64,000 nt of DNA from Deltaproteobacteria bacterium (GTDB lineage Bacteria; Desulfobacterota; Syntrophobacteria; Syntrophobacterales; Syntrophobacteraceae): assembly GCA_012517315.1 (NCBI GenBank), contig JAAYVE010000005.1, forward strand, positions 62,001 to 126,000. Reading direction: 5' to 3'. Numbering within the stretch: position 1 is the stretch's first letter; each line of letters opens with the position of its first letter. Below, piece by piece: positions 1 through 64,000 of the stretch. The position numbers and the translations under genes were made by a program. The notes below the pieces were generated by a model. It was not told where the DNA came from. It saw only the letters and a list, made by a program, of their open reading frames with translations, and ran no database searches.

Positions 1-866
1 GCCACGATGTACTTGGAGGATCCCATGCCGGCCAGGTGCTGGATTGCACCGGAAATCCCCACGGCGATGTACACTTCCGGGTTCACTACCTTGCCCGTTT
101 GGCCCACCTGATCCGAATGGGGCCTCCAGCCGGAGTCCACTGCGGCGCGTGAGGCTCCCACGGCGGCGCCGAGAAGCTTTGCAAGCTCCTCAAGCATGGC
201 ATAGTTGGACGCCTCCTTCATGCCACGCCCGCCGGATATGATGATTTCCGCCTCCGAAAGCTCCACCTTTCCCGTCGTGTCAAAGTCGGTGGCCTTTACC
301 CGGGACCGGGCCTGAGGAACGGGCACATCCACCATCTCCACTTGGGCGCTGACAGGTTCATCGCTTTCCCTGCAACTCATCACGTTGGGTCGACACGAGA
401 TGACGGGCAGGGCATCCCCCACCCATTCACTCCAGGCAAAACACTTCCCTGCGAAAATCGGCCACTTGGCCTTGATCTTTCCATCCTCACAGACGATCTG
501 GATCACGTCCTGCACGAGGGCTACCCGCAGTTTCGCACCCAGACGGGAGCCAAGATCCTTGCCGTCAACAGAGGCCGGAAGGAGGATCAGGGCCGGGTCG
601 AGGCGGGATACCATTTCTGCCACCACCGGCACGTGGGTTTCGGCCAAGTAGTGCTCCAGAGCCGGGTCATCCTTCACCAGCACCTTCCGGACACCGTATC
701 GCCCCAACTCCCCGGCCTTGGCCGCGACTCCGGAACCGACGGCCACCGCACACAACTCCAGTCCCAGCGCATCGGCAACCCGTCTTCCCTCACTGGCCAC
801 TTCAAAAGACACACGCCGGAAGTTTCCGCTGCGAAATTCCGCAATCATACAGACGCACTTTGCCAT
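1..866 (-). CDS. etfA: Electron transfer flavoprotein alpha subunit (3' end outside window)
   Basis: ETF alpha binds FAD and, with EtfB, carries electrons between acyl-CoA dehydrogenases or other flavoproteins and the quinone or ferredoxin pool in the cytoplasm. About 288 codons are visible. The N-terminal part is the ETF fold and the C-terminal part holds the FAD-domain signature SGGRGM followed by [15 protein letters not shown], diagnostic of ETF alpha. The reading frame is open to base 1, so the C-terminus is missing. The ATG at 866 is preceded by a GGGAG ribosome site. etfB lies 17 bases upstream on the same strand, the usual etfB-etfA order, so the two are co-transcribed. Confidence 0.95.
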
Positions 867-883
867 CTCGATTCTCCCTATTC

Positions 884-1681
884 CTAGATCACTTTCGCCT
901 CTTCATGGAGACAACGGAGCAACTCCGCCGCCTTTCCCGCCACATCCAGATCACCGTTGATGATGCGCCCCGGCTTCCGCTCAGTTGGTTTTTCCAGGGA
1001 GGTGATGACGATGCGCGCCGTTTCCGGCTGAAAGTCCGCTGGATCCAGACCCAAGTCCGAGACCTTCTTCGTGGCGATGGGTTTTTTCTTGGCTTTCATG
1101 ATCCCGGGAAGGGACGCGTATCGCGGGTTCCAAATGGCATGAGCGCCTCCGAAAGTCACCAGGGCCGGGAGGGGGGACTCCAAGGTCACTTTTCCGCCTT
1201 CTATAGGGCGATCGATGGTCACCGTTGTGCCGTCACAGTCGACCGCGACGGCGAGTGCCAAGTGGGGCCAACCTAGGTTTTCCGCCACTATGGCCCCTCG
1301 CTGGCCCTGATCGTAGTCGATGGCTCGGGATCCCGTAAAAATGAGGTCCGGGTTCAATTCTTTGATGGCAGCGGTCAGAGCCCTTGTCACCCGGAGATAG
1401 TCCGCTGTCTTGAGCACGGGGTCGTCAATGAGGACCGCATCATCGGCTCCCATGGCCAGGGCCGTCCTCAATGCCTCCACTACCCGTGGTGGCCCGTAGC
1501 TCACGACGGTCAGCTTTCCCTTGAATTTGTCCTTCAAACGCAGACCAGCTTCCAGGGCGAATTCGTCGTAAGGGTTGATGATCCATTTGAGACCCTCCGT
1601 CACGATGGACTTCCCATCCGCGGCGATTCTGATGACCGATTCCGTGTCCGGTGTTTGCTTAAGCAAAACAACAATGTTCAC
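884..1681 (-). CDS. etfB: Electron transfer flavoprotein beta subunit
   Basis: EtfB is the AMP-binding partner of EtfA in the soluble electron-transfer flavoprotein. The 265-residue product has the normal length. It begins MNIVVLLKQTPDTE and contains the family motifs GADDAVLIDD and FTGSRAIDYDQGQ (residues about 95-130). The start is a GTG at 1681 with a strong AGGAGG site seven bases upstream. It is first in an etfBA operon with a long upstream non-coding stretch that probably holds the promoter. No dehydrogenase partner is visible, so the electron donor is unknown. The sequence alone does not separate a housekeeping ETF from a bifurcating one. Confidence 0.95.
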   Translation of the reverse strand: MNIVVLLKQTPDTESVIRIAADGKSIVTEGLKWIINPYDEFALEAGLRLKDKFKGKLTVVSYGPPRVVEALRTALAMGADDAVLIDDPVLKTADYLRVTRALTAAIKELNPDLIFTGSRAIDYDQGQRGAIVAENLGWPHLALAVAVDCDGTTVTIDRPIEGGKVTLESPLPALVTFGGAHAIWNPRYASLPGIMKAKKKPIATKKVSDLGLDPADFQPETARIVITSLEKPTERKPGRIINGDLDVAGKAAELLRCLHEEAKVI

Positions 1682-2170
1682 CGAGATTCCTCCTTCCGAT
1701 CTTTGGAATCACATGAATTGGAGTGACGATGCAACAGCATCCCGAATGAGCGTTCATGGAATGGCGGCATATGCTCGGGGAGTCTGGCACAGCAGTCCCT
1801 TAGCACAATCGAGTTTGGAGATTCAAGCACAAAGACGGGGCTGCTTGGAGAAATATCCCAATCATATTCGAGTGATGCATTGAAAGGGGGAGATGGAGTC
1901 GGGTGTCTACCACAAACAAGACGGCAAGAACCAGGAGGCGGCCGTTTCATCTGTTGCGGCACCCCTGGATTCGGGCGCCACGCGTTCGCAAGCTTTCAGG
2001 ACCCATGGTCGCCCATGAAGGGCCTTTAGGGGCCTTCGAGCCACCGACCTCCATGGAACCCCACCGGCGACAGGCGGTTTTCCCCTTTGTACGGGCGCAA
2101 GACTCCCCTCACCAGTGCATTCGGCAAAGCACCAGTGCGACCAACAATCGCTCGGGCTCTCTTCCCTCGG
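1682..2170. other. Intergenic region without a convincing gene
   Basis: 489 bases between etfB and the Fur-family gene. The open frames here have no family resemblance and atypical composition. It probably contains the etfBA promoter and the 3' end of the regulator transcript. I see no clear terminator or riboswitch. Confidence 0.5.
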
Positions 2171-2590
2171 CTACTGGCCCTTCCGGCATTCCGGGCAATA
2201 CCCCTGGAAGATCACCTGGGCTCTGACAAACTGGTAGCCGTTCGATTCAGGCAGCGGGATGGCCTTATCCAGGGATGGGTCGTCCATGTCCTTGATCATC
2301 TGGCAGTTGAGACATATGAAGTGGTGATGGGGTTCCACAACGGCATCGTACCGGGCCACCTCCGTCATGGGACTCACCTTCTGAATCAATCCTGCTTCGC
2401 TGAAGCGCTCCAACGTCTTGTACACAGTCCCTAGAGAAATCATGGGGAAACGTTTTCTCACCTGCTGATAAATCGTCTCTGCGCTCGGATGCTGCTTGGT
2501 GCGGTAGAGTGTCTGATAGATCGCCAGGCGCTGATAAGTCACTTGAAGGCCGTGGTCCCTGAGAGTCGTGATAAAATCCTTCTCCATCAT
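2171..2590 (-). CDS. Fur/PerR-family metal-dependent transcriptional regulator
   Basis: A 139-residue Fur-superfamily repressor. Residues 1-80 form the winged helix (QVTYQRLAIYQTL, then ISLGTVYKTLERF). Residues 85-135 form the metal and dimerisation domain with a histidine cluster (EPHHHFIC) and two CxxC pairs (CLNC and CPEC) expected to bind structural zinc. The short length and the HHHF-C pattern resemble PerR-like peroxide sensors more than classical Fur, but the class is inferred. The start at 2590 follows GGGAGGGG directly; the ATG three bases later is equally possible. It stands alone, and its targets cannot be read from this window. Confidence 0.9.
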   Translation of the reverse strand: MMEKDFITTLRDHGLQVTYQRLAIYQTLYRTKQHPSAETIYQQVRKRFPMISLGTVYKTLERFSEAGLIQKVSPMTEVARYDAVVEPHHHFICLNCQMIKDMDDPSLDKAIPLPESNGYQFVRAQVIFQGYCPECRKGQ

Positions 2591-2729
2591 CCCCTCCCTG
2601 ATGCCCCGTTGGAAAACGAGACGGGTTCCCTCACCGGAAGAACAGGAACGCTCCGCATGGTTCAGGGGAACTTATAGAAGAGTTTCCGGCCGGGGAGCAA
2701 GTCCATTCTCTACCATATCTTCAAATTCC

Positions 2730-4631
2730 CTATCCTGTGATCCCAGCCCGGACGAGGTCGCTCACCCTGCCCGATTGGTGCCGTTTCAGGTAGACCATGA
2801 GGATGGAGATTGCCGCAGGCGTGATTCCGGCAATCCTGGAGGCCTGTCCGAGAGACAGGGGTTTGATCTCCATGAGCTTTTGCCGGATTTCATTGGAAAG
2901 CCCCGGGATCTTCTCGTAGGGGAAGTTTTCGGGCATGGCGACTCGTTCCAGTTCCTTTAGCTTTCCCGCTTCTACTTCCTGCCGCTTCAGATAGCCCTCA
3001 TATTTGCACTCGGCCTCCACTTGTTGCCGAACCCTCCCGGACAGGGATTCGGGTGGGGGCGACAGGGAGGCAATGTCTTCATAACTCAGTTCGGGCCTTT
3101 TCAGGAGCTTGTCCAGAGATGCAGGTTCTTCCAGAACCTTCGTTCCCCTGGCTGCCAGGGTTGCATTGACAACGGCGGTGGGATTCACGGTGACTCTTTT
3201 CAAGCGGTTCAACTCCGCCTGGATGGCCCGTCGCCGCTCGCGCAGTTCCCTCACCGCCGAAAGACACTGCAATCCCAGTTCGTGCCCCTTTTCCAGGAGC
3301 CTCAGGTCCGCGTTGTCCTCTCGCAGCAGGAGCCGATATTCGGCTCGAGAGGTGAAAATTCGGTAGGGCTCGTTGGTCCCCCGTGTCACGAGGTCGTCCA
3401 CCATGACCCCGATGTAGGATTCGCAACGATGCAAAAGGAAGGGTTCCCTGTTTTGCACTTGCAGGGCTGCATTGATCCCGGCCAACAATCCCTGGGCGGC
3501 CGCCTCCTCGTACCCGGAAGTGCCGTTGATCTGTCCGGCCAGGTACAGTCCCCTGATGCGCTTTGTCTCCAAGGTCGGCAGCAGTTGAGTCGGCTGGACG
3601 AAATCGTATTCGATGGCGTATGCGGGTCGCATCACCTCCGCTTCCTCCAACCCCGGTATGGAATGGATCAGTTGAAGCTGCACCTCGTAAGGGAGTGAAT
3701 TTCCGGTCCCGCTTGCGTAGATTTCCTCGGTATCGAGCCCTTCCGGTTCCAGAATGATGTGGTGGAACTCCTTGTGGGGGAATTTCATGATCTTGTCTTC
3801 CAGAGACGGACAATAGCGCGCGGAGACCCCCTGGATCGTCCCATTGTAGAGGGGGGACAGGTGGATGTTGCGGCGGATGAGTTCATGGGTGCGGGGATGG
3901 GTTTTTCCCATGTGACAAGAGACTTGGGGGAGGGGAATGCAGTCGGTGGTCAGGGAAAAGGGTCTCGGTTGCGAGTCGCCTTCCTGTTCCTTGAACTGGG
4001 TGAAATCGATGCTTCTTCGAAGAAGGCGGGCGGGGGTCCCCGTCTTCATCCGTCCCAGGGTGAATCCCAGCTTCACCAGTTGGTCCGCCAGGGAATCGGC
4101 AGGAAATTCGCCAGCCCGTCCCGACGGGATTTTGCGGGTGCCGATATGGACCAGTCCGTGGAGAAAAGTCCCCGTAGCCAGCACCACCGACTTTGCCCCG
4201 AAGAAGTTCCCCAACTGGTCCACCACTCCCTTCACCCCCCCCCCCTCCACAACCAACGCCTCTACCAGGGCTTGTTTCAAATACAGTCCTTCCTGGGACT
4301 CCAGGCGATGCTTCATGAGAGTGCGGTACCGCACTTTGTCGTTTTGGGTCCGCGTGCCTCGGACCGCCGCCCCCTTCTTGGTGTTGAGCCACCGGAACTG
4401 GATGGCGGTCAGGTCGCTCACTTTGGCCATTTCCCCCCCCAGAGAATCGATTTCCCTGACCAAGTGCCCCTTACCGATTCCGCCGATGGACGGCGAACAG
4501 GGCATGTGAGCAACCGTATCCAGGTAGATGGAGAAAATCAGAGTGCTGCAGCCCATGCGGGCCGAAGCCAGGGCCGCCTCGCAACCTGCATGTCCCGCAC
4601 CCACAACGATCACATCATATTCCATGCTCAT
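2730..4631 (-). CDS. mnmG: tRNA uridine-5-carboxymethylaminomethyl modification enzyme MnmG (GidA)
   Basis: MnmG is the FAD and NADH-dependent partner of MnmE. It modifies U34 of certain tRNAs to cmnm5U. The N-terminus has the FAD dinucleotide-binding motif [19 protein letters not shown]. GidA signatures follow: [12 protein letters not shown], and [13 protein letters not shown] with [20 protein letters not shown]. The C-terminal helical domain ends near residue 630. The start at 4631 (MSMEYDV) is chosen because upstream in-frame residues do not look like protein; 4625 is an alternative. It is divergent from the radical SAM gene across an AT-rich spacer. About 633 residues is typical of the family. 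Confidence 0.95.
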
Positions 4632-4684
4632 TACCAAACAATCCCATGATAAAAAGGAAAAGGGACATCCTCCCGACACTCCCT

Positions 4685-4735
4685 CAAGAGAGTTAAAAAA
4701 AGTTTTAATATGATATCATCAAAAAAATGAGAATT
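4685..4735. promoter_or_regulatory. AT-rich divergent promoter region
   Basis: A strikingly AT-rich patch in GC-rich surroundings between mnmG and the radical SAM gene. It contains TTAAAAAAAG, TTTTAATATGAT and the palindrome TGATATCA, and could give -10-like boxes on both strands. The exact hexamers are not assignable by eye. Confidence 0.4.
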
Positions 4736-4831
4736 GGAGATCCCCACCTCCAGGTGGAGATCGTGCACAGCGACGGAGCTTGTTCCCACAACACTTCCTG
4801 TCCTGCGCGGCAGGAAGAAACGGGGAGACGC

Positions 4832-5815
4832 ATGGGGGAGACCCTTTACCGCAGCTTCAACAGCTATCTGCGAGAAGTCTTCGGGTGCCGGGTTCAGAAA
4901 GTCACCATCGATGCCGGCCTCACCTGCCCCAACCGGGACGGCCGCCTGGGCACCGGGGGCTGCATTTATTGCAATGAGAAGGGGTCCGGGACGGGGGCGG
5001 CTGCCCGCGCCCTGTCCGTCAGCCGGCAACTGGAACAGGGGATTTCTTTCCTGGCCAGGAAATACAAGGCGGAAAAGTTCATCGCCTATTTCCAGTCCTT
5101 CTCCAACACTTACGCCCCATTGGAACGGCTCCGCTCCCTCTACGCAGAAGCACTGGAGAACCCCCGGGTAGTGGGGCTCAGCATCGGCACTCGACCCGAC
5201 TGTGTCCCCGATGAGATTCTCGATCATCTGGCCGACCTGGCCCAAGACCGCCTCATCTGGCTGGAATACGGGCTGCAGTCGTCCAGTGAGAAAACCCTGG
5301 CCCTCATCCGCCGCGGACACGGCCTGCAAGTCTTCGAGGACGCCGTTCTTCGCACCCGTCGCAGGCATCTGCCCGTCTGTGTCCACGTGATATTGGGACT
5401 CCCGGGGGAAGGTCTCAGGGAGATGCTGAACACCGCCCGTTGCCTCGCCGGCCAGGATATCCAGGGGATTAAGCTCCACCTGCTCTACGTTGTCCGCGGA
5501 ACCGTTCTGCACCGCTGGTATGAATCGGGACGCTACCGGTGTCTCTCCAGGGACGAATACGCCGCCGCGGTAGGGGAATTCCTCTCCCTGCTCCCTCCAT
5601 GGGTCGTCATTCAACGTCTCACCGGGGACCCTCACCGGGAGGAACTGGTGGCCCCGGCCTGGTCCCTGGAAAAGGAGAAGAACCTTCAGGCCATCCACGA
5701 CTACCTTCGGACGAACAACCTCTATCAGGGAAAGCATTTCCCCGCCCCCGGCGGTGGATTCCCTCCGGGTTCCGGCGGTACGACCCGCATTGACACCAAG
5801 GCGTCCCTCGGTTAA
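4832..5815 (+). CDS. Radical SAM protein, YhcC-like family
   Basis: A 327-residue radical SAM enzyme of the YhcC type (the TIGR01212-like group), whose biochemical reaction is unknown. The cluster-binding cysteines are in TCPNRDG and GGCIYCN (residues about 30-55), followed by FQSFSNTYAPL and the strand LIWLEYGLQSSSEKTL typical of the family. HVILGLPGE forms the later SAM-barrel strand. The start at 4832 is preferred to the upstream frame opening at 4727 because a GGGGAGA ribosome site sits just ahead and family members start with a short segment before the TIDAGLTCPNRDG motif. It is transcribed with gspG, 88 bases downstream. Confidence 0.85.
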   Translation: MGETLYRSFNSYLREVFGCRVQKVTIDAGLTCPNRDGRLGTGGCIYCNEKGSGTGAAARALSVSRQLEQGISFLARKYKAEKFIAYFQSFSNTYAPLERLRSLYAEALENPRVVGLSIGTRPDCVPDEILDHLADLAQDRLIWLEYGLQSSSEKTLALIRRGHGLQVFEDAVLRTRRRHLPVCVHVILGLPGEGLREMLNTARCLAGQDIQGIKLHLLYVVRGTVLHRWYESGRYRCLSRDEYAAAVGEFLSLLPPWVVIQRLTGDPHREELVAPAWSLEKEKNLQAIHDYLRTNNLYQGKHFPAPGGGFPPGSGGTTRIDTKASLG

Positions 5816-5903
5816 AAAGTGTCTGCAAGACGTCATGGAATGCCCTCTCTTGAAATGGCGAAGTATTCTTATTGGTTACGTTGAAAAATGGCGGAGAAGG
5901 GCC

Positions 5904-6362
5904 ATGGACACGGAGAAAATGGAATTGCGTGAAAAGCCGCTCCACGGAATACTGATTCGAGGCCGAGGGGGATTCACCCTCATCGAACTGCTCATCGTCA
6001 TGATCATTCTGGGACTCCTTGCCGCACTGGTTGGGCCCAAGATGTTTCAGAAGGTCGGGAGTTCCAAGCAGAAAGCCGCCAAGGCTCAGATCAGCCTTCT
6101 TGAAACGGCCCTGGACGCTTACCGGTTGGACGTGGGAACATATCCATCCTCGCAGCAGGGACTTGAAGCCCTGCGAAAGAATCCCGGCACGGAGATGTGG
6201 GATGGGCCCTATATGCCCAAGGAGATCCCCTCGGATCCCTGGGGACATCCCTACGTCTATCGTTCTCCCGGTGAGCATGGAGACTACGACCTCCTCTCCC
6301 TCGGGGCCGACGGCCAGGAAGGCGGTGACGGGGAAAATATGGACGTGGTCAGCTGGAACTGA
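5904..6362 (+). CDS. gspG: Type II secretion major pseudopilin GspG
   Basis: A 152-residue major pseudopilin. The prepilin peptidase site is GRGG followed by FTLIELLIVMIILGLLAAL (residues about 23-45). Cleavage after the glycine would leave a methylated phenylalanine and a hydrophobic stalk helix. The C-terminal part carries YPSSQQGLEAL and SDPWGHPYVYRSPG and ends with a calcium-loop-like GEHGDYDLLSLGADG, diagnostic of GspG rather than type IV pilin. The ATG at 5904 follows GGAGAAGG. It is an orphan: no other general secretion genes are near, so the rest of the machine must be elsewhere. Confidence 0.9.
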   Translation: MDTEKMELREKPLHGILIRGRGGFTLIELLIVMIILGLLAALVGPKMFQKVGSSKQKAAKAQISLLETALDAYRLDVGTYPSSQQGLEALRKNPGTEMWDGPYMPKEIPSDPWGHPYVYRSPGEHGDYDLLSLGADGQEGGDGENMDVVSWN

Positions 6363-6408
6363 CTCCTCTCCTTTATCCGGCCCCATCGCGCTCATCTCTC
6401 AGTTTTCC

Positions 6409-6437
6409 TTGACATTCTCACCCAAAGATGATCTTAG
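6409..6437 (+). promoter_or_regulatory. Possible tRNA-Leu promoter
   Basis: A perfect -35 box TTGACA (6409-6414) precedes a weak -10 region about 17 bases downstream. The bases before it (TTTTCC) match those before the tRNA-Val -35 box at 13246, supporting a shared tRNA promoter style. The -10 is poor. Confidence 0.4.
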
Positions 6438-6479
6438 GGTGCTTTGGTCGCAGACTGTTCTTGCTTGTGAGAATCCGGG

Positions 6480-6566
6480 GCGAGAGTGGCGAAACTGGTA
6501 GACGCACTGGACTTAGGATCCAGCCCTGGCAGCAGGATGGGGGTTCAACTCCCCCCTCTCGCACCA
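6480..6566 (+). tRNA. tRNA-Leu (anticodon UAG)
   Basis: A complete cloverleaf. The acceptor GCGAGAG pairs with CTCTCGC, and the anticodon stem CTGGA/TCCAG encloses the loop CTTAGGA with anticodon TAG. A long class II variable arm follows, as expected for leucine. The T arm is GGGGG-TTCAACT-CCCCC. The CCA end is encoded (6564-6566). It lies ahead of the trigger factor gene. Confidence 0.95.
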
Positions 6567-6760
6567 AGCCTCAAGGCTCATGGCCTCGCTGGACGCCGAT
6601 TCACGCCGTTTCCACCTGCTTCGGTGGAAAACCGGTTCAGGGGTTTGCAGGGATAAGTGCATCCCCTGGAGAGCGGGTTTGGGTTTGAAAAGCCTTTGCG
6701 AGTCCATGGGAGCATTTGGCATCATCGTTTGACTCAGGAGAAAGGTCACGAAAAGTGGGA

Positions 6761-8074
6761 ATGAACGTTTCCGTTGTCGATCTCAGCGCCAACCAGAAGA
6801 AACTTCTTGTGGAAATCCCTGCTGAGAGAGTGCAGAAAGAGATCAAAGCAAGGTATCGGGATCTCGGAAAAACAGTGAGAATCAAGGGATTCAGGCCGGG
6901 CAAGGTCCCCATCACCATTCTCAAATCTTATTACGGGAAGAACGTGGAGAACGAAGTCTCTTCCCAATTCATTCAGGAGAGTTTCCCGGAAGCCCTCAAA
7001 GAAACGGACCTGAAGCCCCTGGTGGAAGCGGACGTGAGTGAAATGCGCTTTGAAGACAACGGAGGCTTCACCTACGCCGCCGTGGTGGATGTGTGTCCAC
7101 CTTTTCAGACGCCGGAATACAGGGGCTTGAGCTTAGACCGGCAAATGGTTCAGGTGGATGAGAGCCTCGAAGAAATCGAACTGGAGCGGATCCGCCAGCA
7201 GCATTCCCAACTGAGGACCCTTGAAGAAGAGCGACCCGTGGTGGAGGGGGATGTGGTTCTCATCGATTTCACCCCCTGGGTGGATGCGGCTATTTATTCC
7301 AAGGGGATGCGCCACGACCACATGATGGAAGTGGGCAAGGGGTCCATACACCCTGATCTCGACTGGCATATGGTGGGGCGTCGTCCCGGGGAATCCTTCT
7401 CGGTGGACCTGACCTACCCCGAAGACACACCCAACCGGGAGGTCGCCGGCAAGCAGGTCCGTGCGGACGTGGTTGTGAAGGAAGTCAAGGAAAAAATCGT
7501 TCCTGAACTCAACGACGATTTCGCAAAGGAGGTGGGTCGGTTCGAAACGCTTGAGGAACTGAGGCAGACGGTGCGGAACCAGATCCTTCAGAGGGAGGAA
7601 AGCCGTTCCAGGTCGGAGTTGCGCCAACGGATCGTGGACACCCTGGTTGCCCAGATGGGCGTGGAATTGTCCCCCCGGGTCATCGAGAGGGAAATCGACC
7701 GCATGATCGGCCAACTCCAGTACCAGTTTGAGAGCCAGGGACTCAAGATCGACCCGTCCCGGTTCAATACCCCTGAAATACGTGAGGACTACCGGCCCCA
7801 GGCGGAGAAGAGCGTGCGCTGGCGCCTCATTTACCGCAGGATTGCAGAGCAGGAGAGCATTGAACTCTCTGAAGACGAACAGGAAGAGATCTATCGGGAG
7901 GTGGCCAGGCTCACCCGCTCGGACGTGCAGACCGTTAAGAGGGAATACGGGGACAGCAGCCTTGTCGAACAATACAGGGACGGCAGGATCGTGGAAAAGG
8001 TGTTCAAGCTCATCGAATCGGAAGCCGTCTTCACCGATACGCCGGTCAAAGAAGACCGGCCTGTAGAGGAGTGA
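6761..8074 (+). CDS. tig: Trigger factor, ribosome-associated chaperone and prolyl isomerase
   Basis: Trigger factor meets nascent chains at the ribosome exit tunnel. The 437-residue product has the ribosome-binding signature GFRPGKVP in the N-terminal domain (residues about 45-55). An FKBP-like peptidyl-prolyl isomerase domain follows (about 150-240, with VVLIDFTPWVD and GRRPGESFSVDLTYPED), then the long helical C-terminal arm domain. The start at 6761 (MNVSVVDLSANQKKL) is the family-typical N-terminus; an upstream in-frame start at 6716 would add 15 atypical residues. clpP begins three bases after the stop, so the genes are translationally close, as in many bacteria. Confidence 0.95.
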   Translation: MNVSVVDLSANQKKLLVEIPAERVQKEIKARYRDLGKTVRIKGFRPGKVPITILKSYYGKNVENEVSSQFIQESFPEALKETDLKPLVEADVSEMRFEDNGGFTYAAVVDVCPPFQTPEYRGLSLDRQMVQVDESLEEIELERIRQQHSQLRTLEEERPVVEGDVVLIDFTPWVDAAIYSKGMRHDHMMEVGKGSIHPDLDWHMVGRRPGESFSVDLTYPEDTPNREVAGKQVRADVVVKEVKEKIVPELNDDFAKEVGRFETLEELRQTVRNQILQREESRSRSELRQRIVDTLVAQMGVELSPRVIEREIDRMIGQLQYQFESQGLKIDPSRFNTPEIREDYRPQAEKSVRWRLIYRRIAEQESIELSEDEQEEIYREVARLTRSDVQTVKREYGDSSLVEQYRDGRIVEKVFKLIESEAVFTDTPVKEDRPVEE

Positions 8075-8077
8075 CCC

Positions 8078-8686
8078 ATGTCGTTGATCCCCATTGTCAT
8101 TGAACAGAGCAGTCGCGGGGAAAGGGCTTTTGACATCTATTCCCGTCTGTTGAGGGACCGCATCGTCTTTTTGGGAACCGCCATCACCGACGACATTGCC
8201 AACTTGATCATCGCCCAGATGCTTTTTTTGGAGTCAGAGGACCCGGACAAAGACATCCACTTCTACGTCAATTCCCCGGGGGGCCTGGTGACCGCCGGTC
8301 TAGCCATTTACGACACCATGCAGTATATCAAGCCGGACGTTTCAACCCTTTGCATGGGCCAGGCAGCCAGCATGGCTGCGGTTCTCCTCGCTGCGGGGGT
8401 CAAGGGAAAGCGCTTCGCCCTGCCCCACGCACGGATCATGCTCCACCAGCCCATGGGAGGGTTCCAGGGGCAAGCCACCGACGTGGAAATCCAGGCAAAA
8501 GAGATCCTGCGCCTTCGGGAGGAACTGAACCATATCCTCACGTTGCACACGGGACGACCCCTCGAGCAGATCGAGAGCGATACGGACAGGGATTTCTATA
8601 TGTCCGGTGCCCAAGCGAAGGACTATGGTCTCGTCGATGAGGTGATCGCCACCAGAAGCGGGCCCCAGATGCGGGCCATCACCTAG
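8078..8686 (+). CDS. clpP: ATP-dependent Clp protease proteolytic subunit ClpP
   Basis: The serine peptidase core that forms a double heptameric barrel capped by ClpX. It has 202 residues, the normal length. The catalytic serine lies in [16 protein letters not shown], the histidine in [10 protein letters not shown], and the aspartate in the segment after [10 protein letters not shown]. The N-terminal [22 protein letters not shown] is the standard ClpP start. It is cotranscribed with tig. Unusually, about 650 non-coding bases separate it from clpX. Confidence 0.97.
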
Positions 8687-9342
8687 GAGTGCATTCATCC
8701 GGCGGGATGAACACCGCGAGCGATCGACCTCAACGGTCAACCTTCCGGCCGGGTCGCACGAACACGGCGGTACAGGGTCATTTCCAGGCCACCGCAAAGT
8801 GGAGTGTTCCTGTTGAGGTTGCAGGGTGCCGATGATTTTCGGGGGAGGCGACCGTCCCTGCGGTGTGGGGCGGGGCCGGACTCAAGTTTCTCCCACGTGA
8901 CCCCGCCTGCTTCCCTCTCAAAACGCCCCCGGCCCGACCATGTCACTCCCGGTCACCGCCCCCTGCAGAGGAAGTCGTTGCCAAGACGAGAGGACAAGAA
9001 GCATTTCAGGAAACAAATCTTCTTTTCGATTCTTCTGAAGAGATTGCCGGGGAGATGGGTGAGGGCGCGAAGCCATGGGACCTCTCGCCAGCTGATACCC
9101 TTCGTTTCTGTCCCTTCCAAAGGAGCAGGCGATCAATGTTTCGACTCCTCCCGGCACATGAGCGCGGCGCGAGGCGGCCGCGGGGAGTTCAGCGCGCATT
9201 TGGGCTAGCTAAGAGCATTTCCAATAGTTATAATGCTGACACGAAAAGCCGCATGCAAGCAACCCAAGGGCACTGCGGGCTGCTTCCATGCTGTTTCCGA
9301 TGCGCCCAGCAGCACCGGACATATGAGTTCAGGAGGTTTTGA
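8687..9342. other. Long clpP-clpX spacer
   Basis: 656 bases without a convincing gene. An imperfect terminator candidate is the hairpin TTCATCC-GGCG-GGATGAA (8694-8711), just after clpP but without a T-run. A good -10 box TATAAT at 9229-9234 may drive clpX; no matching -35 is clear. Open frames here lack protein character. Confidence 0.5.
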
Positions 9343-10596
9343 ATGGCCAAGAAGCGCGAAGACAGAGGTGGTGACTTGAGATGCTCCTTCTGTGGAAAGA
9401 GCCAGGACGAAGTGAAGAAGTTCATTGCGGGTCCTACCGTCTATATCTGCGACGAATGCGTGGAACTCTGCAACGACATCATCGCAGAGGAATATGAACG
9501 AGAGGAGGCCGCCCGGGCGACTCAGATCCCCAAGCCGGTGGAAATCAAGCACTTCCTCGATCAGTACGTCATTGGTCAGGAACACGCAAAAAAGATCCTG
9601 TCCGTCGCCGTACACAATCATTACAAACGCATCGAACTGAAGCTGGACAAGAACGATGTCGAACTCCAGAAGAGCAACATCCTGATGATCGGCCCGACGG
9701 GTTCCGGCAAGACTCTCCTCGCCCAGACTCTGGCCCGTATCCTCAATGTCCCTTTCACCATCGCCGATGCCACCACCTTGACGGAGGCGGGTTACGTCGG
9801 TGAGGACGTGGAGAACATCCTTGTCAGCCTCATTCAGGCGGCGGACTACGACATCGAAAAGGCCTCCCGGGGAATCGTCTATATTGACGAAATCGACAAG
9901 ATCGCCAAGAAATCGGACAGCCCCTCCATCACCCGGGATGTCTCCGGGGAGGGCGTGCAGCAAGCCCTGCTCAAGATCCTGGAAGGAACCGTCGCCAGCG
10001 TCCCGCCCAAGGGAGGCAGAAAGCATCCCCAGCAGGAGTTCATCAAGATCGATACCACGAATATCCTCTTCATCGTGGGCGGCGCGTTCAATTATCTTGA
10101 AACCATCATCCATTCCCGGATTGGTGCCAAAGGTCTGGGTTTCGGCGCCGAAATCCGCAGCAAGGAAGACCGGAACATCGGCGAGGTGCTCAGTCGTGTC
10201 CAACCCGAGGACCTCATCAAATTCGGCATGATCCCCGAGTTCGTGGGGCGTCTGCCTGTCATCGCCACGCTTCGTGAGCTGTCGGAAGACGAGTTGGTGC
10301 GCATCCTCACGGAACCCAGGAATGCTTTGGTCAAACAGTACAAAAAGCTCTTCGAACTGGAAGACGTACGCCTGAGGTTCACGGAAGGAGTGCTTCGGTC
10401 CATCGCCAAGGAAGCGATTCGGCGAAAGTCTGGGGCAAGAGGGCTGCGGTCCATCATGGAAAACATCATGCTGGACATCATGTACGATCTGCCCTCCCAT
10501 CCGGAAATTCAGGAGTGTATCATCAACGAAGATGTCCTCGTGAAGCAGGTTTCTCCCCTGCTCTTGTATCGGGGACAGAGCCAGGAATCGGCATAG
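9343..10596 (+). CDS. clpX: ATP-dependent Clp protease ATP-binding subunit ClpX
   Basis: The AAA+ unfoldase that feeds substrates to ClpP. It has 417 residues. The N-terminal C4 zinc-binding domain is visible as CSFCGKS and ICDECVELC (residues about 12-45). Walker A is GPTGSGKT (about 120), Walker B is [10 protein letters not shown], and the IGF-like ClpP-contact loop region is [12 protein letters not shown]. The sensor and C-terminal domain includes [17 protein letters not shown]. An AGGAGG site lies seven bases upstream of the ATG. It is followed by lon, completing the tig-clpP-clpX-lon order common in Proteobacteria. Confidence 0.97.
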
Positions 10597-10734
10597 ACAG
10601 GCTCTTGAAGGGCCTTTACGGGCGAACCTGCCCCCCCGGTGGTCGCCTCACCCCCAATGCGGCAACGCGGGGAAGCCGTATTCCCGAAACAACGATCAAA
10701 GTCTCTTTCGCAGATTTTGAGAAAGAATCAAGGT

Positions 10735-13185
10735 ATGTTCAAATTGACGCGCAACAAGGACGACCAGAGCCCGCCCTTTTCCACATTGGCTTTGCCTCTG
10801 CTTCCCCTAAGGGACATCGTGGTGTTCCCATCGATGGTGATTCCTCTTTTTGTGGGGCGCGACAAATCCGTCAACGCCCTCGAGCGGGCCATGGCAACGG
10901 ACAAGCGCATCTTCCTGTCCGCCCAGACCAAGGCCAAGACGGACAATCCGGGAGAATCGGACATCTACAGAGTCGGTACCATCGCCAACATCCTCCAGAT
11001 TCTGCGCCTCCCGGACGGCACGGTGAAAGTGCTGGTGGAAGGGGAACATCGTGCGCGGGTCATGCACTTCATTCCCCACCCAGACTTCTTTTATGTGCAA
11101 TTGGAGCAGTTGGTGGAGCAGGAGGGAAACCAGCTGGAACTGGAGGCCTTGCAGCGCAATGTGCGCACGGCCTTTGACAACTACGCAAAGCACAACAAGA
11201 AAATCACCCAGGAAATCCTCGATGCAGTGGCTGCGGTGGAGCAACCTTCCAGGCTGGCGGACACCATCGCCTCCTACATGCCTTTCAAGCTCGACTTCAA
11301 GCAGAGGCTCCTGGAAACGCTCCCCGTCGCACACCGCATGGAGATCCTCTTCGGCCAGATCCGTTCCGAGCTGGAAATCATCCAGACGGAAGAGCGCATC
11401 AAGGGTCGCGTGAAAAAACAGATGGAAAAGACCCAGCGCGAGTACTACCTCACGGAGCAGATGCGCGCCATCCAGAAGGAGATGGGGGAAAAGGACGACT
11501 TCAAGTCGGAGTTGGAGGAACTGGAAAAACGGATCAAGCGAAAGCGGTTGACGCACGAGGCTGCGGCCAAGGTGAGAGGGGAGTTCAAAAAACTCAAGCT
11601 CATGTCCCCCATGAGCGCGGAAGCCACGGTGGTGAGAAATTACATCGACTGGATCCTCTCCCTCCCCTGGTTTGAAAAGACCAAGGACAAGATCGACATC
11701 GACGAGGCTGCCCGCATCCTGGACGAGGACCACTACGGTCTGGAGAAGCCCAAGGAGAGAATTCTGGAGTATTTGGCCGTCCAAGCGCTGGTGAAGAAGA
11801 TCAAGGGCCCGATCCTCTGCTTCGTGGGTCCTCCCGGCGTTGGAAAGACCTCCCTCGCCCGCTCCATCGCCCGCGCCATGAACCGCAACTTCATCCGCCT
11901 TTCCCTCGGGGGGGTGCGGGACGAGGCGGAGATTCGCGGGCATCGCCGTACATACATCGGAGCCCTGCCCGGCAAGATCATCCAGTCCCTGAGGAAGGTG
12001 AAGAGCAACAACCCGGTATTCTGCCTCGACGAGATCGATAAGATGAGCATGGACTTCAGGGGCGATCCGTCGGCCGCCCTCCTTGAAGTCCTCGACCCCG
12101 AACAGAACTTCGCCTTCAACGATCATTACCTGGACCTGGATTACGACCTTTCTGAGATCTTCTTCATCACGACGGCCAATAACCTCCATTCCATCCCCCC
12201 ACCCCTTCGGGACCGCATGGAAATCATCCAGCTGGCGGGATACACGGAATTCGAAAAACAGAACATCGGCAAGGGCTTTCTGGTGTCCAAGCAGTGCAAG
12301 GCCAACGGGCTCAGCGTCGAGAATGTCGTCTTCCCCGACGACATTCTCCTCTACATCATCCGCCATTACACCAAGGAAGCGGGGGTGAGGAACCTGGAGA
12401 GGGAAATTGCGTCCATCTGCCGCAAAGTGGCCAAGGAGGTGGTGCGCAGCGGCCCTGACACCAAAGTGGAGGTGACGGAGGCCATCATCCAGGATTACCT
12501 GGGAATCCCCAAGTTTCGCTACGGCCGTGCGGAAGAAAAGGACGAAATCGGCCTCGCCGTCGGCCTTGCCTGGACGGAGGTCGGAGGGGACATTCTGGGG
12601 ATCGAGACAGTGACCATGCCCGGCAAAGGGAAAATCACCATCACTGGAAAACTGGGGGATGTGATGCAGGAATCGGCCCAGGCTGCTCTGAGCTATGTCC
12701 GTTCCAGGGCTAGCCGCTTGAAGATCGAACCCGATTTTTACCAGAACCTGGACATCCACGTGCATGTACCGGAGGGAGCCATCCCCAAGGACGGTCCCTC
12801 CGCAGGGATCACCATGGCCACATCCATTGTGTCTGCTCTCACCCGCATTCCCGTGCGCAGCGACCTTGCCATGACCGGTGAAATCACCCTCAGGGGCCGG
12901 GTGCTTCCCATCGGAGGTCTGAAGGAGAAGATTCTCGCCGCCCACAGGGGACTCATGAAGAAGGTGCTCATCCCCGCTGAGAACGAAAAGGACTTGAAGG
13001 AGATTCCCGCCAAGATCCTTCAAGAGATTGAGGTGGAAGTGGTGGAGCACATGGATGACGTCCTGCAGCAGGCTCTGGTGCTTGAGGAGGGAATGGCCCT
13101 CTTCAGAGATGCTGAGGAAGGTGCCCAGCAAGCGGTTCTTTTCGAACCCAAACCGCCTTCAACAGGCGAAATCCGAACCCACTGA
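10735..13185 (+). CDS. lon: ATP-dependent Lon protease
   Basis: A soluble AAA+ serine protease that degrades misfolded and regulatory proteins. The N-terminal substrate-binding LAN domain begins at [15 protein letters not shown]. Walker A is [13 protein letters not shown] and the Walker B region includes FCLDEIDKM. The C-terminal proteolytic domain has the catalytic serine in [12 protein letters not shown] and the lysine in [16 protein letters not shown]. It has about 816 residues. The ATG at 10735 is chosen because only about 20 residues normally precede the LPLLPLRD motif. In-frame GTG 10639 and ATG 10657 would add an atypical leader and cannot be excluded, since the ribosome site at 10735 is weak. 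Confidence 0.96.
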
Positions 13186-13245
13186 TCCTAGGCGAGCGAG
13201 AATCATTGCAAAACCGGCGATGCGGCGTCCTGTGGGATTATTTCC

Positions 13246-13274
13246 TTGACTTTTCCCGGGCGATCCCCTAGATA
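13246..13274 (+). promoter_or_regulatory. tRNA-Val/tRNA-Asp promoter
   Basis: A -35 box TTGACT (13246-13251) and a -10 box TAGATA (13269-13274) are separated by 17 bases, about 55 bases upstream of tRNA-Val. This is a good sigma-70-type promoter for the two tRNAs. Confidence 0.65.
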
Positions 13275-13328
13275 GTATCTCTCGCTTGGGCAGCGAGGCG
13301 AAAACCTCCTCCCCGGTGAGCGCTGCGC

Positions 13329-13404
13329 GGGCGGATAGCTCAGCTGGGAGAGCATCGGCCTTACAAGCCGAGGGTCACAGGTTCGAGCCCTGTTCCGCCC
13401 ACCA
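13329..13404 (+). tRNA. tRNA-Val (anticodon UAC)
   Basis: A complete cloverleaf. The acceptor GGGCGGA pairs with TCCGCCC. The anticodon stem TCGGC/GCCGA encloses CTTACAA, anticodon TAC. The T arm is ACAGG-TTCGAGC-CCTGT, and CCA is encoded. It lies 11 bases upstream of tRNA-Asp. Confidence 0.96.
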
Positions 13405-13415
13405 CAAACAGACAA

Positions 13416-13492
<77 letters not shown>

Positions 13493-13543
13493 GAAATCAT
13501 CGGTTGTTTTGGGTAGTTGCCTGACAACCTTCAATTGTACATG

Positions 13544-13589
13544 CCGTTTGATGGAGGCTGACGGCTCCGTCAAACGGTTTTTTCTTTTT
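13544..13589 (+). terminator. Rho-independent terminator after tRNA-Asp
   Basis: A 13-base-pair stem CCGTTTGATGGAG / CTCCGTCAAACGG (one G-T pair) with an eight-base loop, followed by TTTTTTCTTTTT. It ends the tRNA-Val/tRNA-Asp transcript. Confidence 0.92.
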
Positions 13590-13993
13590 GAGAGAGCCCG
13601 CATTGTTGATTTGAGGTCTGTCAGGTGGTGGGGGTAGCGCTCCGTGGTCACAGTCTTCTTGGGCCTTGAAGATGGTCTGGACCCTCATGATGGGTCAGAA
13701 TGCTTGCTTTCAGGCACCTGATGGCAGATAAACCGAACGGCTTGCCTCCCTCACGCCTGCAAAGCCAGCTCGTCTAAAATTTCCTCTCAACCAATGGCCG
13801 AAAAGTCAGCGAATTCGAGTCGGCCCACTGGCTCCGGCTGTTCTGACGTTGCTGATTTTCCCCCCCTCATGTTCTGGCATAGATAATGATTTTGCGCCGG
13901 ACCAGCTGTTTTGGAGGCTGCGAATCGGATGCGGCCCAACTTTTTCGAAAGAAGCCATTTGAGAGGTAAATCCAACGCAGCCCCGGCGGGCCT
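13590..13993. other. Non-coding or cryptic region at the recombinase 3' side
   Basis: About 400 bases without a confident gene. The stretch 13886-13969 (+) is an open 27-codon frame beginning MILRRTSCFGGCESDAAQ. It converges on the recombinase stop, and no clear ribosome site precedes it. I have an impression that similar nucleotide stretches flank resolvases in related genomes, but this is recollection, not evidence. Confidence 0.3.
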
Positions 13994-14569
13994 TCATTCC
14001 TCCTCAAGGTCAAGATACCTGTAGTAGGTGGCGCGCGATATCCGAAGGGTAGAGCAGATTTCGCTCACCGTGATGTTTCCATTGGCGCTCATGGCCTTTG
14101 CAGCCCTCACTCGGGGATCACTCGGTGCAATGGGTTTTCTTCCCCCCTGCCTGCCCCTGGCGCGGCCCGTCTCGACACCTGTTCTTGCCCGCTCCTGAAG
14201 CACTCGCTGGGAAAACCGGGCAAGGCAGGAAAAGACATCTGTAACAACATCGCCGGAATCTCCCGTGGTGTCGATAATCACGTCGCAAAGAGACCTGAAG
14301 CCGACACCCCGCCCGTGCAGGTTCTCCATAAGCCCTATGAGGTGGGGGATGGATCTTCCGATCCTGTCGATCTTCCAGACGATGAGGGTATCGCCTGAGG
14401 CCAGCTCGCCAAGGCAAGCGTTGAGGCCGCTCCATTCCGCCCTGGGCTCGATCGTCTCATCTGTGAAAAGATGCCTTTCCTCAACCCCGGCTGCTCTCAG
14501 TGCACTCAACTGCGGCTGAAGATCTGTCTCCAGCGCCGACATCCGCGCATATCCAAAGATTCTTCCCAA
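13994..14569 (-). CDS. Small serine recombinase (resolvase/invertase family)
   Basis: A 191-residue resolvase/invertase. The catalytic domain starts IFGYARMSALETDLQPQL, with the nucleophilic serine at about residue 11. It contains LIVWKIDRIGRS with the conserved arginines (residues about 65-75). The long E helix follows, then a C-terminal helix-turn-helix (ISRATYYRYL near residue 180). Resolvases usually read ARVST here; this one has ARMSA. The start is TTG, since no ATG fits the frame. Proteins of this size resolve or invert DNA and are not the large serine integrases of phages. It sits just inside the tRNA-Asp boundary of the proposed island. Confidence 0.88.
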   Translation of the reverse strand: MGRIFGYARMSALETDLQPQLSALRAAGVEERHLFTDETIEPRAEWSGLNACLGELASGDTLIVWKIDRIGRSIPHLIGLMENLHGRGVGFRSLCDVIIDTTGDSGDVVTDVFSCLARFSQRVLQERARTGVETGRARGRQGGRKPIAPSDPRVRAAKAMSANGNITVSEICSTLRISRATYYRYLDLEEE

Positions 14570-15029
14570 AGGTGATCCCCATTATGGCTGCAGAGCCCTT
14601 CCATATTTGATTTCTGAGACTCGATAACAGATGCACACACCGCAATGAAATAGCACCTGATCCGTCACATTGCAAGGGCGTTGTCTCATCTCCAGCCCCA
14701 TCTTTGTTCTCTATTAAATGGTTCGATCGGCTGGTGTGAGGGGGAATGGGGCCTCAATGCTACACCTCTTGGATTTTAGATTATGAGACTCATATCTTGA
14801 CATTTTCTGCACTCTGCCTATCATTTTTTGCGAGCTTGGGAAGATCGACAGCTGCGGTTGGAATGGAGCGGCTCTCACGATGCCTTGAGCATTCCCGCAC
14901 GCGGCAGTCTCGGTTTTTTTCTGTGCTCCACCGGACTCCGTCTATGGAGGTTGGAGGGTCCCTCCATCAGGGGGGATACTCAGACCTTGGGGCACCCTGG
15001 ATGAACATATCATCCGTGGAGACCGTATC
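14570..15029. other. Intergenic region upstream of the glycan cluster
   Basis: 460 bases between the divergent recombinase and the first glycosyltransferase. It is more AT-rich than its surroundings and must contain the promoters of both. I see no clear repeat, terminator or convincing ORF. Confidence 0.45.
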
Positions 15030-17498
15030 ATGGATAGAGCCTGCTTTTTCCCTCCCGATTTGCACAATGTGGCGCTGATCGGTAACTATCTTCCCCGGCA
15101 GTGCGGCATTGCCACCTTCACCAGCGATCTCCTTGAGGCCTTGAGGTCCGAGGCTCCGGAAACAAACTGCTGGGCCGTGGTCATGAACGACACCCCGGAA
15201 GGATACCCATATCCGGATCGGGTCCGTTTCGAGCTCAACCAGAAGAACCTTGCGGACTACCAGCTTGCCGCCGACCTCCTCAACATGGGCCAGGTCGACG
15301 TCGTGTGCCTCCAGCACGAGTTCGGCATATTCGGCGGGAGCTTCGGAGGACATATCTTGGAGCTTCTCCGAAGCCTCAGGATGCCGGTGGTGACCACGCT
15401 TCACACCGTCCTCAAAGAGCCGGTTCCCGGTCAGAAACTCGTCATTCGCGAACTGGAAGCGCTCTCAGACCGCCTTGTGGTGATGAGCAGAAAAGCCGAA
15501 TCGATGCTGTTCCATGTCTATGGGATCGCCCCTGAAAAGATCGCTGTGATTCCCCACGGCATCCCGGACGTTCCCTTTGTGGATCCGAACTTCTACAAGG
15601 ACCAGTTCGGCGTCGAGGGACACAGGGTGTTACTGACCTTCGGGCTTCTTTCTCCCGGAAAGGGTATCGAATACATGATAGAGGCCCTGCCGGAGATCGT
15701 GAACCGGTACCCGGATACAACCTACATGGTTCTTGGCGCCACCCACCCCCATGTTAGAAACGAGCAGGGAGAGTCCTACAGGCTTTCTCTCCAGCGGCGC
15801 GCCAGGGAGTTCGGTGTCGGAGATCACGTCATCTTTCACAATAGGTTTGTGGACTTAAAGGAGCTTTGCGAGTTCCTGGGAGCGGCCGATGTCTATGTCA
15901 CGCCCTATCTCAACCGGGAGCAGATCGTCTCGGGAACGCTCGCCTACGCTCTCGGAGCGGGCAAGGCAACGGTTTCCACCCCATACTGGTATGCGGAGGA
16001 AATGCTCGAAGAGGGAAAGGGAAGGCTGGTTCCCTTTCGCGACTCAAAGGCTCTGGCCCGGGCGATTCTCGATCTTTTCGACAATGAACCAGAGCGGCAC
16101 GCCATGCGAAAGCGCGCTTACACCTTTTGCCGCGGAATGGTTTGGAAAGAGGTGGCGAGGAAATACCTCGAGGTCTTCAGTCAAGTGAGAAAGGAGCGGG
16201 AGAAGCACCCGAGGCCCGTATTTCATGCCAAAACGCTCGATGCCGCACCACCCGAGCTCCCTCAGCCCTGTTTCGATCACCTTCTGCTTCTTACTGACGA
16301 GACGGGAATCCTGCAACATGCAAAGTTTACAGTCCCCGACCGCATCCACGGCTACTGTACCGACGACAATGCCCGGGCCCTGATAGCCGTCCTTCTGGCC
16401 CGGGAAATGATTCCAGAGGAAAAGGATCTCACCCGCCTCGCATGCCGCTACCTCGGTTTCATCCACCATGCCTACAACGAGGAAAATGGTCGTTTTCGCA
16501 ACTTCATGACCTATGAGCGCCGGTGGCTCGAAGATGAGGGCTCGGAGGACTCCCACGGGAGAGCCGTCTGGGCCTTGGGCACGGCAGTGGCGCTTGCCGC
16601 CTCCGAGAGCCTCACTGCCGTCGCATTGAATCTTTTCATCCGGGCGCTTCCTGTCATGACCAAGTTCCAGTCCCCGAGGGCCCTGGCCTTCGGACTGGTC
16701 GGTATGCACAACTATCTCAGCCGCTTTGGCGGGGACAGTGAGGTGCGAAGGATTCGCTCCGTCCTGGCAGGGACGCTTTATGACCTTTACAGGGGCAATG
16801 CCGCTGATGACTGGCCCTGGATCGAGAACACGGTCAACTACGCCAACGCAAGGATTCCTCAAGCCATGGTCCTCTCCGGTTGGGCCATGCAACACGGGGA
16901 GATGTTGGAAGCTGGCTTGCAGAGTCTTGAGTGGCTGATTCGGATTCAAACGGACCCCAGGGGCCATTTCGTCCCCGTTGGCAACCGTGGTTGGCTTACC
17001 CGGGAGGGCCACAGGGCAAGATTCGACCAACAGCCGATTGAAGCCCAGTGCCTCATCGAAGCCTGTGTGGATGCCTACGGAATAACCGGGGAGAAGAAGT
17101 GGGCGCTGAGCGCCGGGCGCTGCTTCGAATGGTTCCTTGGGGCAAACGACCTCAATGTCACTTTGTACGACTACGGCACGGGGGGCTGTCGAGACGGCCT
17201 TGTGGCTGACGGCGCCAACCAGAACCAGGGAGCGGAATCGACCCTGGCCTGGCTCATCTCGCTTCTCACCATGCATCGGCTGAGCGGCCTCGAGGCGGTA
17301 TCCAAGAGCGGTACGGCTTTCAAGGAGGCGGCTGACGCGGTTCACTATAAGCACCTCGAGCTCAAATCAGATGGGTTTCAACGGAGTCACACTTCAGTTT
17401 CAAGCGGAGATAGGGATGTCGAGCGGTCCAATTATCATCATCAGTTCGTATCCTCCAAGGCTTTGCGGCATAGCGACGTTTGCGGAAGAAGCTCGTGA
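15030..17498 (+). CDS. Two-domain protein: GT4-type glycosyltransferase plus C-terminal alpha-helical glycosidase-like domain
   Basis: An 822-residue protein. Residues about 12-395 form a GT-B glycosyltransferase of the GT4 type: GNYLPRQCGIATF at the N-terminus, LQHEFGIFGG, the acceptor-side HGIPDVPF, then LTFGLLSPGKGIEYMIEALP. Residues about 410-770 look like an (alpha/alpha)-barrel domain (TDDNARALI, DDWPWIENTVNYANARIPQA). The donor and acceptor sugars are unknown. The last 28 or so codons overlap the next gene by 83 bases and read as low-complexity, unrelated sequence, so the original stop may have been lost by a late frameshift. A GGAG site precedes the ATG. It is the first gene of the carbohydrate cluster. 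Confidence 0.8.
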   Translation: MDRACFFPPDLHNVALIGNYLPRQCGIATFTSDLLEALRSEAPETNCWAVVMNDTPEGYPYPDRVRFELNQKNLADYQLAADLLNMGQVDVVCLQHEFGIFGGSFGGHILELLRSLRMPVVTTLHTVLKEPVPGQKLVIRELEALSDRLVVMSRKAESMLFHVYGIAPEKIAVIPHGIPDVPFVDPNFYKDQFGVEGHRVLLTFGLLSPGKGIEYMIEALPEIVNRYPDTTYMVLGATHPHVRNEQGESYRLSLQRRAREFGVGDHVIFHNRFVDLKELCEFLGAADVYVTPYLNREQIVSGTLAYALGAGKATVSTPYWYAEEMLEEGKGRLVPFRDSKALARAILDLFDNEPERHAMRKRAYTFCRGMVWKEVARKYLEVFSQVRKEREKHPRPVFHAKTLDAAPPELPQPCFDHLLLLTDETGILQHAKFTVPDRIHGYCTDDNARALIAVLLAREMIPEEKDLTRLACRYLGFIHHAYNEENGRFRNFMTYERRWLEDEGSEDSHGRAVWALGTAVALAASESLTAVALNLFIRALPVMTKFQSPRALAFGLVGMHNYLSRFGGDSEVRRIRSVLAGTLYDLYRGNAADDWPWIENTVNYANARIPQAMVLSGWAMQHGEMLEAGLQSLEWLIRIQTDPRGHFVPVGNRGWLTREGHRARFDQQPIEAQCLIEACVDAYGITGEKKWALSAGRCFEWFLGANDLNVTLYDYGTGGCRDGLVADGANQNQGAESTLAWLISLLTMHRLSGLEAVSKSGTAFKEAADAVHYKHLELKSDGFQRSHTSVSSGDRDVERSNYHHQFVSSKALRHSDVCGRSS

Positions 17499-18642
17499 GT
17501 TCATAGAGAAGGCGAATCCAGGGCGAGAAGTCTTGGTCATAAGCCACCTTGACGGTGAGGGCGAAGGGGTTTTGCCCCTCATCGACATGGGCCGGCATGA
17601 CTGGTGGCGCCCCGTGGCTGAAAAGGTTCGCGAGCTTTCGCCTTATGTGGTGCACATCGAGCACGAATACGGCCTCTATGAGTACAGGGACAACCGGGGC
17701 ATCGGCGACGGAAACGAGGGATTCCTCACCCTCCTTGAAGCCATAGGCGACTACCCCATTGTGGTTGAACCTCACACGGTGCACGGGCGCCTTCGGGACT
17801 TTGAGGCGAACTTCCTCTATGAGCTTTGCCGGAGAAGCCATGTTGTCCTTTTCAAATGTCACTATCAGAAGTGGCGGCTCGACTGGACTTTTCCGGCCTA
17901 CGGCTGGCGGACCCCGAGAAATGTCATGGTCGTGCCCCACGGGGCAAGACCCGACAGGCGCTGGGGAGCCCACGAAATCCCGGTCCTCAGAGAAGAGCTT
18001 GGGCTGGATAAAATCGGTCTCGCAGAGCACGTTGCGGGCATGATCGGCTGGATCCAAATCAATAAGCGCTGGGACATCCTGCTCTCCATGTGGGAAGATA
18101 TAAGGGAGGAGATATTCGGTCGAACCGGCCAGACCTGGGATCTTCTTGCCGCGGGAGCCATGCGCGATCCAGGCCACAAAGCTGTCTACGAAAAGTGGAA
18201 AGCAGATGCGCTGGAGTTGGAGCAAAGGGGTTTTGCCCACTACTATGAGTTCATCCCAAGGGGTGAGATCTACTACAAGATGATGGCGGTCTGCGACTTC
18301 ATCGTACTGCCCTCGACGGATGAAACCCAGTCCGGCACCCTGGCGCGCATCATCGCTCTGAACAAGCCTTACATCACCACCGCTCCCATGGAGGGGCTGA
18401 CCGCACAAACCCTGGAGAGCGAAGGGGGCCTTCTTTTCACCACAAAAAAGATGCTCAGGGACAAGGTCGTGAGGCTTGCCTGCGACGAAAACCTGCGCTT
18501 CACACTGGGTGAAAACTTGAGGCGTTATCTCGATGAGGTCGTATCCTGGGACCTTGTGGCGAGGCGATACAACGAAGCCTATGAGCTTGCACGGGAGGCG
18601 AGGCGCACGGGGGCTCCCGTGACGTTGGATCTTGAATTCTGA
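17416..18642 (+). CDS. Glycosyltransferase, GT4-like
   Basis: A 408-residue GT-B protein whose N-terminus (SSYPPRLCGIATFAEE) is clearly related to that of the preceding gene, suggesting duplication. HIEHEYGLYEYRDN matches the LQHEFGIFGG segment there. VVPHGARPDR and the nucleotide-sugar region ending LPSTDETQSGTLARIIA occupy the expected donor-binding places. The ATG at 17416 has a GGAG site; the longer in-frame start at 17371 adds 15 residues inside the upstream gene. The specificity is unknown. It is translationally coupled to the genes on both sides. Confidence 0.8.
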   Translation: MSSGPIIIISSYPPRLCGIATFAEEAREFIEKANPGREVLVISHLDGEGEGVLPLIDMGRHDWWRPVAEKVRELSPYVVHIEHEYGLYEYRDNRGIGDGNEGFLTLLEAIGDYPIVVEPHTVHGRLRDFEANFLYELCRRSHVVLFKCHYQKWRLDWTFPAYGWRTPRNVMVVPHGARPDRRWGAHEIPVLREELGLDKIGLAEHVAGMIGWIQINKRWDILLSMWEDIREEIFGRTGQTWDLLAAGAMRDPGHKAVYEKWKADALELEQRGFAHYYEFIPRGEIYYKMMAVCDFIVLPSTDETQSGTLARIIALNKPYITTAPMEGLTAQTLESEGGLLFTTKKMLRDKVVRLACDENLRFTLGENLRRYLDEVVSWDLVARRYNEAYELAREARRTGAPVTLDLEF

Positions 18643-18676
18643 TCAGGGGTGCCGCAAGGAGGAACGAGATCGAACT

Positions 18677-19618
18677 ATGCGTGGACGAGATCTCTTCAAA
18701 CGATATCCGGGAAACCCCATCATTACGCACGAAAGTCTTCCCTACCAGTCAAACTCCGTTTTCAATGCCGGTGCCACGGCAATGGAGGGCCAAACACTCC
18801 TCCTCATGCGCGTCGAGGACAGAAAAGGAATGTCCCATTTTACGGCGGCCAGAAGCCGTGACGGCTTGAGCGGCTGGACCACAGATGAAAAACCGACCCT
18901 TATTCCCTCGCCGGCGGATCATCCCGAGGAAATGTGGGGAATAGAGGATCCGAGGATCACTTATCTCCAAGAACTGGGGTGCTGGAGCGTAACCTACACG
19001 GCTTTCTCCCAGGGAGGGCCGCTCGTCTCTCTTGCCTGCACGCGGGATTTTGTCAAGTTCGAGCGCCACGGCGCGGTGCTTCCGCCCGAAGACAAGGATG
19101 CAGCGCTCTTTCCCGTTCGCTTCAAGGGGCGCTGGGCCATGATCCACAGGCCGGTATCCAACTGGCCGGCGGTGAGGGCCGATATCTGGATATGTTTTTC
19201 ACCGGATCTCAAGCACTGGGGCGATCACCGCATCCTCATTCCGGCCAGAAAGGGCGGCTGGTGGGATGCAAACAAAGTCGGCCTCTCACCGCCACCGCTT
19301 GCCACAGAGGAGGGGTGGCTGATTCTCTATCATGGAGTGCGCACGACGGCAACCGGCTCCATATACCGGCTCGGCCTGGCTCTTCTGGATCTCGAGGACC
19401 CGTGCAAAGTGATCGCACGCGCCGATGAGTGGGTGTTCTCCCCCCAGGAGAGCTACGAACTCATGGGGGATGTGGATAAGGTCGTGTTTCCCTGCGGCTG
19501 GGTTAGAGAGGGTAACAGCGTGCGGCTCTATTACGGCGGGGCCGACAAATGCCTGGCCCTTGCCACGGCAGAGGTTCCCGAACTTTTGGAATGGCTGAAG
19601 GAGCATGATGTGAATTAG
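18677..19618 (+). CDS. GH130-family beta-mannoside phosphorylase-like protein (copy 1)
   Basis: A 313-residue five-bladed beta-propeller protein of the GH130 type. Known members phosphorolyse or synthesise beta-1,2- or beta-1,4-mannosides using mannose-1-phosphate. Visible family marks are RYPGNPIIT near the start, GIEDPRIT with the catalytic acid aspartate, AMIHRPV and LILYHGV where phosphate and sugar are held, and YYGGADK at the end. The ATG at 18677 follows an AGGAGG 14 bases back; a TTG at 18632 is possible. A second, divergent copy lies at 20986. The linkage made or broken cannot be read from the sequence. Confidence 0.85.
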   Translation: MRGRDLFKRYPGNPIITHESLPYQSNSVFNAGATAMEGQTLLLMRVEDRKGMSHFTAARSRDGLSGWTTDEKPTLIPSPADHPEEMWGIEDPRITYLQELGCWSVTYTAFSQGGPLVSLACTRDFVKFERHGAVLPPEDKDAALFPVRFKGRWAMIHRPVSNWPAVRADIWICFSPDLKHWGDHRILIPARKGGWWDANKVGLSPPPLATEEGWLILYHGVRTTATGSIYRLGLALLDLEDPCKVIARADEWVFSPQESYELMGDVDKVVFPCGWVREGNSVRLYYGGADKCLALATAEVPELLEWLKEHDVN

Positions 19619-19646
19619 ATGGACCGAATGGAAAGGGTAGTTGCCC

Positions 19647-21071
19647 ATGCGCGTAGCGATGCTTTCACCGATTGCCTGGCGCACTCCGCCCCGGCATTAC
19701 GGGCCTTGGGAGAGCGTTGTTTCGCTGCTGACCGAAGGCCTGGTGCGCAGGGGCATAGAGGTCACACTGTGCGCGACCGCCGATTCCCTTACTTCCGCCA
19801 AGCTCAAGGCGGTTTGCCCCTCGGGATACGAGGAGGACCGGGCGCTCGATCCCAAGGTGTGGGAATGCCTCCATATATCCGAGCTTTTTGAGTGTGCGGA
19901 CCAGTTCGACCTCATTCACAACCACTTCGACTTTCTGCCCCTCACCTACATGGGGATGACCGCCACTCCCGTTCTCACCACCATCCACGGCTTTTCCTCC
20001 CCAAAGATCCTTCCGGTCTACAAGAAATACAACGGCCGTGCCTACTACGTCGCCATCAGCAACGCAGACCGGCACTCGGAACTCGACTACATCGCGACGA
20101 TCCACCATGGAATCGATCTCGATGCTTTTCCCTTCAAGCCCGAACAGGGCGAATACCTCCTTTTCTTCAGTCGCATCCACCCGGACAAGGGTGCAAGGGA
20201 AGCCATAGAGATAGCCCGCAAGGCCGGGAAGCGGCTTCTCATGGCGGGCATCATCCAGGACGGGGACTACTTTGAAGCCGAGGTCAAACCCCACCTTGAG
20301 GGAGATCGTGTCGAGTATGTAGGCAGTGTCGGCCCCGAGAGAAGGAAGGATCTTCTCGGAGGAGCCTTCGCTCTGATTCATCCGGTAAATTTCGAGGAAC
20401 CCTTCGGGCTTTCCGTGGTGGAGGCGATGGCCTGCGGCACACCGGTGGTTGCCTTCAGTCGGGGAAGCATGCCGGAATTGGTCGTGGAGGGAGTCACGGG
20501 CTTTTTGGTCACCACCATCGATGAGGCCGTGAAGGCTCTGGGAAGGATACCGTCAATTCCGCGCATTGCCTGCAGAAGGTGGGTCGAAAAGAAATTCCGT
20601 GTTGAAAGAATGGTCGAGGACTATATCAGGGTCTATGAAAGAATCCTCTCCGAGCACAGGCGTGAGGACCATCGCCCGTGGGGCTTCTACAGGACCCTCT
20701 GTGACGAACCACACCAGAAAGTAAAAAAGATCGTCGTCTACCCCGGGCAGCGGCTCAGCCTTCAGCGCCACAGGTACCGGGATGAGCACTGGTTCCTGGT
20801 GCAGGGCCTTGCGGTGGTCACCCGAAACAGCGAAGAGATCCGCCTCAAAGCCGGTCAGTCGACGGATATCCCGCGCGGAACCTGGCATCGGGTCATGAAC
20901 CCCGGCAGTGAGGAGCTAATCTTCATCGAGGTGCAAACCGGGGACTATTTTGGCGAAGAGGATATCGAGCGCATCGAGGACGACTATGGGCGGGCGGCAC
21001 AGAGCAGAAATAGTCAGGCGCTACGAAGGCAATCCGATCCTCACCAGGGCCGACGTGCCCTATCCGGTTGA
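19647..21071 (+). CDS. GT4 glycosyltransferase fused to a C-terminal cupin (mannose-6-phosphate isomerase type II-like)
   Basis: A 474-residue fusion. Residues 1-340 are a GT4 enzyme (LSPIAWRTPPRHYGPWE at the N-terminus, DLIHNHFDFLPL, LLFFSRIHPDKGAREAIEIA, and NFEEPFGLSVVEAMACGTPVV with the donor-binding glutamates). Residues about 348-450 are a cupin resembling the C-terminal domain of ManC/AlgA-type enzymes (RPWGFYRTL, VYPGQRLSLQRHRYRDEHW, IPRGTWHRVMNPG). This fusion is unusual and points to mannose metabolism. The last 28 codons overlap the next gene by 86 bases. The ATG at 19647 is preferred to the TTG at 19641. Confidence 0.8.
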   Translation: MRVAMLSPIAWRTPPRHYGPWESVVSLLTEGLVRRGIEVTLCATADSLTSAKLKAVCPSGYEEDRALDPKVWECLHISELFECADQFDLIHNHFDFLPLTYMGMTATPVLTTIHGFSSPKILPVYKKYNGRAYYVAISNADRHSELDYIATIHHGIDLDAFPFKPEQGEYLLFFSRIHPDKGAREAIEIARKAGKRLLMAGIIQDGDYFEAEVKPHLEGDRVEYVGSVGPERRKDLLGGAFALIHPVNFEEPFGLSVVEAMACGTPVVAFSRGSMPELVVEGVTGFLVTTIDEAVKALGRIPSIPRIACRRWVEKKFRVERMVEDYIRVYERILSEHRREDHRPWGFYRTLCDEPHQKVKKIVVYPGQRLSLQRHRYRDEHWFLVQGLAVVTRNSEEIRLKAGQSTDIPRGTWHRVMNPGSEELIFIEVQTGDYFGEEDIERIEDDYGRAAQSRNSQALRRQSDPHQGRRALSG

Positions 21072-21933
21072 AACCGTTCATAACGCAGCCGTTGTGAAGC
21101 ACGATGGGAGTTATGTCATGCTCTTTCGCTCCCATCTTCGAAACGGGCGCTCCATCATCGGGCTGGCCCGAAGCGATGACGGCCTGAACTTTCAGGTTGC
21201 ACACGAACCCTTCATCACACCCGCAAGGGAGGGGCTCTTTGCCGAATACGAGGAGTTCGGGGTCGAGGACCCGCGCATCTGCAACATGGAGGGATCGTAT
21301 CTCATAACCTACAGCGCCTATTCCCGCCACGGTGTGCGGACTGGACTTGCCCGCACCCGTGATTTCAACGTCCTTGAAAGAGTCGCCCTCATCACCCAGG
21401 CCGACTGCCGAAACGTTGTCCTTTTCCCGGAAAGATTCGGCGGGCGCTTCGGCAGGCTCGACCGCCCCCATTCTGAGATTTCCCCTTGGTCCATCTGGCT
21501 TTCCTACTCCCCGGACCTCATTCACTGGGGTGATTCCAGGGTGGTGATAAAGCCTCTCTCCTACCATTGGGACGAGATGAAAATCGGACCCGGAGCCACA
21601 CCCATAAAGACCGAAAAGGGCTGGCTCAACATCTACCACGGCGTCTTCAAGACGATGGATGGAGCCGTATACCGGTTGGGTGTCGCTTTGCACGACCTGA
21701 GAGACCCAGCACGGGTCCTTGGCGTATCCGACGACTGGATTCTCCAGCCCGAAGACCCCTGGGAAGTGACCGGCTACGTGCACAATGTCGTCTTTACCTG
21801 CGGAGCCGTGGCGGAGGAGGACGGCACGTTGAGACTCTACTGGGGAGGTGCCGATACGGTCGTGTGCACCGGCACAACCACGATCGAAGCCCTTATCGAC
21901 CTTTGCTTTTCAAGGCCCAGAAAACCTATTTGA
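20986..21933 (+). CDS. GH130-family beta-mannoside phosphorylase-like protein (copy 2)
   Basis: A 315-residue second GH130-type beta-propeller. It shares RYEGNPILTRADVPYP, GVEDPRICN with the catalytic aspartate, WLNIYHGVFKTMDG and LYWGGADTVV with copy 1, but is clearly divergent, so the two probably differ in specificity. The ATG at 20986 has a GAGG site. The 12 upstream in-frame codons back to 20950 lie inside the glycosyltransferase-cupin gene. With two phosphorylases and three transferases, the operon could build and recycle a mannoside, but no export or polymer-secretion gene is present. Confidence 0.85.
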   Translation: MGGRHRAEIVRRYEGNPILTRADVPYPVETVHNAAVVKHDGSYVMLFRSHLRNGRSIIGLARSDDGLNFQVAHEPFITPAREGLFAEYEEFGVEDPRICNMEGSYLITYSAYSRHGVRTGLARTRDFNVLERVALITQADCRNVVLFPERFGGRFGRLDRPHSEISPWSIWLSYSPDLIHWGDSRVVIKPLSYHWDEMKIGPGATPIKTEKGWLNIYHGVFKTMDGAVYRLGVALHDLRDPARVLGVSDDWILQPEDPWEVTGYVHNVVFTCGAVAEEDGTLRLYWGGADTVVCTGTTTIEALIDLCFSRPRKPI

Positions 21934-22183
21934 AAACGGGTCTCGAAGAAGGCGAAAGCCCCGGCAGTGCCGATGAAGGGATGTAGATTGCAGCAAGAAG
22001 GAATATTGCCGAGCCAAAAAGGACAGGAGACCTCATCGTCAATCGGCAGGAAAATCCTTGTCAAACATTCAAACGGTTCGAATGGTGTTTCGGCAAGAAG
22101 CACGAGGGACAAGCAGTTAGGAGTATTTCGGGGGGAAGAGTGCTCGCTCCCTGACGTCCCCTGCGGAATACCCTCAAAGACCC

Positions 22184-22229
22184 CCTGTCACGCCTTAGAC
22201 CGAAGTTTCAGGTCCCTTCCCCCCATCAG
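22184..22229 (+). repeat. Decayed copy of tRNA-Asp 3' half (possible att site)
   Basis: It begins with the same 11 bases CCTGTCACGCC (anticodon loop onward) as tRNA-Asp, then shares CCGA, TTCA, GTCCCTTCC and the CCA-end context CAGA with scattered differences and one missing base. No 5' half is present, so it is not a functional tRNA. Confidence 0.6.
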
Positions 22230-22238
22230 AGAATCCGA

Positions 22239-22269
22239 GCGCTCGGTCGATCCGACCGAGCGCTTTTTT
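22239..22269 (+). terminator. Strong rho-independent terminator
   Basis: A perfect 11-base-pair stem GCGCTCGGTCG / CGACCGAGCGC with a three-base loop, followed by six Ts. It lies nine bases after the tRNA-Asp remnant and may be the tRNA's original terminator, displaced by island insertion. Confidence 0.93.
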
Positions 22270-22417
22270 GTTTGCCGTTTGGGTTTGGGGAAAAACGCCC
22301 CTCTCGATGCAAAATCCCTCTTGATCTGATGTCGCATGAGACCATGTGCCCATCAGCCCTCCAGTCCCAGAGGGCAGGCTGTGGCCGGATGAGCGGAGGC
22401 GATGCGACGCTGTGTTC

Positions 22418-22648
22418 CTATGCCTTCCGGAGGGAGCGTCCCGGTTCATCGTGGTCCTTGTGGAATTGAAAGGGGGGCACGTCGAGACGGCCCTGAATCA
22501 GTTGCTCGAGAGCGCATCCGTTCTCTGCAAACGTCGGGAAGATCCTTTCGGCGTCCATGCCGACGAAGGTGTTCTCCAAAGTTTGCGTCGACTTGCCGCA
22601 GAGGGCCACGACCGGTGCCAACCGCCGAACGCTTGCGCGAGTTGACAT
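22418..22648 (-). CDS. Small unknown protein
   Basis: A 76-residue frame starting nine bases after the stop of the peptidase-like gene, with a GAGGCGG-like site before its ATG, so it may be translationally coupled. The product has no recognised domain or membrane segment. It could be a real small partner or a chance frame. Confidence 0.35.
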   Translation of the reverse strand: MSTRASVRRLAPVVALCGKSTQTLENTFVGMDAERIFPTFAENGCALEQLIQGRLDVPPFQFHKDHDEPGRSLRKA

Positions 22649-22657
22649 GGGACCGCC

Positions 22658-23281
22658 TCAGAGAGGCAGGGCCCGCAATTCCGAAGGGGAGAGATACGGG
22701 TGTATGATTCCCCGGGCGCATGCCGTCCCCGCCGCACGCTGAGCGAAATCAACCTGGGGCATCTGTGAGAGATGGTCTGCCGGATCCGGAACTCCGGGGA
22801 GGGGGTTGGGGTCGTAGACCCAGTACATATCGGGTTGATCCCCAAGCCACACAACCACCACATGGCCGTAGTCCGTGCAAATCCCTCCGCTCCCCCGGTG
22901 CAAGGTGGGGACAATGATTCCCGGTGTGCCGGGTCTTAAGCGATACAACGCATTGATCCTCGAACGAAGAGCCGTCGCGGTCGCATAGCTGGCACCCGGC
23001 CCTCCTGTCAGGTAATACGCTTCGTATGCAGGGGTCACTCCCAACTGGCGCAGAAAGGAGGGTATCTCCCAGGAAGAGACGCCGGTGGAACCGGTTCCCC
23101 CCGGCAGGTTCAAGAAGGTGTCCCGGGCCGCGTAGACCTCATCGCGGGTCATGTTCATCGCACTGAAATTGGAGTGGTTTCCACTCGTGCCGGCCCGGGA
23201 TGCGACAAACACGACGTATCCGCAAAAAGCCCAGCAAATGAGTTCGCCGGGCGCCATGCCCACGTTACGGAAGTTTGCCAT
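22658..23281 (-). CDS. Cysteine-peptidase-like protein, possibly papain/C39-like
   Basis: A 207-residue protein of unknown function. A cysteine pair near the N-terminus (LICWAFCGYVVF, residues about 15-25), a histidine in YGHVVVVWLG (about 140-148) and a following YDPNPLPG make the Cys-His-Asp order and spacing of a papain-like or bacteriocin-leader-type peptidase. This is a motif-level inference. There is no signal peptide; the start MANFRNVGMAPGE is soluble. It is the middle gene of a minus-strand run with a membrane-anchored protein upstream. The genes may be accessory, lying just outside the right boundary of the proposed island. Confidence 0.55.
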   Translation of the reverse strand: MANFRNVGMAPGELICWAFCGYVVFVASRAGTSGNHSNFSAMNMTRDEVYAARDTFLNLPGGTGSTGVSSWEIPSFLRQLGVTPAYEAYYLTGGPGASYATATALRSRINALYRLRPGTPGIIVPTLHRGSGGICTDYGHVVVVWLGDQPDMYWVYDPNPLPGVPDPADHLSQMPQVDFAQRAAGTACARGIIHPYLSPSELRALPL

Positions 23282-23353
23282 GAGCCCAGTTCCTCCCTGT
23301 GAGATCGGCGTTCCCAGTCGTTCCCAATGCCGACAGACGCGTCCTCCTGACGT

Positions 23354-24034
23354 TCAGCTTCGGGGACACACCACGATGCCGATACGCCAAGGAGTCGGTC
23401 TCCCCACATTGTCCAGCACCTGAAGTTCCGGGAGCCCGCCTGCCGCTTGCAGCCGTCTTTTCAGCTCCGGCAACGCCGCCGCTTCTCCATGGTCTCCATC
23501 AACGATGACCGTCAGCTTGTTCTGAAGTGTCTCAAGGGGAACCTCGTCATAAAACGTCCATTTCCTCAGGCGGACTTGGCCCGCTTGACCGCTTTTCCTG
23601 AGGACATCGATGAGGGTTTGGGCGATGGACTGGGCGTCCGCGTTTTCCCAGCACCTGTCACAGACGAAGACATCATAGTCGGTAAAACGAGCTGTTTCCT
23701 CAGTGCTTCGGACGACAACCCCGGCAACGCGCTCAGCCACGGTTGGCTTGAACTGGGGAAGATCCCCCGACTTCCGCTGGAGATAGCCCTCCAGTCCTTT
23801 CCTAATCTGCGGCTCGGCAATGAGGTTTGTTTCGAGCATGAAGCGCAGGGAATTGATCCGGTCTTCCAGTTCTTCCGCCTCAAGGGCCTTCATGACGAGA
23901 TCCGTCTGGAACTTCTTGTCCGCCAGCGAACTGTCCCAGTGTCCCTTGATGACACCTCCGGCCACCGTTCCCAGGATGGCCAGCAACCCCGTGATCAGAA
24001 GCGTGCCAATTTGAGATCCCTTTTGCTCACTCAT
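23354..24034 (-). CDS. Membrane-anchored protein of unknown function
   Basis: A 226-residue protein with a single N-terminal membrane segment (LLITGLLAILGTVAGGVI, residues about 12-30), then a charged helical region (EAEELEDRINSLRFMLETN). A C-terminal soluble domain (about 110-226) contains YDVFVCDRCWENADAQSIAQ and ends IGIVVCPRS. This end looks like a small alpha/beta domain, perhaps a sensing module, but I recognise no family. It is 72 bases upstream of the peptidase-like gene on the same strand, so the two are likely cotranscribed. Confidence 0.6.
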   Translation of the reverse strand: MSEQKGSQIGTLLITGLLAILGTVAGGVIKGHWDSSLADKKFQTDLVMKALEAEELEDRINSLRFMLETNLIAEPQIRKGLEGYLQRKSGDLPQFKPTVAERVAGVVVRSTEETARFTDYDVFVCDRCWENADAQSIAQTLIDVLRKSGQAGQVRLRKWTFYDEVPLETLQNKLTVIVDGDHGEAAALPELKRRLQAAGGLPELQVLDNVGRPTPWRIGIVVCPRS

Positions 24035-24413
24035 GGAAAGGTTCCTCCAATGGGAGTCCTATCCCTTTGCTGAAAGCATCTGGGGTCCATGGGATCATGG
24101 AGGGACCCGGTGATATCCAGCCTTTTTGCTCCGCTGTTGGAGACGGGGATCTTCCCGCATTCTTGCGCATCGGTCATGAGGAGAAACACACGCCGTTTCA
24201 AAAGTGAGGAGGAGAAGGAAAAAGCGCTCCAGTGGCACAGTAAGTCCATTCTATGATCTTCGAATTTCAATGTCGAACCATTTCGTTTCGTTGCCTTCCT
24301 GGAGATGAATTCTCATGGGTGTCTGCAGAAGTGTGTTGATCAGATCCTCTTTTTCCCCAACCAGCCGAAAGAAGGGCTGATCACAGCCTCTTTGTCCCGG
24401 TTTCACGAGCCTG

Positions 24414-24429
24414 TTGGACCAAGGTCCAA
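24414..24429. promoter_or_regulatory. Palindromic operator, copy 1 (TTGGAC-N4-GTCCAA)
   Basis: TTGGAC-CAAG-GTCCAA followed by TAT, upstream of the antiporter gene. A -10-like TATAGT lies at 24454-24459, about 32 bases from the dyad centre. The same dyad occurs at 26622 and 57062. Confidence 0.65.
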
Positions 24430-24637
24430 TATCCCCGCCTTCACGTCTCCGGCTATAGTGCAACGCAGCTTCAAAAATCCGTTCCCATCATGAGAAGAAC
24501 GCTCCACCCCGATTGCCTTGCAGAGGTCGTCCCGATGGGCGTCCCCGTGATATTTGGGATGGAGTAAAACGTGTTGATCCGGTTTTCAGGAGAGAGTGTC
24601 CGGCCCATCTCCCTGCCGCAGGCACCAGAGGTGACCC

Positions 24638-25873
24638 ATGATCCTCATGGCTTTCTTCGTGTTCCTGGTCTTCCTTTACAGTATCATGTCTAGGCGACTG
24701 GAACGCACGGTATTCACGCCCCCCATCGTTTTCACTACAGCAGGCCTTTTGCTCGTCTTTTTCTTGCCGGTGCTGGAGGAACTGGAGGCGGACAGAAAAG
24801 CATTTCTGCTCATTGCCGAAGTGGGTTTGGTGCTGACACTCTTCTCCGATGCCACCCGAATCAACCTTCGGACTCTCAAGAATGGTGAAAACCTGCCCAT
24901 CCGTTTGCTCGGCATCGGTATGATGCCGACCATCCTCCTCGGCGCCGTCGTTGCAGCCATCATCTTCCCCCACCTGTCCATCTGGGAAATGGGGGTCCTT
25001 GCCGCCATCCTGGCCCCGACGGATGCAGGGCTGGGAGAGGTGATCGTGAACAGTCCACGGGTGCCGGTGCGCATCCGCCAGGCTCTCAGCGTGGAGGCGG
25101 GCCTCAACGACGGGCTGTCGGTGCCATTTCTCATGTTCTTCATCGCACTGGCCCAGGTTGGAACACAGGGGGCCGGCGCAGTATTGGTGCGCTTCGTAAT
25201 GGAGCAACTCGGCTTCGGCACTCTGGTGGGCCTGGCGATCGGTCTGGCCGGCGGCTTGCTTCTGGCCCGGGCCAAACAGAGAGGTTGGATGACCGAGGCC
25301 CTGCAGCAACTGGGGTTGGTGGCGCTCCCGCTCCTCTGTGTCATGGGCAGCGAACCCGTGGGTGGGAGCATGTTCATCGCCGCGTACGTTGCCGGCCTAG
25401 CGGTGCAGGTGAGCTTCAGTGATGCGGCTGAACAGAGTGTCGCATTCACCGAAGGTTGGGGGCGGTTGCTCGATTTCTTCGTGTTCTTTCTCTTCGGCAT
25501 GTTCGTCGCTCTTGCGTTCAAAGAGCTCACACCGGCATTGTGGATGTATGCCTCACTCAGTCTGACCGTGGTGCGGATGTTCCCCGTGGCCGTTTCCCTC
25601 ATGGGAACTCGCCTGAGCAATGCCACGGTGGTCTTCATGGGCTGGTTCGGGCCCCGCGGGCTGGCTTCCATCGTCCTGGGCCTGGTGTACCTGGAGCAGC
25701 AGTCTTACCTCCCCGGGGAACCGACCATCAGGCTGGCAGTGATGACGACGGTTTTGCTGAGCATTTTCGCCCATGGCTTGAGCGCATTGCCCGGTATTGC
25801 CCTTTATGGCCGAAGGATCGATGCGTTGGGCACCTCGGCACCTGAAAAACTGGAGAGGGAGCCTGAAGGATGA
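24638..25873 (+). CDS. CPA1-type cation/H+ antiporter
   Basis: A 411-residue inner-membrane protein with about 12 hydrophobic segments. The CPA1-type ion path is seen in AILAPTDAGLGEV (residues about 125-137) and VEAGLNDGLSVPFLM (about 150-165), where the TD and ND pairs carry the exchanged ions. The C-terminal GWFGPRGLASIVLGLV is the usual conserved arginine helix. It likely exchanges Na+ or K+ for H+. It overlaps the K+ channel gene by four bases (ATGA), so the pair may jointly manage monovalent cations. Palindrome copy 1 lies upstream. Confidence 0.88.
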   Translation: MILMAFFVFLVFLYSIMSRRLERTVFTPPIVFTTAGLLLVFFLPVLEELEADRKAFLLIAEVGLVLTLFSDATRINLRTLKNGENLPIRLLGIGMMPTILLGAVVAAIIFPHLSIWEMGVLAAILAPTDAGLGEVIVNSPRVPVRIRQALSVEAGLNDGLSVPFLMFFIALAQVGTQGAGAVLVRFVMEQLGFGTLVGLAIGLAGGLLLARAKQRGWMTEALQQLGLVALPLLCVMGSEPVGGSMFIAAYVAGLAVQVSFSDAAEQSVAFTEGWGRLLDFFVFFLFGMFVALAFKELTPALWMYASLSLTVVRMFPVAVSLMGTRLSNATVVFMGWFGPRGLASIVLGLVYLEQQSYLPGEPTIRLAVMTTVLLSIFAHGLSALPGIALYGRRIDALGTSAPEKLEREPEG

Positions 25874-26568
25874 GCTTCCTTGCCCGTCTCACAAACGGTT
25901 ACAGCCGGCGGCGTTTCGCCTTTCTCTTCTTTTCATTGCTCATCACCATGGTGGCTGCGCCGGTTTTTGAGACGTTGAGACTCAGCACCCAATTCATGGA
26001 GGTTCTCCTGGGTCTCAACATCCTGGCGGCCCTCGTCGTCACGCTTTTCAGTTTCGGGAATTACGTGACCCTGGGTCTGCTGCTTCTGTTGATTGTGGTG
26101 AGGGGCGCCCATGCTCTGGCGGGTTATCAAACGCTCCTGGTCACGACTCAAGGGATCGCCGCCCTCATCTGTCTGGTATCCATCTGTGTCATGCTTCGTT
26201 TTTCCCTGCTGAGCAAAGGCTCTGTGAGCACCGAGCGCCTCTTTGCCGCTCTCAGTGTCTATCTCATGCTCGGGGTCACGTGCGGGGTGATCTTCTACAT
26301 TTTTGAGAAGCAGTGGCCGGGGTCGTTTTCCATTCATGGATCTTCACTCTCCGGGAGCAGGAGGATGCAGATGGCCGAAACTCTCTACTTCAGCTTCGTC
26401 ACCCTTGGAACACTGGGGTACGGCGACATGACCCCCATCGGCGCCGCCGCCCGGGCGCTGGCCGTGGCCGAAGCCATCGGGGGACAGATGTATCTGGTGG
26501 TGGTCGTGGCGCGCCTGGTCAGTCTCTATGAGGCGCCGGGCGACCGCGGTGATTCTCAACAGGGTTGA
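25870..26568 (+). CDS. Potassium channel protein (two-helix pore type)
   Basis: A 232-residue membrane protein. Four or five N-terminal hydrophobic helices are followed by a pore region TLYFSFVTLGTLGYGDMTP whose GYGD is the classical K+ selectivity filter (residues about 170-185), then a last helix ending LVVVVARLVSLYE. No cytoplasmic RCK domain is present. It overlaps the antiporter stop by four bases. It might relieve membrane potential or return K+ exchanged by the antiporter. Confidence 0.9.
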   Translation: MSFLARLTNGYSRRRFAFLFFSLLITMVAAPVFETLRLSTQFMEVLLGLNILAALVVTLFSFGNYVTLGLLLLLIVVRGAHALAGYQTLLVTTQGIAALICLVSICVMLRFSLLSKGSVSTERLFAALSVYLMLGVTCGVIFYIFEKQWPGSFSIHGSSLSGSRRMQMAETLYFSFVTLGTLGYGDMTPIGAAARALAVAEAIGGQMYLVVVVARLVSLYEAPGDRGDSQQG

Positions 26569-26621
26569 AGCCCACACTGCAGATTGAATCCTGCTGCTTT
26601 TTCTGCTTGCGCATCCCTGCC

Positions 26622-26643
26622 ATATTGGACCAAAGTCCAATAT
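26622..26643. promoter_or_regulatory. Palindromic operator, copy 2, with promoter
   Basis: A perfect inverted repeat ATATTGGAC-CAAA-GTCCAATAT, about 195 bases upstream of the efflux operon. A -10 box TATAAG (26658-26663) sits about 26 bases from the dyad centre, placing the dyad near -38, a position typical of activators. This is the best of the three copies. Confidence 0.75.
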
Positions 26644-26836
26644 CACTCTCTTTGCATTATAAGTAACAGTCATGGTGCGAGCCATGAGGTTGCAATGCCT
26701 TGAAGAGAGAGCAGGGCAGCAGGCCGATGTTTCCCACGGTATTTCCCTCCGCCGGCCGCTGCGGTTTCCCTGCTGATATGTCCCCTCTATTTTTCCGTGT
26801 CTGCTTACTGGATCAGAACAGTGCAGGAGTCTTCCT

Positions 26837-28105
26837 ATGAGAGATGAAAGACATTTTGGATTACGACGCCGGTGGAACGCAAGCGGCCTCTTCCGAACCC
26901 TACTTGCAGGGAGCGCCTTCCAGGGAGCCATCCTCATGGGCATCGCTCTGCTTCTCGTTGCCTTCCAAGGAGAGAGGCTGCTGGCGCAGGCGCTCTCCGA
27001 GGTCGAAGTCGTGACCGTCACGCAGCGGGATGTACCCGTTTTTTCCGAATGGGTCGGCACCGCTGAGGGACTGGTGAACGCCAAGATCCGGGCGCAGGTC
27101 ACCGGCTATCTGTCCAGCCAGGCCTACAAGGAAGGCTCATCGGTGAAGAAAGGCGACCTGCTGTTCGAGATCGACCCCCGCACCTTCCAGGCGGCGGTGG
27201 CCCAGGCCGAAGCACAGCTGGCGATCGCCAAGGCCAGATTGGGCAAGACCGAACTGGATGTCAAGCGGTACCGGCCCCTTGCCAAGGAGAGCGCCATCAG
27301 TCAGCAGGAACTGGATGACGCCATACAGGCCAATCTCGCCGCTAAGGCCGGCGTGCAGGCGGCCGAGGCTGCCCTGGAGCAGGCCAGGCTGAGTCTCAGC
27401 TTCACCCGGATCACCTCGCCCGTGGACGGCATCGCAGGCAGTGCTAACGCCCAGATCGGCGATCTCGTGGGCCCGACCCAGACGGGGGAACTCACCACCG
27501 TCTCCACGGTGGATCCCATCAAGGTCTATTTCCCCATCAGCGAGCAGCAATACATGCAGTTGGCCCGGGAGGCGGTCAAGACAGGGGCCGGGCCTGACCG
27601 CGAGGGGCGGAAGCTGGAGCTCGTCCTGGCGGATGGGAGCGTTTTCCCTCACAAGGGGGCGTTCTCCTTCGCCGAACGGCAAGTGGACGTGAAGACGGGG
27701 ACCATCCGCATTGCAGCGGTTTTTCCCAATCCAGGAAACATCCTTCGGCCCGGCCAGTACGGCCGGGTGCGTGCCGTCATCGAGACTCGCAAAGGGGCCT
27801 TGATGGTTCCCCAAAGGGCGGTCAGCGAGCTTCAGGGGACCTACCAGGTGGCAGTGGTGGGTACGGACAACAAGGTCAACATTCGGACTGTCAAGACCGG
27901 TGAGCGGGTGGACAATCTGTGGGTCATCACCAGTGGTTTGAACCCCGGCGACCGGGTGGTGGTGGAGGGGATTCAGAAGGTGAGGGAGGGCATGGTGGTG
28001 AGTCCCAAACTTGTGGAGCCCGAATCCAGGCCACAGCCGGTCCCTCCCCCCGGACCCGATGCAAAGCCCACCCCGACCCCCACAAAAGCTCCCAAAAAGG
28101 ACTGA
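26837..28105 (+). CDS. RND efflux system periplasmic adaptor (membrane fusion protein)
   Basis: A 422-residue periplasmic adaptor with an N-terminal hydrophobic anchor (GAILMGIALLLVAFQ). A lipoyl-like motif pair with a coiled coil between follows (AKIRAQVTGYLSSQAYKEG, then AQLAIAKARLGKTELDVKRY to LSLSFTRITSPVDG). The beta-barrel and membrane-proximal domains contain GTIRIAAVFPNPGNILRPGQYG. The C-terminus is proline-rich (PVPPPGPDAKPTPTPTK). It is the first gene of an adaptor-permease-outer-membrane-factor operon likely exporting toxic organics or drugs. The ATG at 26837 is preceded by GTGCAGGAG. Confidence 0.93.
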   Translation: MRDERHFGLRRRWNASGLFRTLLAGSAFQGAILMGIALLLVAFQGERLLAQALSEVEVVTVTQRDVPVFSEWVGTAEGLVNAKIRAQVTGYLSSQAYKEGSSVKKGDLLFEIDPRTFQAAVAQAEAQLAIAKARLGKTELDVKRYRPLAKESAISQQELDDAIQANLAAKAGVQAAEAALEQARLSLSFTRITSPVDGIAGSANAQIGDLVGPTQTGELTTVSTVDPIKVYFPISEQQYMQLAREAVKTGAGPDREGRKLELVLADGSVFPHKGAFSFAERQVDVKTGTIRIAAVFPNPGNILRPGQYGRVRAVIETRKGALMVPQRAVSELQGTYQVAVVGTDNKVNIRTVKTGERVDNLWVITSGLNPGDRVVVEGIQKVREGMVVSPKLVEPESRPQPVPPPGPDAKPTPTPTKAPKKD

Positions 28106-28110
28106 GACCC

Positions 28111-31100
28111 ATGGCCAGATTCTTCATCAATCGACCCATCGTGGCCATGGTGATCGCCATCCTCATGGTCATCATCGGCCTCGTGGCCATGTCCGGGCTG
28201 CCCATCGCCCAGTTTCCCAACATCGTCCCCCCGGAAATCCAGGTCAAAACCACCTATACCGGAGCCGACGCAGTCACCGTGGAACAGTCCGTGGCGACTC
28301 CCATCGAACAGCAGATGTCCGGCGTGGACAACATGAATTACATGTATTCCCTCAACGCCAACAACGGGCAGATGACCCTGTACGTCAACTTCGACGTGAA
28401 GACCGACCCCAACACCGACCAGATTCTGGCGCAGATGCGCCAGAGTCAGGCCGAGTCCCAGTTGCCCTCGGATGTGCGCAACTACGGGGTGACAGTGCAG
28501 AAGTCCACTTCCGCCCCCCTCATCATGTTCGCCCTCTACTCGCCCAATGGCACCTATGACGGCATCTTCCTCGCCAACTACGCCTACATCAACATCAACG
28601 ACCAGATGACCCGGGTGCCGGGGATCGCCAGCGTCACGGTGTTTGGCGGCGGGCAGTATTCCATGCGTTTCTGGGTCAAACCCGACCAGTTGGCCAAGCT
28701 CAACATCACCATTCCGGAAATCGTCAACGCCATCCAGACGCAGAACACGGTCAACCCGGCGGGACAGATCGGTGCGGAGCCGGTGCCGTCCGGCCAGGAG
28801 TTCACCTATGCGGTCCGTGCCCAGGGCCGTTTGGAGAGCGAGGAGGAGTTCGGCGACATCATCGTTCGAGCCCAGCCGGACGGGTCTTTCGTGCGCCTGA
28901 GAGACGTCGCCCGCATCGAACTGGGATCTCAGACCTACAATCTCATCGGCCGTCTCAACGGCAAACCCGCCGCCCTGATCGCCCTCTACCAGCTGCCTGG
29001 ATCCAACGCCATCGAGGCGGCGGAAGGAACCAAGAAGCTCATGGCGAAGCTCAAAGAGAGCTTCCCCGAAGACCTGGATTACGCTATCGCCCTGGACACC
29101 ACCCTAGCCGTCACGGAGGGCATGAAAGAGATCCAACACACCTTGGTCGAAGCCCTGGTGCTGGTCATCCTGGTGGTGTTCCTGTTCCTCCAGGGATGGC
29201 GCGCCACCCTGATCCCCCTCCTTGCGGTGCCCGTTTCCCTGGTGGGAACCTTCGCCCTCTTCCCCCTGTTCGGCTTTTCCATCAATACTCTGTCCCTTTT
29301 CGGCCTGGTGCTCGCCATCGGGCTGGTCGTCGATGACGCCATCGTGGTGGTGGAGGCGGTGGAGCACCACATCGAGCATGGGCTTTCCCCCAAGGAGGCG
29401 ACATTCAAGGCCATGGAGGAGGTGTCCGGGCCGGTCATCGCCATCGCCATCATCCTTGCCGCAGTCTTTGTTCCGACGGCCTTCATTCCCGGCATCACCG
29501 GACGCCTCTACCAGCAGTTCGCGGTCACCATCGCGGTTTCGGTCATCATCTCCGCGTTCAACGCCCTCACCCTCAGCCCCGCCCTCGCATCCCTTTTGCT
29601 CCGCCCCAAAAAACAGTCGCGAGGCCCTATCGCCCTCTTCTTCCGGGGGTTCAACAGGGTGTTCGACCGGGCTACCAACGGGTATGTGAGCACCTGCGGC
29701 CTCCTTATCCGCAAAAGCGCCATATCCCTCGTGCTCCTTGCAGGCATCACGGTGTTCACGGGTTTTCTGGGCAAGGGGATCCCCATGAGCTTCCTGCCCG
29801 AGGAAGACCAAGGGTACATGTACGCCGGGGTGCAGCTGCCCGATGCGGCCTCCCTGCAGCGCACCGATGCAATCATGAAGCAGGCCGAGGAAATTCTGAA
29901 AGCGACCCCCGGGGTGCAATACTACTCGTCCATTGTGGGCTACAGCATGCTGAGCCAGGTGCAGAACACGTACAGCGGCTTTTTCTTCATCACCCTGGAA
30001 GACTGGGGGAAGCGCAAGAAGCCCGAGGAAAAGTACGGGGCGATCATGGCCCACCTGAACGCCAAGTTTCGCGAGATCACCGGGGCCATCGGCTTTGCTT
30101 TCTCGCCTCCCGCCATTCCAGGCATTGGGGCCGCCGGCGGGGTGACCTTTCTCCTCCAGGACCGGACCGGCAAGGACATGGCCTTTCTATCCGAAAACGT
30201 TCAGAAATTTGTGGCCGCCGCCCGGGAACGGCCAGAGCTGGCGAGTGTGAGCACCACATTCCGCCCTCTGGTCCCGCAGGTCTCGGTGGATGTGGACCGT
30301 GACAAAGTCTTGAAACAGGGCGTGCCTCTCAAGGACGTTTACCAGACGCTCCAGTGCTTCATGGGCGGCATCTTCGTGAACTACTTCAACCGCTTCGGCC
30401 GCCAATGGCAGATCTACGTGCAGGCGGAAGGGGACTACCGCACCCGTGCCGACGACATGGCCCAATTCTTTGTGCGCAACGGCGACGGCAACATGGTGCC
30501 CCTCTCCGCCATGGCGGGCTTCCATCCGACGGCGGGCCCCGAGTTCACCATGCGGTTCAACCTGTACCGTTCCGCCCAGATCAACGCCTCCGCCAAACCC
30601 GGCTATAGCTCCGCCCAGGCCATGAAGGCCATGGAGGAGGTCTTTGCCCGGACCATGCCACGAGAGATGGGATTTGACTACCTCGGCATGAGCTTTCAGG
30701 AGAAGAAGGCCCAGGAGGGGGTGTCGCCGGCCGTCATCTTCGGGTTTTCACTCCTTTGCGTCTTTCTGATCCTTGCCGCCCAGTACGAGAGCTGGAGCCT
30801 GCCCTTCAGCGTCCTTCTCGGCACTCCCGTCGCCGTGGCCGGTGCCTTTCTGGGCCTGTGGGTCGGCCGTTTTGAAAATAACATCTACGCCCAGATCGGC
30901 CTGGTCATGCTCATCGGCCTCGCCGCCAAGAACGCCATCCTCATCGTGGAGTTCGCCAAGATGGGGGTCGAACAGGGCAAACCACTCATGGAGGCGTCCC
31001 TCGAGGGCGCCCGCCTGCGGCTTCGGCCCATCCTCATGACGTCTTTTGCGTTCATCTTGGGCTGTGTGCCCCTGGCCAAGGCCAGCGGCGCAGGGGCGCT

Positions 31101-31281
31101 CTCCCGCCAAGTCATGGGGTTCGCCGTCATCGGCGGCATGATAATGGCGAGCTTCATCGCCATCTTTCTCATTCCGGTGACGTTTTATGTGGTGGAGCGA
31201 CTGTCTCATCGGGGCGTCAAACACGAAACACCGCAGACGAATGGACCAACGACCCGCGGTCCCGGTGGAGGGCACGAATGA
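28111..31281 (+). CDS. RND efflux permease (HAE1 family)
   Basis: A 1056-residue inner-membrane pump, the normal length for hydrophobe/amphiphile exporters. The start MARFFINRPIVAMVIAIL is the family hallmark. Proton-relay aspartates are in GLVLAIGLVVDDAIVVVE (TM4), with the matching lysine in GLAAKNAILIVEFAK (TM10). The large periplasmic loops contain DQGYMYAGVQLPDAASLQRT. Only five bases follow the adaptor stop. The next gene starts inside its last codons (ATGA), so all three are translationally coupled. Substrates cannot be read from the sequence. Confidence 0.96.
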   Translation: MARFFINRPIVAMVIAILMVIIGLVAMSGLPIAQFPNIVPPEIQVKTTYTGADAVTVEQSVATPIEQQMSGVDNMNYMYSLNANNGQMTLYVNFDVKTDPNTDQILAQMRQSQAESQLPSDVRNYGVTVQKSTSAPLIMFALYSPNGTYDGIFLANYAYININDQMTRVPGIASVTVFGGGQYSMRFWVKPDQLAKLNITIPEIVNAIQTQNTVNPAGQIGAEPVPSGQEFTYAVRAQGRLESEEEFGDIIVRAQPDGSFVRLRDVARIELGSQTYNLIGRLNGKPAALIALYQLPGSNAIEAAEGTKKLMAKLKESFPEDLDYAIALDTTLAVTEGMKEIQHTLVEALVLVILVVFLFLQGWRATLIPLLAVPVSLVGTFALFPLFGFSINTLSLFGLVLAIGLVVDDAIVVVEAVEHHIEHGLSPKEATFKAMEEVSGPVIAIAIILAAVFVPTAFIPGITGRLYQQFAVTIAVSVIISAFNALTLSPALASLLLRPKKQSRGPIALFFRGFNRVFDRATNGYVSTCGLLIRKSAISLVLLAGITVFTGFLGKGIPMSFLPEEDQGYMYAGVQLPDAASLQRTDAIMKQAEEILKATPGVQYYSSIVGYSMLSQVQNTYSGFFFITLEDWGKRKKPEEKYGAIMAHLNAKFREITGAIGFAFSPPAIPGIGAAGGVTFLLQDRTGKDMAFLSENVQKFVAAARERPELASVSTTFRPLVPQVSVDVDRDKVLKQGVPLKDVYQTLQCFMGGIFVNYFNRFGRQWQIYVQAEGDYRTRADDMAQFFVRNGDGNMVPLSAMAGFHPTAGPEFTMRFNLYRSAQINASAKPGYSSAQAMKAMEEVFARTMPREMGFDYLGMSFQEKKAQEGVSPAVIFGFSLLCVFLILAAQYESWSLPFSVLLGTPVAVAGAFLGLWVGRFENNIYAQIGLVMLIGLAAKNAILIVEFAKMGVEQGKPLMEASLEGARLRLRPILMTSFAFILGCVPLAKASGAGALSRQVMGFAVIGGMIMASFIAIFLIPVTFYVVERLSHRGVKHETPQTNGPTTRGPGGGHE

Positions 31282-32723
31282 TGGAACGGCTTGCACAGCA
31301 ACTGACCCTGTTGTCGCTTTTGTTTTTTTTCATCAACGGCTGCGCCCTGGGACCCAATTACAGAAAACCTGCGGTGGATGCCCCCGAAAACTTCCGGAGT
31401 GCGGAAAGCCCTGCGGGACAGGCATCCCTCGCTGACCTCCCCTGGTGGCAGGTTTTTGAAGATCCGACGCTGCAGCAATTGATTTCCGAAGCCCTCCAGA
31501 ACAACTACGACCTGCGGGTGGCGGTGACACGCGTGGAACAGGCCCGGCAGATCGCGGCCCAGGCCCGGGCCCAGTTTTTCCCGGCCATCAATTATGACGG
31601 AAGCATCGCCACCGGCAGAAACAGCTTTCTCACCAGCCCCAGCCCCAACGGGGGGCAGACGACGGACTCCGCCCTGCTGGACCTGAGCGTCTTCTGGGAA
31701 ATTGATCTGTGGGGGCGCATCCGCCGCCTCAATGAAGCCGCAAGGGCCCAGCTTTTCGCAACGGACGAGGCACGGCGGGGCGTCATGATCTCTCTGGTGA
31801 GTGCGGTGGCCCAGGCCTATTTTGAGTTGCTGCAGCTGGATCTCCAGTTGAACATCGCCAAGCGCAACGCCAAGTCTTTCGAGGACACGCTGAAGATCTT
31901 CACACAGCGCCTGGAAGGCGGCGTGGCATCCAAGCTGGAAACGTCCAGTGCGGAAGGGTTGCTGGGGACGGTGGCCGCCAACGTTCCTGAAGTGGAGCGT
32001 CAGATCGTCGTCAAGGAAAACCAGATCAATGTCCTCCTGGGACGCAATCCCGGTCCGGTTGAGCGCAGCGCAACCCTGCTGGACCAGTCGACGCCCCCGG
32101 AAATCCCAGCAGGGCTCCCCTCGGGGCTCCTTGAGCGTCGCCCCGACATCCGCCAAGCGGAGCAGAACCTGCGGGCGGCCAATGCACAGGTGGGAGTCGC
32201 CGTCGCCGATTTCTTCCCGCGGATCGGTCTCACGACGCTGCTGGGGAGGGTCAGTCCCGAGCTGTCCGCCTTCAGTGCCGGCACCGCCAATTTCTGGGCC
32301 GTGGCCGGCACCATGACCGGCCCCATCTTCCAGGGAGGCGCACTGATCGCCCGGCACCGGCAGGCGAAAGCCGCTTGGGAGGAAGCCAAGCTGGCCTATG
32401 CACAAACGGCCCTCAATGCCTTCCAGGAAGTGTCCAACGCCCTCATCACCCGACAGAAACTGGAAGACGTCCGTGCACAGCAGTCCCGGGCCGTAAAGGC
32501 CTATGAGGAAGCCGTGTCGGTGTCCCTCAAACGCTACGTGGCCGGAAAGGCAAGCTACTACGAAGTGCTCCAGAACCAGCAGCAGCTTTTTCCCGCCGAG
32601 ACCGTTCTCGCCCAGACCCAGCTCAATCAGCTCCTGGTCATCGTGCAGCTCTATAAAGCCCTCGGAGGCGGCTGGCAGGCATCCGAAATCTCCCCCCTGG
32701 ATCAGAAACCGATCTGCCCGTAG
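31278..32723 (+). CDS. Outer-membrane efflux lipoprotein (OprM/NodT family)
   Basis: A 481-residue TolC-like outer membrane factor. A lipoprotein signal ends at the lipobox FFINGCALGPNYRKP, so the cysteine at about residue 22 is acylated. Two repeats of coiled helices follow, with the conserved SVFWEIDLWGRIRRLN and LLERRPDIRQAEQNLRAANA. It completes the tripartite pump. It overlaps the permease by four bases. The stop at 32723 is followed by a short GC hairpin before the convergent MscS gene. Confidence 0.94.
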   Translation: MMERLAQQLTLLSLLFFFINGCALGPNYRKPAVDAPENFRSAESPAGQASLADLPWWQVFEDPTLQQLISEALQNNYDLRVAVTRVEQARQIAAQARAQFFPAINYDGSIATGRNSFLTSPSPNGGQTTDSALLDLSVFWEIDLWGRIRRLNEAARAQLFATDEARRGVMISLVSAVAQAYFELLQLDLQLNIAKRNAKSFEDTLKIFTQRLEGGVASKLETSSAEGLLGTVAANVPEVERQIVVKENQINVLLGRNPGPVERSATLLDQSTPPEIPAGLPSGLLERRPDIRQAEQNLRAANAQVGVAVADFFPRIGLTTLLGRVSPELSAFSAGTANFWAVAGTMTGPIFQGGALIARHRQAKAAWEEAKLAYAQTALNAFQEVSNALITRQKLEDVRAQQSRAVKAYEEAVSVSLKRYVAGKASYYEVLQNQQQLFPAETVLAQTQLNQLLVIVQLYKALGGGWQASEISPLDQKPICP

Positions 32724-32764
32724 CAATTGCCACGTGAAGATGCGTTGCAAACCTCCCGGGGGAG

Positions 32765-32779
32765 CCTCCCTGCGGGAGG
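32765..32779. terminator. Short hairpin between convergent genes
   Basis: CCTCCC-TGC-GGGAGG, between the efflux operon and the MscS gene. It has no T-run, so only weak termination would be expected. Confidence 0.35.
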
Positions 32780-32782
32780 GGA

Positions 32783-35188
32783 CTACTCCCCACCCTTCTT
32801 CTTTCCCCCTGCCTTGGCGAGCGCTTCCGCCTCTTCCTGCGCCAGTGCAGCTGCGGCGGCAGCTCCGGCAGCCTCCAGGGGGACGCTCTCCCCCCCAGGT
32901 GTTGTCGGCGTCCCACCGGAGCTGGGCTGTGGCGGCAGGTAAACCGTCACGTTTCGATGGGCAAACTCGATCCCCTTCTCCTTGAAGGCCTTCTGGATGC
33001 GCTGATAGACTTCCCGGCGAAGGACGAACTGCTCGCCGGGGATGCACTTGAATTTCACCCGCATGATCATGGCCGAGTCGTCCATGGCGCGCACTCCCGC
33101 CGACTTGATGTCGCTCAGGAGGACACTGGCAAATTCTTCCTCCTTCCTGATTTCCTTGTTGATTTTTTTGATGATCTTACGGATGGTATCGGGGTCGGAG
33201 TCGAAGCGGACCCGGATGTCGAGCTTTTCGATGATGTAATCGCGGGTGAAGTTCTGAACCATGTTGAGTTCCCCGAAGGGAACCACGAAGATCTGTCCCC
33301 GTGGGTGCCGGAGCCTGATGGAGCGCAGGGATATGTGCTCCACCGTTCCCTTGGCCGTGCCGGCCTCCACGTAATCCCCCACGCGAAAAGCGTCGTCGAT
33401 GAGGAAGAAGATCCCGGAGATGATGTCCTTCACGAGCGTCTGGGACCCAAAGCCGATGGCAAGACCGATTACTCCGGCACCGGCGAGCAGGGGACCGATG
33501 TTTACCCCGAGGGAAGCGAGGACGCTGAATCCCACGATGACAAGAAGGGTGACGAGGATGAACTTCCGGAGGAGCAACAGCAGAGTTCCGCTGCGGGACC
33601 CCCCGGAGCCCCCCTCTTCGGCTTCATCGCTTTGAAAAGGCATTTCCTCTTCGATTCTCCGATCGATGCTTGCCTTCGCCACTTCCCAGGCAATCACCCC
33701 CAGCAGCACGGCAATGACGACGCCAAGGACACTCTTGGCAAAGATCCAGCCGACGTCCAAGTCGATGCCCCAGAGTTCCAAGGCTGCAAAAATGAGGAAT
33801 ATCAGGAGCACGCCACGGAATGCCTTGCGCATCAGTGGAAAATAGATGCTGATTTCCTTCGATGGGGTCTTCTCGCTTCGGGCCCTCAAGTCCTCTGCGG
33901 TGAACTCGACGGGTTCCCTTTCCTCGGTTTGATCCGGCGAAGTGAAATCGATCACTTCCTGGGGCTTTCTCCCCAAACGGTCGAGCATCTGCCGCAGCCC
34001 GTGATCCAACGCGATGCAAAGGGGGACCAGAAAAAGGCTCAAAACCAGTCGGAGGATCGTCGCATCACCGTGGGTGAGAACCCTTGCCCACCAGTACCCG
34101 CCCACTGCCAGGACAAAGAGGATCGCCCAGTAGTGCCAGGTATCGGCGCACTTTCTGAGAAGAGGATTTTTCGGGATGTCTCCCATATCTCCGGTCGGGC
34201 AGATGGCCGTCGCCACCCGCCGGTGCACCCGCCAGATCATGACGGAAATGATGAGGCTCATGATGGGTCCTGCGCTGGAATAGACCAGCAGGACCAACTC
34301 CCGGGGGGCGCCGGATTTGTGCAGGGCCAGTGCCAGGGTCGATGTGGGAACAACGGACGCAGTGATCCACAGCATCCATTTGTAGAGGAAACGGGCATCG
34401 GGATCGGACAGGTTGACCAGTCTCAGTTCGGGGATCCTGGGAGAGGCAATGAGACGGGCGGCCCATTGGATAGCCCGGAAATAATAGGTCATGATGAGCG
34501 TGGCAGGTAGAATCTCGCCTGTCTGCCTCCGCCCGAAGAGAACAAAATACCCCAAGAAGGTGACCAGCACATAGACGCCAAGCCCCAGGGCGGTCAGCAT
34601 TCCCCTTGAGAGGAAGATGCCTGCTTTTTCCCCAACGCCCTGCGGGATTCTCTCCAACAGGCGGCTTCGGAATTTCTCGGACTTGAGCAGGAGGAGGCTC
34701 TCCAATCCCCAGCCGAGGAGAACGATGCAAAACAGGAGGGCCAGATCCCCAAGAAGATGAACGAGTCCGCCACCTCCAAGGAGCTTCCCCCACACCTCCG
34801 ATTCGGTCGGCGCATGGGCGTGGGCAATGCTCCAGGCCAGTTGGTCGTAAAGAGCCGACAGGGCCTTCTGCGCTCCATAGAAAGCGGCGGTGAACCCGGT
34901 ATCTCTTAGAACAACCTGATCCGCCTTGTCCTTCTTGGACTTCTCCGTTGCCTTCTCTTTGAGTTCGCCGGCAAGCAGTTTCCTCGCCTGCTCGTCGGTC
35001 AGTTGCGCCAGGTAGCTGTCCACCTGTTCCGGGGCGAGGTCCGAAGGGATTCTTGCTTCCTTGGGCTGCGCCTGTGCCTTGGACTTTACCTTCCCGAGCC
35101 CCTGGGCCCAGAGGGCCCCCGGGCTCAGAAGCAGAACGCAGGTGAAAAGCACCGCCCAGCGCATCTTTTTCCTCTGTTTGGTGTCCAT
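32783..35188 (-). CDS. Large MscS-family mechanosensitive channel
   Basis: An 801-residue membrane protein. It has a signal peptide (MRWAVLFTCVLLLSPGALWAQ) and a periplasmic helical region. About eight or more membrane helices lead to the MscS pore (AGAGVIGLAIGFGSQTLVKD) and the beta-domain FRVGDYVEAGTAKGTVEHIS. A cytoplasmic alpha/beta domain follows (residues about 640-740). It opens when membrane tension rises and releases solutes. The size places it with the YbdG/MscK-like group. The ATG at 35188 follows GGAGGGGTAAAA; the frame is open further upstream, but that part is not protein-like. It converges with the efflux operon. Confidence 0.9.
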   Translation of the reverse strand: MDTKQRKKMRWAVLFTCVLLLSPGALWAQGLGKVKSKAQAQPKEARIPSDLAPEQVDSYLAQLTDEQARKLLAGELKEKATEKSKKDKADQVVLRDTGFTAAFYGAQKALSALYDQLAWSIAHAHAPTESEVWGKLLGGGGLVHLLGDLALLFCIVLLGWGLESLLLLKSEKFRSRLLERIPQGVGEKAGIFLSRGMLTALGLGVYVLVTFLGYFVLFGRRQTGEILPATLIMTYYFRAIQWAARLIASPRIPELRLVNLSDPDARFLYKWMLWITASVVPTSTLALALHKSGAPRELVLLVYSSAGPIMSLIISVMIWRVHRRVATAICPTGDMGDIPKNPLLRKCADTWHYWAILFVLAVGGYWWARVLTHGDATILRLVLSLFLVPLCIALDHGLRQMLDRLGRKPQEVIDFTSPDQTEEREPVEFTAEDLRARSEKTPSKEISIYFPLMRKAFRGVLLIFLIFAALELWGIDLDVGWIFAKSVLGVVIAVLLGVIAWEVAKASIDRRIEEEMPFQSDEAEEGGSGGSRSGTLLLLLRKFILVTLLVIVGFSVLASLGVNIGPLLAGAGVIGLAIGFGSQTLVKDIISGIFFLIDDAFRVGDYVEAGTAKGTVEHISLRSIRLRHPRGQIFVVPFGELNMVQNFTRDYIIEKLDIRVRFDSDPDTIRKIIKKINKEIRKEEEFASVLLSDIKSAGVRAMDDSAMIMRVKFKCIPGEQFVLRREVYQRIQKAFKEKGIEFAHRNVTVYLPPQPSSGGTPTTPGGESVPLEAAGAAAAAALAQEEAEALAKAGGKKKGGE

Positions 35189-35346
35189 TTTTACCCCTCC
35201 TCTCCCGCAACGGAGCGGTCTAACACCGCGAGGGTCAAAGCGGCACCTCCCAGGCTGTCGCCGGGTACCCTGAATACCGCCGCACTCCCCTGGGACCAGG
35301 AACAGCCCTTTGGGAGGGGGCCCGAAGAGGTTGGTCGTGTTTCCGC

Positions 35347-35706
35347 TCATGCGCGTAGCCATCTATCCGCCTCCTTTGCCGAAGAAGGCCCGAAGAACTC
35401 GATCTCCGTTTTCCTAAACCCCTTTCCAACAAAGGCGAACACATGGTCCTTCCACTTTTCATCTCCCACGATGGCCATTCTCTCAATGTCGTCTCCGTGA
35501 GCCATGAAAAAGCCGATGTCGCCCCAGTCTACTCCCTTTTCCCAACCCTGAAAGTCAACAAGGGTGACGAGCACCCTCACCTTCCCCCCAGCAGCCGTCC
35601 ACTCCATGCCGGCACGCTGCAGAGACTGCTGGTCCGCCAGCTTCATGACACCCGAGATCCTGACATGGAGGAAACCGTCCTTGTTTCCCAAGATTTCATA
35701 AGCCAC
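35347..35706 (-). CDS. SpoIIAA-like (STAS-fold) small protein
   Basis: A 119-residue protein of the SpoIIAA-like family, whose function is unknown. Visible marks are GFLHVRISGVMKLADQQSL, VRVLVTLVDFQGWEKG and FGPSSAKEADRWLR, covering a whole small alpha/beta domain. The GTG at 35706 is preceded by AAGGAG at a good distance; the 61 upstream in-frame codons lack protein character. It is a single gene between MscS and the AOR pair. Confidence 0.8.
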   Translation of the reverse strand: MAYEILGNKDGFLHVRISGVMKLADQQSLQRAGMEWTAAGGKVRVLVTLVDFQGWEKGVDWGDIGFFMAHGDDIERMAIVGDEKWKDHVFAFVGKGFRKTEIEFFGPSSAKEADRWLRA

Positions 35707-35803
35707 GGGTGAGACTCCTTTCGATAAACGTGGAAAACCGCATCCTGGAAAGACTTCGGTCTCAATTCGTGTCATCCTCTCGGGGGCCACCGACGCAAAT
35801 GGG

Positions 35804-37576
35804 TCACGGTGACACCCCTTGAGGGAGCGCTTCATCATCAGGGCCGGCAAGGGCGCAGATCGCCGCACCATAGGCGTCCTTGAGGGCATTCAGATACGAT
35901 CCGTCTATTCTCCCCCGCCAGGTTTCCACCTCCAGGAAGCGCTTGGGGATCGCCACCTTGAGGGGATCGAAACCCGTCCGGAGACGTGTTCGCCATCTCA
36001 GCCTCTGCACGTGGAGGGAAACCTTTCGAAGATCGTCGGCGAGGCTGGTGTAGCCGATGGAGCGCAGGGAATCGGAGAGGACCTCCTCCCCATAAACGCC
36101 CCTTGCAAAGAGACAGCTCACCATGGAAGTCAGCAGGACCCTGGCGCGTTCGTCCTCGACCAGGAACCGGACCGCCCCGTCGACGTCGGGGTTCTGGTGT
36201 TTCTGATCGTAGGAGTAGCCTCCTGCGTCAAGATGGGAGTGGCGAAAGCCCAGCGCCTGGGAGACGAAAAACACCTCTCCCGTGGCGTAGCCCGCCATCT
36301 CCTGGCCGAGGACAGAGGCAAAGTCACCTCCCCCGTAATGGGCGGCGGCCTTCATCGTCCCCTGGGAGAGAAGCCGGTAAAAGTCGTTGGAACCTGCCCC
36401 AAGGTGGTGGATGGCTTCCCGGTAGGCGGACCCGTCGCCAAACTGGAGAGGCACGATGGTTTCCCGGGTGGAGAGGAGGCCTTTTTCGGAGGCTTCCGTG
36501 GCCCATGCCAGGGCGACCCCGGCGGACATGACATCTAGGCCCTCCCGCTCTGCCGCGTCCAGGATGGACAGTACGGAGAAGGCGTTGGTCACGTGAAGCA
36601 TGGCACCTGCAGCGAAAATTGGTTCATGGTCGTAGGAAACCTGCCGGTAGAGGTAGCGGTGCTCTTCCGTGAAGCGCTCCCGGACAAATCCCAGGTGAAT
36701 ACACCCCACCGGGCACCCGGCGCAGGCTACGTTGCGCAGCAGTGTGTCCCGGGCAAAAGCCTCCCCGGTGATACCCTCCACGCCGGCATCGCTCGTCTTC
36801 TGCAGGTTCCGGATGGGGAGAGCCTGCAGACCGTTCAGGACCGCCATGTTGATGGCCGTGCCGTAGTTGTGGTACTTCTCCATCATGTCCGTATCCGTCA
36901 TTTTGCGGTGCACGTCGGCAAAGAGTTTGGAATAGGCTTTCCCATCGGGAAGAGGAAAGGAACCGTCCCCCAGGATGACGATTCCCTTGAGGTTTTTCGC
37001 TCCCATCACCGCACCGCAGCCGAGCCTGCCGAAGTGCCGATACGTGTCCACATTGATGCAGGCCATGGGGGAAAGGTTTTCCCCCGCAGGCCCGATGCGG
37101 AGAATGCTGCGGTGTCCCGCCCCTTTGTACATGCGCCTCAGCATCTTTCCCGTCTTAAGAAGGTCCATGCCCCGGAGGAAGTGGACATCTCTTAGATCCA
37201 GGTGCCTCGATCCGATGGAGAGGCAGGAGGGCGTGGGCGCTTTCCCCCGGATCACCACTGCGTCGAAATCCGCAAACCTGAGGGAAAGGGCCGAGCGCCC
37301 ACCTGCATGGCTCTCGGCGTACTGGTCGTGGTAGGGGGATTTGAAGGCGCAAACGGTCTTGCTCATGAGAGGGAAATAGCCCGTGAGGGGACCGATGGCG
37401 AAGATGAGGGGCTGCGCGGGGTCCCCCCAGGGATGCTCCGGAAGGCCGTAACGGTCGAAAAGCATGGCCGCAAGGCCGCTCCCGCCTGCCACGATGTCCC
37501 GGCCATCGAGGCTTTCGATGGTTCCCCGTCCTGCGGCAAGGTCCACCATGAGTATCCTGAAGTGATCCCTGATCAT
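35804..37576 (-). CDS. Aldehyde:ferredoxin oxidoreductase family, tungsten pterin enzyme
   Basis: A 590-residue AOR-family oxidoreductase that would bind a bis-pterin tungsten cofactor and a 4Fe-4S cluster. The cluster ligands are CAGCPVGC (residues about 275-285) plus a later cysteine in SMVSCLFARGVY. The N-terminal domain is the usual start (RILMVDLAAG, and KSPYHDQYAESHAGG), and GRLGCGAVMGAKNLKGI is the pterin-binding segment. It overlaps the ferredoxin subunit gene by four bases. It would oxidise aldehydes or reduce acids with ferredoxin. Nearby ethanolamine ammonia-lyase makes acetaldehyde, a possible substrate, but this is inference. Confidence 0.9.
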   Translation of the reverse strand: MIRDHFRILMVDLAAGRGTIESLDGRDIVAGGSGLAAMLFDRYGLPEHPWGDPAQPLIFAIGPLTGYFPLMSKTVCAFKSPYHDQYAESHAGGRSALSLRFADFDAVVIRGKAPTPSCLSIGSRHLDLRDVHFLRGMDLLKTGKMLRRMYKGAGHRSILRIGPAGENLSPMACINVDTYRHFGRLGCGAVMGAKNLKGIVILGDGSFPLPDGKAYSKLFADVHRKMTDTDMMEKYHNYGTAINMAVLNGLQALPIRNLQKTSDAGVEGITGEAFARDTLLRNVACAGCPVGCIHLGFVRERFTEEHRYLYRQVSYDHEPIFAAGAMLHVTNAFSVLSILDAAEREGLDVMSAGVALAWATEASEKGLLSTRETIVPLQFGDGSAYREAIHHLGAGSNDFYRLLSQGTMKAAAHYGGGDFASVLGQEMAGYATGEVFFVSQALGFRHSHLDAGGYSYDQKHQNPDVDGAVRFLVEDERARVLLTSMVSCLFARGVYGEEVLSDSLRSIGYTSLADDLRKVSLHVQRLRWRTRLRTGFDPLKVAIPKRFLEVETWRGRIDGSYLNALKDAYGAAICALAGPDDEALPQGVSP

Positions 37577-38016
37577 GAGGCACTCTCCTCCCCGTCGGCG
37601 TCTGCCGCTCCGCGTTTCTCCACTTCCGCCAGCTCCAGGCAGTCGTGGGGGCAAAAGGAGACGCAGCGCCCGCAGTGGATGCATACGAAGGGCTCGCCCT
37701 TTGGATCGAGGAAGACGGCATCGACGGGGCAGGCCCTGGCGCATTCGCCGCACCGGATGCACAGGTCCTTTTTCACCACCACACCGCCGCCCTTCCGCTG
37801 GGCAAAGGCACCGGTGGGACAGGCTTCCGCGCAGGGGGCGGGGAGGCACGCCAGACAGGTCCTGGCCTCGAAACCCGTGGAAAGGCCTCCCGATGAGGAG
37901 ATCCGTATTCCGGCCGTGTCCCACGACAGCTGCCTGTGCACCAATCGGGCGCAGGCCAGGGAACAGCAGTGGCACCCGATGCACCGCTCCATTCTCGGCG
38001 CCCTGAGGATTTTCAT
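37573..38016 (-). CDS. Four-cluster ferredoxin, AOR partner subunit
   Basis: A 147-residue electron-transfer protein with four cysteine motifs: CIGCHCCSLAC, CLACLPAPCAEACP, CIRCGECARACP and CIHCGRCVSFCP. This gives probably four 4Fe-4S clusters forming a wire. The start at 38016 begins MKILRAPRMERC; a second in-frame ATG at 38031 adds five residues. It overlaps the AOR gene (ATGA), a constellation known from AOR operons with a dedicated polyferredoxin subunit. It acts in the cytoplasm and is not secreted. Confidence 0.9.
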   Translation of the reverse strand: MKILRAPRMERCIGCHCCSLACARLVHRQLSWDTAGIRISSSGGLSTGFEARTCLACLPAPCAEACPTGAFAQRKGGGVVVKKDLCIRCGECARACPVDAVFLDPKGEPFVCIHCGRCVSFCPHDCLELAEVEKRGAADADGEESAS

Positions 38017-38101
38017 GACGTGTCCCCTCAAAATCTCGACGAGGAATGTTCGAGAAGATTTGACGATTCCCCTGGATTCGTGTGGTCTTCTCTCTTAATG
38101 T

Positions 38102-38148
38102 GGCTTCCTCCCTTGCCGGCACCATGAGTGACGGCAAGGGAGGAAGCC
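38102..38148. terminator. 17-bp hairpin between eno and the AOR operon
   Basis: A perfect 17-base-pair inverted repeat (38102-38118 with 38132-38148, a GGCTTCC...GGAAGCC arm) around a 13-base loop, 26 bases downstream of the eno stop. There is no T-run on either side, so it may pause, stabilise or weakly terminate the transcript. Confidence 0.5.
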
Positions 38149-38173
38149 TGCAACAGAACACTCTGTCGCACTG

Positions 38174-39571
<1,398 letters not shown>

Positions 39572-39611
39572 TCATGGATTGCACCTAATTCGGGCCGGGC
39601 CGAACGCCCGT

Positions 39612-40598
39612 TCACCGGCACAATCCAAGGGCAGCGTGCCGTGCGGCCCCCAGAAGCGCCGTCTTGGGATTCATGATGACCCGGACAGGCATATCCTGGA
39701 GGAGTGGCCTCATGCGCCCTTTCGCGGTGAAGGCGTTCATGAATTCGGCCTCTTTGAGTTTGGAAATGATCCTGGGGGCAATGCCTCCACCCAGGTACAC
39801 CCCGCCGGTGGCCATGAGCTTGAGGGCCAGGTTGCCCGCTTCGGCCCCGTAAAGGGACACGAAGATTTCCATGGCTTGGATGCACAGCAGGCTTTTACCT
39901 TCGAGGGCGTGCTGAGAAATGATCGGGGCGGGGTCAAGCCCCCGGCGGATCTGTTCCGCCAGCCAGGCGGGCTCCTTAGCCTTCCCCGTGTCCCTCAGAA
40001 ATGCATACACGTTAACCAGGCCGGGCCCCGATACCAGCCGCTCGTAGCTCACCCGTTGGTAGCGCTTCAAGCAGTAGTCGAGCAGCTCCATTTCCAAGAG
40101 GTTGCGTGGAGCGAAGTCCACGTGGCCCCCTTCCGAGGCGAACGGCCGATGGGTTTCACCGTCCCAGTACATGCCCGCCTCCCCCAGTCCGGTGCCTGCC
40201 GAGATGATCGCCCGGTTGCCCTTTGAGTTCCGAGCGCCTTTGTTGAGAATCACGAAATCCCTGCTCTGAAGGGCGGCGATCCCGTAGGCATTGGCCTCGA
40301 GGTCGTTGATGAGGCCGACCTGCTTGAGGTGGAGGCGTTTCGCAACAGCCTTGGAATCGACCACCCAGGGAAGGTTGGTCGCCTCGCAGCGACCGTTGCG
40401 CACAGGCCCGGCAATCCCGAAGGAAGCCCCGGTAAGATCGCAGGGGTGAAGGGAGAGGAATTCCGCGAGCGCCGCTTCGAGACTCGTCCGTTCGCGGCTT
40501 GAAAAGGTCTTTTCAGCCTTTATCCGCAGGCCGCCACCCGCCGCCTCAACGAGCGCCAGCCTGGTGTTCGTGCCTCCGATATCCCCTGCCAGAATCAT
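39612..40598 (-). CDS. glk: Glucokinase
   Basis: A 328-residue cytoplasmic hexokinase of the bacterial Glk type that phosphorylates glucose using ATP. The ATP-binding signature LAGDIGGTNTRLALV opens the protein. FGIAGPVRNGRCEATNLPW matches the sugar-binding region, with GTGLGEAGMYW and EGGHVDF typical of Glk rather than ROK kinases. A GAGGAG site lies 11 bases ahead of the ATG. It sits between eno and the decayed porin gene. It suggests free glucose is used or made from glycogen, consistent with glgP. Confidence 0.93.
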   Translation of the reverse strand: MILAGDIGGTNTRLALVEAAGGGLRIKAEKTFSSRERTSLEAALAEFLSLHPCDLTGASFGIAGPVRNGRCEATNLPWVVDSKAVAKRLHLKQVGLINDLEANAYGIAALQSRDFVILNKGARNSKGNRAIISAGTGLGEAGMYWDGETHRPFASEGGHVDFAPRNLLEMELLDYCLKRYQRVSYERLVSGPGLVNVYAFLRDTGKAKEPAWLAEQIRRGLDPAPIISQHALEGKSLLCIQAMEIFVSLYGAEAGNLALKLMATGGVYLGGGIAPRIISKLKEAEFMNAFTAKGRMRPLLQDMPVRVIMNPKTALLGAARHAALGLCR

Positions 40599-40662
40599 GT
40601 TTCTGTGAACTCCTCATGAAGCATTGCCGCATCAGGCGGACCGGGGTCCGTCCCCCCCCCCG

Positions 40663-42036
40663 TCAAAGGAGCGGCAGATCGTAGTTGAGAAAACCGCGAA
40701 CCTGATGAATTCGGTCTCCTCCCGACTCGTGAACCGTTCCGTAGCGGAACCGCAGGGAAAGGCCCTTCAGACACTTGTGCTGAAACCGGTACTGAAGGTC
40801 GGCATCGAACTCGTTCTCTTCGGGAAGGTCCTTTCTGGTGGCAGCGTTCCTGCGACCCGTGCTCACGGTGCAGAGAGCATATGCGCTGAGTCCCTCCACA
40901 AAGCGCTTGAAGTCATAGGAGAGTTTGAACATCAGGGCGTCTTCCCCGGCGCGGTTGAAGTCTCTCACCTGGCAGCTGGTGAATCCGGGGTATGAGCTCC
41001 AGGTGCTGACCATGTCCCGGTCTGCGTCGGTGCTGGTAAAGGCCGAGGTGAAAACGGTGTGGCGGTAACTGACGTCCAACGCCATCCCTCCCTGGGCGGT
41101 GTGGAAAGAAGACCCCGTGAGGCGCTCGTCCCCCACACTCCTCTGATCGGAGACCTGAGCGCTCAGGGCCAATCCCCAGTGCTCACCCAGTTTCCATCGA
41201 CGTTTGCCCTCCGCGTAGAAGATTTTGAGTGTATCCTCCGTATAATACTCAATGGCCCCGACGGATCAAGGTCCCCTGGTGTAGAGCGCCCCACCCATGA
41301 TGGTTCCCCGTTTGACGTCGGCCCCGGCGTCTTCCGACATCCACACGAATCGGTCCTGGTTGCGCTCCTTGATCTTGGAAACGTAGCCGGCCACGTATAT
41401 CAACGACCCGGTGGATTTCTCATCACCGACCATGCCGCGAAACGTGTAGCCCTCGAAGGTGTTGGGAACCATCCTGCCGTCGTTCTTGTTGATGTAAGGG
41501 TTGTCATACGTCTGGCGAAAGAAACGGAACTCATTCTCACCCCGGATCTTGATTCGACCGTATGCTTCACCCAAGACGGCAAAACCATTCTGCCCCCGTT
41601 CCAGCAGTGTGGTGCCATCCCGATCGTCCGGCGCATAGAGAGCCTGGGAAATGTAGACGGTCGCCGCAACCCCCAGGTGGTCCCAAAGCCACCCCGATTT
41701 CTACTCCACCCACCCCCCGGCTGTCCAAGCCTCCTTCTTGCTCTCGTCGAACTCCTCCTCAAAGAAGTAGGCACTGCGAACATGAAGGTTGAGTCTGGAA
41801 TCCCGCAGGAACGGAGGCGCGTCCTCATGTGCGTCTTTGAGCCGTTCCGTGACCCTTGGCCAATCCGGTTTCGGTGTGAACGAAAGCTCCAGGGGTGTGA
41901 CAATCTCCTCCACCGAAGCGGGGGGCGGCAGGGTAAGGCCCGGCTCCGACTGGGCCCATGCATCGGTGTTCAACAGGGCCAGGGCAATGATCCATGCCGT
42001 GGTTTTCAAGCAGGCGGTCGTTCTTGTTGTCTTCAC
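40663..42036 (-). pseudogene. OprD-family outer-membrane porin with two in-frame stops
   Basis: One reading frame of about 458 codons resembles an OprD-like porin throughout: signal peptide (TAWIIALALLNTDAWAQ), NLHVRSAYFFEEEFDE, NEFRFFRQTYDNPYINKNDGRM, and C-terminal SLRFRYGTVHESGGDRIHQ with a final NYDLPLL. It is broken by a TAG at 41703-41701 (after GGWVE, where relatives tend to have tyrosine, from memory) and a TGA at 41268-41266 (after YTRGP). The frame is otherwise unshifted, so the decay is recent, or the stops are read through. The start is GTG at 42036. The lost function was probably uptake of small substrates. Confidence 0.8.
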
Positions 42037-42221
42037 GGCGATCGTCCTTGTCCCTTATTTCGACGGATGTTGTTCCTGATACGTAGGGAGCCGAAACGAA
42101 GAGCATGCCCCCTCCCCCGGGGCGCTTTCACACCATAGCTCCCCACCCGGCATATCGATCAGTTCTTTTGCCGTAAATACGGAACACGCCGTCTTGGCAT
42201 CAGCCGCAAACCCTCAACCTC

Positions 42222-43661
42222 TCAGACACCCTCCCGACGGCTCAGGTCCACGATTTCCAGGCGGTTGTTGGCGTCGGGGTGTCTGCGGGAAGGGCCTTCG
42301 GTGACCAGCGCGAGCTTCCCCTCCATTCCTGTCGCCCGGAGCCACTCCGAAACGTAGGTCTTCCAGTTCCCGGGGTGCTCCGCCTCGCAAACGGGGTGCA
42401 CCCCCGAGGAGAACTGCAGCTGCTGACAGGTCGTTTCCTGTGAACTGACGGCCACAAGCCACACGGGGAGGTGGAACCGGGCGATGCTCCTTGCCGTCTT
42501 GCCGCTGTGGGTGGGAACGAATATCGCCGCAGGGTCGGAATACTCCAGGGTGGTCTCCACGCTGAGGTCGATCAGCCTTGCAGGGGGCAACTTGCCCTTG
42601 AGGTCGATGTCCCTGAACAGTTCCCTGGCACTCGTCATGGTGCGGTATGGCTCGATGGCGGCGGCAATTCTGGCGAGCATGGCCGCTGAATCGACCGGGT
42701 AGCTCCCCATGGCCGATTCGCCCGAAAGCATGACGGCATCCGTCCCGTCGAGGATCGCATTGGCCACATCCGTCGCCTCCGCACGGGTGGGGCGTCGATT
42801 TGCGATCATGGATTCCAGCATCTGTGTTGCCGTGATCACCGGTTTCGCCCACATGTTGGCCTTGCGCATGATCTGCTTTTGCACCACGGGAATCTGTTCA
42901 ATGGGCAGTTCCACGCCCAGGTCCCCACGGGCGATCATGATACCGTCCGCCGCGGCGATGATATCGTCCAGGTGACTGAGCGCCCTTGTCCGTTCGATCT
43001 TGGCGATGACGAAGGGATGGTGCCCCAAGGCCGCCGCTGCATCGCGGACGGCGTCAATGTCGGCGGCGTTTTCCACAAAGGACTGGCTCACCGCGTCCAC
43101 ACCGTTTTCGAGAGCGAACTTCATGCAATTGCGGTCATGTTCCGTGAAGGCGCGGATGCCGAGGTCGATGTCCGGCAGGTTGAGCCCCTTGCGTGAACGC
43201 AGTTCACCGCCCACAACAACCCGGCAGCGGACGTCGCTTCCCTGGACCTGATCCACATCGACCTGGATCAAACCATCGTTGAGATAGAGCGTGTCGCCGG
43301 GTTTCACCACCTGGGGGAGACGGGTGAAGCTGACGGAGACCCTCTTTTCATCCCCCGCGATATCGTCGGTCGTGAGCGTGAAGTAATCCCCCGGCTTCAT
43401 TTCCACGGGCTCGGAAGCAAATTTACCAATGCGCATCTTGGGACCGGGCAGGTCCGCCATGATGGCGAGTCGGTGCCCGGTGGAGCTGGCCGCCGCGCGG
43501 AGGTCCTGGATCACTTCCTTGTGTCCCGTGAAATCACCGTGGGAGAAATTGAGGCGGGCGATGTTCATTCCGGCCATGAGCAACTTCTCCATCACTTCTC
43601 GGGAACGTGATGCCGGTCCGATGGTGCAGACGATCTTGGTCTTGTTGAGAGGAAGGCGCAT
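42222..43661 (-). CDS. pyk: Pyruvate kinase
   Basis: A 479-residue enzyme that converts phosphoenolpyruvate and ADP to pyruvate and ATP. It has KIVCTIGPASRS, ARLNFSHGDF, IAKIERTRAL, ARGDLGVELP and ATQMLESMI in order, all the family signatures. The C-terminal domain (residues about 350-479) is the regulatory part. The start at 43661 (MRLPLNKTKIVCTIGPA) is chosen because a GGAG lies inside the longer alternatives at a good distance. It is downstream of the EutBC gene and a small ORF on the same strand. Its normal partner genes gap and eno are nearby. Confidence 0.95.
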   Translation of the reverse strand: MRLPLNKTKIVCTIGPASRSREVMEKLLMAGMNIARLNFSHGDFTGHKEVIQDLRAAASSTGHRLAIMADLPGPKMRIGKFASEPVEMKPGDYFTLTTDDIAGDEKRVSVSFTRLPQVVKPGDTLYLNDGLIQVDVDQVQGSDVRCRVVVGGELRSRKGLNLPDIDLGIRAFTEHDRNCMKFALENGVDAVSQSFVENAADIDAVRDAAAALGHHPFVIAKIERTRALSHLDDIIAAADGIMIARGDLGVELPIEQIPVVQKQIMRKANMWAKPVITATQMLESMIANRRPTRAEATDVANAILDGTDAVMLSGESAMGSYPVDSAAMLARIAAAIEPYRTMTSARELFRDIDLKGKLPPARLIDLSVETTLEYSDPAAIFVPTHSGKTARSIARFHLPVWLVAVSSQETTCQQLQFSSGVHPVCEAEHPGNWKTYVSEWLRATGMEGKLALVTEGPSRRHPDANNRLEIVDLSRREGV

Positions 43662-43781
43662 CCGTTTCTCCATGGTTGGCGTGGGCAGGTCACCATGGGC
43701 CCTTTTTACGGTGGCACCGCCGCAGGCGATGTTCATGTTCTTCGGGATGACAAGGGTAGGGAGAGGTGCGGTACACCGTCC

Positions 43782-43943
43782 TCACTTGAAGGACTCCTCG
43801 ACTCTTTCCTTGTCATCGGAGGGGACGGCCCGGATGGTCACGGCCGTGACGTTCTTGATTTTTTCAGCCATGCAGCAATTACGAGCGTCTATCACTGCAG
43901 GCATTCCTTTTCTGAAAAACCGGCGAGGGTTGCATTCGTTCAT
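43782..43943 (-). CDS. Possible small coupled ORF
   Basis: A 53-residue frame (MNECNPRRFFRKGMPAVIDA...) whose ATG overlaps the EutBC stop (ATGA). A GGGGA site precedes it within the EutBC coding end. No domain is recognised. The position suggests a real cotranscribed small protein, but composition does not exclude chance. Confidence 0.35.
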   Translation of the reverse strand: MNECNPRRFFRKGMPAVIDARNCCMAEKIKNVTAVTIRAVPSDDKERVEESFK

Positions 43944-46294
43944 GCGTTCCCCAGGCGTCGGCTGCCATTGACGTTCTTCCCAACCAGTTCCCTGATGATG
44001 GTGATGGTCTCCCTGGCCGCTTCCCTCGGTGCCAGTGCCGTATCGGCGATGTTGCACACGAGTTTCGTGATATCATGATCAATCTTCTTGTCCCCCCATG
44101 TGCTGCCCCTGGTCACGGTGATGTAAACGGAATAAGAGTGGTGCATGGTCCCGGGCCGCTCACCTATGATGTGGAGCACCCCTCGAAAACCGTTGGGGTC
44201 TGCTTTTCCGAACAGCAGTTCGCCGATGCGATACCCGGCCCGGACCCTTCCGCTGGTGACGATGATGTTCTTCTCGCTCATGGGGGCGCCAGCCTCCGCA
44301 AGCAACTTCCTCACTTCATCCAGGTAGGGCGCTAGATGTCCCTCATCCATGATGGCCTTGGCGTTCAAACCGTCGGAGATGACGATCTGGCCCTTGGGAG
44401 GATTCCCACCCCACGAATCCCTGAGGCTCTCCAGGACTGCAATGGATTGAGGACTCAGTCTTTCCCCCGTTTCCGGATGAGCGATGTAGTCGTCGCGGTC
44501 CCTGGAGAGCGTGATGACCGATAATGCATTGGGGATGGTCTGTGTGAAGTCGGGGCTGAGCTCAGCCCACAGAGAGATCTTGGCGTCCTCGTAAAGAGAT
44601 TTGACCTTGGCTTCCAGCTGAGGGTTGAGGTCCCACATGTTCCTGCCGTGGCCGGTGGCAATGTCCACGCCCCTCGCCTCCACTTCCTGGATCTTCTTGC
44701 GGCCCTCGGCGAAGATTTCGTTCATGGAGCGCTTGTCGCCCCTTGCCAGGCAGTACTGATAATAAACCCAGAGGGGGTCACCCAAGTGCTCGGTGTACTG
44801 GTTGTTCGCATCCACGATGCCGATCCGCTTGTAGAATTCCCACATGGCATCGTTGACCCTGTAGCCGAACTCTTTCCTCAATCGCACATGGTCCTGGAAC
44901 GACGTGGAGAGGTAACTCAGCATGGGGTCGTTCTTTGTGGGGAGAGCGATGAGGTAGGCGGGGTTGGCCGGCATGATCTGGTCCTGGCACCAGTCCAGGT
45001 CGTCCAGAGTGACCTCCATGTGCAGCGTGGAGCAGATATCGAGGCCGATGGTCAGCCCGTGAAGCTTTCCCATGGCGATGTCTTCCAGGCAGCACCGCAC
45101 CAGTTGCTCGCGGGTCCTGAAAACTTCCGGGCCGATGAATCCGGCCACATCGTTCACATGGAGCCACGCCCCAGTGGGCTGCACCCTGGCCAGTTCCATG
45201 GCCACGGCCCTGCTGAAGCCGTACTTTCGGGATTCCAGCACCATCATGTCCACGCCGCCGGCGGCGCCGTTGGTGAACTCGGACCCCTGGCCGGTCTCGA
45301 AATAGAGCCCGTAGCGTTCCCCCCTCTTGGATTCCGCATATTTCAGGATCTTCTCGACCGTCACGTCGAAGGTCTTGTTGCAGTCATCCGTTCCAGCCAG
45401 GCTCTGAAACATGGTGGCAACCGATCCCGGGTAGGCCTTGCCGACCTCCGCCTGGACGTCAATGTGGGAAAGAACGCACCAGGGAATGATGTCCTGCAGC
45501 TGGAACGTGTCGACCACGTCTTTGAGGGCTTCCTGCACGGCAGCCACACTCTTCACCTGGCTGTCCACCGGGTTGGTCCCGATGACGATGTCCCCCGTTG
45601 CATAGGAAAAGGCGTCAAAGACCTGCCAGACCACGTCTTCGGGATGGTCCGTCGGGGAGTTGGGCTGAATGCGGGCGCCCATGTAGCCTTTGGCCCCCAT
45701 GTTGGTGCCCGGCAGGGGGTTGAAGATCTTCTGGCCGATGGCGATGAGCTCCTCATTGGTCATGAGCTTGGGGACGCATCCAATGGTCTCACTGGTCAGG
45801 CCGGCCATGACGCCCTTGATTGCGGTTTCGGGCTGGGTCAGAAGAAATGTTTTAAACTGCCCCATGGTCCAGTCCTTGACCGTCTCGTAGCCGTCGCGGT
45901 CCGTGGTCTTCCAGATCAACTTCTGCAAGTCGTCTTCCAGGAGCGGATGCACGAACAGGTCCTTGATCTTCGTGTTGGAAAGAAGCGCTCTGGCGTTCTG
46001 CCGAGTCGCCTCATCCTTTGCGCCGACACCGATAGCAACATCGCCCTCCTTGAATGCGTTGGCGGCGCCGATCACCTGCCGATAGAGCGTCTGATCGAAG
46101 CGCCCCTTGATTCTCGCGACATATGCGAAGACGTCCTCCCCCTCCTTGACCTCCCGGATGGCGATGACCTCTCTGGCGAGGGACTCGGCGGCCACTGCAA
46201 CGCCGGCCAGGGTGGCCCCGGCAGCACCCATCATCGCAAGAAAGGCTCGGCGGGGAATCCCTTTGTGAGCACAAGAGCGCCGGTTGTTTTCCAT
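43940..46294 (-). CDS. eutBC: Fused ethanolamine ammonia-lyase EutB-EutC with Tat signal
   Basis: A 784-residue B12-dependent enzyme that converts ethanolamine to acetaldehyde and ammonia. The large and small subunits, normally separate genes, are joined. Residues 1-40 form a Tat signal: the twin arginines of IPRRAFLAMMG (residues 15-16), then GAAGATLAGVAVAAES. EutB follows with GARIQPNSPTDHPED (near 210), FETGQGSEFTN (near 330) and GLDICSTLH (near 417), where catalytic Arg, Glu and Asp lie in EutB. EutC follows with VISDGLNAKAI (near 638) and IIGERPG (near 712). AAGGAG precedes the ATG. Both halves look intact. ackA and pta lie immediately upstream. Confidence 0.9.
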   Translation of the reverse strand: MENNRRSCAHKGIPRRAFLAMMGAAGATLAGVAVAAESLAREVIAIREVKEGEDVFAYVARIKGRFDQTLYRQVIGAANAFKEGDVAIGVGAKDEATRQNARALLSNTKIKDLFVHPLLEDDLQKLIWKTTDRDGYETVKDWTMGQFKTFLLTQPETAIKGVMAGLTSETIGCVPKLMTNEELIAIGQKIFNPLPGTNMGAKGYMGARIQPNSPTDHPEDVVWQVFDAFSYATGDIVIGTNPVDSQVKSVAAVQEALKDVVDTFQLQDIIPWCVLSHIDVQAEVGKAYPGSVATMFQSLAGTDDCNKTFDVTVEKILKYAESKRGERYGLYFETGQGSEFTNGAAGGVDMMVLESRKYGFSRAVAMELARVQPTGAWLHVNDVAGFIGPEVFRTREQLVRCCLEDIAMGKLHGLTIGLDICSTLHMEVTLDDLDWCQDQIMPANPAYLIALPTKNDPMLSYLSTSFQDHVRLRKEFGYRVNDAMWEFYKRIGIVDANNQYTEHLGDPLWVYYQYCLARGDKRSMNEIFAEGRKKIQEVEARGVDIATGHGRNMWDLNPQLEAKVKSLYEDAKISLWAELSPDFTQTIPNALSVITLSRDRDDYIAHPETGERLSPQSIAVLESLRDSWGGNPPKGQIVISDGLNAKAIMDEGHLAPYLDEVRKLLAEAGAPMSEKNIIVTSGRVRAGYRIGELLFGKADPNGFRGVLHIIGERPGTMHHSYSVYITVTRGSTWGDKKIDHDITKLVCNIADTALAPREAARETITIIRELVGKNVNGSRRLGNA

Positions 46295-46306
46295 GACTCC
46301 TTCCTT

Positions 46307-47539
46307 TCAAATGATCCCGTTCTTTGACAGATTCGACTTTTCGATGGTGCGGATGGTCTGCCGCGCGATTTCCAGTTCCTCGTCCGTCCGGACCACGAGG
46401 ACCCTGACGGGCGCACGGTCTTTCTGGATTTCCGCGACCGTCCCCGACACCGCTTCGTTTCTTGCACCATCGACGGCGATTCCCAGGTGTTCCAGCCCCT
46501 CGCATACACGCGCCCAGATGAACGTTGCGTTCTCACCGATACCGCCGGTGAAGATGACGGCATCGACACGGCCAAGCACCGCAGTGTAGGCGCCGATGTA
46601 CTTCTTGACCCGGTAGCAGAACATCTCGATGGCGAGGCCGGCCTGGGCATCACCTTCCTCGGCACAGCGCTGGATCTCCCGCATGTCGTTTAGGCCGCAA
46701 ATCCCCTTGTGGCCGCTCTCCTTGTTGAGGATCTCTTCCATGGCCTCGAAGGTCATGCCCGTCTTTCTGGCAAGATAGAAGTGAACGGCGGGGTCGAGGT
46801 CTCCGCAGCGCGTCCCCATGATCAGTCCCTCCAGGGGCGTGAGCCCCATGGACGTGTCGGCGCTCTTCCCACCCCGCACGGCAATGGCGCTGGCACCGTT
46901 TCCGAAATGCAGGGTGATCAGGTTGAGCTGGTCCAACGGAATCCCCAGGTGGTTCGATGCCTCCTGTGTGACGTATTGATGCGACGTCCCATGGAAACCG
47001 TAGCGACGCACATGATGCAGGCGGTGCAGTTCATGGGGCAGCGCATAGTGAAAGGCTTTGGGCGGCATGCTCTGGTGAAACGCCGTGTCGAAAACCGCCA
47101 CGTTGGGAACGTCCGGGCGCAGCTTGCGAAGGGCCTCAATGCCGGCCACGTTGGGAGGGTTGTGCAGTGGGGCAAGGGGGATCAGGTCCTTGATCCTGCA
47201 TATCACGTCCTCATCGACGATCACCGGCTCGCGGAATGCCTCCCCCCCGTGGACGACACGATGTCCGAAACCAAAAAATGCTCCGGGGGCAACACGAGTG
47301 GTGGGATAGCGCTCCGCCACATCGAGAAGGTACTGGAAGCCTTCATAGTGGTCGGCGATTGGTCGCGTTTCGACGATATCCTCCCAGCTTTCCGAATCGG
47401 TCAGCCATCGCCGCCGGAACCCCGCCTCACGCGTCCCGATCCTTTCGAGCGACCCCTGCACCACGGAGGTGCAGCCATCCAGGGCGAAGACCTCGTACTT
47501 GATGGAGGAACTGCCGGCATTGACGACCACGACCCTCAT
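46307..47539 (-). CDS. ackA: Acetate kinase
   Basis: A 410-residue cytoplasmic enzyme that converts acetyl phosphate and ADP to acetate and ATP. VVVNAGSSSIKYEVF opens the protein. GHRVVHGGE, FDTAFHQSMP, GFHGTSHQYV and HFGNGASAIAV follow, together with the C-terminal IFTGGIGENA. The ATG at 47539 overlaps the pta stop (ATGA), and GAGGAG lies inside the end of pta. It completes acetyl-CoA to acetate with pta. It is 12 bases upstream of the EutBC gene, so acetate formation and ethanolamine breakdown share an operon. Confidence 0.97.
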   Translation of the reverse strand: MRVVVVNAGSSSIKYEVFALDGCTSVVQGSLERIGTREAGFRRRWLTDSESWEDIVETRPIADHYEGFQYLLDVAERYPTTRVAPGAFFGFGHRVVHGGEAFREPVIVDEDVICRIKDLIPLAPLHNPPNVAGIEALRKLRPDVPNVAVFDTAFHQSMPPKAFHYALPHELHRLHHVRRYGFHGTSHQYVTQEASNHLGIPLDQLNLITLHFGNGASAIAVRGGKSADTSMGLTPLEGLIMGTRCGDLDPAVHFYLARKTGMTFEAMEEILNKESGHKGICGLNDMREIQRCAEEGDAQAGLAIEMFCYRVKKYIGAYTAVLGRVDAVIFTGGIGENATFIWARVCEGLEHLGIAVDGARNEAVSGTVAEIQKDRAPVRVLVVRTDEELEIARQTIRTIEKSNLSKNGII

Positions 47540-49638
47540 GAAGCCGCTCCTCGTTCTATCTGTGCCTGGATGGCGGTGATGGCGACGGTGTTGACGATAT
47601 CGGTCACGGTGCATCCGCGGCTCAGGTCGTTGAGCGGTTTGTTGAGTCCCTGGAGCACCGGCCCTATGGCGACGGCCCCTGCAGCGCGCTGGACCGCCTT
47701 GTAGGCGTTGTTGCCGGCGTTCAGGTCCGGGAAGATGAACACGTTCGCATGGCCCGCAACCACACTGTGGGGCAGTTTCACCTTCGCCACGTCCGGATCG
47801 ATGGCGGCATCATATTGAATGGGTCCCTCAAGCTTCAGTTCCGGACGGATTTCTTTGGCGATGCGGGTCGCATCCTTCACCTTGTCCACATCGGCCCCCT
47901 TGCCGGACTCGCCCGTGGAGTAAGACAGCATGGCGACTCGAGGCTCAATTCCGAAACTTTGGGCGGTTTCGGCCGAGCTGACGGCGATGTGGGCCAGCTG
48001 CTCCGCATTGGGGTCGGGGTTGATGGCGCAGTCCCCGTAAACCAGCACTTGGTCGGGAAGGCATATGAAGAAGACGCTGGAGACGATAGGACTCCCCGGC
48101 CTGGTGCGGATGATTTCCAGGGCGGGGCGGATCGTCTGCTGCGTCGTGTGGACCGCCCCGGAAACCATGCCGTCGGCGATCCCACGGTGGACCATCATGG
48201 TGCCGAAGGTGCTCACATCGGTCATGGCGTCCATGGCCATTTGCTCCGAGACGCCCTTGTTCTTGCGCAGTTCGTGGTAGGTCCGCCCCAAGTCCTCGCG
48301 GAGCTCCGAGCGGAGGGGATCGATGATGGGGAGTTCGCCCAGAGAGAGCCCGAGAGCCGCGATTTTCGCCTGGATCTCGCGAGGGTCCCCGAGGAGCGTA
48401 ATGTCCACCACATCCCGCAGGTGCAGGATCTCGGCGGCCCTGAGAACCCGTTCCTCCGTTCCTTCGGGGAGCACGATGCGCTGACGCATCCCGCGCGCAC
48501 GCCCGATGAGGTCGTGCTGAAACATGAGCGGCGTCACACGGGAGGATCGCAGGACGTCGATGCGGCCCTCGAGCCGCTCCAGGTCCACGTTGGTTTCGAA
48601 GACCCCCAGGGCTCCGGCGATCTTCCTCCGGGTTTCCGGCGCGATTTCGGCGCGCACCGCATGCACCGCCGTGGCCGTCAGAAACGTGTCGGTCCCAACG
48701 GAAAGGATGGGCACTGGGGAGTGCCTGAGCCCTTCGATGAGTCGCGTCACCTGCGCCGCCGGCTTGAGGCCCCCTGTGAGCATGAGGCCGGCGACTCCGG
48801 GATACGTCGCCGAGGCATCGGCCAGAAGGGTCCCCAACACGAGGTCCGAACGGTCACCCGGCGTGATGACGAGGCTTCCCTCCTCGAGGTGGTCGAGGAA
48901 GTTGGGGAGCTCCATGGCCGCGACCTTGGTGTGCAGCACCTCCCCGTCCAGCCGATCCATGCTGCCGTGGAGCAGTTGGGCCCCGAGGGCTCGCATGATC
49001 TCGCCCACCGTGGGTTTGTCGAGGAGCGGGTGCGCCGGCAGGACGAACACGGGAGTCCCGGCCCGGACGTCCTCCTGGAAAAATGCACTCGCCCTAGCAG
49101 CCGAATCGGGAGCAACCCGGTTGACGATCAGCGCGAGGACATCGCACTTTTTGGACTCCAGGAATTCCGCCAGCGCGCCTGCTGCGTCCACCACCTCGAC
49201 GACCGTCCTGTCCTGCCCGGCCACAACGGGGAGGAGAGGCGCGCCAAGGTCCCGGGCGATGTCCACGTTGCGCTCGAACTCGACGGCCGTGCTGATGCCT
49301 CTGTAATCCCTGCCCACGCAAACCACAAAATCACATTCCCGGGCCAGCTCCCGGAATTTCTCGAGGATTACGCCGTGCAGCTCGTCTTCCCTGCCTCTGG
49401 AAATCAGGTCCCGCGCCCTGTCGATGGTGACGCCATGCATCGTGTCACGGGAGCCTGTGATGCCACAATGGCTCAAGGCGAGAGCCGTCAAGGAATCGGG
49501 ATGGGTTGTTTCCTTGATGACGGGGCGAAAAAAACCCACCTTTCGACCATGCCGGGCCAGGAGCTCCATCATGCCGAGCACGACGACGGATTTTCCGCTT
49601 CCCGGCCCAGTCCCTGCAATGTAAACGCTCCTTGACAT
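47536..49638 (-). CDS. pta: Phosphate acetyltransferase (long form)
   Basis: A 700-residue enzyme that converts acetyl-CoA and phosphate to acetyl phosphate. The N-terminal BioD-like domain has the P-loop GTGPGSGKSVVVLGM. A DRTGG-type middle domain covers roughly residues 220-330, and the C-terminal phosphotransacetylase domain roughly 370-700. That last domain carries SYSTGESGKGADVDKV and FPDLNAGNNAYKAVQRAAGA. The length fits the long, regulated form rather than the 330-residue type. It is first of the pta-ackA-eutBC run. The ATG at 49638 begins MSRSVYIAGTGPGSGK. It works in the cytoplasm. Confidence 0.95.
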   Translation of the reverse strand: MSRSVYIAGTGPGSGKSVVVLGMMELLARHGRKVGFFRPVIKETTHPDSLTALALSHCGITGSRDTMHGVTIDRARDLISRGREDELHGVILEKFRELARECDFVVCVGRDYRGISTAVEFERNVDIARDLGAPLLPVVAGQDRTVVEVVDAAGALAEFLESKKCDVLALIVNRVAPDSAARASAFFQEDVRAGTPVFVLPAHPLLDKPTVGEIMRALGAQLLHGSMDRLDGEVLHTKVAAMELPNFLDHLEEGSLVITPGDRSDLVLGTLLADASATYPGVAGLMLTGGLKPAAQVTRLIEGLRHSPVPILSVGTDTFLTATAVHAVRAEIAPETRRKIAGALGVFETNVDLERLEGRIDVLRSSRVTPLMFQHDLIGRARGMRQRIVLPEGTEERVLRAAEILHLRDVVDITLLGDPREIQAKIAALGLSLGELPIIDPLRSELREDLGRTYHELRKNKGVSEQMAMDAMTDVSTFGTMMVHRGIADGMVSGAVHTTQQTIRPALEIIRTRPGSPIVSSVFFICLPDQVLVYGDCAINPDPNAEQLAHIAVSSAETAQSFGIEPRVAMLSYSTGESGKGADVDKVKDATRIAKEIRPELKLEGPIQYDAAIDPDVAKVKLPHSVVAGHANVFIFPDLNAGNNAYKAVQRAAGAVAIGPVLQGLNKPLNDLSRGCTVTDIVNTVAITAIQAQIERGAAS

Positions 49639-49720
49639 CTGTCGTCTCCAACGGAACGCCTTCGACCGTCTCTACTGGGTCGACAATATCGGCACGCCGA
49701 TCCCTTGTCCGACCAACACA

Positions 49721-52219
49721 TCAATCCAGAACGACCGGGAGCGGCTTCACCATCCAGATGTCCCTGCAGTATTCACGAATGGCCCGGTCGGAGGAGAACT
49801 TGCCCATGCGAGCGGTGTTGAGGATGGACATGCGGGTCCAACGTTCCGGGTCCTGGTACGCTGCGCTCACCTGCTTCTGCGCCTCCACGTAAGGAGCGAA
49901 GTCGGCCAGGAGCATGAACGTGTCGTGGAACAGAAGGGAATCGACCAGGGGCATGAAGAGTTCCCGGTCGCCCCTGGAGAAATGGCCGGAACTGATCCGC
50001 TCGATCACCGTCTGGAGTTCCGGGTTGTTCCGGTAAAACTCCATGGGCTGGTACCCGTTCCTCTGGAGCGAGATCACTTCTTCAGCCGTCAACCCGAACA
50101 GGAAGAAGTTCTCGGCGCCCACCTCCTCCCTGATTTCGACGTTGGCGCCGTCCAGGGTCCCGATGGTCACGGCGCCGTTCATGGAGAACTTCATGTTTCC
50201 GGTTCCCGAAGCCTCCTTGCCGGCGGTGGAGATCTGTTCCGACAAGTCGGCGGCGGGGTAGATGAACTTGGCGTTCTTCACGTTGAAATCGGGGAAGAAC
50301 ACCACCTTCAAACGGCCCGCCACATCGGGGTCATGGTTGACCACTTCCGCCACGCTGTTGATGAGCTTGATGATGCGCTTGGCCATGAAATACCCGGGGG
50401 CGGCTTTCCCACCAAAGATGAACGTCCGTGGGCACAGATCGGCCGAAGGATTCTCTTTGATCCGGTTGTACAAGGCGATGATGTGGAAAACGTTCAGATG
50501 CTGCCTTTTGTATTCGTGGATCCGCTTCACCTGGATGTCGAACAGGGACGACGGGTCCACTTCGACCCCCGTGCGTTCGCGGATCAGCCAGGCGAACGTT
50601 CTCTTGTTCCCCAGTTTTACCCGCCGCCACTCCTCCCGAAACGCGGGGTCGTCCACGAACTGTTCCAGCTGCCTCAGCTCCTCCGTCTTGCTCACCCAGG
50701 TGTCACCGATCTTTTCCGTAATGAGCCGGCTCAGGCCGGGATTGCTCAAGACCATGAAACGACGCGGCGTGACCCCGTTGGTCTTGTTGCTGAATTTCTC
50801 CGGCATCATGTCGTGGAAGTCGCGCAGGACGTCCTCCTTGAGGAGGCCGGTGTGGAGTTCCGCCACCCCGTTGATGGCGCGGCTGCCGACGCAGGCCAGG
50901 TGCGCCATGCGCACATACCGATCCCCCGTCTCGTCGATGAGGGACATGCGGGCCACCCGCGCCTCATCCCCGGGAAACCGACTCCTCACCTCGTCGAGGA
51001 AACGCCGGTTGATCTCGTAGATGATCTCCATATGCCTGGGGAAAAGCCCGGCAAACAGGCTGACGGGCCACTTTTCCAGGGCTTCCGGAAGCAGGGTGTG
51101 ATTGGTGTAGGCAAACGTGTTGCGGGTGATCTCCCATGCAGGCTCCCAGCCCATGCCGTTTTCGTCGATGAGCAGGCGCATGAGCTCCGCCACGCCGATG
51201 GCGGGGTGGGTGTCGTTGAGCTGGACGGCGAAGTGACCGGAGAACTGCCTGATGTCGCCCCCGAACAGCTTGTGAATGCGCAGCATGTCCTGCAGTGAGC
51301 AGGACACGAAGAAATACTGCTGTTCCAGCCGCAGTTGCTTGCCCTGAACGGGTTCGTCGTTGGGGTAAAGGACCTTGGTGATGTTCTCCGACTTGACCTT
51401 CTGTTCCACGGCCCCGTAGTAGTCGCCCACGTTGAAGGCCTCGAACTCGAAGGACTCCACCGCTTCAGCCTTCCAGAGACGCAAAAGGTTGCAGGTGTTC
51501 ACCCGGTATCCCTGGATGGGAGTGTCGTAGGCGACGCCCTTCACGGTCCGGTGGGGAATCCAGCGCACCCGGTAACGGCCCCGGTCGTCTTCATAGGGTT
51601 CGGTGCGCCCCCCGAAGCCCACTTGACAAGTGATCTCCGGCCTGGCGATCTCCCAGGGATTGCCCAGATGAAGCCACTCGTCGGTATGTTCCACCTGCCA
51701 GCCGTCTCGAATCTCCTGGTCGAAAATCCCGAACTCGTAGCGGATGCCGTAGCCGATGGCAGGGATCTCAAGGGTCGCGAGGGAATCGAGGTAGCACGCA
51801 GCCAGCCTGCCCAGTCCCCCGTTACCCAGCCCGGGCTCCTCCTCTTGGTCGAAGATGGCCTGAATGTCGAAGCCGGCTTCCTCTGCGGTCCTGCACACCT
51901 CATCGTAAATGCCCAGGTTGATCATGTTGTTTTCCAGATGCGGTCCCAGAAGGAATTCAGCCGAAAGATAAGCCACGATTCGAATGTCCTGTCTGTTCAG
52001 TTGCTCAACGCTCTTCACCCAACGGTGCAGGAGTTGATCCCGGACGGTGTAGGCAAGAGCCATGTATAGGTCGTTTGTGGTCGCTCCGCCTGGAAATCGG
52101 CCCTGCGTGTAAAAGAGGTGTTCACGAAAAGTGCGTAGCAAGGCTTGAAGGCTCATATCCGAACGGCCGCCGATGCACATGTCTTCTGGGCGATCCTTGG
52201 ATTTGACTTCTTTCAGCAT
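49721..52219 (-). CDS. glgP: Glycogen/maltodextrin phosphorylase
   Basis: An 832-residue PLP enzyme that releases glucose-1-phosphate from alpha-1,4-glucans. The PLP lysine lies in EASGTGNMKFSMNGAVTIGTLDGANVEI near residue 670. EPGLGNGGLGRLAACYLDSLATL and VAYLSAEFLLG mark the N-terminal lobe, and KRIHEYKRQHLN the C-terminal lobe. A GGAGGGAG site precedes the ATG at 52219. It lies between gap and pta on the same strand and fits a stored-polymer-to-pyruvate route with glk, gap, eno and pyk. The source polymer is probably glycogen, although no glycogen synthase is visible here. Confidence 0.95.
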   Translation of the reverse strand: MLKEVKSKDRPEDMCIGGRSDMSLQALLRTFREHLFYTQGRFPGGATTNDLYMALAYTVRDQLLHRWVKSVEQLNRQDIRIVAYLSAEFLLGPHLENNMINLGIYDEVCRTAEEAGFDIQAIFDQEEEPGLGNGGLGRLAACYLDSLATLEIPAIGYGIRYEFGIFDQEIRDGWQVEHTDEWLHLGNPWEIARPEITCQVGFGGRTEPYEDDRGRYRVRWIPHRTVKGVAYDTPIQGYRVNTCNLLRLWKAEAVESFEFEAFNVGDYYGAVEQKVKSENITKVLYPNDEPVQGKQLRLEQQYFFVSCSLQDMLRIHKLFGGDIRQFSGHFAVQLNDTHPAIGVAELMRLLIDENGMGWEPAWEITRNTFAYTNHTLLPEALEKWPVSLFAGLFPRHMEIIYEINRRFLDEVRSRFPGDEARVARMSLIDETGDRYVRMAHLACVGSRAINGVAELHTGLLKEDVLRDFHDMMPEKFSNKTNGVTPRRFMVLSNPGLSRLITEKIGDTWVSKTEELRQLEQFVDDPAFREEWRRVKLGNKRTFAWLIRERTGVEVDPSSLFDIQVKRIHEYKRQHLNVFHIIALYNRIKENPSADLCPRTFIFGGKAAPGYFMAKRIIKLINSVAEVVNHDPDVAGRLKVVFFPDFNVKNAKFIYPAADLSEQISTAGKEASGTGNMKFSMNGAVTIGTLDGANVEIREEVGAENFFLFGLTAEEVISLQRNGYQPMEFYRNNPELQTVIERISSGHFSRGDRELFMPLVDSLLFHDTFMLLADFAPYVEAQKQVSAAYQDPERWTRMSILNTARMGKFSSDRAIREYCRDIWMVKPLPVVLD

Positions 52220-52347
52220 CTTGAGGCTCCCTCCTCTGAATGGTGTGGAAAAGAAAACCGGTCATGGACGTGCACACAGTGCATTCCGGTGGGGTTCTAT
52301 CGAGTCGTCGCGTCTGTGAGCATCGTCCTGTGCATCGGCAATTTGTT

Positions 52348-53361
52348 TCAAAAACCGCCCTTGTGATGCATGTAAGCCGCCAGATCCGCCACGCGGCAGG
52401 AGTAACCCCACTCGTTGTCATACCAGCAGACGACTTTGGCCATGTTGCCCGCAAGAACCTGGGTATAATCCATGTCCACGATGGAGGAATGGGGATTCCC
52501 TTTGTAATCGCTGGAGACAAGGGGCTCCTCCGAGCAGTCCAGGATCCCTTTCAGCTCTTTTTCGGCAGCGTCCTTCAAGACGGACCTCAGGGTTTCCGTG
52601 TCCGTCTCCTTTTCGAGAACGGCGGTGAAATCGACCACGGAAACAGTCGGCGTCGGGACTCTCAGGGAGTACCCGTCGAACCGGCCCTCCATTCCGGGGA
52701 TGACGAGGGCCAGGGCCTTGGCCGCCCCCGTCGTCGTGGGGATGATGTTCTGGGCCGCGGCCCTCGCCCTCCGCGGGTCCTTATGGGGCAGATCGAGGAT
52801 TCTCTGGTCGTTGGTGTACGAGTGGACCGTGGTCATAAAACCCTTGTGGATGCCGAAACGCTCGTGAAGGACCTTCACCGGGGGAGCGAGGCAGTTGGTG
52901 GTGCAGGAGGCGTTGGACACGATCCGATGATTTTCCGGGTCGTACTGGTGGTGGTTCACCCCCATGACAATGGTCTGATCGATTTGCTTGGCGGGGGCCG
53001 ATATGATGACTTTCCTCGCCCCGGCCTCCAGGTGCGCCGATGCCTTGGGGCCCGTGGTGAAGATTCCCGTGGATTCCACCACCAGGTCCACACCCATGTC
53101 ATCCCAGGGAATCCGGGATGGCTCCCGTTCGGCAAAGGACTTGATGGGAACGCCGTTCACCACCAGGTCCTCCCCTATGGCCTCCACCGTTCCGGGAAAC
53201 ATGCCGTAGTTCGTGTCGTGTTTGAAGAGGCGGACGTTGGTCTGCACATCAAACAGGTCATTGATGGCAACGATCTGCAGTGAGTCCGGGTGCCGTTCCA
53301 GGGCCGCCTTGATGACCTGGCGACCGATCCTGCCGAATCCGTTGATCCCGATTTTTAGCAT
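52348..53361 (-). CDS. gap: Glyceraldehyde-3-phosphate dehydrogenase
   Basis: A 337-residue NAD(P)-dependent glycolytic enzyme. The dinucleotide fold is [19 protein letters not shown], and the catalytic cysteine is in [17 protein letters not shown] (residue about 155). The paired histidine is in the later [16 protein letters not shown] region. The C-terminal [16 protein letters not shown] is the family signature. The ATG at 53361 begins [10 protein letters not shown]. It heads the run of metabolic genes and has the GAF protein gene 17 bases upstream. Confidence 0.97.
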
Positions 53362-53378
53362 GGCCGTTCCTTTCCTCG

Positions 53379-53939
53379 CTAGTTCTCGTCGATACGGTAG
53401 CGGTCAGCCACGAGCAGGTCGAAATCGCCCCGCAGCGTCTGGTGCATCCTGGCGTTCTCCAGAGCCAACGCGCTCAGACGGGCCATGGCCTCGAGGAAAC
53501 GCATCTCTTCACGGTCAAAACGGCGCACTTCACCGGCGTAGATCCTGAGAACTCCAACGCATTTTCCCTCTGCGGTCAAAGGGGCGACCAAAACCGAGGA
53601 GATCCCCTCCTGCCTGGCCTTCTCAGGGTATTGAAACCGGGGGTCCGTCTGCGCGTTCTCCAGGTAGACCGTTTTCCCCTCCATGGCCTCCCTGTCCAGC
53701 GCCGACTCTTCCACGAGGACCGGCCCCTTGCGGATGTAGCCCTCGCTGAGGCCGGTGGAACAGCCAAGGATGAGCCTCTTCCCCCTGCGGTCCAGGAGCC
53801 GGAGGCTGCACGCCTTCAGCCCCATGGCCTGTACCGTCGATTCCACGACGTTCTTCATCACTTGTTCATGGTCGAGGGACCCCACGATCTTCTCCAGAGC
53901 CTCGCACAACGCCTCAAAAAAATCCCGGTGCACGTTCAT
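53379..53939 (-). CDS. GAF domain protein
   Basis: A 186-residue cytoplasmic protein. Residues about 20-165 are one GAF domain ([49 protein letters not shown]). There is no attached output domain, so it would bind a small ligand and act through another protein. It is 17 bases upstream of gap and probably cotranscribed with it. A redox or metabolite-sensing role for glycolysis is possible but unproved. Confidence 0.85.
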
Positions 53940-54154
53940 GGGTTGATCCTTTCACTTGGTTTGCAATCGCGGAGACAAGAAACTGAGCCTCTCGACCGAT
54001 CCTCAAGGGGACTGTTTCCCCTTCATTTGAGACCAGGCGGTCCTCCGTGCCCCGTCGGGGCACCCACAGAGATCAAGACGTTCTTCAGGGCCAGGGTTCC
54101 ATGGTTTTCCTCCGAACCTTTCCGGCCGTTCCGTCTCTTTCCGAAGGCGCAGGA

Positions 54155-54853
54155 TCAGGCCAAGTCCGTGAATACCGTCGCATCCTTTATGGACAAAACC
54201 AATTTCGCCGGGCAGGCTGCGATGGGACAGGCAGCATCGTTGAAGTTCCCGTAAGCCTCGCGTTTGGCCACACCGACGAAAAGAAGGAGCGCAACCTCCG
54301 CGGTCTGCATCAGGGAACGTGACGAAGTCATCCTCTCCCGTGGCGGCTTGGGGGAATCGTCCATCACGATGAAGCCGTGGTGCGGGTCTGCAATGGAGTG
54401 ATGGTGAGGGTACAAAGCGCCCACATGGCCATCCTCCCCCGCACTCAGGAGGATGATGTCATACCGGAACCCATGTTCCGCCAGCACCTGCTCGTAGTGC
54501 TGTGCGCCGCGATCCGCCCTTGCCGGGTCCAGGATGAAGGGGTGTGCGTTCCCCGGCGGGATGCTGCCTGCCTGCACCATTGGATCGATAAAATGGTCCC
54601 GCAGCAATTTGTAGTTGCTGTCAGGGTGGTCGACAGGCACCAGTCTCTCGTCGATGATGAAGAAGTGCACCCGCTGCCAGTCCACCTCTTCCCTTTGCAT
54701 CCTCCGGAAGATCTTGGAGACGTTTCTGCCCCCCGGCACCGACAGATTCACCTGCTCCCGCGCGGCGAGGACTCCGCGGATCCTGTCGCAGAGGTGCAGC
54801 GCCGCTCTTTGCAAGAGCCGATCGTCATCTTTTTCTTGAATGATCGTGAGCAT
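54155..54853 (-). CDS. pgl: 6-phosphogluconolactonase
   Basis: A 232-residue enzyme of the DevB/SOL type that hydrolyses 6-phosphogluconolactone in the oxidative pentose-phosphate route. Motifs in order: NLSVPGGRNVSKIF, FFIIDERLVPVDHPDSNYKLL, LLSAGEDGHVGALYP and a terminal LVLSIKDATVF. The start at 54853 is chosen because GGGAG lies upstream; ATG 54871 gives six more residues. No glucose-6-phosphate dehydrogenase or 6-phosphogluconate dehydrogenase is visible, so the pathway partners are elsewhere. Confidence 0.85.
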   Translation of the reverse strand: MLTIIQEKDDDRLLQRAALHLCDRIRGVLAAREQVNLSVPGGRNVSKIFRRMQREEVDWQRVHFFIIDERLVPVDHPDSNYKLLRDHFIDPMVQAGSIPPGNAHPFILDPARADRGAQHYEQVLAEHGFRYDIILLSAGEDGHVGALYPHHHSIADPHHGFIVMDDSPKPPRERMTSSRSLMQTAEVALLLFVGVAKREAYGNFNDAACPIAACPAKLVLSIKDATVFTDLA

Positions 54854-54899
54854 TCCTCTCCCTTTTCCCATGTTCCCTTTTTCTTCACGTGAACTCGAC

Positions 54900-55320
54900 T
54901 GATCCCGCAGTTTCGCTCCGTTGCGAGCAAAGCGCCGACGCTGGAAGTGGCGAAACTGGGCATGATGAAGGCGGCGTAATTCGCCCCGGCAATCCTCCAT
55001 TCCGACACCCAGAGAAACATCGGGCACAGGACATACAGGTCAACGTCCACATCCACGACAAGGGTGACTCCCGGGCCGCCGCCGCGATTGCTGGTGATCG
55101 AACTCACCTGGTCCCCGTGGCGGTCGTTGCGGCGGTCGGTCGTATAACAATAATTGTAGACCACAACGTTAAATCCGGCATCGGGCATGGCATAGTCGCG
55201 GATGTTGACAATGCCGGGGACTTACTGGCCGATCTCTCCGGCCTCACCGACGGTGGTTGCGAGCGCTGTTGCAACAACGAGCGCGACGGCCATGAGGTTT
55301 CGTCTGTATCCGATTTTCAA
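54900..55320 (-). pseudogene. Truncated SphA-like outer-membrane protein
   Basis: Fragment of the SphA family (phenol meta-pathway-associated outer-membrane proteins). The signal region (NLMAVALVVATALATT) is followed after GEIGQ by a TAA at 55224-55222. Conserved sequence then continues in the same frame: VVVYNYCYTTDRRNDRHGDQV, VDVDLYVLCPMFLWVS and GANYAAFIMPSFATSSVG. It stops near pgl, leaving no barrel. Relatives usually read GQY at the stop (from memory). Both nonsense mutation and truncation make it non-functional. Confidence 0.7.
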
Positions 55321-55458
55321 GGTTGGGTCCTTTTGAAGGCCAAGTTGTGTCGGCCGGGGAAAGGCCGCACTCGCTGGGACAGGTGCAGCCCGGTCGGTGC
55401 AAGCATGAGCAAGTGCTCGCCAAATCGAAAGGGGGCGCGCAGGGCGGCAACATTGCCG

Positions 55459-57000
55459 TCATGCTCGACCATTGCGTGCGCCCCGGTCGGACATGGCCTT
55501 CTTATGAGCGGCTTCCGCGCAGAGCTTGTTCTCCTCTGCCTTTTCAGCCTGCTTCATTTTCTTCACGTCGATGGTGACCTTGCCTATCTTGCCGGTGAAT
55601 TTGCAGGGCACCGGAATTCCATGGTTCTCCACGACCGGTGTCTCCCCATCCTCACCCACATCAGCTCCTTCGTCGGCCGAAAAGACCATGGACTGTGTGT
55701 GTTCGATCCATCCTTCGGCGACCTTCCAGTCGTTGACGAAGATCGTCCCCACCCCGCCCTTGCCAAGGCCGCCTCCATCATAGGCGAGTTCATAGCGGAT
55801 GGTTGCCTTCCCCGCAGGCACAGGCTCCTTGGCGGCGATGGTGAAGCGCTGCAACCCGAGGAAGTTGTACGTATAGGTCGGCTTCCCCTCTTCGAGATAG
55901 AGGCGCCAGCCGCCAACCTCCCCCGGCCTGGGCAAGGACCACGCCCTTGGCGCCGCCTTTGGGAATCCCCACCTCGGCCGTGATCGTGTGCGAGGGTTCT
56001 TGGTGTTGCTGAAGACGTTCTCGGAGATCCCCGTCATCCTTTCTTGGACCGTGAGCGATGTGCGCCCGGCCATCAGGTCGGGCCGCCCGACGAGGGCAGC
56101 ATTCATACGCTCCAGCGTGCGGTTGTCGATAGGCAGGACGCTTTATTTCTCCGCCTCCTTCATGAACAGGTCCTGCATTTCCTTGAGCTCCTCGGGATTG
56201 TTCGCAGCGAGGTCGTTTGCCAGGCTGAAGTCGGTCCGGGTGTCTTAGAGCTCTCAGGTATCGTGCGCGAGAAGAGCACGCACCTTCGCCTCCCAGGGTG
56301 CCCGGTGAACGGTGCCGGGAAACCAGCCGTCATGGTAGACGGCACGATCGCCGAAGATCTCGAAATACTGGACTGGTACTTGACGGTCCATTCTTTCGGC
56401 ACCTGGTGCGGCGCGTGGGTCGCACCCGGCGCAAAGTAGATGAAGAAGGGCTTATCCGGCGTGAGGGATTTCACCGACTTCATCCACCTGATCGCCTGAT
56501 TGGTCATGTCGGTCATGAAGTGGAAATCCGGATCCTCCGGCATCTCGATTTTGGTCATACCGTCATAGATGGCCGCCGCCCATTGGTTCGTCTCGCCGCC
56601 TATGAAGCCGAAGAACTTGTTGAAGCCGCTTCGGGTCGGCCACCGGGCCGGAGGAGCTGACCTCCCACGCCGCAGTCTCGTGGCTCTTCCCGAATGCAGC
56701 GGTGGTTTAACCGTTGTAGCGGGGCATCCCCGCCGGCTCGACAACGCTCTCGGGCCGCTTGCCCGGTGTTTCACGGGAAGGTCGTCGAAGTCTCCATGAC
56801 CGACCCCCTGTTGTTCATGTGGTGTAGGTGTAGTTCTCCCCGAGGTCGCGGCCGTCCGGGTAGAAGTGGGGATACTCGAGGGTCGCGATATCGAAGTGGT
56901 CGAAAAAACGGTCCACCGGAGCGAAGGTGGCGGTGACCGGGGGGACAGCCTCTGGTCGGCGAACTCCTCCAAATCCCCGGTGACGGCCACGATCGGGCTG
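55459..57000 (-). pseudogene. Decayed arylsulfatase gene
   Basis: Successive fragments of a large arylsulfatase: PRYNG then FGKSHETAAWEVSS, FNKFFGFIGGETNQWAAAIYDG, FFIYFAPGATHAPHQVPKEW, VYHDGWFPGTVHRAPWEAK, DTRTDFSLAND, and the C-terminal sandwich (TYTYNFLGLQRFTIAAKEPVP, RYELAYDGGGLGKGG). Breaks include stops at 56709 (TAA), 56256 (TGA), 56247 (TAA) and 56145 (TAA), and frameshifts near 56665 and 56375. The N-terminal catalytic cysteine region is not recognisable. Four of the seven breaks are stops where tyrosine or tryptophan would be expected. It would have acted in the envelope on sulfate esters. Confidence 0.75.
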
Positions 57001-57061
57001 CGGTATTCCTACGGGTCCTTCCGACTATGTGCTCAATCTTATCGGTATCAAAAGAGGAGGG

Positions 57062-57083
57062 ATATTGGACTTTAGTCCAATAC
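57062..57083. promoter_or_regulatory. Palindromic operator, copy 3
   Basis: ATATTGGAC-TTTA-GTCCAATAC, the same dyad as at 24414 and 26622, upstream of the decayed sulfatase on the minus strand. A -10-like TAAGAT on that strand is at 57041-57036, about 31 bases from the centre. Confidence 0.65.
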
Positions 57084-57153
57084 ACGCGGGCGCCCAACGG
57101 GAACCGGCGCCGGGCGGTTTGCAGCAGCAGTCATCCTCTGTTGACTGGAGCTT

Positions 57154-57348
57154 CTACCCTGGAGGGATCGTCACGATGGGCGCGCCTTCCCTGCCGCCGG
57201 TTTCCACAAGAGTGAGGATGAACATGAGGAGGGAAAACATCCGTTTTAACGGCAGGTCCCGGTCATCGATCCAAAACCAATAGCCACGGTAGGGCAACGC
57301 GACGAAGGTGTCGGCGCTCTTTTCGCGGAAGCCGTGTATCCGGATCAA
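57154..57348 (-). pseudogene. Remnant of an unknown gene
   Basis: The C-terminal stretch DTFVALPYRGYWFWIDDRDL then KRMFSLLMFILTLVETG resembles the end of a family of uncharacterised proteins, from recollection. The frame has no start or upstream continuation. Probably a leftover of the 55-57 kb graveyard. Confidence 0.4.
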
Positions 57349-57451
57349 GGTAGCTGACCAGCCACTCGGGCCTGAATCGTCCTACACAAATGGGGGCCGG
57401 GTCAGCATTGCGAGTGATACGACAAAGCACTTCATACTAGATATCAGCAGC

Positions 57452-59224
57452 TTATTTTGCCACATCATTGGGGGTCGCTTGCCCTGTTTCCTGGCGAAAT
57501 GCAGCCATTGCATGGCGGTTCGTCGGGTACAGCCGGTTTTCCCCGATCCTTTCCAGGCAATGATAATGCGCAAGCAACGCAGAAATCGACGGATTGGCGC
57601 TGCTTATGGAAACGCTCACCCCTCGGCCTTTCAGCCACTCGAGAACCTGATGAAGTGTTTCCGCACCGGTGGTGTCCATGTCATTCACCGCCTGAAAATC
57701 CAGCACGAGCCATTTGACGGGTGTGACCACCCGGTCGACCAGTTTCTCCACTTCTTCCTCAAAAAGGGCGGCGTTGGCGAAATAGAGGGATGCGCCGAAC
57801 CGATAGAAAATGATTCCGCTCGTGTCCGGGGCAGGGTCTGTCTCCTCTGGGATAAAATGACTGCCGTCGGGCGCTTCCCGCAACACCCAGGTGCGCGGAC
57901 TGGATGCCCGTCGGAGCAGATCGATGGTGGCCAACAAAAAGGCCAAGATGACCGCCCGAAGGGGCCCGAGCACAAGAACTCCGAGCGTGCAGACGGCCGC
58001 GATCCAGAATTCGGATCGGCGCATCTGCCACAATTCCCGAAGCTCCTCGACCTCAATCAGCTTCAGCACCGCACTGGCGACCACTCCGGCCAATGCCGCG
58101 GTGGGCAGATACGCCAGCTCATTGGTGAAGAAAATCATAACCAGCGCGACCGTCGCTGCCGCCACCAGACTTGAGAGCTGCGTCCGGGACCCGGCGGCGT
58201 CCATTGCCGCAGTGCGCGAGGCACTGGGACCCGAGACCAACGAACCGGTGAACCCGCTGACCAAACTGGTCATGCCGTAGGCAAACAACACCTGGTTACC
58301 GTCCGCCTTGGTGTTGTGCTTTCTGCTGCAACTGCGGACCAGCAGCAATGCCTCGCACAGGGTGATGCCAACCACCGCCATGGCACCGGGCAGCAGGCCC
58401 AGAGTGTACGAGAGTGGCACGTTTGGAATGGTCAGGGATGGCAGCCCCGAAGGCATGGGTCCCAGCACCTTGACGCCTTTCTGGTCCAGGCCGAAAGCGG
58501 CCACGACGACCGTCGTCAGGATCAGTGCGATCAAGGCCGCAGGGGCTTTGGGCGCGACTGTCTTCATGAACCGCACGATCGCAAAAGCGCCCAGCCCGAT
58601 CGCGACGGAGTAGAGATTCGCATGAGGTATGGATGCAAGCAGGGCGATGAGCTCCACAAAATAACCCGTGGTATCAACGGAAGTGGCCATCGCACCATGG
58701 AGTTGCTCCGCGATCGCCGCCAATCCCGATCCTTCTATATGAGCAGCACCAAGGATCCTTCTGACCTGATTGGTCAGCACCTCGATCCCCAAACCGGTGA
58801 TGAAGCCGGCCAGCACCGCCCGGGACAGAAAATTGGCGAGAAAGGCGAGCCGAAAGAACCAGAACACAAAGAACAGCAGGCCGCACATCACTGCCAGAAC
58901 CAAGGCATATTGCACGCGCTGCGGGTCCCCGATCGGAGCATAGCCAATGAGTAGCGCTCCCAAGATCGCAGAAATCGGGGCATCCGGGCTTCCCACGACA
59001 TGGCGCGAGCTGGTGAAGAGCGCATAGACCGCCAGAGGAAGGATCCCGGCATAAAGTCCAAACACAGGGGGCAACCCGGCCACCTGCGCATATCCGATAT
59101 TGAGGGGGATGATCAACGCCGCCAGGGTGATGCCGGCAGAGATTTCGCGGGGGAAATCGGCCCACGTCATCCCCTGCAAACCTGCAAACATGGAGGGCCA
59201 TTGAACCTTATGCAAGGTACTCAT
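57452..59224 (-). CDS. SulP-family anion transporter with STAS domain
   Basis: A 590-residue inner-membrane transporter. About 10-12 helices (residues 20-420) carry the family marks AGITLAALIIPLNIGYAQVAGLPPVFGLYAG and SGPSASRTAAMDAAGSRTQ. The C-terminal STAS domain (about 460-570) ends with VLDFQAVNDMDTTGAETLHQVL. SulP proteins move sulfate, bicarbonate or other anions, and the substrate is not fixed by sequence. Its operon partners (beta-carbonic anhydrase and a BASS transporter) suggest bicarbonate, as in some known SulP-carbonic anhydrase pairs. It starts just after the BASS gene, which ends three bases upstream. Confidence 0.92.
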   Translation of the reverse strand: MSTLHKVQWPSMFAGLQGMTWADFPREISAGITLAALIIPLNIGYAQVAGLPPVFGLYAGILPLAVYALFTSSRHVVGSPDAPISAILGALLIGYAPIGDPQRVQYALVLAVMCGLLFFVFWFFRLAFLANFLSRAVLAGFITGLGIEVLTNQVRRILGAAHIEGSGLAAIAEQLHGAMATSVDTTGYFVELIALLASIPHANLYSVAIGLGAFAIVRFMKTVAPKAPAALIALILTTVVVAAFGLDQKGVKVLGPMPSGLPSLTIPNVPLSYTLGLLPGAMAVVGITLCEALLLVRSCSRKHNTKADGNQVLFAYGMTSLVSGFTGSLVSGPSASRTAAMDAAGSRTQLSSLVAAATVALVMIFFTNELAYLPTAALAGVVASAVLKLIEVEELRELWQMRRSEFWIAAVCTLGVLVLGPLRAVILAFLLATIDLLRRASSPRTWVLREAPDGSHFIPEETDPAPDTSGIIFYRFGASLYFANAALFEEEVEKLVDRVVTPVKWLVLDFQAVNDMDTTGAETLHQVLEWLKGRGVSVSISSANPSISALLAHYHCLERIGENRLYPTNRHAMAAFRQETGQATPNDVAK

Positions 59225-59226
59225 CC

Positions 59227-60081
59227 TTATTTTGCCGCCACAGCAGGTTTGATTCTACATAGATAGGATACCGGTAGCCATATTACCAGGATCAGCAATA
59301 CCACCAATACGATTGCCAACATGACATTCGGCTGATCTTTAAACACATCATTTGCAACCATTACTGCAGCGCTGGCATTCCGTGCGCCATGCATGTATCC
59401 CATTGCCAGGCTTGTGGACCGGTCAGGCAGTCCAAGCAGGTAGCCGACCCAAAAACCGCCGACAACAACAATCAATCCTGCAAGTATTGCGTATGTGCCA
59501 AACAAACCGGCGATTCGCTCGTAGTACAGCGCGATGACTAAGAATGTGAGCAGCATTACGAAAACGCGTGAAGTCATGTGGAAGTACTTTTCAACAGCGT
59601 GGGCTGTCTTCTCAAAGCGCCATCTAATAAAGAGACCTATAAGCAACGGCGCCACTATGGTAATGCATAGCTTCAAAAGTAGATGCCCCATCGGAACCTG
59701 AACGTCAGGGAGAAACACTCCCAGCATCAAAGGGAGGTAGAAGATCGTGATGGCGATCGACATGACGAGAATGCCGCCGGAAAGCCGGACATTGGCATTG
59801 GAGGCTGATGTTAACACCGGGCCGATCTCCGCTCCCGCACACATGGCTATCAGCACCAGACCGTATCTCAGTGCCGGGTCAAGACCGAAGAGCCTCGCAA
59901 TTGAGGTGGCAATGAGGGGGAGGATGATGTAGCTCGCGACCACCGCCGAAATCGTCATCCGAACATTTTTGAGAGGCTCAATAATTTGTCTGACCGTCTG
60001 ACTCAATCCCAGTGCCAGCATTCCACTGACCACATAAATCAGTATCACCGGGGTTAATGCGTGTGACAGAAACTCATTCAT
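59227..60081 (-). CDS. BASS-type (bile acid:sodium symporter-like) transporter
   Basis: A 284-residue, about 9-helix inner-membrane protein. The ligand-crossing region is seen in LVLIAMCAGAEIGPVLTSASNANV (residues about 75-100) and YMHGARNASAAVMVANDVF (about 225-245), the two BASS signatures. Family members carry organic acids or bicarbonate with Na+. It is second-last in an operon with carbonic anhydrase and SulP. Its real substrate is unknown. The ATG at 60081 opens MNEFLSHALTP. There is no regulatory domain. Confidence 0.85.
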   Translation of the reverse strand: MNEFLSHALTPVILIYVVSGMLALGLSQTVRQIIEPLKNVRMTISAVVASYIILPLIATSIARLFGLDPALRYGLVLIAMCAGAEIGPVLTSASNANVRLSGGILVMSIAITIFYLPLMLGVFLPDVQVPMGHLLLKLCITIVAPLLIGLFIRWRFEKTAHAVEKYFHMTSRVFVMLLTFLVIALYYERIAGLFGTYAILAGLIVVVGGFWVGYLLGLPDRSTSLAMGYMHGARNASAAVMVANDVFKDQPNVMLAIVLVVLLILVIWLPVSYLCRIKPAVAAK

Positions 60082-60149
60082 ATTCTTATTCCCTTATCTG
60101 AATAATTACAGAGACCAGAATTTGCCTGACGAAAACAAACGACGCAAAT

Positions 60150-60755
60150 TCATATAAAGCGCACCCGGCCGGTTTCAATCTCGTAGATGGCGCCGACACA
60201 CCTGATGCGCCCTTCGGCCACGCGCACCTGGCCTTCGGGTGACTCGATGATCGATTGAACCGTCAAGCGGACGTTATTCTCGACAGCCAGCGCCAGCCGA
60301 GCGCGCTGCGGAAGGTCGGGATCAAGCCCGGCCAAGGCAGGCAGGATGCTGTCCACAAGCAATTGGATCCGCGAAAGGTGTTGAACACCCTCATACTTCA
60401 CCTGCAGGGCGGCCTGAATGGCGCCGCACCCTTCATGGCCGAGCACCACCATCAAAGGGGTCTGCAGATGGCTAACAGCATATTGCAGGCTGCCCGCCAC
60501 CTCCGGCGAAAGGACGTTTCCCGCGACCCGAACCACGAACAATTCACCAAGGCCGGCACTGAAAATCCACTCCGGCGGCACTCGCGAATCGCTGCACCCC
60601 AGTATCGTCGCAAAGGGCTGTTGACCCTGGACCAATCCAGCCAAGGTCTCGCGCGGCAGGCTGGGCGGATGCGCCTCTCCCTTCAGAAATCGTTTGTTGC
60701 CCTCGATCAGGCGCTGGAGGGCTTCGTCGGCGGAAATATCGGGCGTGTGGCTCAT
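60150..60755 (-). CDS. Beta-class carbonic anhydrase
   Basis: A 201-residue zinc enzyme that interconverts CO2 and bicarbonate. The zinc ligands are in ILGCSDSRVPPEW (Cys and Asp-Arg) and VLGHEGCGAI (His and Cys), with VVRVAGN between. The ATG at 60755 overlaps the AspT stop (ATGA). No signal peptide is visible, so it acts inside the cell. In this operon it would equilibrate bicarbonate brought in or released by the SulP and BASS transporters. Confidence 0.96.
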   Translation of the reverse strand: MSHTPDISADEALQRLIEGNKRFLKGEAHPPSLPRETLAGLVQGQQPFATILGCSDSRVPPEWIFSAGLGELFVVRVAGNVLSPEVAGSLQYAVSHLQTPLMVVLGHEGCGAIQAALQVKYEGVQHLSRIQLLVDSILPALAGLDPDLPQRARLALAVENNVRLTVQSIIESPEGQVRVAEGRIRCVGAIYEIETGRVRFI

Positions 60756-62350
60756 GACTGCCTCATCATCGCCAGCATCACCTGAAGAAGCAGGATCTTC
60801 ATGATGGTGCCGGTCGGGAAAGTCATCGAGTAGACGATATCGGTGCGGTCGCTCTCCGTGAGCTTCGAAGCGAACACCATCTGGGCGGGGTTGGCGGCCA
60901 CGCCGCAGGTGGCGCCGAGCAGCTCGTCGAACCCCAGTCTGAACAGGAAGTGCCCGACGAGGAGATTGACGATCACCGCAATGAGCACGATGGCGGCGCC
61001 CAGGCCCAGGAAGAGCAACCCTGTTTGCTGCACCGTCTCGACGAACTTCGGCCCCGAGGTCATGCCGACCTGCGCGAGAAACACCGTGAGGCCGAAATTG
61101 CGCAGGATGATGTTGGCCGAGAGCGGCATGGTCCAGACCCAATCCCCGGTTCGGCCCAACCGGCCGAGGATCAGCCCCACGACAAGCGGGCCGCCCGCGA
61201 CACCGAGACTGAGGGTGCCCAGCCCCGGGATCGGAATCGGGAGGATGCCCAGGAGCACGCCGAGCGCCATGCCGACCCCTAAGGCCATATAGCTGAATTC
61301 GGTAGTCCCCTTGATCGAATCGCCAAAGTATCGGCGCACCGCATCATGGTGCGTGCGGCGGACCATCACACCAACGCGATCTCCGAACTCGAGCACAAGC
61401 TCAGACCTCGGAAGAAGATCGGCGTCACCCCGCCGCACGTGCATGACGGAAAACTCAGCGACCTCCGGTATTTGGAGGTCGGCCAGCGATACGCCAACGA
61501 CAGCAGGCCTGGAAACAAAGAGACGGAAATAGTCCAGGTCCCCGCGGTCCCCCGTGATCCCGCCGGCAGCAAATTTCCCAATGAGCAACCGTGCGCTCTC
61601 GAGCGCCTCTTCAGACTCGCCTGCGAGGGCCACGACGTCGTTCTGCGCGAGGACGATGTCGGGCGCAGGTACCCGGTTCTGATTTCCCTGCCGGACAATG
61701 ACGACCCGAACGCCGGACGGCAGTTCGGCGGCCACTTCGGCCAGCGGCCGACCGATGATCCGCGGATTGCGCACCGCCACTTCGCGAAGTTCGAGAGCGG
61801 GCCCCGCGGGTGTCATGACTTTCTGCTTGAGCCAGACGTTGGCGAAGTACATGCAGAGGATCGGGGCGATGAAGCCGAAGGGGTACGCCACGCTGTAACC
61901 GAGGGCCGGGTCGTTGTTGCCCGCCGCGCTGATGGCCGCCTGCAGCGCCGGCGTGCTGGTCAACGCACCGCAGAACAATCCTGCTACGGCCGCCGGCGAA
62001 ACCGAGAACGCGGCATAGGCTATATAGCAGACCCCGATCCCGATCAGGTGCGACAGCAGCACCAGCCCGATCGCCTTCAGGCCGAAAGCGCTGGCCACGC
62101 CGCTGAAGAACTGCTTCCCGTACTGGATCCCGATCCCGTAAACGAACAGGACCAGCCCGAGCGAGCCAATCAGCGCGGGCGGAGCGGCCTTGGGCGAGAT
62201 CATTCCCGCAGCGAGCCCGACGAAGAGAACCGCGCCCGCACCCAGGGCAAACCCCCGAATGCTCACGCCGCCCAGCGCATACCCAAGTCCAATGACCAGG
62301 AGCATCGAGAGCAGCGGCTGCTGTTCGAGAAAGGTTTTGAGGATATCCAT
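60752..62350 (-). CDS. AspT/YidE-type exchanger with RCK_C domains
   Basis: A 532-residue antiporter of the aspartate-alanine exchanger group. Two homologous membrane halves (residues about 10-165, with LFCGALTSTPALQAAISAAG, and about 365-530, with LLGATCGVAANPAQMVFASK) surround two TrkA-C/RCK_C-like soluble domains (about 205-350; IIGRPLAEVAAELPSGV, then LVLEFGDRVGVMVRR). Such proteins exchange dicarboxylates or amino acids, e.g. aspartate for alanine; the substrate here is unknown. It is five bases after the activase gene and overlaps carbonic anhydrase, so the operon is tightly coupled. Confidence 0.9.
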   Translation of the reverse strand: MDILKTFLEQQPLLSMLLVIGLGYALGGVSIRGFALGAGAVLFVGLAAGMISPKAAPPALIGSLGLVLFVYGIGIQYGKQFFSGVASAFGLKAIGLVLLSHLIGIGVCYIAYAAFSVSPAAVAGLFCGALTSTPALQAAISAAGNNDPALGYSVAYPFGFIAPILCMYFANVWLKQKVMTPAGPALELREVAVRNPRIIGRPLAEVAAELPSGVRVVIVRQGNQNRVPAPDIVLAQNDVVALAGESEEALESARLLIGKFAAGGITGDRGDLDYFRLFVSRPAVVGVSLADLQIPEVAEFSVMHVRRGDADLLPRSELVLEFGDRVGVMVRRTHHDAVRRYFGDSIKGTTEFSYMALGVGMALGVLLGILPIPIPGLGTLSLGVAGGPLVVGLILGRLGRTGDWVWTMPLSANIILRNFGLTVFLAQVGMTSGPKFVETVQQTGLLFLGLGAAIVLIAVIVNLLVGHFLFRLGFDELLGATCGVAANPAQMVFASKLTESDRTDIVYSMTFPTGTIMKILLLQVMLAMMRQS

Positions 62351-62355
62351 TTCAG

Positions 62356-63324
62356 CTACCTCGCTTGGGTCGGTCGGCCAAAGGCCTCGTCGATGATCTC
62401 CCTCAGCCGCTTGAGGGTTTCCGGACTCGGCGAGGTGAAATCCTGCATCTCGTAAACCGCCCCCAAGAACTCATACTTTCCCTCCCCGAAACGGTGATAG
62501 GGCAGCAGTTCATAATCGATCACGTTTTTGTAGGGCTTGATGAACGCCAGGGTGGCCCGGATGTGCTCTTCGTCGTCATTGACCCCCGGGATGACCGGGG
62601 TCCGGGCGATGAACTTTGTATCGGGAAATGTCTCATAGGCCCGCTTGAGGTTGGCGCGGATCCGCGTGTTGTCCGCCCCGCACCACCTCTTGTGTCGCTC
62701 CGGATCGGTCAGCTTGATGTCGTGGAGCACGGTATCGACATGAGGCAGGACCTTGGCCATGAAATCCCAGGGCACATTGCTCGCCGTTTCGATCGCCGTG
62801 TTGATCCCCCGCCGGTGCGCTTCGGCGAGGAGAGCCGCAAGGAAATCGGCCTGCAGCAGGCACTCGCCTCCGCTCACCGTCATTCCGCCCCCGGATTCGC
62901 GGTAGAAGCTGCCGTCCTGCTCCACTTCTTCGAGCACCTGATCTACGGTCATCTCCTGTCCAAACAGGGTGAGGGCATGGGTCGGGCAAACCGGAACGCA
63001 CCGGCCGCAGTTGGTGCACAGGTCCCAGTTGACGCGCACCTTGTCGTCCGGCCGGTCGCCTGAGCCGACCGCATAGAGGGCCGACTCCGGGCAGACGTCC
63101 TTCAGGCAGAAGCCGCACTCTTTTTCGCCGATGCATTTGCGGGGGTTGTAGGCGAGCTCCGGCTTCAGGTGGATGCTCTCGGGATTGGAGCACCACTTGC
63201 ATCGAAGCGAGCAGCCCTTGAGGAAGACGGTCGTCCGGATGCCGGGGCCGTCGTGGGTGCAAAAATGCTGGATGTTCAGGACCAGTCCTGTCGGAGCTCT
63301 TGTGCTCACGTGCTGATTGCTCAT
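62356..63324 (-). CDS. Glycyl-radical enzyme activating protein
   Basis: A 322-residue radical SAM activase. The SAM-cluster cysteines are in GCSLRCKWCSNPE (CxxxCxxC, residues about 38-46). A ferredoxin-like insert follows with two cysteine groups: ECGFCLKDVCP near residue 70, and CTNCGRCVPVCP near residue 105. The later GGGMTVSGGECLLQ is characteristic of the family. The two extra clusters separate it from the short PflA type and place it with activases of fermentative glycyl-radical enzymes (HPAD, choline, benzylsuccinate or isethionate lyases). No glycyl-radical enzyme is in the window, and the partner may lie upstream of 64000. It is 12 bases downstream of pfk. Confidence 0.92.
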   Translation of the reverse strand: MSNQHVSTRAPTGLVLNIQHFCTHDGPGIRTTVFLKGCSLRCKWCSNPESIHLKPELAYNPRKCIGEKECGFCLKDVCPESALYAVGSGDRPDDKVRVNWDLCTNCGRCVPVCPTHALTLFGQEMTVDQVLEEVEQDGSFYRESGGGMTVSGGECLLQADFLAALLAEAHRRGINTAIETASNVPWDFMAKVLPHVDTVLHDIKLTDPERHKRWCGADNTRIRANLKRAYETFPDTKFIARTPVIPGVNDDEEHIRATLAFIKPYKNVIDYELLPYHRFGEGKYEFLGAVYEMQDFTSPSPETLKRLREIIDEAFGRPTQAR

Positions 63325-63336
63325 GGCCCGCCCTCC

Positions 63337-64000
63337 TCAGTCGCCTAGCGAGATGCCCAGGGCCCGGGCGATGTGAATGAGCTCGCTGTCCGCCGGCACG
63401 GTCCTGACCTGGTTGATGGCCTCGTTCATGGGCACGAACTTCAGGTCCGGCGGCTGGAAGACCACCATGACACCGCTCCGGCCGGCCTCCAGGGCGCGCA
63501 CCGCGCCGGCGCCGTATCCCAACCCCAGCTGGCGGTCGACGACAGTCGGGGTTCCTCCCTTGGCCAACTGGCCCAGGACGAGGGGGGTGGTCTCTTGATC
63601 GGTCAACCGCTGGATCTCCAGGGCCACCTCCGCGGCAGCCTGACCGGACCGGTCCATGACATGGAAGCTTTCGCCGCCGGCGGCTCCGGGGGACAGGGCA
63701 GCTTTCATCGGTGCATCCAGGGTCTTGGCTGCGCCACCGAGTCCGGCCAGCGGCTTCGCGCCCTCGGCCACCACCACCAGACCGAACCCTCTCCCGGCCG
63801 TTGCCTTTTCCCGAAGTTTCAAGGCCACCTTACGAAGATCATACGGAATCTCCGGAATGAGCACGGCATCGGCACAGACGGCCATTCCGGCCTGGAGCGC
63901 CAGCCATCCCGCGTGCTCACCCAGGACTTCGACGACACCGACCCTCCGGGCAGACTGGGCCGCCTGACGACAGCGTTCAAGCATGTCAGCCACGAAGCTC
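63337..64000 (-). CDS. 6-phosphofructokinase (N-terminus outside window)
   Basis: The C-terminal two-thirds of a phosphofructokinase-like protein (221 codons visible). VVEVLGEHAGWLAL is the classic central motif, followed by FGLVVVAEGAKP, LVLGQLAKGGTPTVVDRQL and the final LIHIARALGISLGD. The frame is open to the right edge. ATP- versus pyrophosphate-dependent type cannot be told, because the deciding residues near the N-terminus are missing. Its spacing of 12 bases from the activase suggests an operon. Confidence 0.85.
   Translation of the reverse strand, partial: SFVADMLERCRQAAQSARRVGVVEVLGEHAGWLALQAGMAVCADAVLIPEIPYDLRKVALKLREKATAGRGFGLVVVAEGAKPLAGLGGAAKTLDAPMKAALSPGAAGGESFHVMDRSGQAAAEVALEIQRLTDQETTPLVLGQLAKGGTPTVVDRQLGLGYGAGAVRALEAGRSGVMVVFQPPDLKFVPMNEAINQVRTVPADSELIHIARALGISLGD

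Follow-up and report, generated by a model that had tools for sequence, protein, structure and literature searches.

A gene from a Deltaproteobacteria bacterium encodes both subunits of ethanolamine ammonia-lyase in one frame behind a signal-type leader, and the leader is kept in almost every member of the family. Judging from these sequences, the product is probably an exported ethanolamine ammonia-lyase, cleaved or anchored, that acts outside the inner membrane, probably in the periplasm. The gene lies in the stretch of 64,000 nucleotides analyzed here (the window). An earlier note on this DNA had reported the leader-bearing fusion, and that observation is confirmed as described; its interpretation is partly supported. 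The relevant features, with their basis, are as follows.

43940..46294, minus strand: eutBC, leader, EutB, and EutC in one frame (frame and domain matches)
46169..46294, minus strand: leader, residues 1-42, RR at 15-16 (sequence, low model confidence at 1-40, leaders of relatives)
44789..46084, minus strand: EutB domain, residues 71-502, with every key active-site residue conserved (Pfam, residue check, fold)
43964..44662, minus strand: EutC domain, residues 545-777, with conserved DGL and GERPG motifs (Pfam, alignment, fold)
46295..46308, minus strand: ribosome-binding site GAAAGGAAGGAGTC, preceding the ATG of the leader (sequence)
46307..47539, minus strand: ackA, acetate kinase (start set by the TIGR00016 match, at residue 26 of a longer frame)
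47536..49638, minus strand: pta, phosphate acetyltransferase, adjoining ackA on its upstream side (ORF and profile match)
~35804..37714, minus strand: aldehyde ferredoxin oxidoreductase (AOR), AFOR_N and AFOR_C (domain matches)
37573..38031, minus strand: 4Fe-4S protein adjoining the AOR gene (domain matches)

Ethanolamine ammonia-lyase needs adenosylcobalamin and is normally a cytoplasmic enzyme of two separate subunits. In the window, an uninterrupted frame of 784 amino acids contains the leader, EutB, and EutC, and both domains exceed their Pfam gathering scores (EutB, E 7e-143, 477 bits against a cut-off of 25; EutC, E 5e-31, 108 bits against 25.8), which bears out the claim that they are complete in one frame. 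The NCBIfam EutB model PRK15067 matches above its cut-off (635 versus 554 bits); the EutC part is divergent, since the NCBIfam EutC match falls under its own (78 versus 230 bits). The catalytic-region motifs announced in the note are present. Residues K127, R160, Q162, N193, Q246, F258, E287, V326, F329, D362, and L402 (E. coli EutB numbering) are invariant in 52/52 fused sequences, whose EutB parts have a mean identity of 31% to that of E. coli; R160, Q162, N193, E287, D362, and others are what we take to be the substrate and radical-transfer residues. EutC keeps DGL, RV, and GERPG in an alignment regrouped by identity. Structure prediction, proposed as a check, yielded ordinary EutB and EutC folds: the AlphaFold model, built from a 35-sequence alignment (mean pLDDT 82; residues 1-40 below 50), matches E. 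coli EutB (3abo_A) with Z 40 over 433 residues and E. coli EutC (7xrm_B) with Z 22 over 231 residues, the nearest solved structures being the Listeria and E. coli EutB proteins and E. coli EutC. Domains, residues, and predicted fold would all place the protein among the ethanolamine ammonia-lyases. Both domains are under purifying selection, with dN/dS of about 0.1 in EutB and about 0.07-0.18 in EutC; the leader changes faster, with a dN/dS of roughly 0.2-0.5 where defined.

The leader reads MENNRRSCAHKGIPRRAFLAMMGAAGATLAGVAVAAESLA and agrees with the proposal of a twin-arginine signal followed by a hydrophobic stretch. After RR, it continues AFLAMMGAAGATLAGVAVAA, and PRRAFL (residues 14-19) is followed by 20 uncharged residues. 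Judged by eye, cleavage is likely near residues 35-40 (AVA/AES or SLA/R). The genome encodes TatC (E 6e-74). The TIGR01409 Tat model gives the window leader 10.6 against a cut-off of 16.7 (17.5 for the relative L015 and 16.0 for L002), which counts against an exported lyase. The strong ribosome-binding site lies directly 5' of the leader ATG, an in-frame stop lies 4 codons upstream, and the next Met codons (21 and 22) fall within the hydrophobic stretch, for which reason we regard the leader ATG as the natural start. Taken together with leader conservation, the ribosome-binding site and the upstream stop rule out a start-codon error and contradict the possibility, raised in the note, that translation begins at a downstream methionine and leaves RR untranslated. 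A role of the leader as a microcompartment encapsulation peptide was also considered and was ruled out, the genome being without shell genes.

Across the family, a leader is present in 50 of 51 members, the window protein included, versus none of 28 ordinary EutBs (29 rows, one a repeat). Similarly, the hydrophobicity of an N-terminal 12-mer exceeds 1.6 in 49/51 members versus 0/28 ordinary EutBs, a contrast that chance does not account for, the two members under this value being L021 (RR motif, 1.44) and L025, which has no leader. L025 (5918-8072, 63% identical) starts MSKQRSKTGFDQ and adjoins a LysR regulator; either export was lost here or an ancestral cytoplasmic state has persisted. L025 counts against the exported-lyase reading. 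The twin-arginine pattern occurs in 38/51 members, one of which (L061) looks by eye to be of Sec type; a further 12 members carry Sec-type leaders. Most leaders carry a positive N-terminal charge ahead of the hydrophobic part. The last residues of Sec-type leaders form an A-x-A-like site immediately ahead of the conserved [VI]xIxxVxxGEDVFAY, and Tat-type leaders stop at the same place. In a quick maximum-likelihood tree, all leader-bearing fusions and L025 form one clade (support 100), within which the starred branches require the Tat-type members to fall into two distinct groups. That the type of leader has switched while its presence has been kept is the best indication of selection for export. 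The note had inferred that Tat exports the fusion after cofactor loading in the cytoplasm, or that the signal anchors it. As a general rule, loading before Tat export fails, because the Sec-type leaders of close relatives imply unfolded export and loading outside; the conserved trait would be export, and not Tat pre-loading, since relatives swap Tat for Sec. Neither an exported ethanolamine ammonia-lyase nor a clade-wide export leader is described in the open-licence literature searched, and nothing relevant on exported adenosylcobalamin enzymes was found in it; within that scope, the novelty lies in an export leader shared across the clade.

A scan of GTDB contigs identified 40 relatives that are 54-81% identical to the window protein. 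They occur in MAGs of Thermodesulfobacteriota and further "delta" groups, in a single MAG each of Acidobacteria and Verrucomicrobia, and in numerous rhizobia (Sinorhizobium, Ensifer, Rhizobium, Mesorhizobium, Bradyrhizobium, Phyllobacterium, and Microvirga), and megaplasmids of S. meliloti and S. fredii also encode fused eutBC. In the window's phylum, EutB was found in 34 of 395 sampled genomes, 17 of which, by score and frame length, carry the fused type. In the rhizobial order, 99/347 genomes have EutB, with only three clear fused-type copies, including one from the genome chosen as the centre of the sample. Fused eutBC was not found in the one sampled genus mate of the window genome. The patchy spread and the 71-76% identity across phyla suggest that the gene has been transferred between phyla.

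As the note had stated, pta and ackA lie immediately upstream in the order pta-ackA-eutBC, with eutBC beginning 12 bp after the end of ackA; the three genes probably form one operon. This pair does not define the arrangement, contrary to what had been supposed, because relatives do not keep it next to eutBC: proximity recurs only loosely in the neighbor comparison (L009 and L022), and in two rhizobia the pair lies within 4-5 kb. The lack of conservation of this partner counts against the exported-lyase reading. The "AOR pair" placed about 6 kb downstream is found at a distance of 6.2 kb on that side, likewise on the minus strand, and consists of one AOR gene plus the 4Fe-4S protein. AOR is a possible enzyme downstream of eutBC, a link that we infer, and this neighborhood recurs in relatives, AOR adjoining eutBC in the Sec-type copies L023 and L064-L069. 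A Gcw_chp/TorF-like porin adjoins the Tat-clade copies L034 and L024 as well as Sec-type copies. In the window, an OprD-family porin gene (40663-42106, minus strand), between pyruvate kinase and glucokinase, appears to be split over several frames and is either a frameshifted gene or a draft error. No riboswitch was found near the window gene. Rhizobial eutBC genes have adhP and phosphoketolase nearby; on S. meliloti pSymA (L071:2197-14220), adhP, phosphoketolase, a histidine phosphatase, a large glycan enzyme, a glucoamylase-family protein, and eutBC lie together. We know of no role for an exported EutBC in that cluster.

Where Sec-type loci were read at length, a conserved operon comprises an SBP_bac_6 binding protein, the Gcw_chp/TorF-like porin, eutBC, and a multispanning (multi-TM) protein, followed by an ABC ATPase, Peripla_BP_2, a FecCD permease, a MoxR AAA protein, and DUF58/VWA; it is seen at L139:5164-16994 and also in L138, L137, and L134. 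The best models for the transporter genes are the corrinoid ATPase and BtuC, both under cut-off. The multi-TM protein (~260 amino acids, L139:9725-10507) has no Pfam or NCBIfam match and occurs, by our grouping, in 12/13 Sec-type genomes, 0/20 Tat-type genomes, and 0/12 others. In L135 (13089-13273, minus strand), a cobalamin riboswitch (115 bits) lies just downstream of eutBC1 and the multi-TM gene, ahead of cobalamin genes. The operon may stand in for EutA by delivering or repairing the cofactor. A broader proposal, which we hold only tentatively, is a dedicated extracytoplasmic adenosylcobalamin lyase system whose cofactor would be delivered and renewed outside and which would have spread between phyla by transfer; its detail for the Sec-type clade, that the corrinoid-type ABC transporter and MoxR/VWA proteins substitute for EutA, is equally speculative.

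The Sec-type copies also connect the family to a cultured organism. The fusion as such is not new: a 2012 description covers it in Pelobacter carbinolicus as eutBC1 and eutBC2 (Pcar_0491 and Pcar_0467), according to the sections consulted of PMC3543383, which report that strains of this species grow by splitting ethanolamine and which propose uptake through neighboring genes. Those sections make no mention of a leader or of export of the enzyme. Genome G915 fits P. carbinolicus, from which we infer the species name. It contains two fused eutBC copies, 70.8% identical and 28.6 kb apart, with cobalamin-type genes between them (named by eye), and each copy begins with a leader of Sec type (MRLRSKFLYGITFGLALTFVASLAGA and MLQKGKFVAGITGALVMTFLASMAGA). 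A search of the G915 genome found no other EutB. If G915 is P. carbinolicus, the reported growth on ethanolamine seems to rest on leader-bearing enzymes.

Adenosylcobalamin radical enzymes are regarded as cytoplasmic, the cofactor being made and repaired there with ATP. EutA and EutT take part in this ATP-dependent making and repair (PMC5821096). That the cofactor is made and adenosylated inside, with no ATP outside for repair, counts against the exported-lyase reading, as does the absence of EutA from the window's genome, where we found only a weak partial match (positions 139-265 of a 417-amino-acid frame; 24 bits versus a cut-off of 27). The Acinetobacter baumannii enzyme functions without EutA (PMC9426561). 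Among the genomes searched, full-length EutA occurs only in G253 and G162; other matches are weak, partial, and confined to the ATPase core, probably FtsA-like proteins, and were not counted. In G253, the full-length EutA (L085, contig C175) coexists with a Sec-type fusion, the only EutB match of that genome, on another contig. The window's genome encodes CobS. No PF00936 match was found in it, control genomes with shells being positive, in agreement with the note's claim of an arrangement without a microcompartment. Nor did any ethanolamine permease score above cut-off in this genome. TIGR00908 matches of at least 340 bits occur in 1/29 fused-type genomes versus 6/18 others, a difference that is suggestive only; most TIGR00908 matches are general amino-acid permeases and not ethanolamine permeases.

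In the pathway that we favor, fused EutBC would cross the inner membrane by means of its N-terminal signal, of Tat type in the window, and, with ordinary EutB and EutC folds and bound adenosylcobalamin, cleaved or anchored, would convert ethanolamine to acetaldehyde and ammonia on the outward-facing side of the inner membrane. The two products may diffuse back into the cell, where acetaldehyde would be oxidized by AOR or reduced by alcohol dehydrogenase (AdhP), and acetate or acetyl-phosphate would be handled by Pta-AckA. Tat could export the enzyme already loaded and Sec could not; since Sec exports unfolded proteins, Sec-type members would have to be loaded outside, perhaps by the neighboring corrinoid-type transporter and MoxR/VWA proteins. 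Export, cofactor loading, activity, substrate, and acetaldehyde fate are all proposed here from sequence comparison. In favor of this pathway are the near-universal leader, the Tat/Sec switching, and the common end point of both leader types ahead of the mature start, the invariant catalytic residues, low dN/dS, and fold match, the presence of TatC and CobS in a genome without a shell, the porin and AOR neighbors, and the fact that the only two EutBs of G915 are leader-bearing, P. carbinolicus strains being reported to grow on ethanolamine (PMC3543383).

A protein that is exported but no longer an ethanolamine lyase, such as one that binds or senses cobamides or that acts as a lyase on another small amino alcohol, is unlikely. 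The stem of the leader-bearing clade is long (3.58 changes per column), and 35 EutB columns are fixed differently in the fused and ordinary groups, against 78 shared at >=90% in both. The stem and these columns leave room for altered chemistry, and the rhizobial neighbors are sugar-phosphate and glucan enzymes, not eut genes. However, the substrate and radical-transfer residues tested are all invariant, dN/dS is low in both domains, and AOR and AdhP neighbors suit an aldehyde product. P. carbinolicus can be read both ways, with two copies for which the authors had the idea of an ethanolamine/choline split (PMC3543383, sections consulted), but, as G915, with no other EutB. We give rather little credence to an uncleaved leader that serves as an inner-membrane anchor, leaving the enzyme membrane-bound on the periplasmic or, less likely, the cytoplasmic side: any signal may remain uncleaved, and the leaderless A. 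baumannii enzyme was seen at the cell membrane (PMC9426561), but the A-x-A-like sites of Sec-type leaders lie just before the conserved mature start, and the N-terminal charge of most leaders predicts that the enzyme body is outside. Finally, a leader artefact (wrong start, assembly fusion, or sequencing error) on an ordinary cytoplasmic enzyme is hardly credible, since, although the source is a 61-contig draft, the same fusion and leader recur independently in dozens of assemblies, including named isolates and complete plasmids, contradicting the note's alternative of leaderless homologues and an artefactual fusion, and the start is marked by its ribosome-binding site and upstream stop.

If the exported-lyase reading is true, a radical enzyme dependent on B12 acquires its cofactor and stays active outside the cytoplasm, and a reaction regarded as confined to the cell interior may proceed beyond the inner membrane, in a clade to which all enzymes of this kind in one cultured ethanolamine fermenter seem to belong. 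It would constitute a third way of handling acetaldehyde, besides microcompartments and tolerance, and it would explain the missing EutA and the lack of a clear ethanolamine permease beside eutBC genes.

Ordinary EutBC (E. coli, Salmonella, and Listeria) has the same domains, active-site residues, and predicted fold as the window protein, whereas it consists of two subunits without an export leader, usually with EutA and often with a microcompartment, and its EutB is about 31% identical. The A. baumannii system resembles that of the window in using ethanolamine without a shell and without EutA, but has two ordinary subunits, no predicted signal, and no fusion (PMC9426561). Leaderless EutB-EutC fusions of ~705 amino acids occur outside the exported clade (L053-L055, in G221, G264, and G149); these and the fusion on a Methylocystis plasmid join EutB and EutC in one frame and are 28-30% identical to the window protein. 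Reductive dehalogenases (RdhA/PceA) are cobamide enzymes exported with a Tat signal and offer a precedent, although their fold and chemistry differ and their cobamide is not adenosylcobalamin in a radical mechanism. In P. carbinolicus, the leader is of Sec type, whereas that of the window is Tat, pta-ackA do not adjoin, and the operon includes a binding protein, a multi-TM protein, a corrinoid-type transporter, and MoxR/VWA proteins, none of which are in the window. Its eutBC1 is nonetheless ~62% identical to the window protein (G915 copy), identity and the neighbors found also at the tree's Sec-type loci place its copies in the same clade, and the two systems have in common the EutB-EutC fusion, AOR in the cluster, the lack of eutA, and a signal-type leader.
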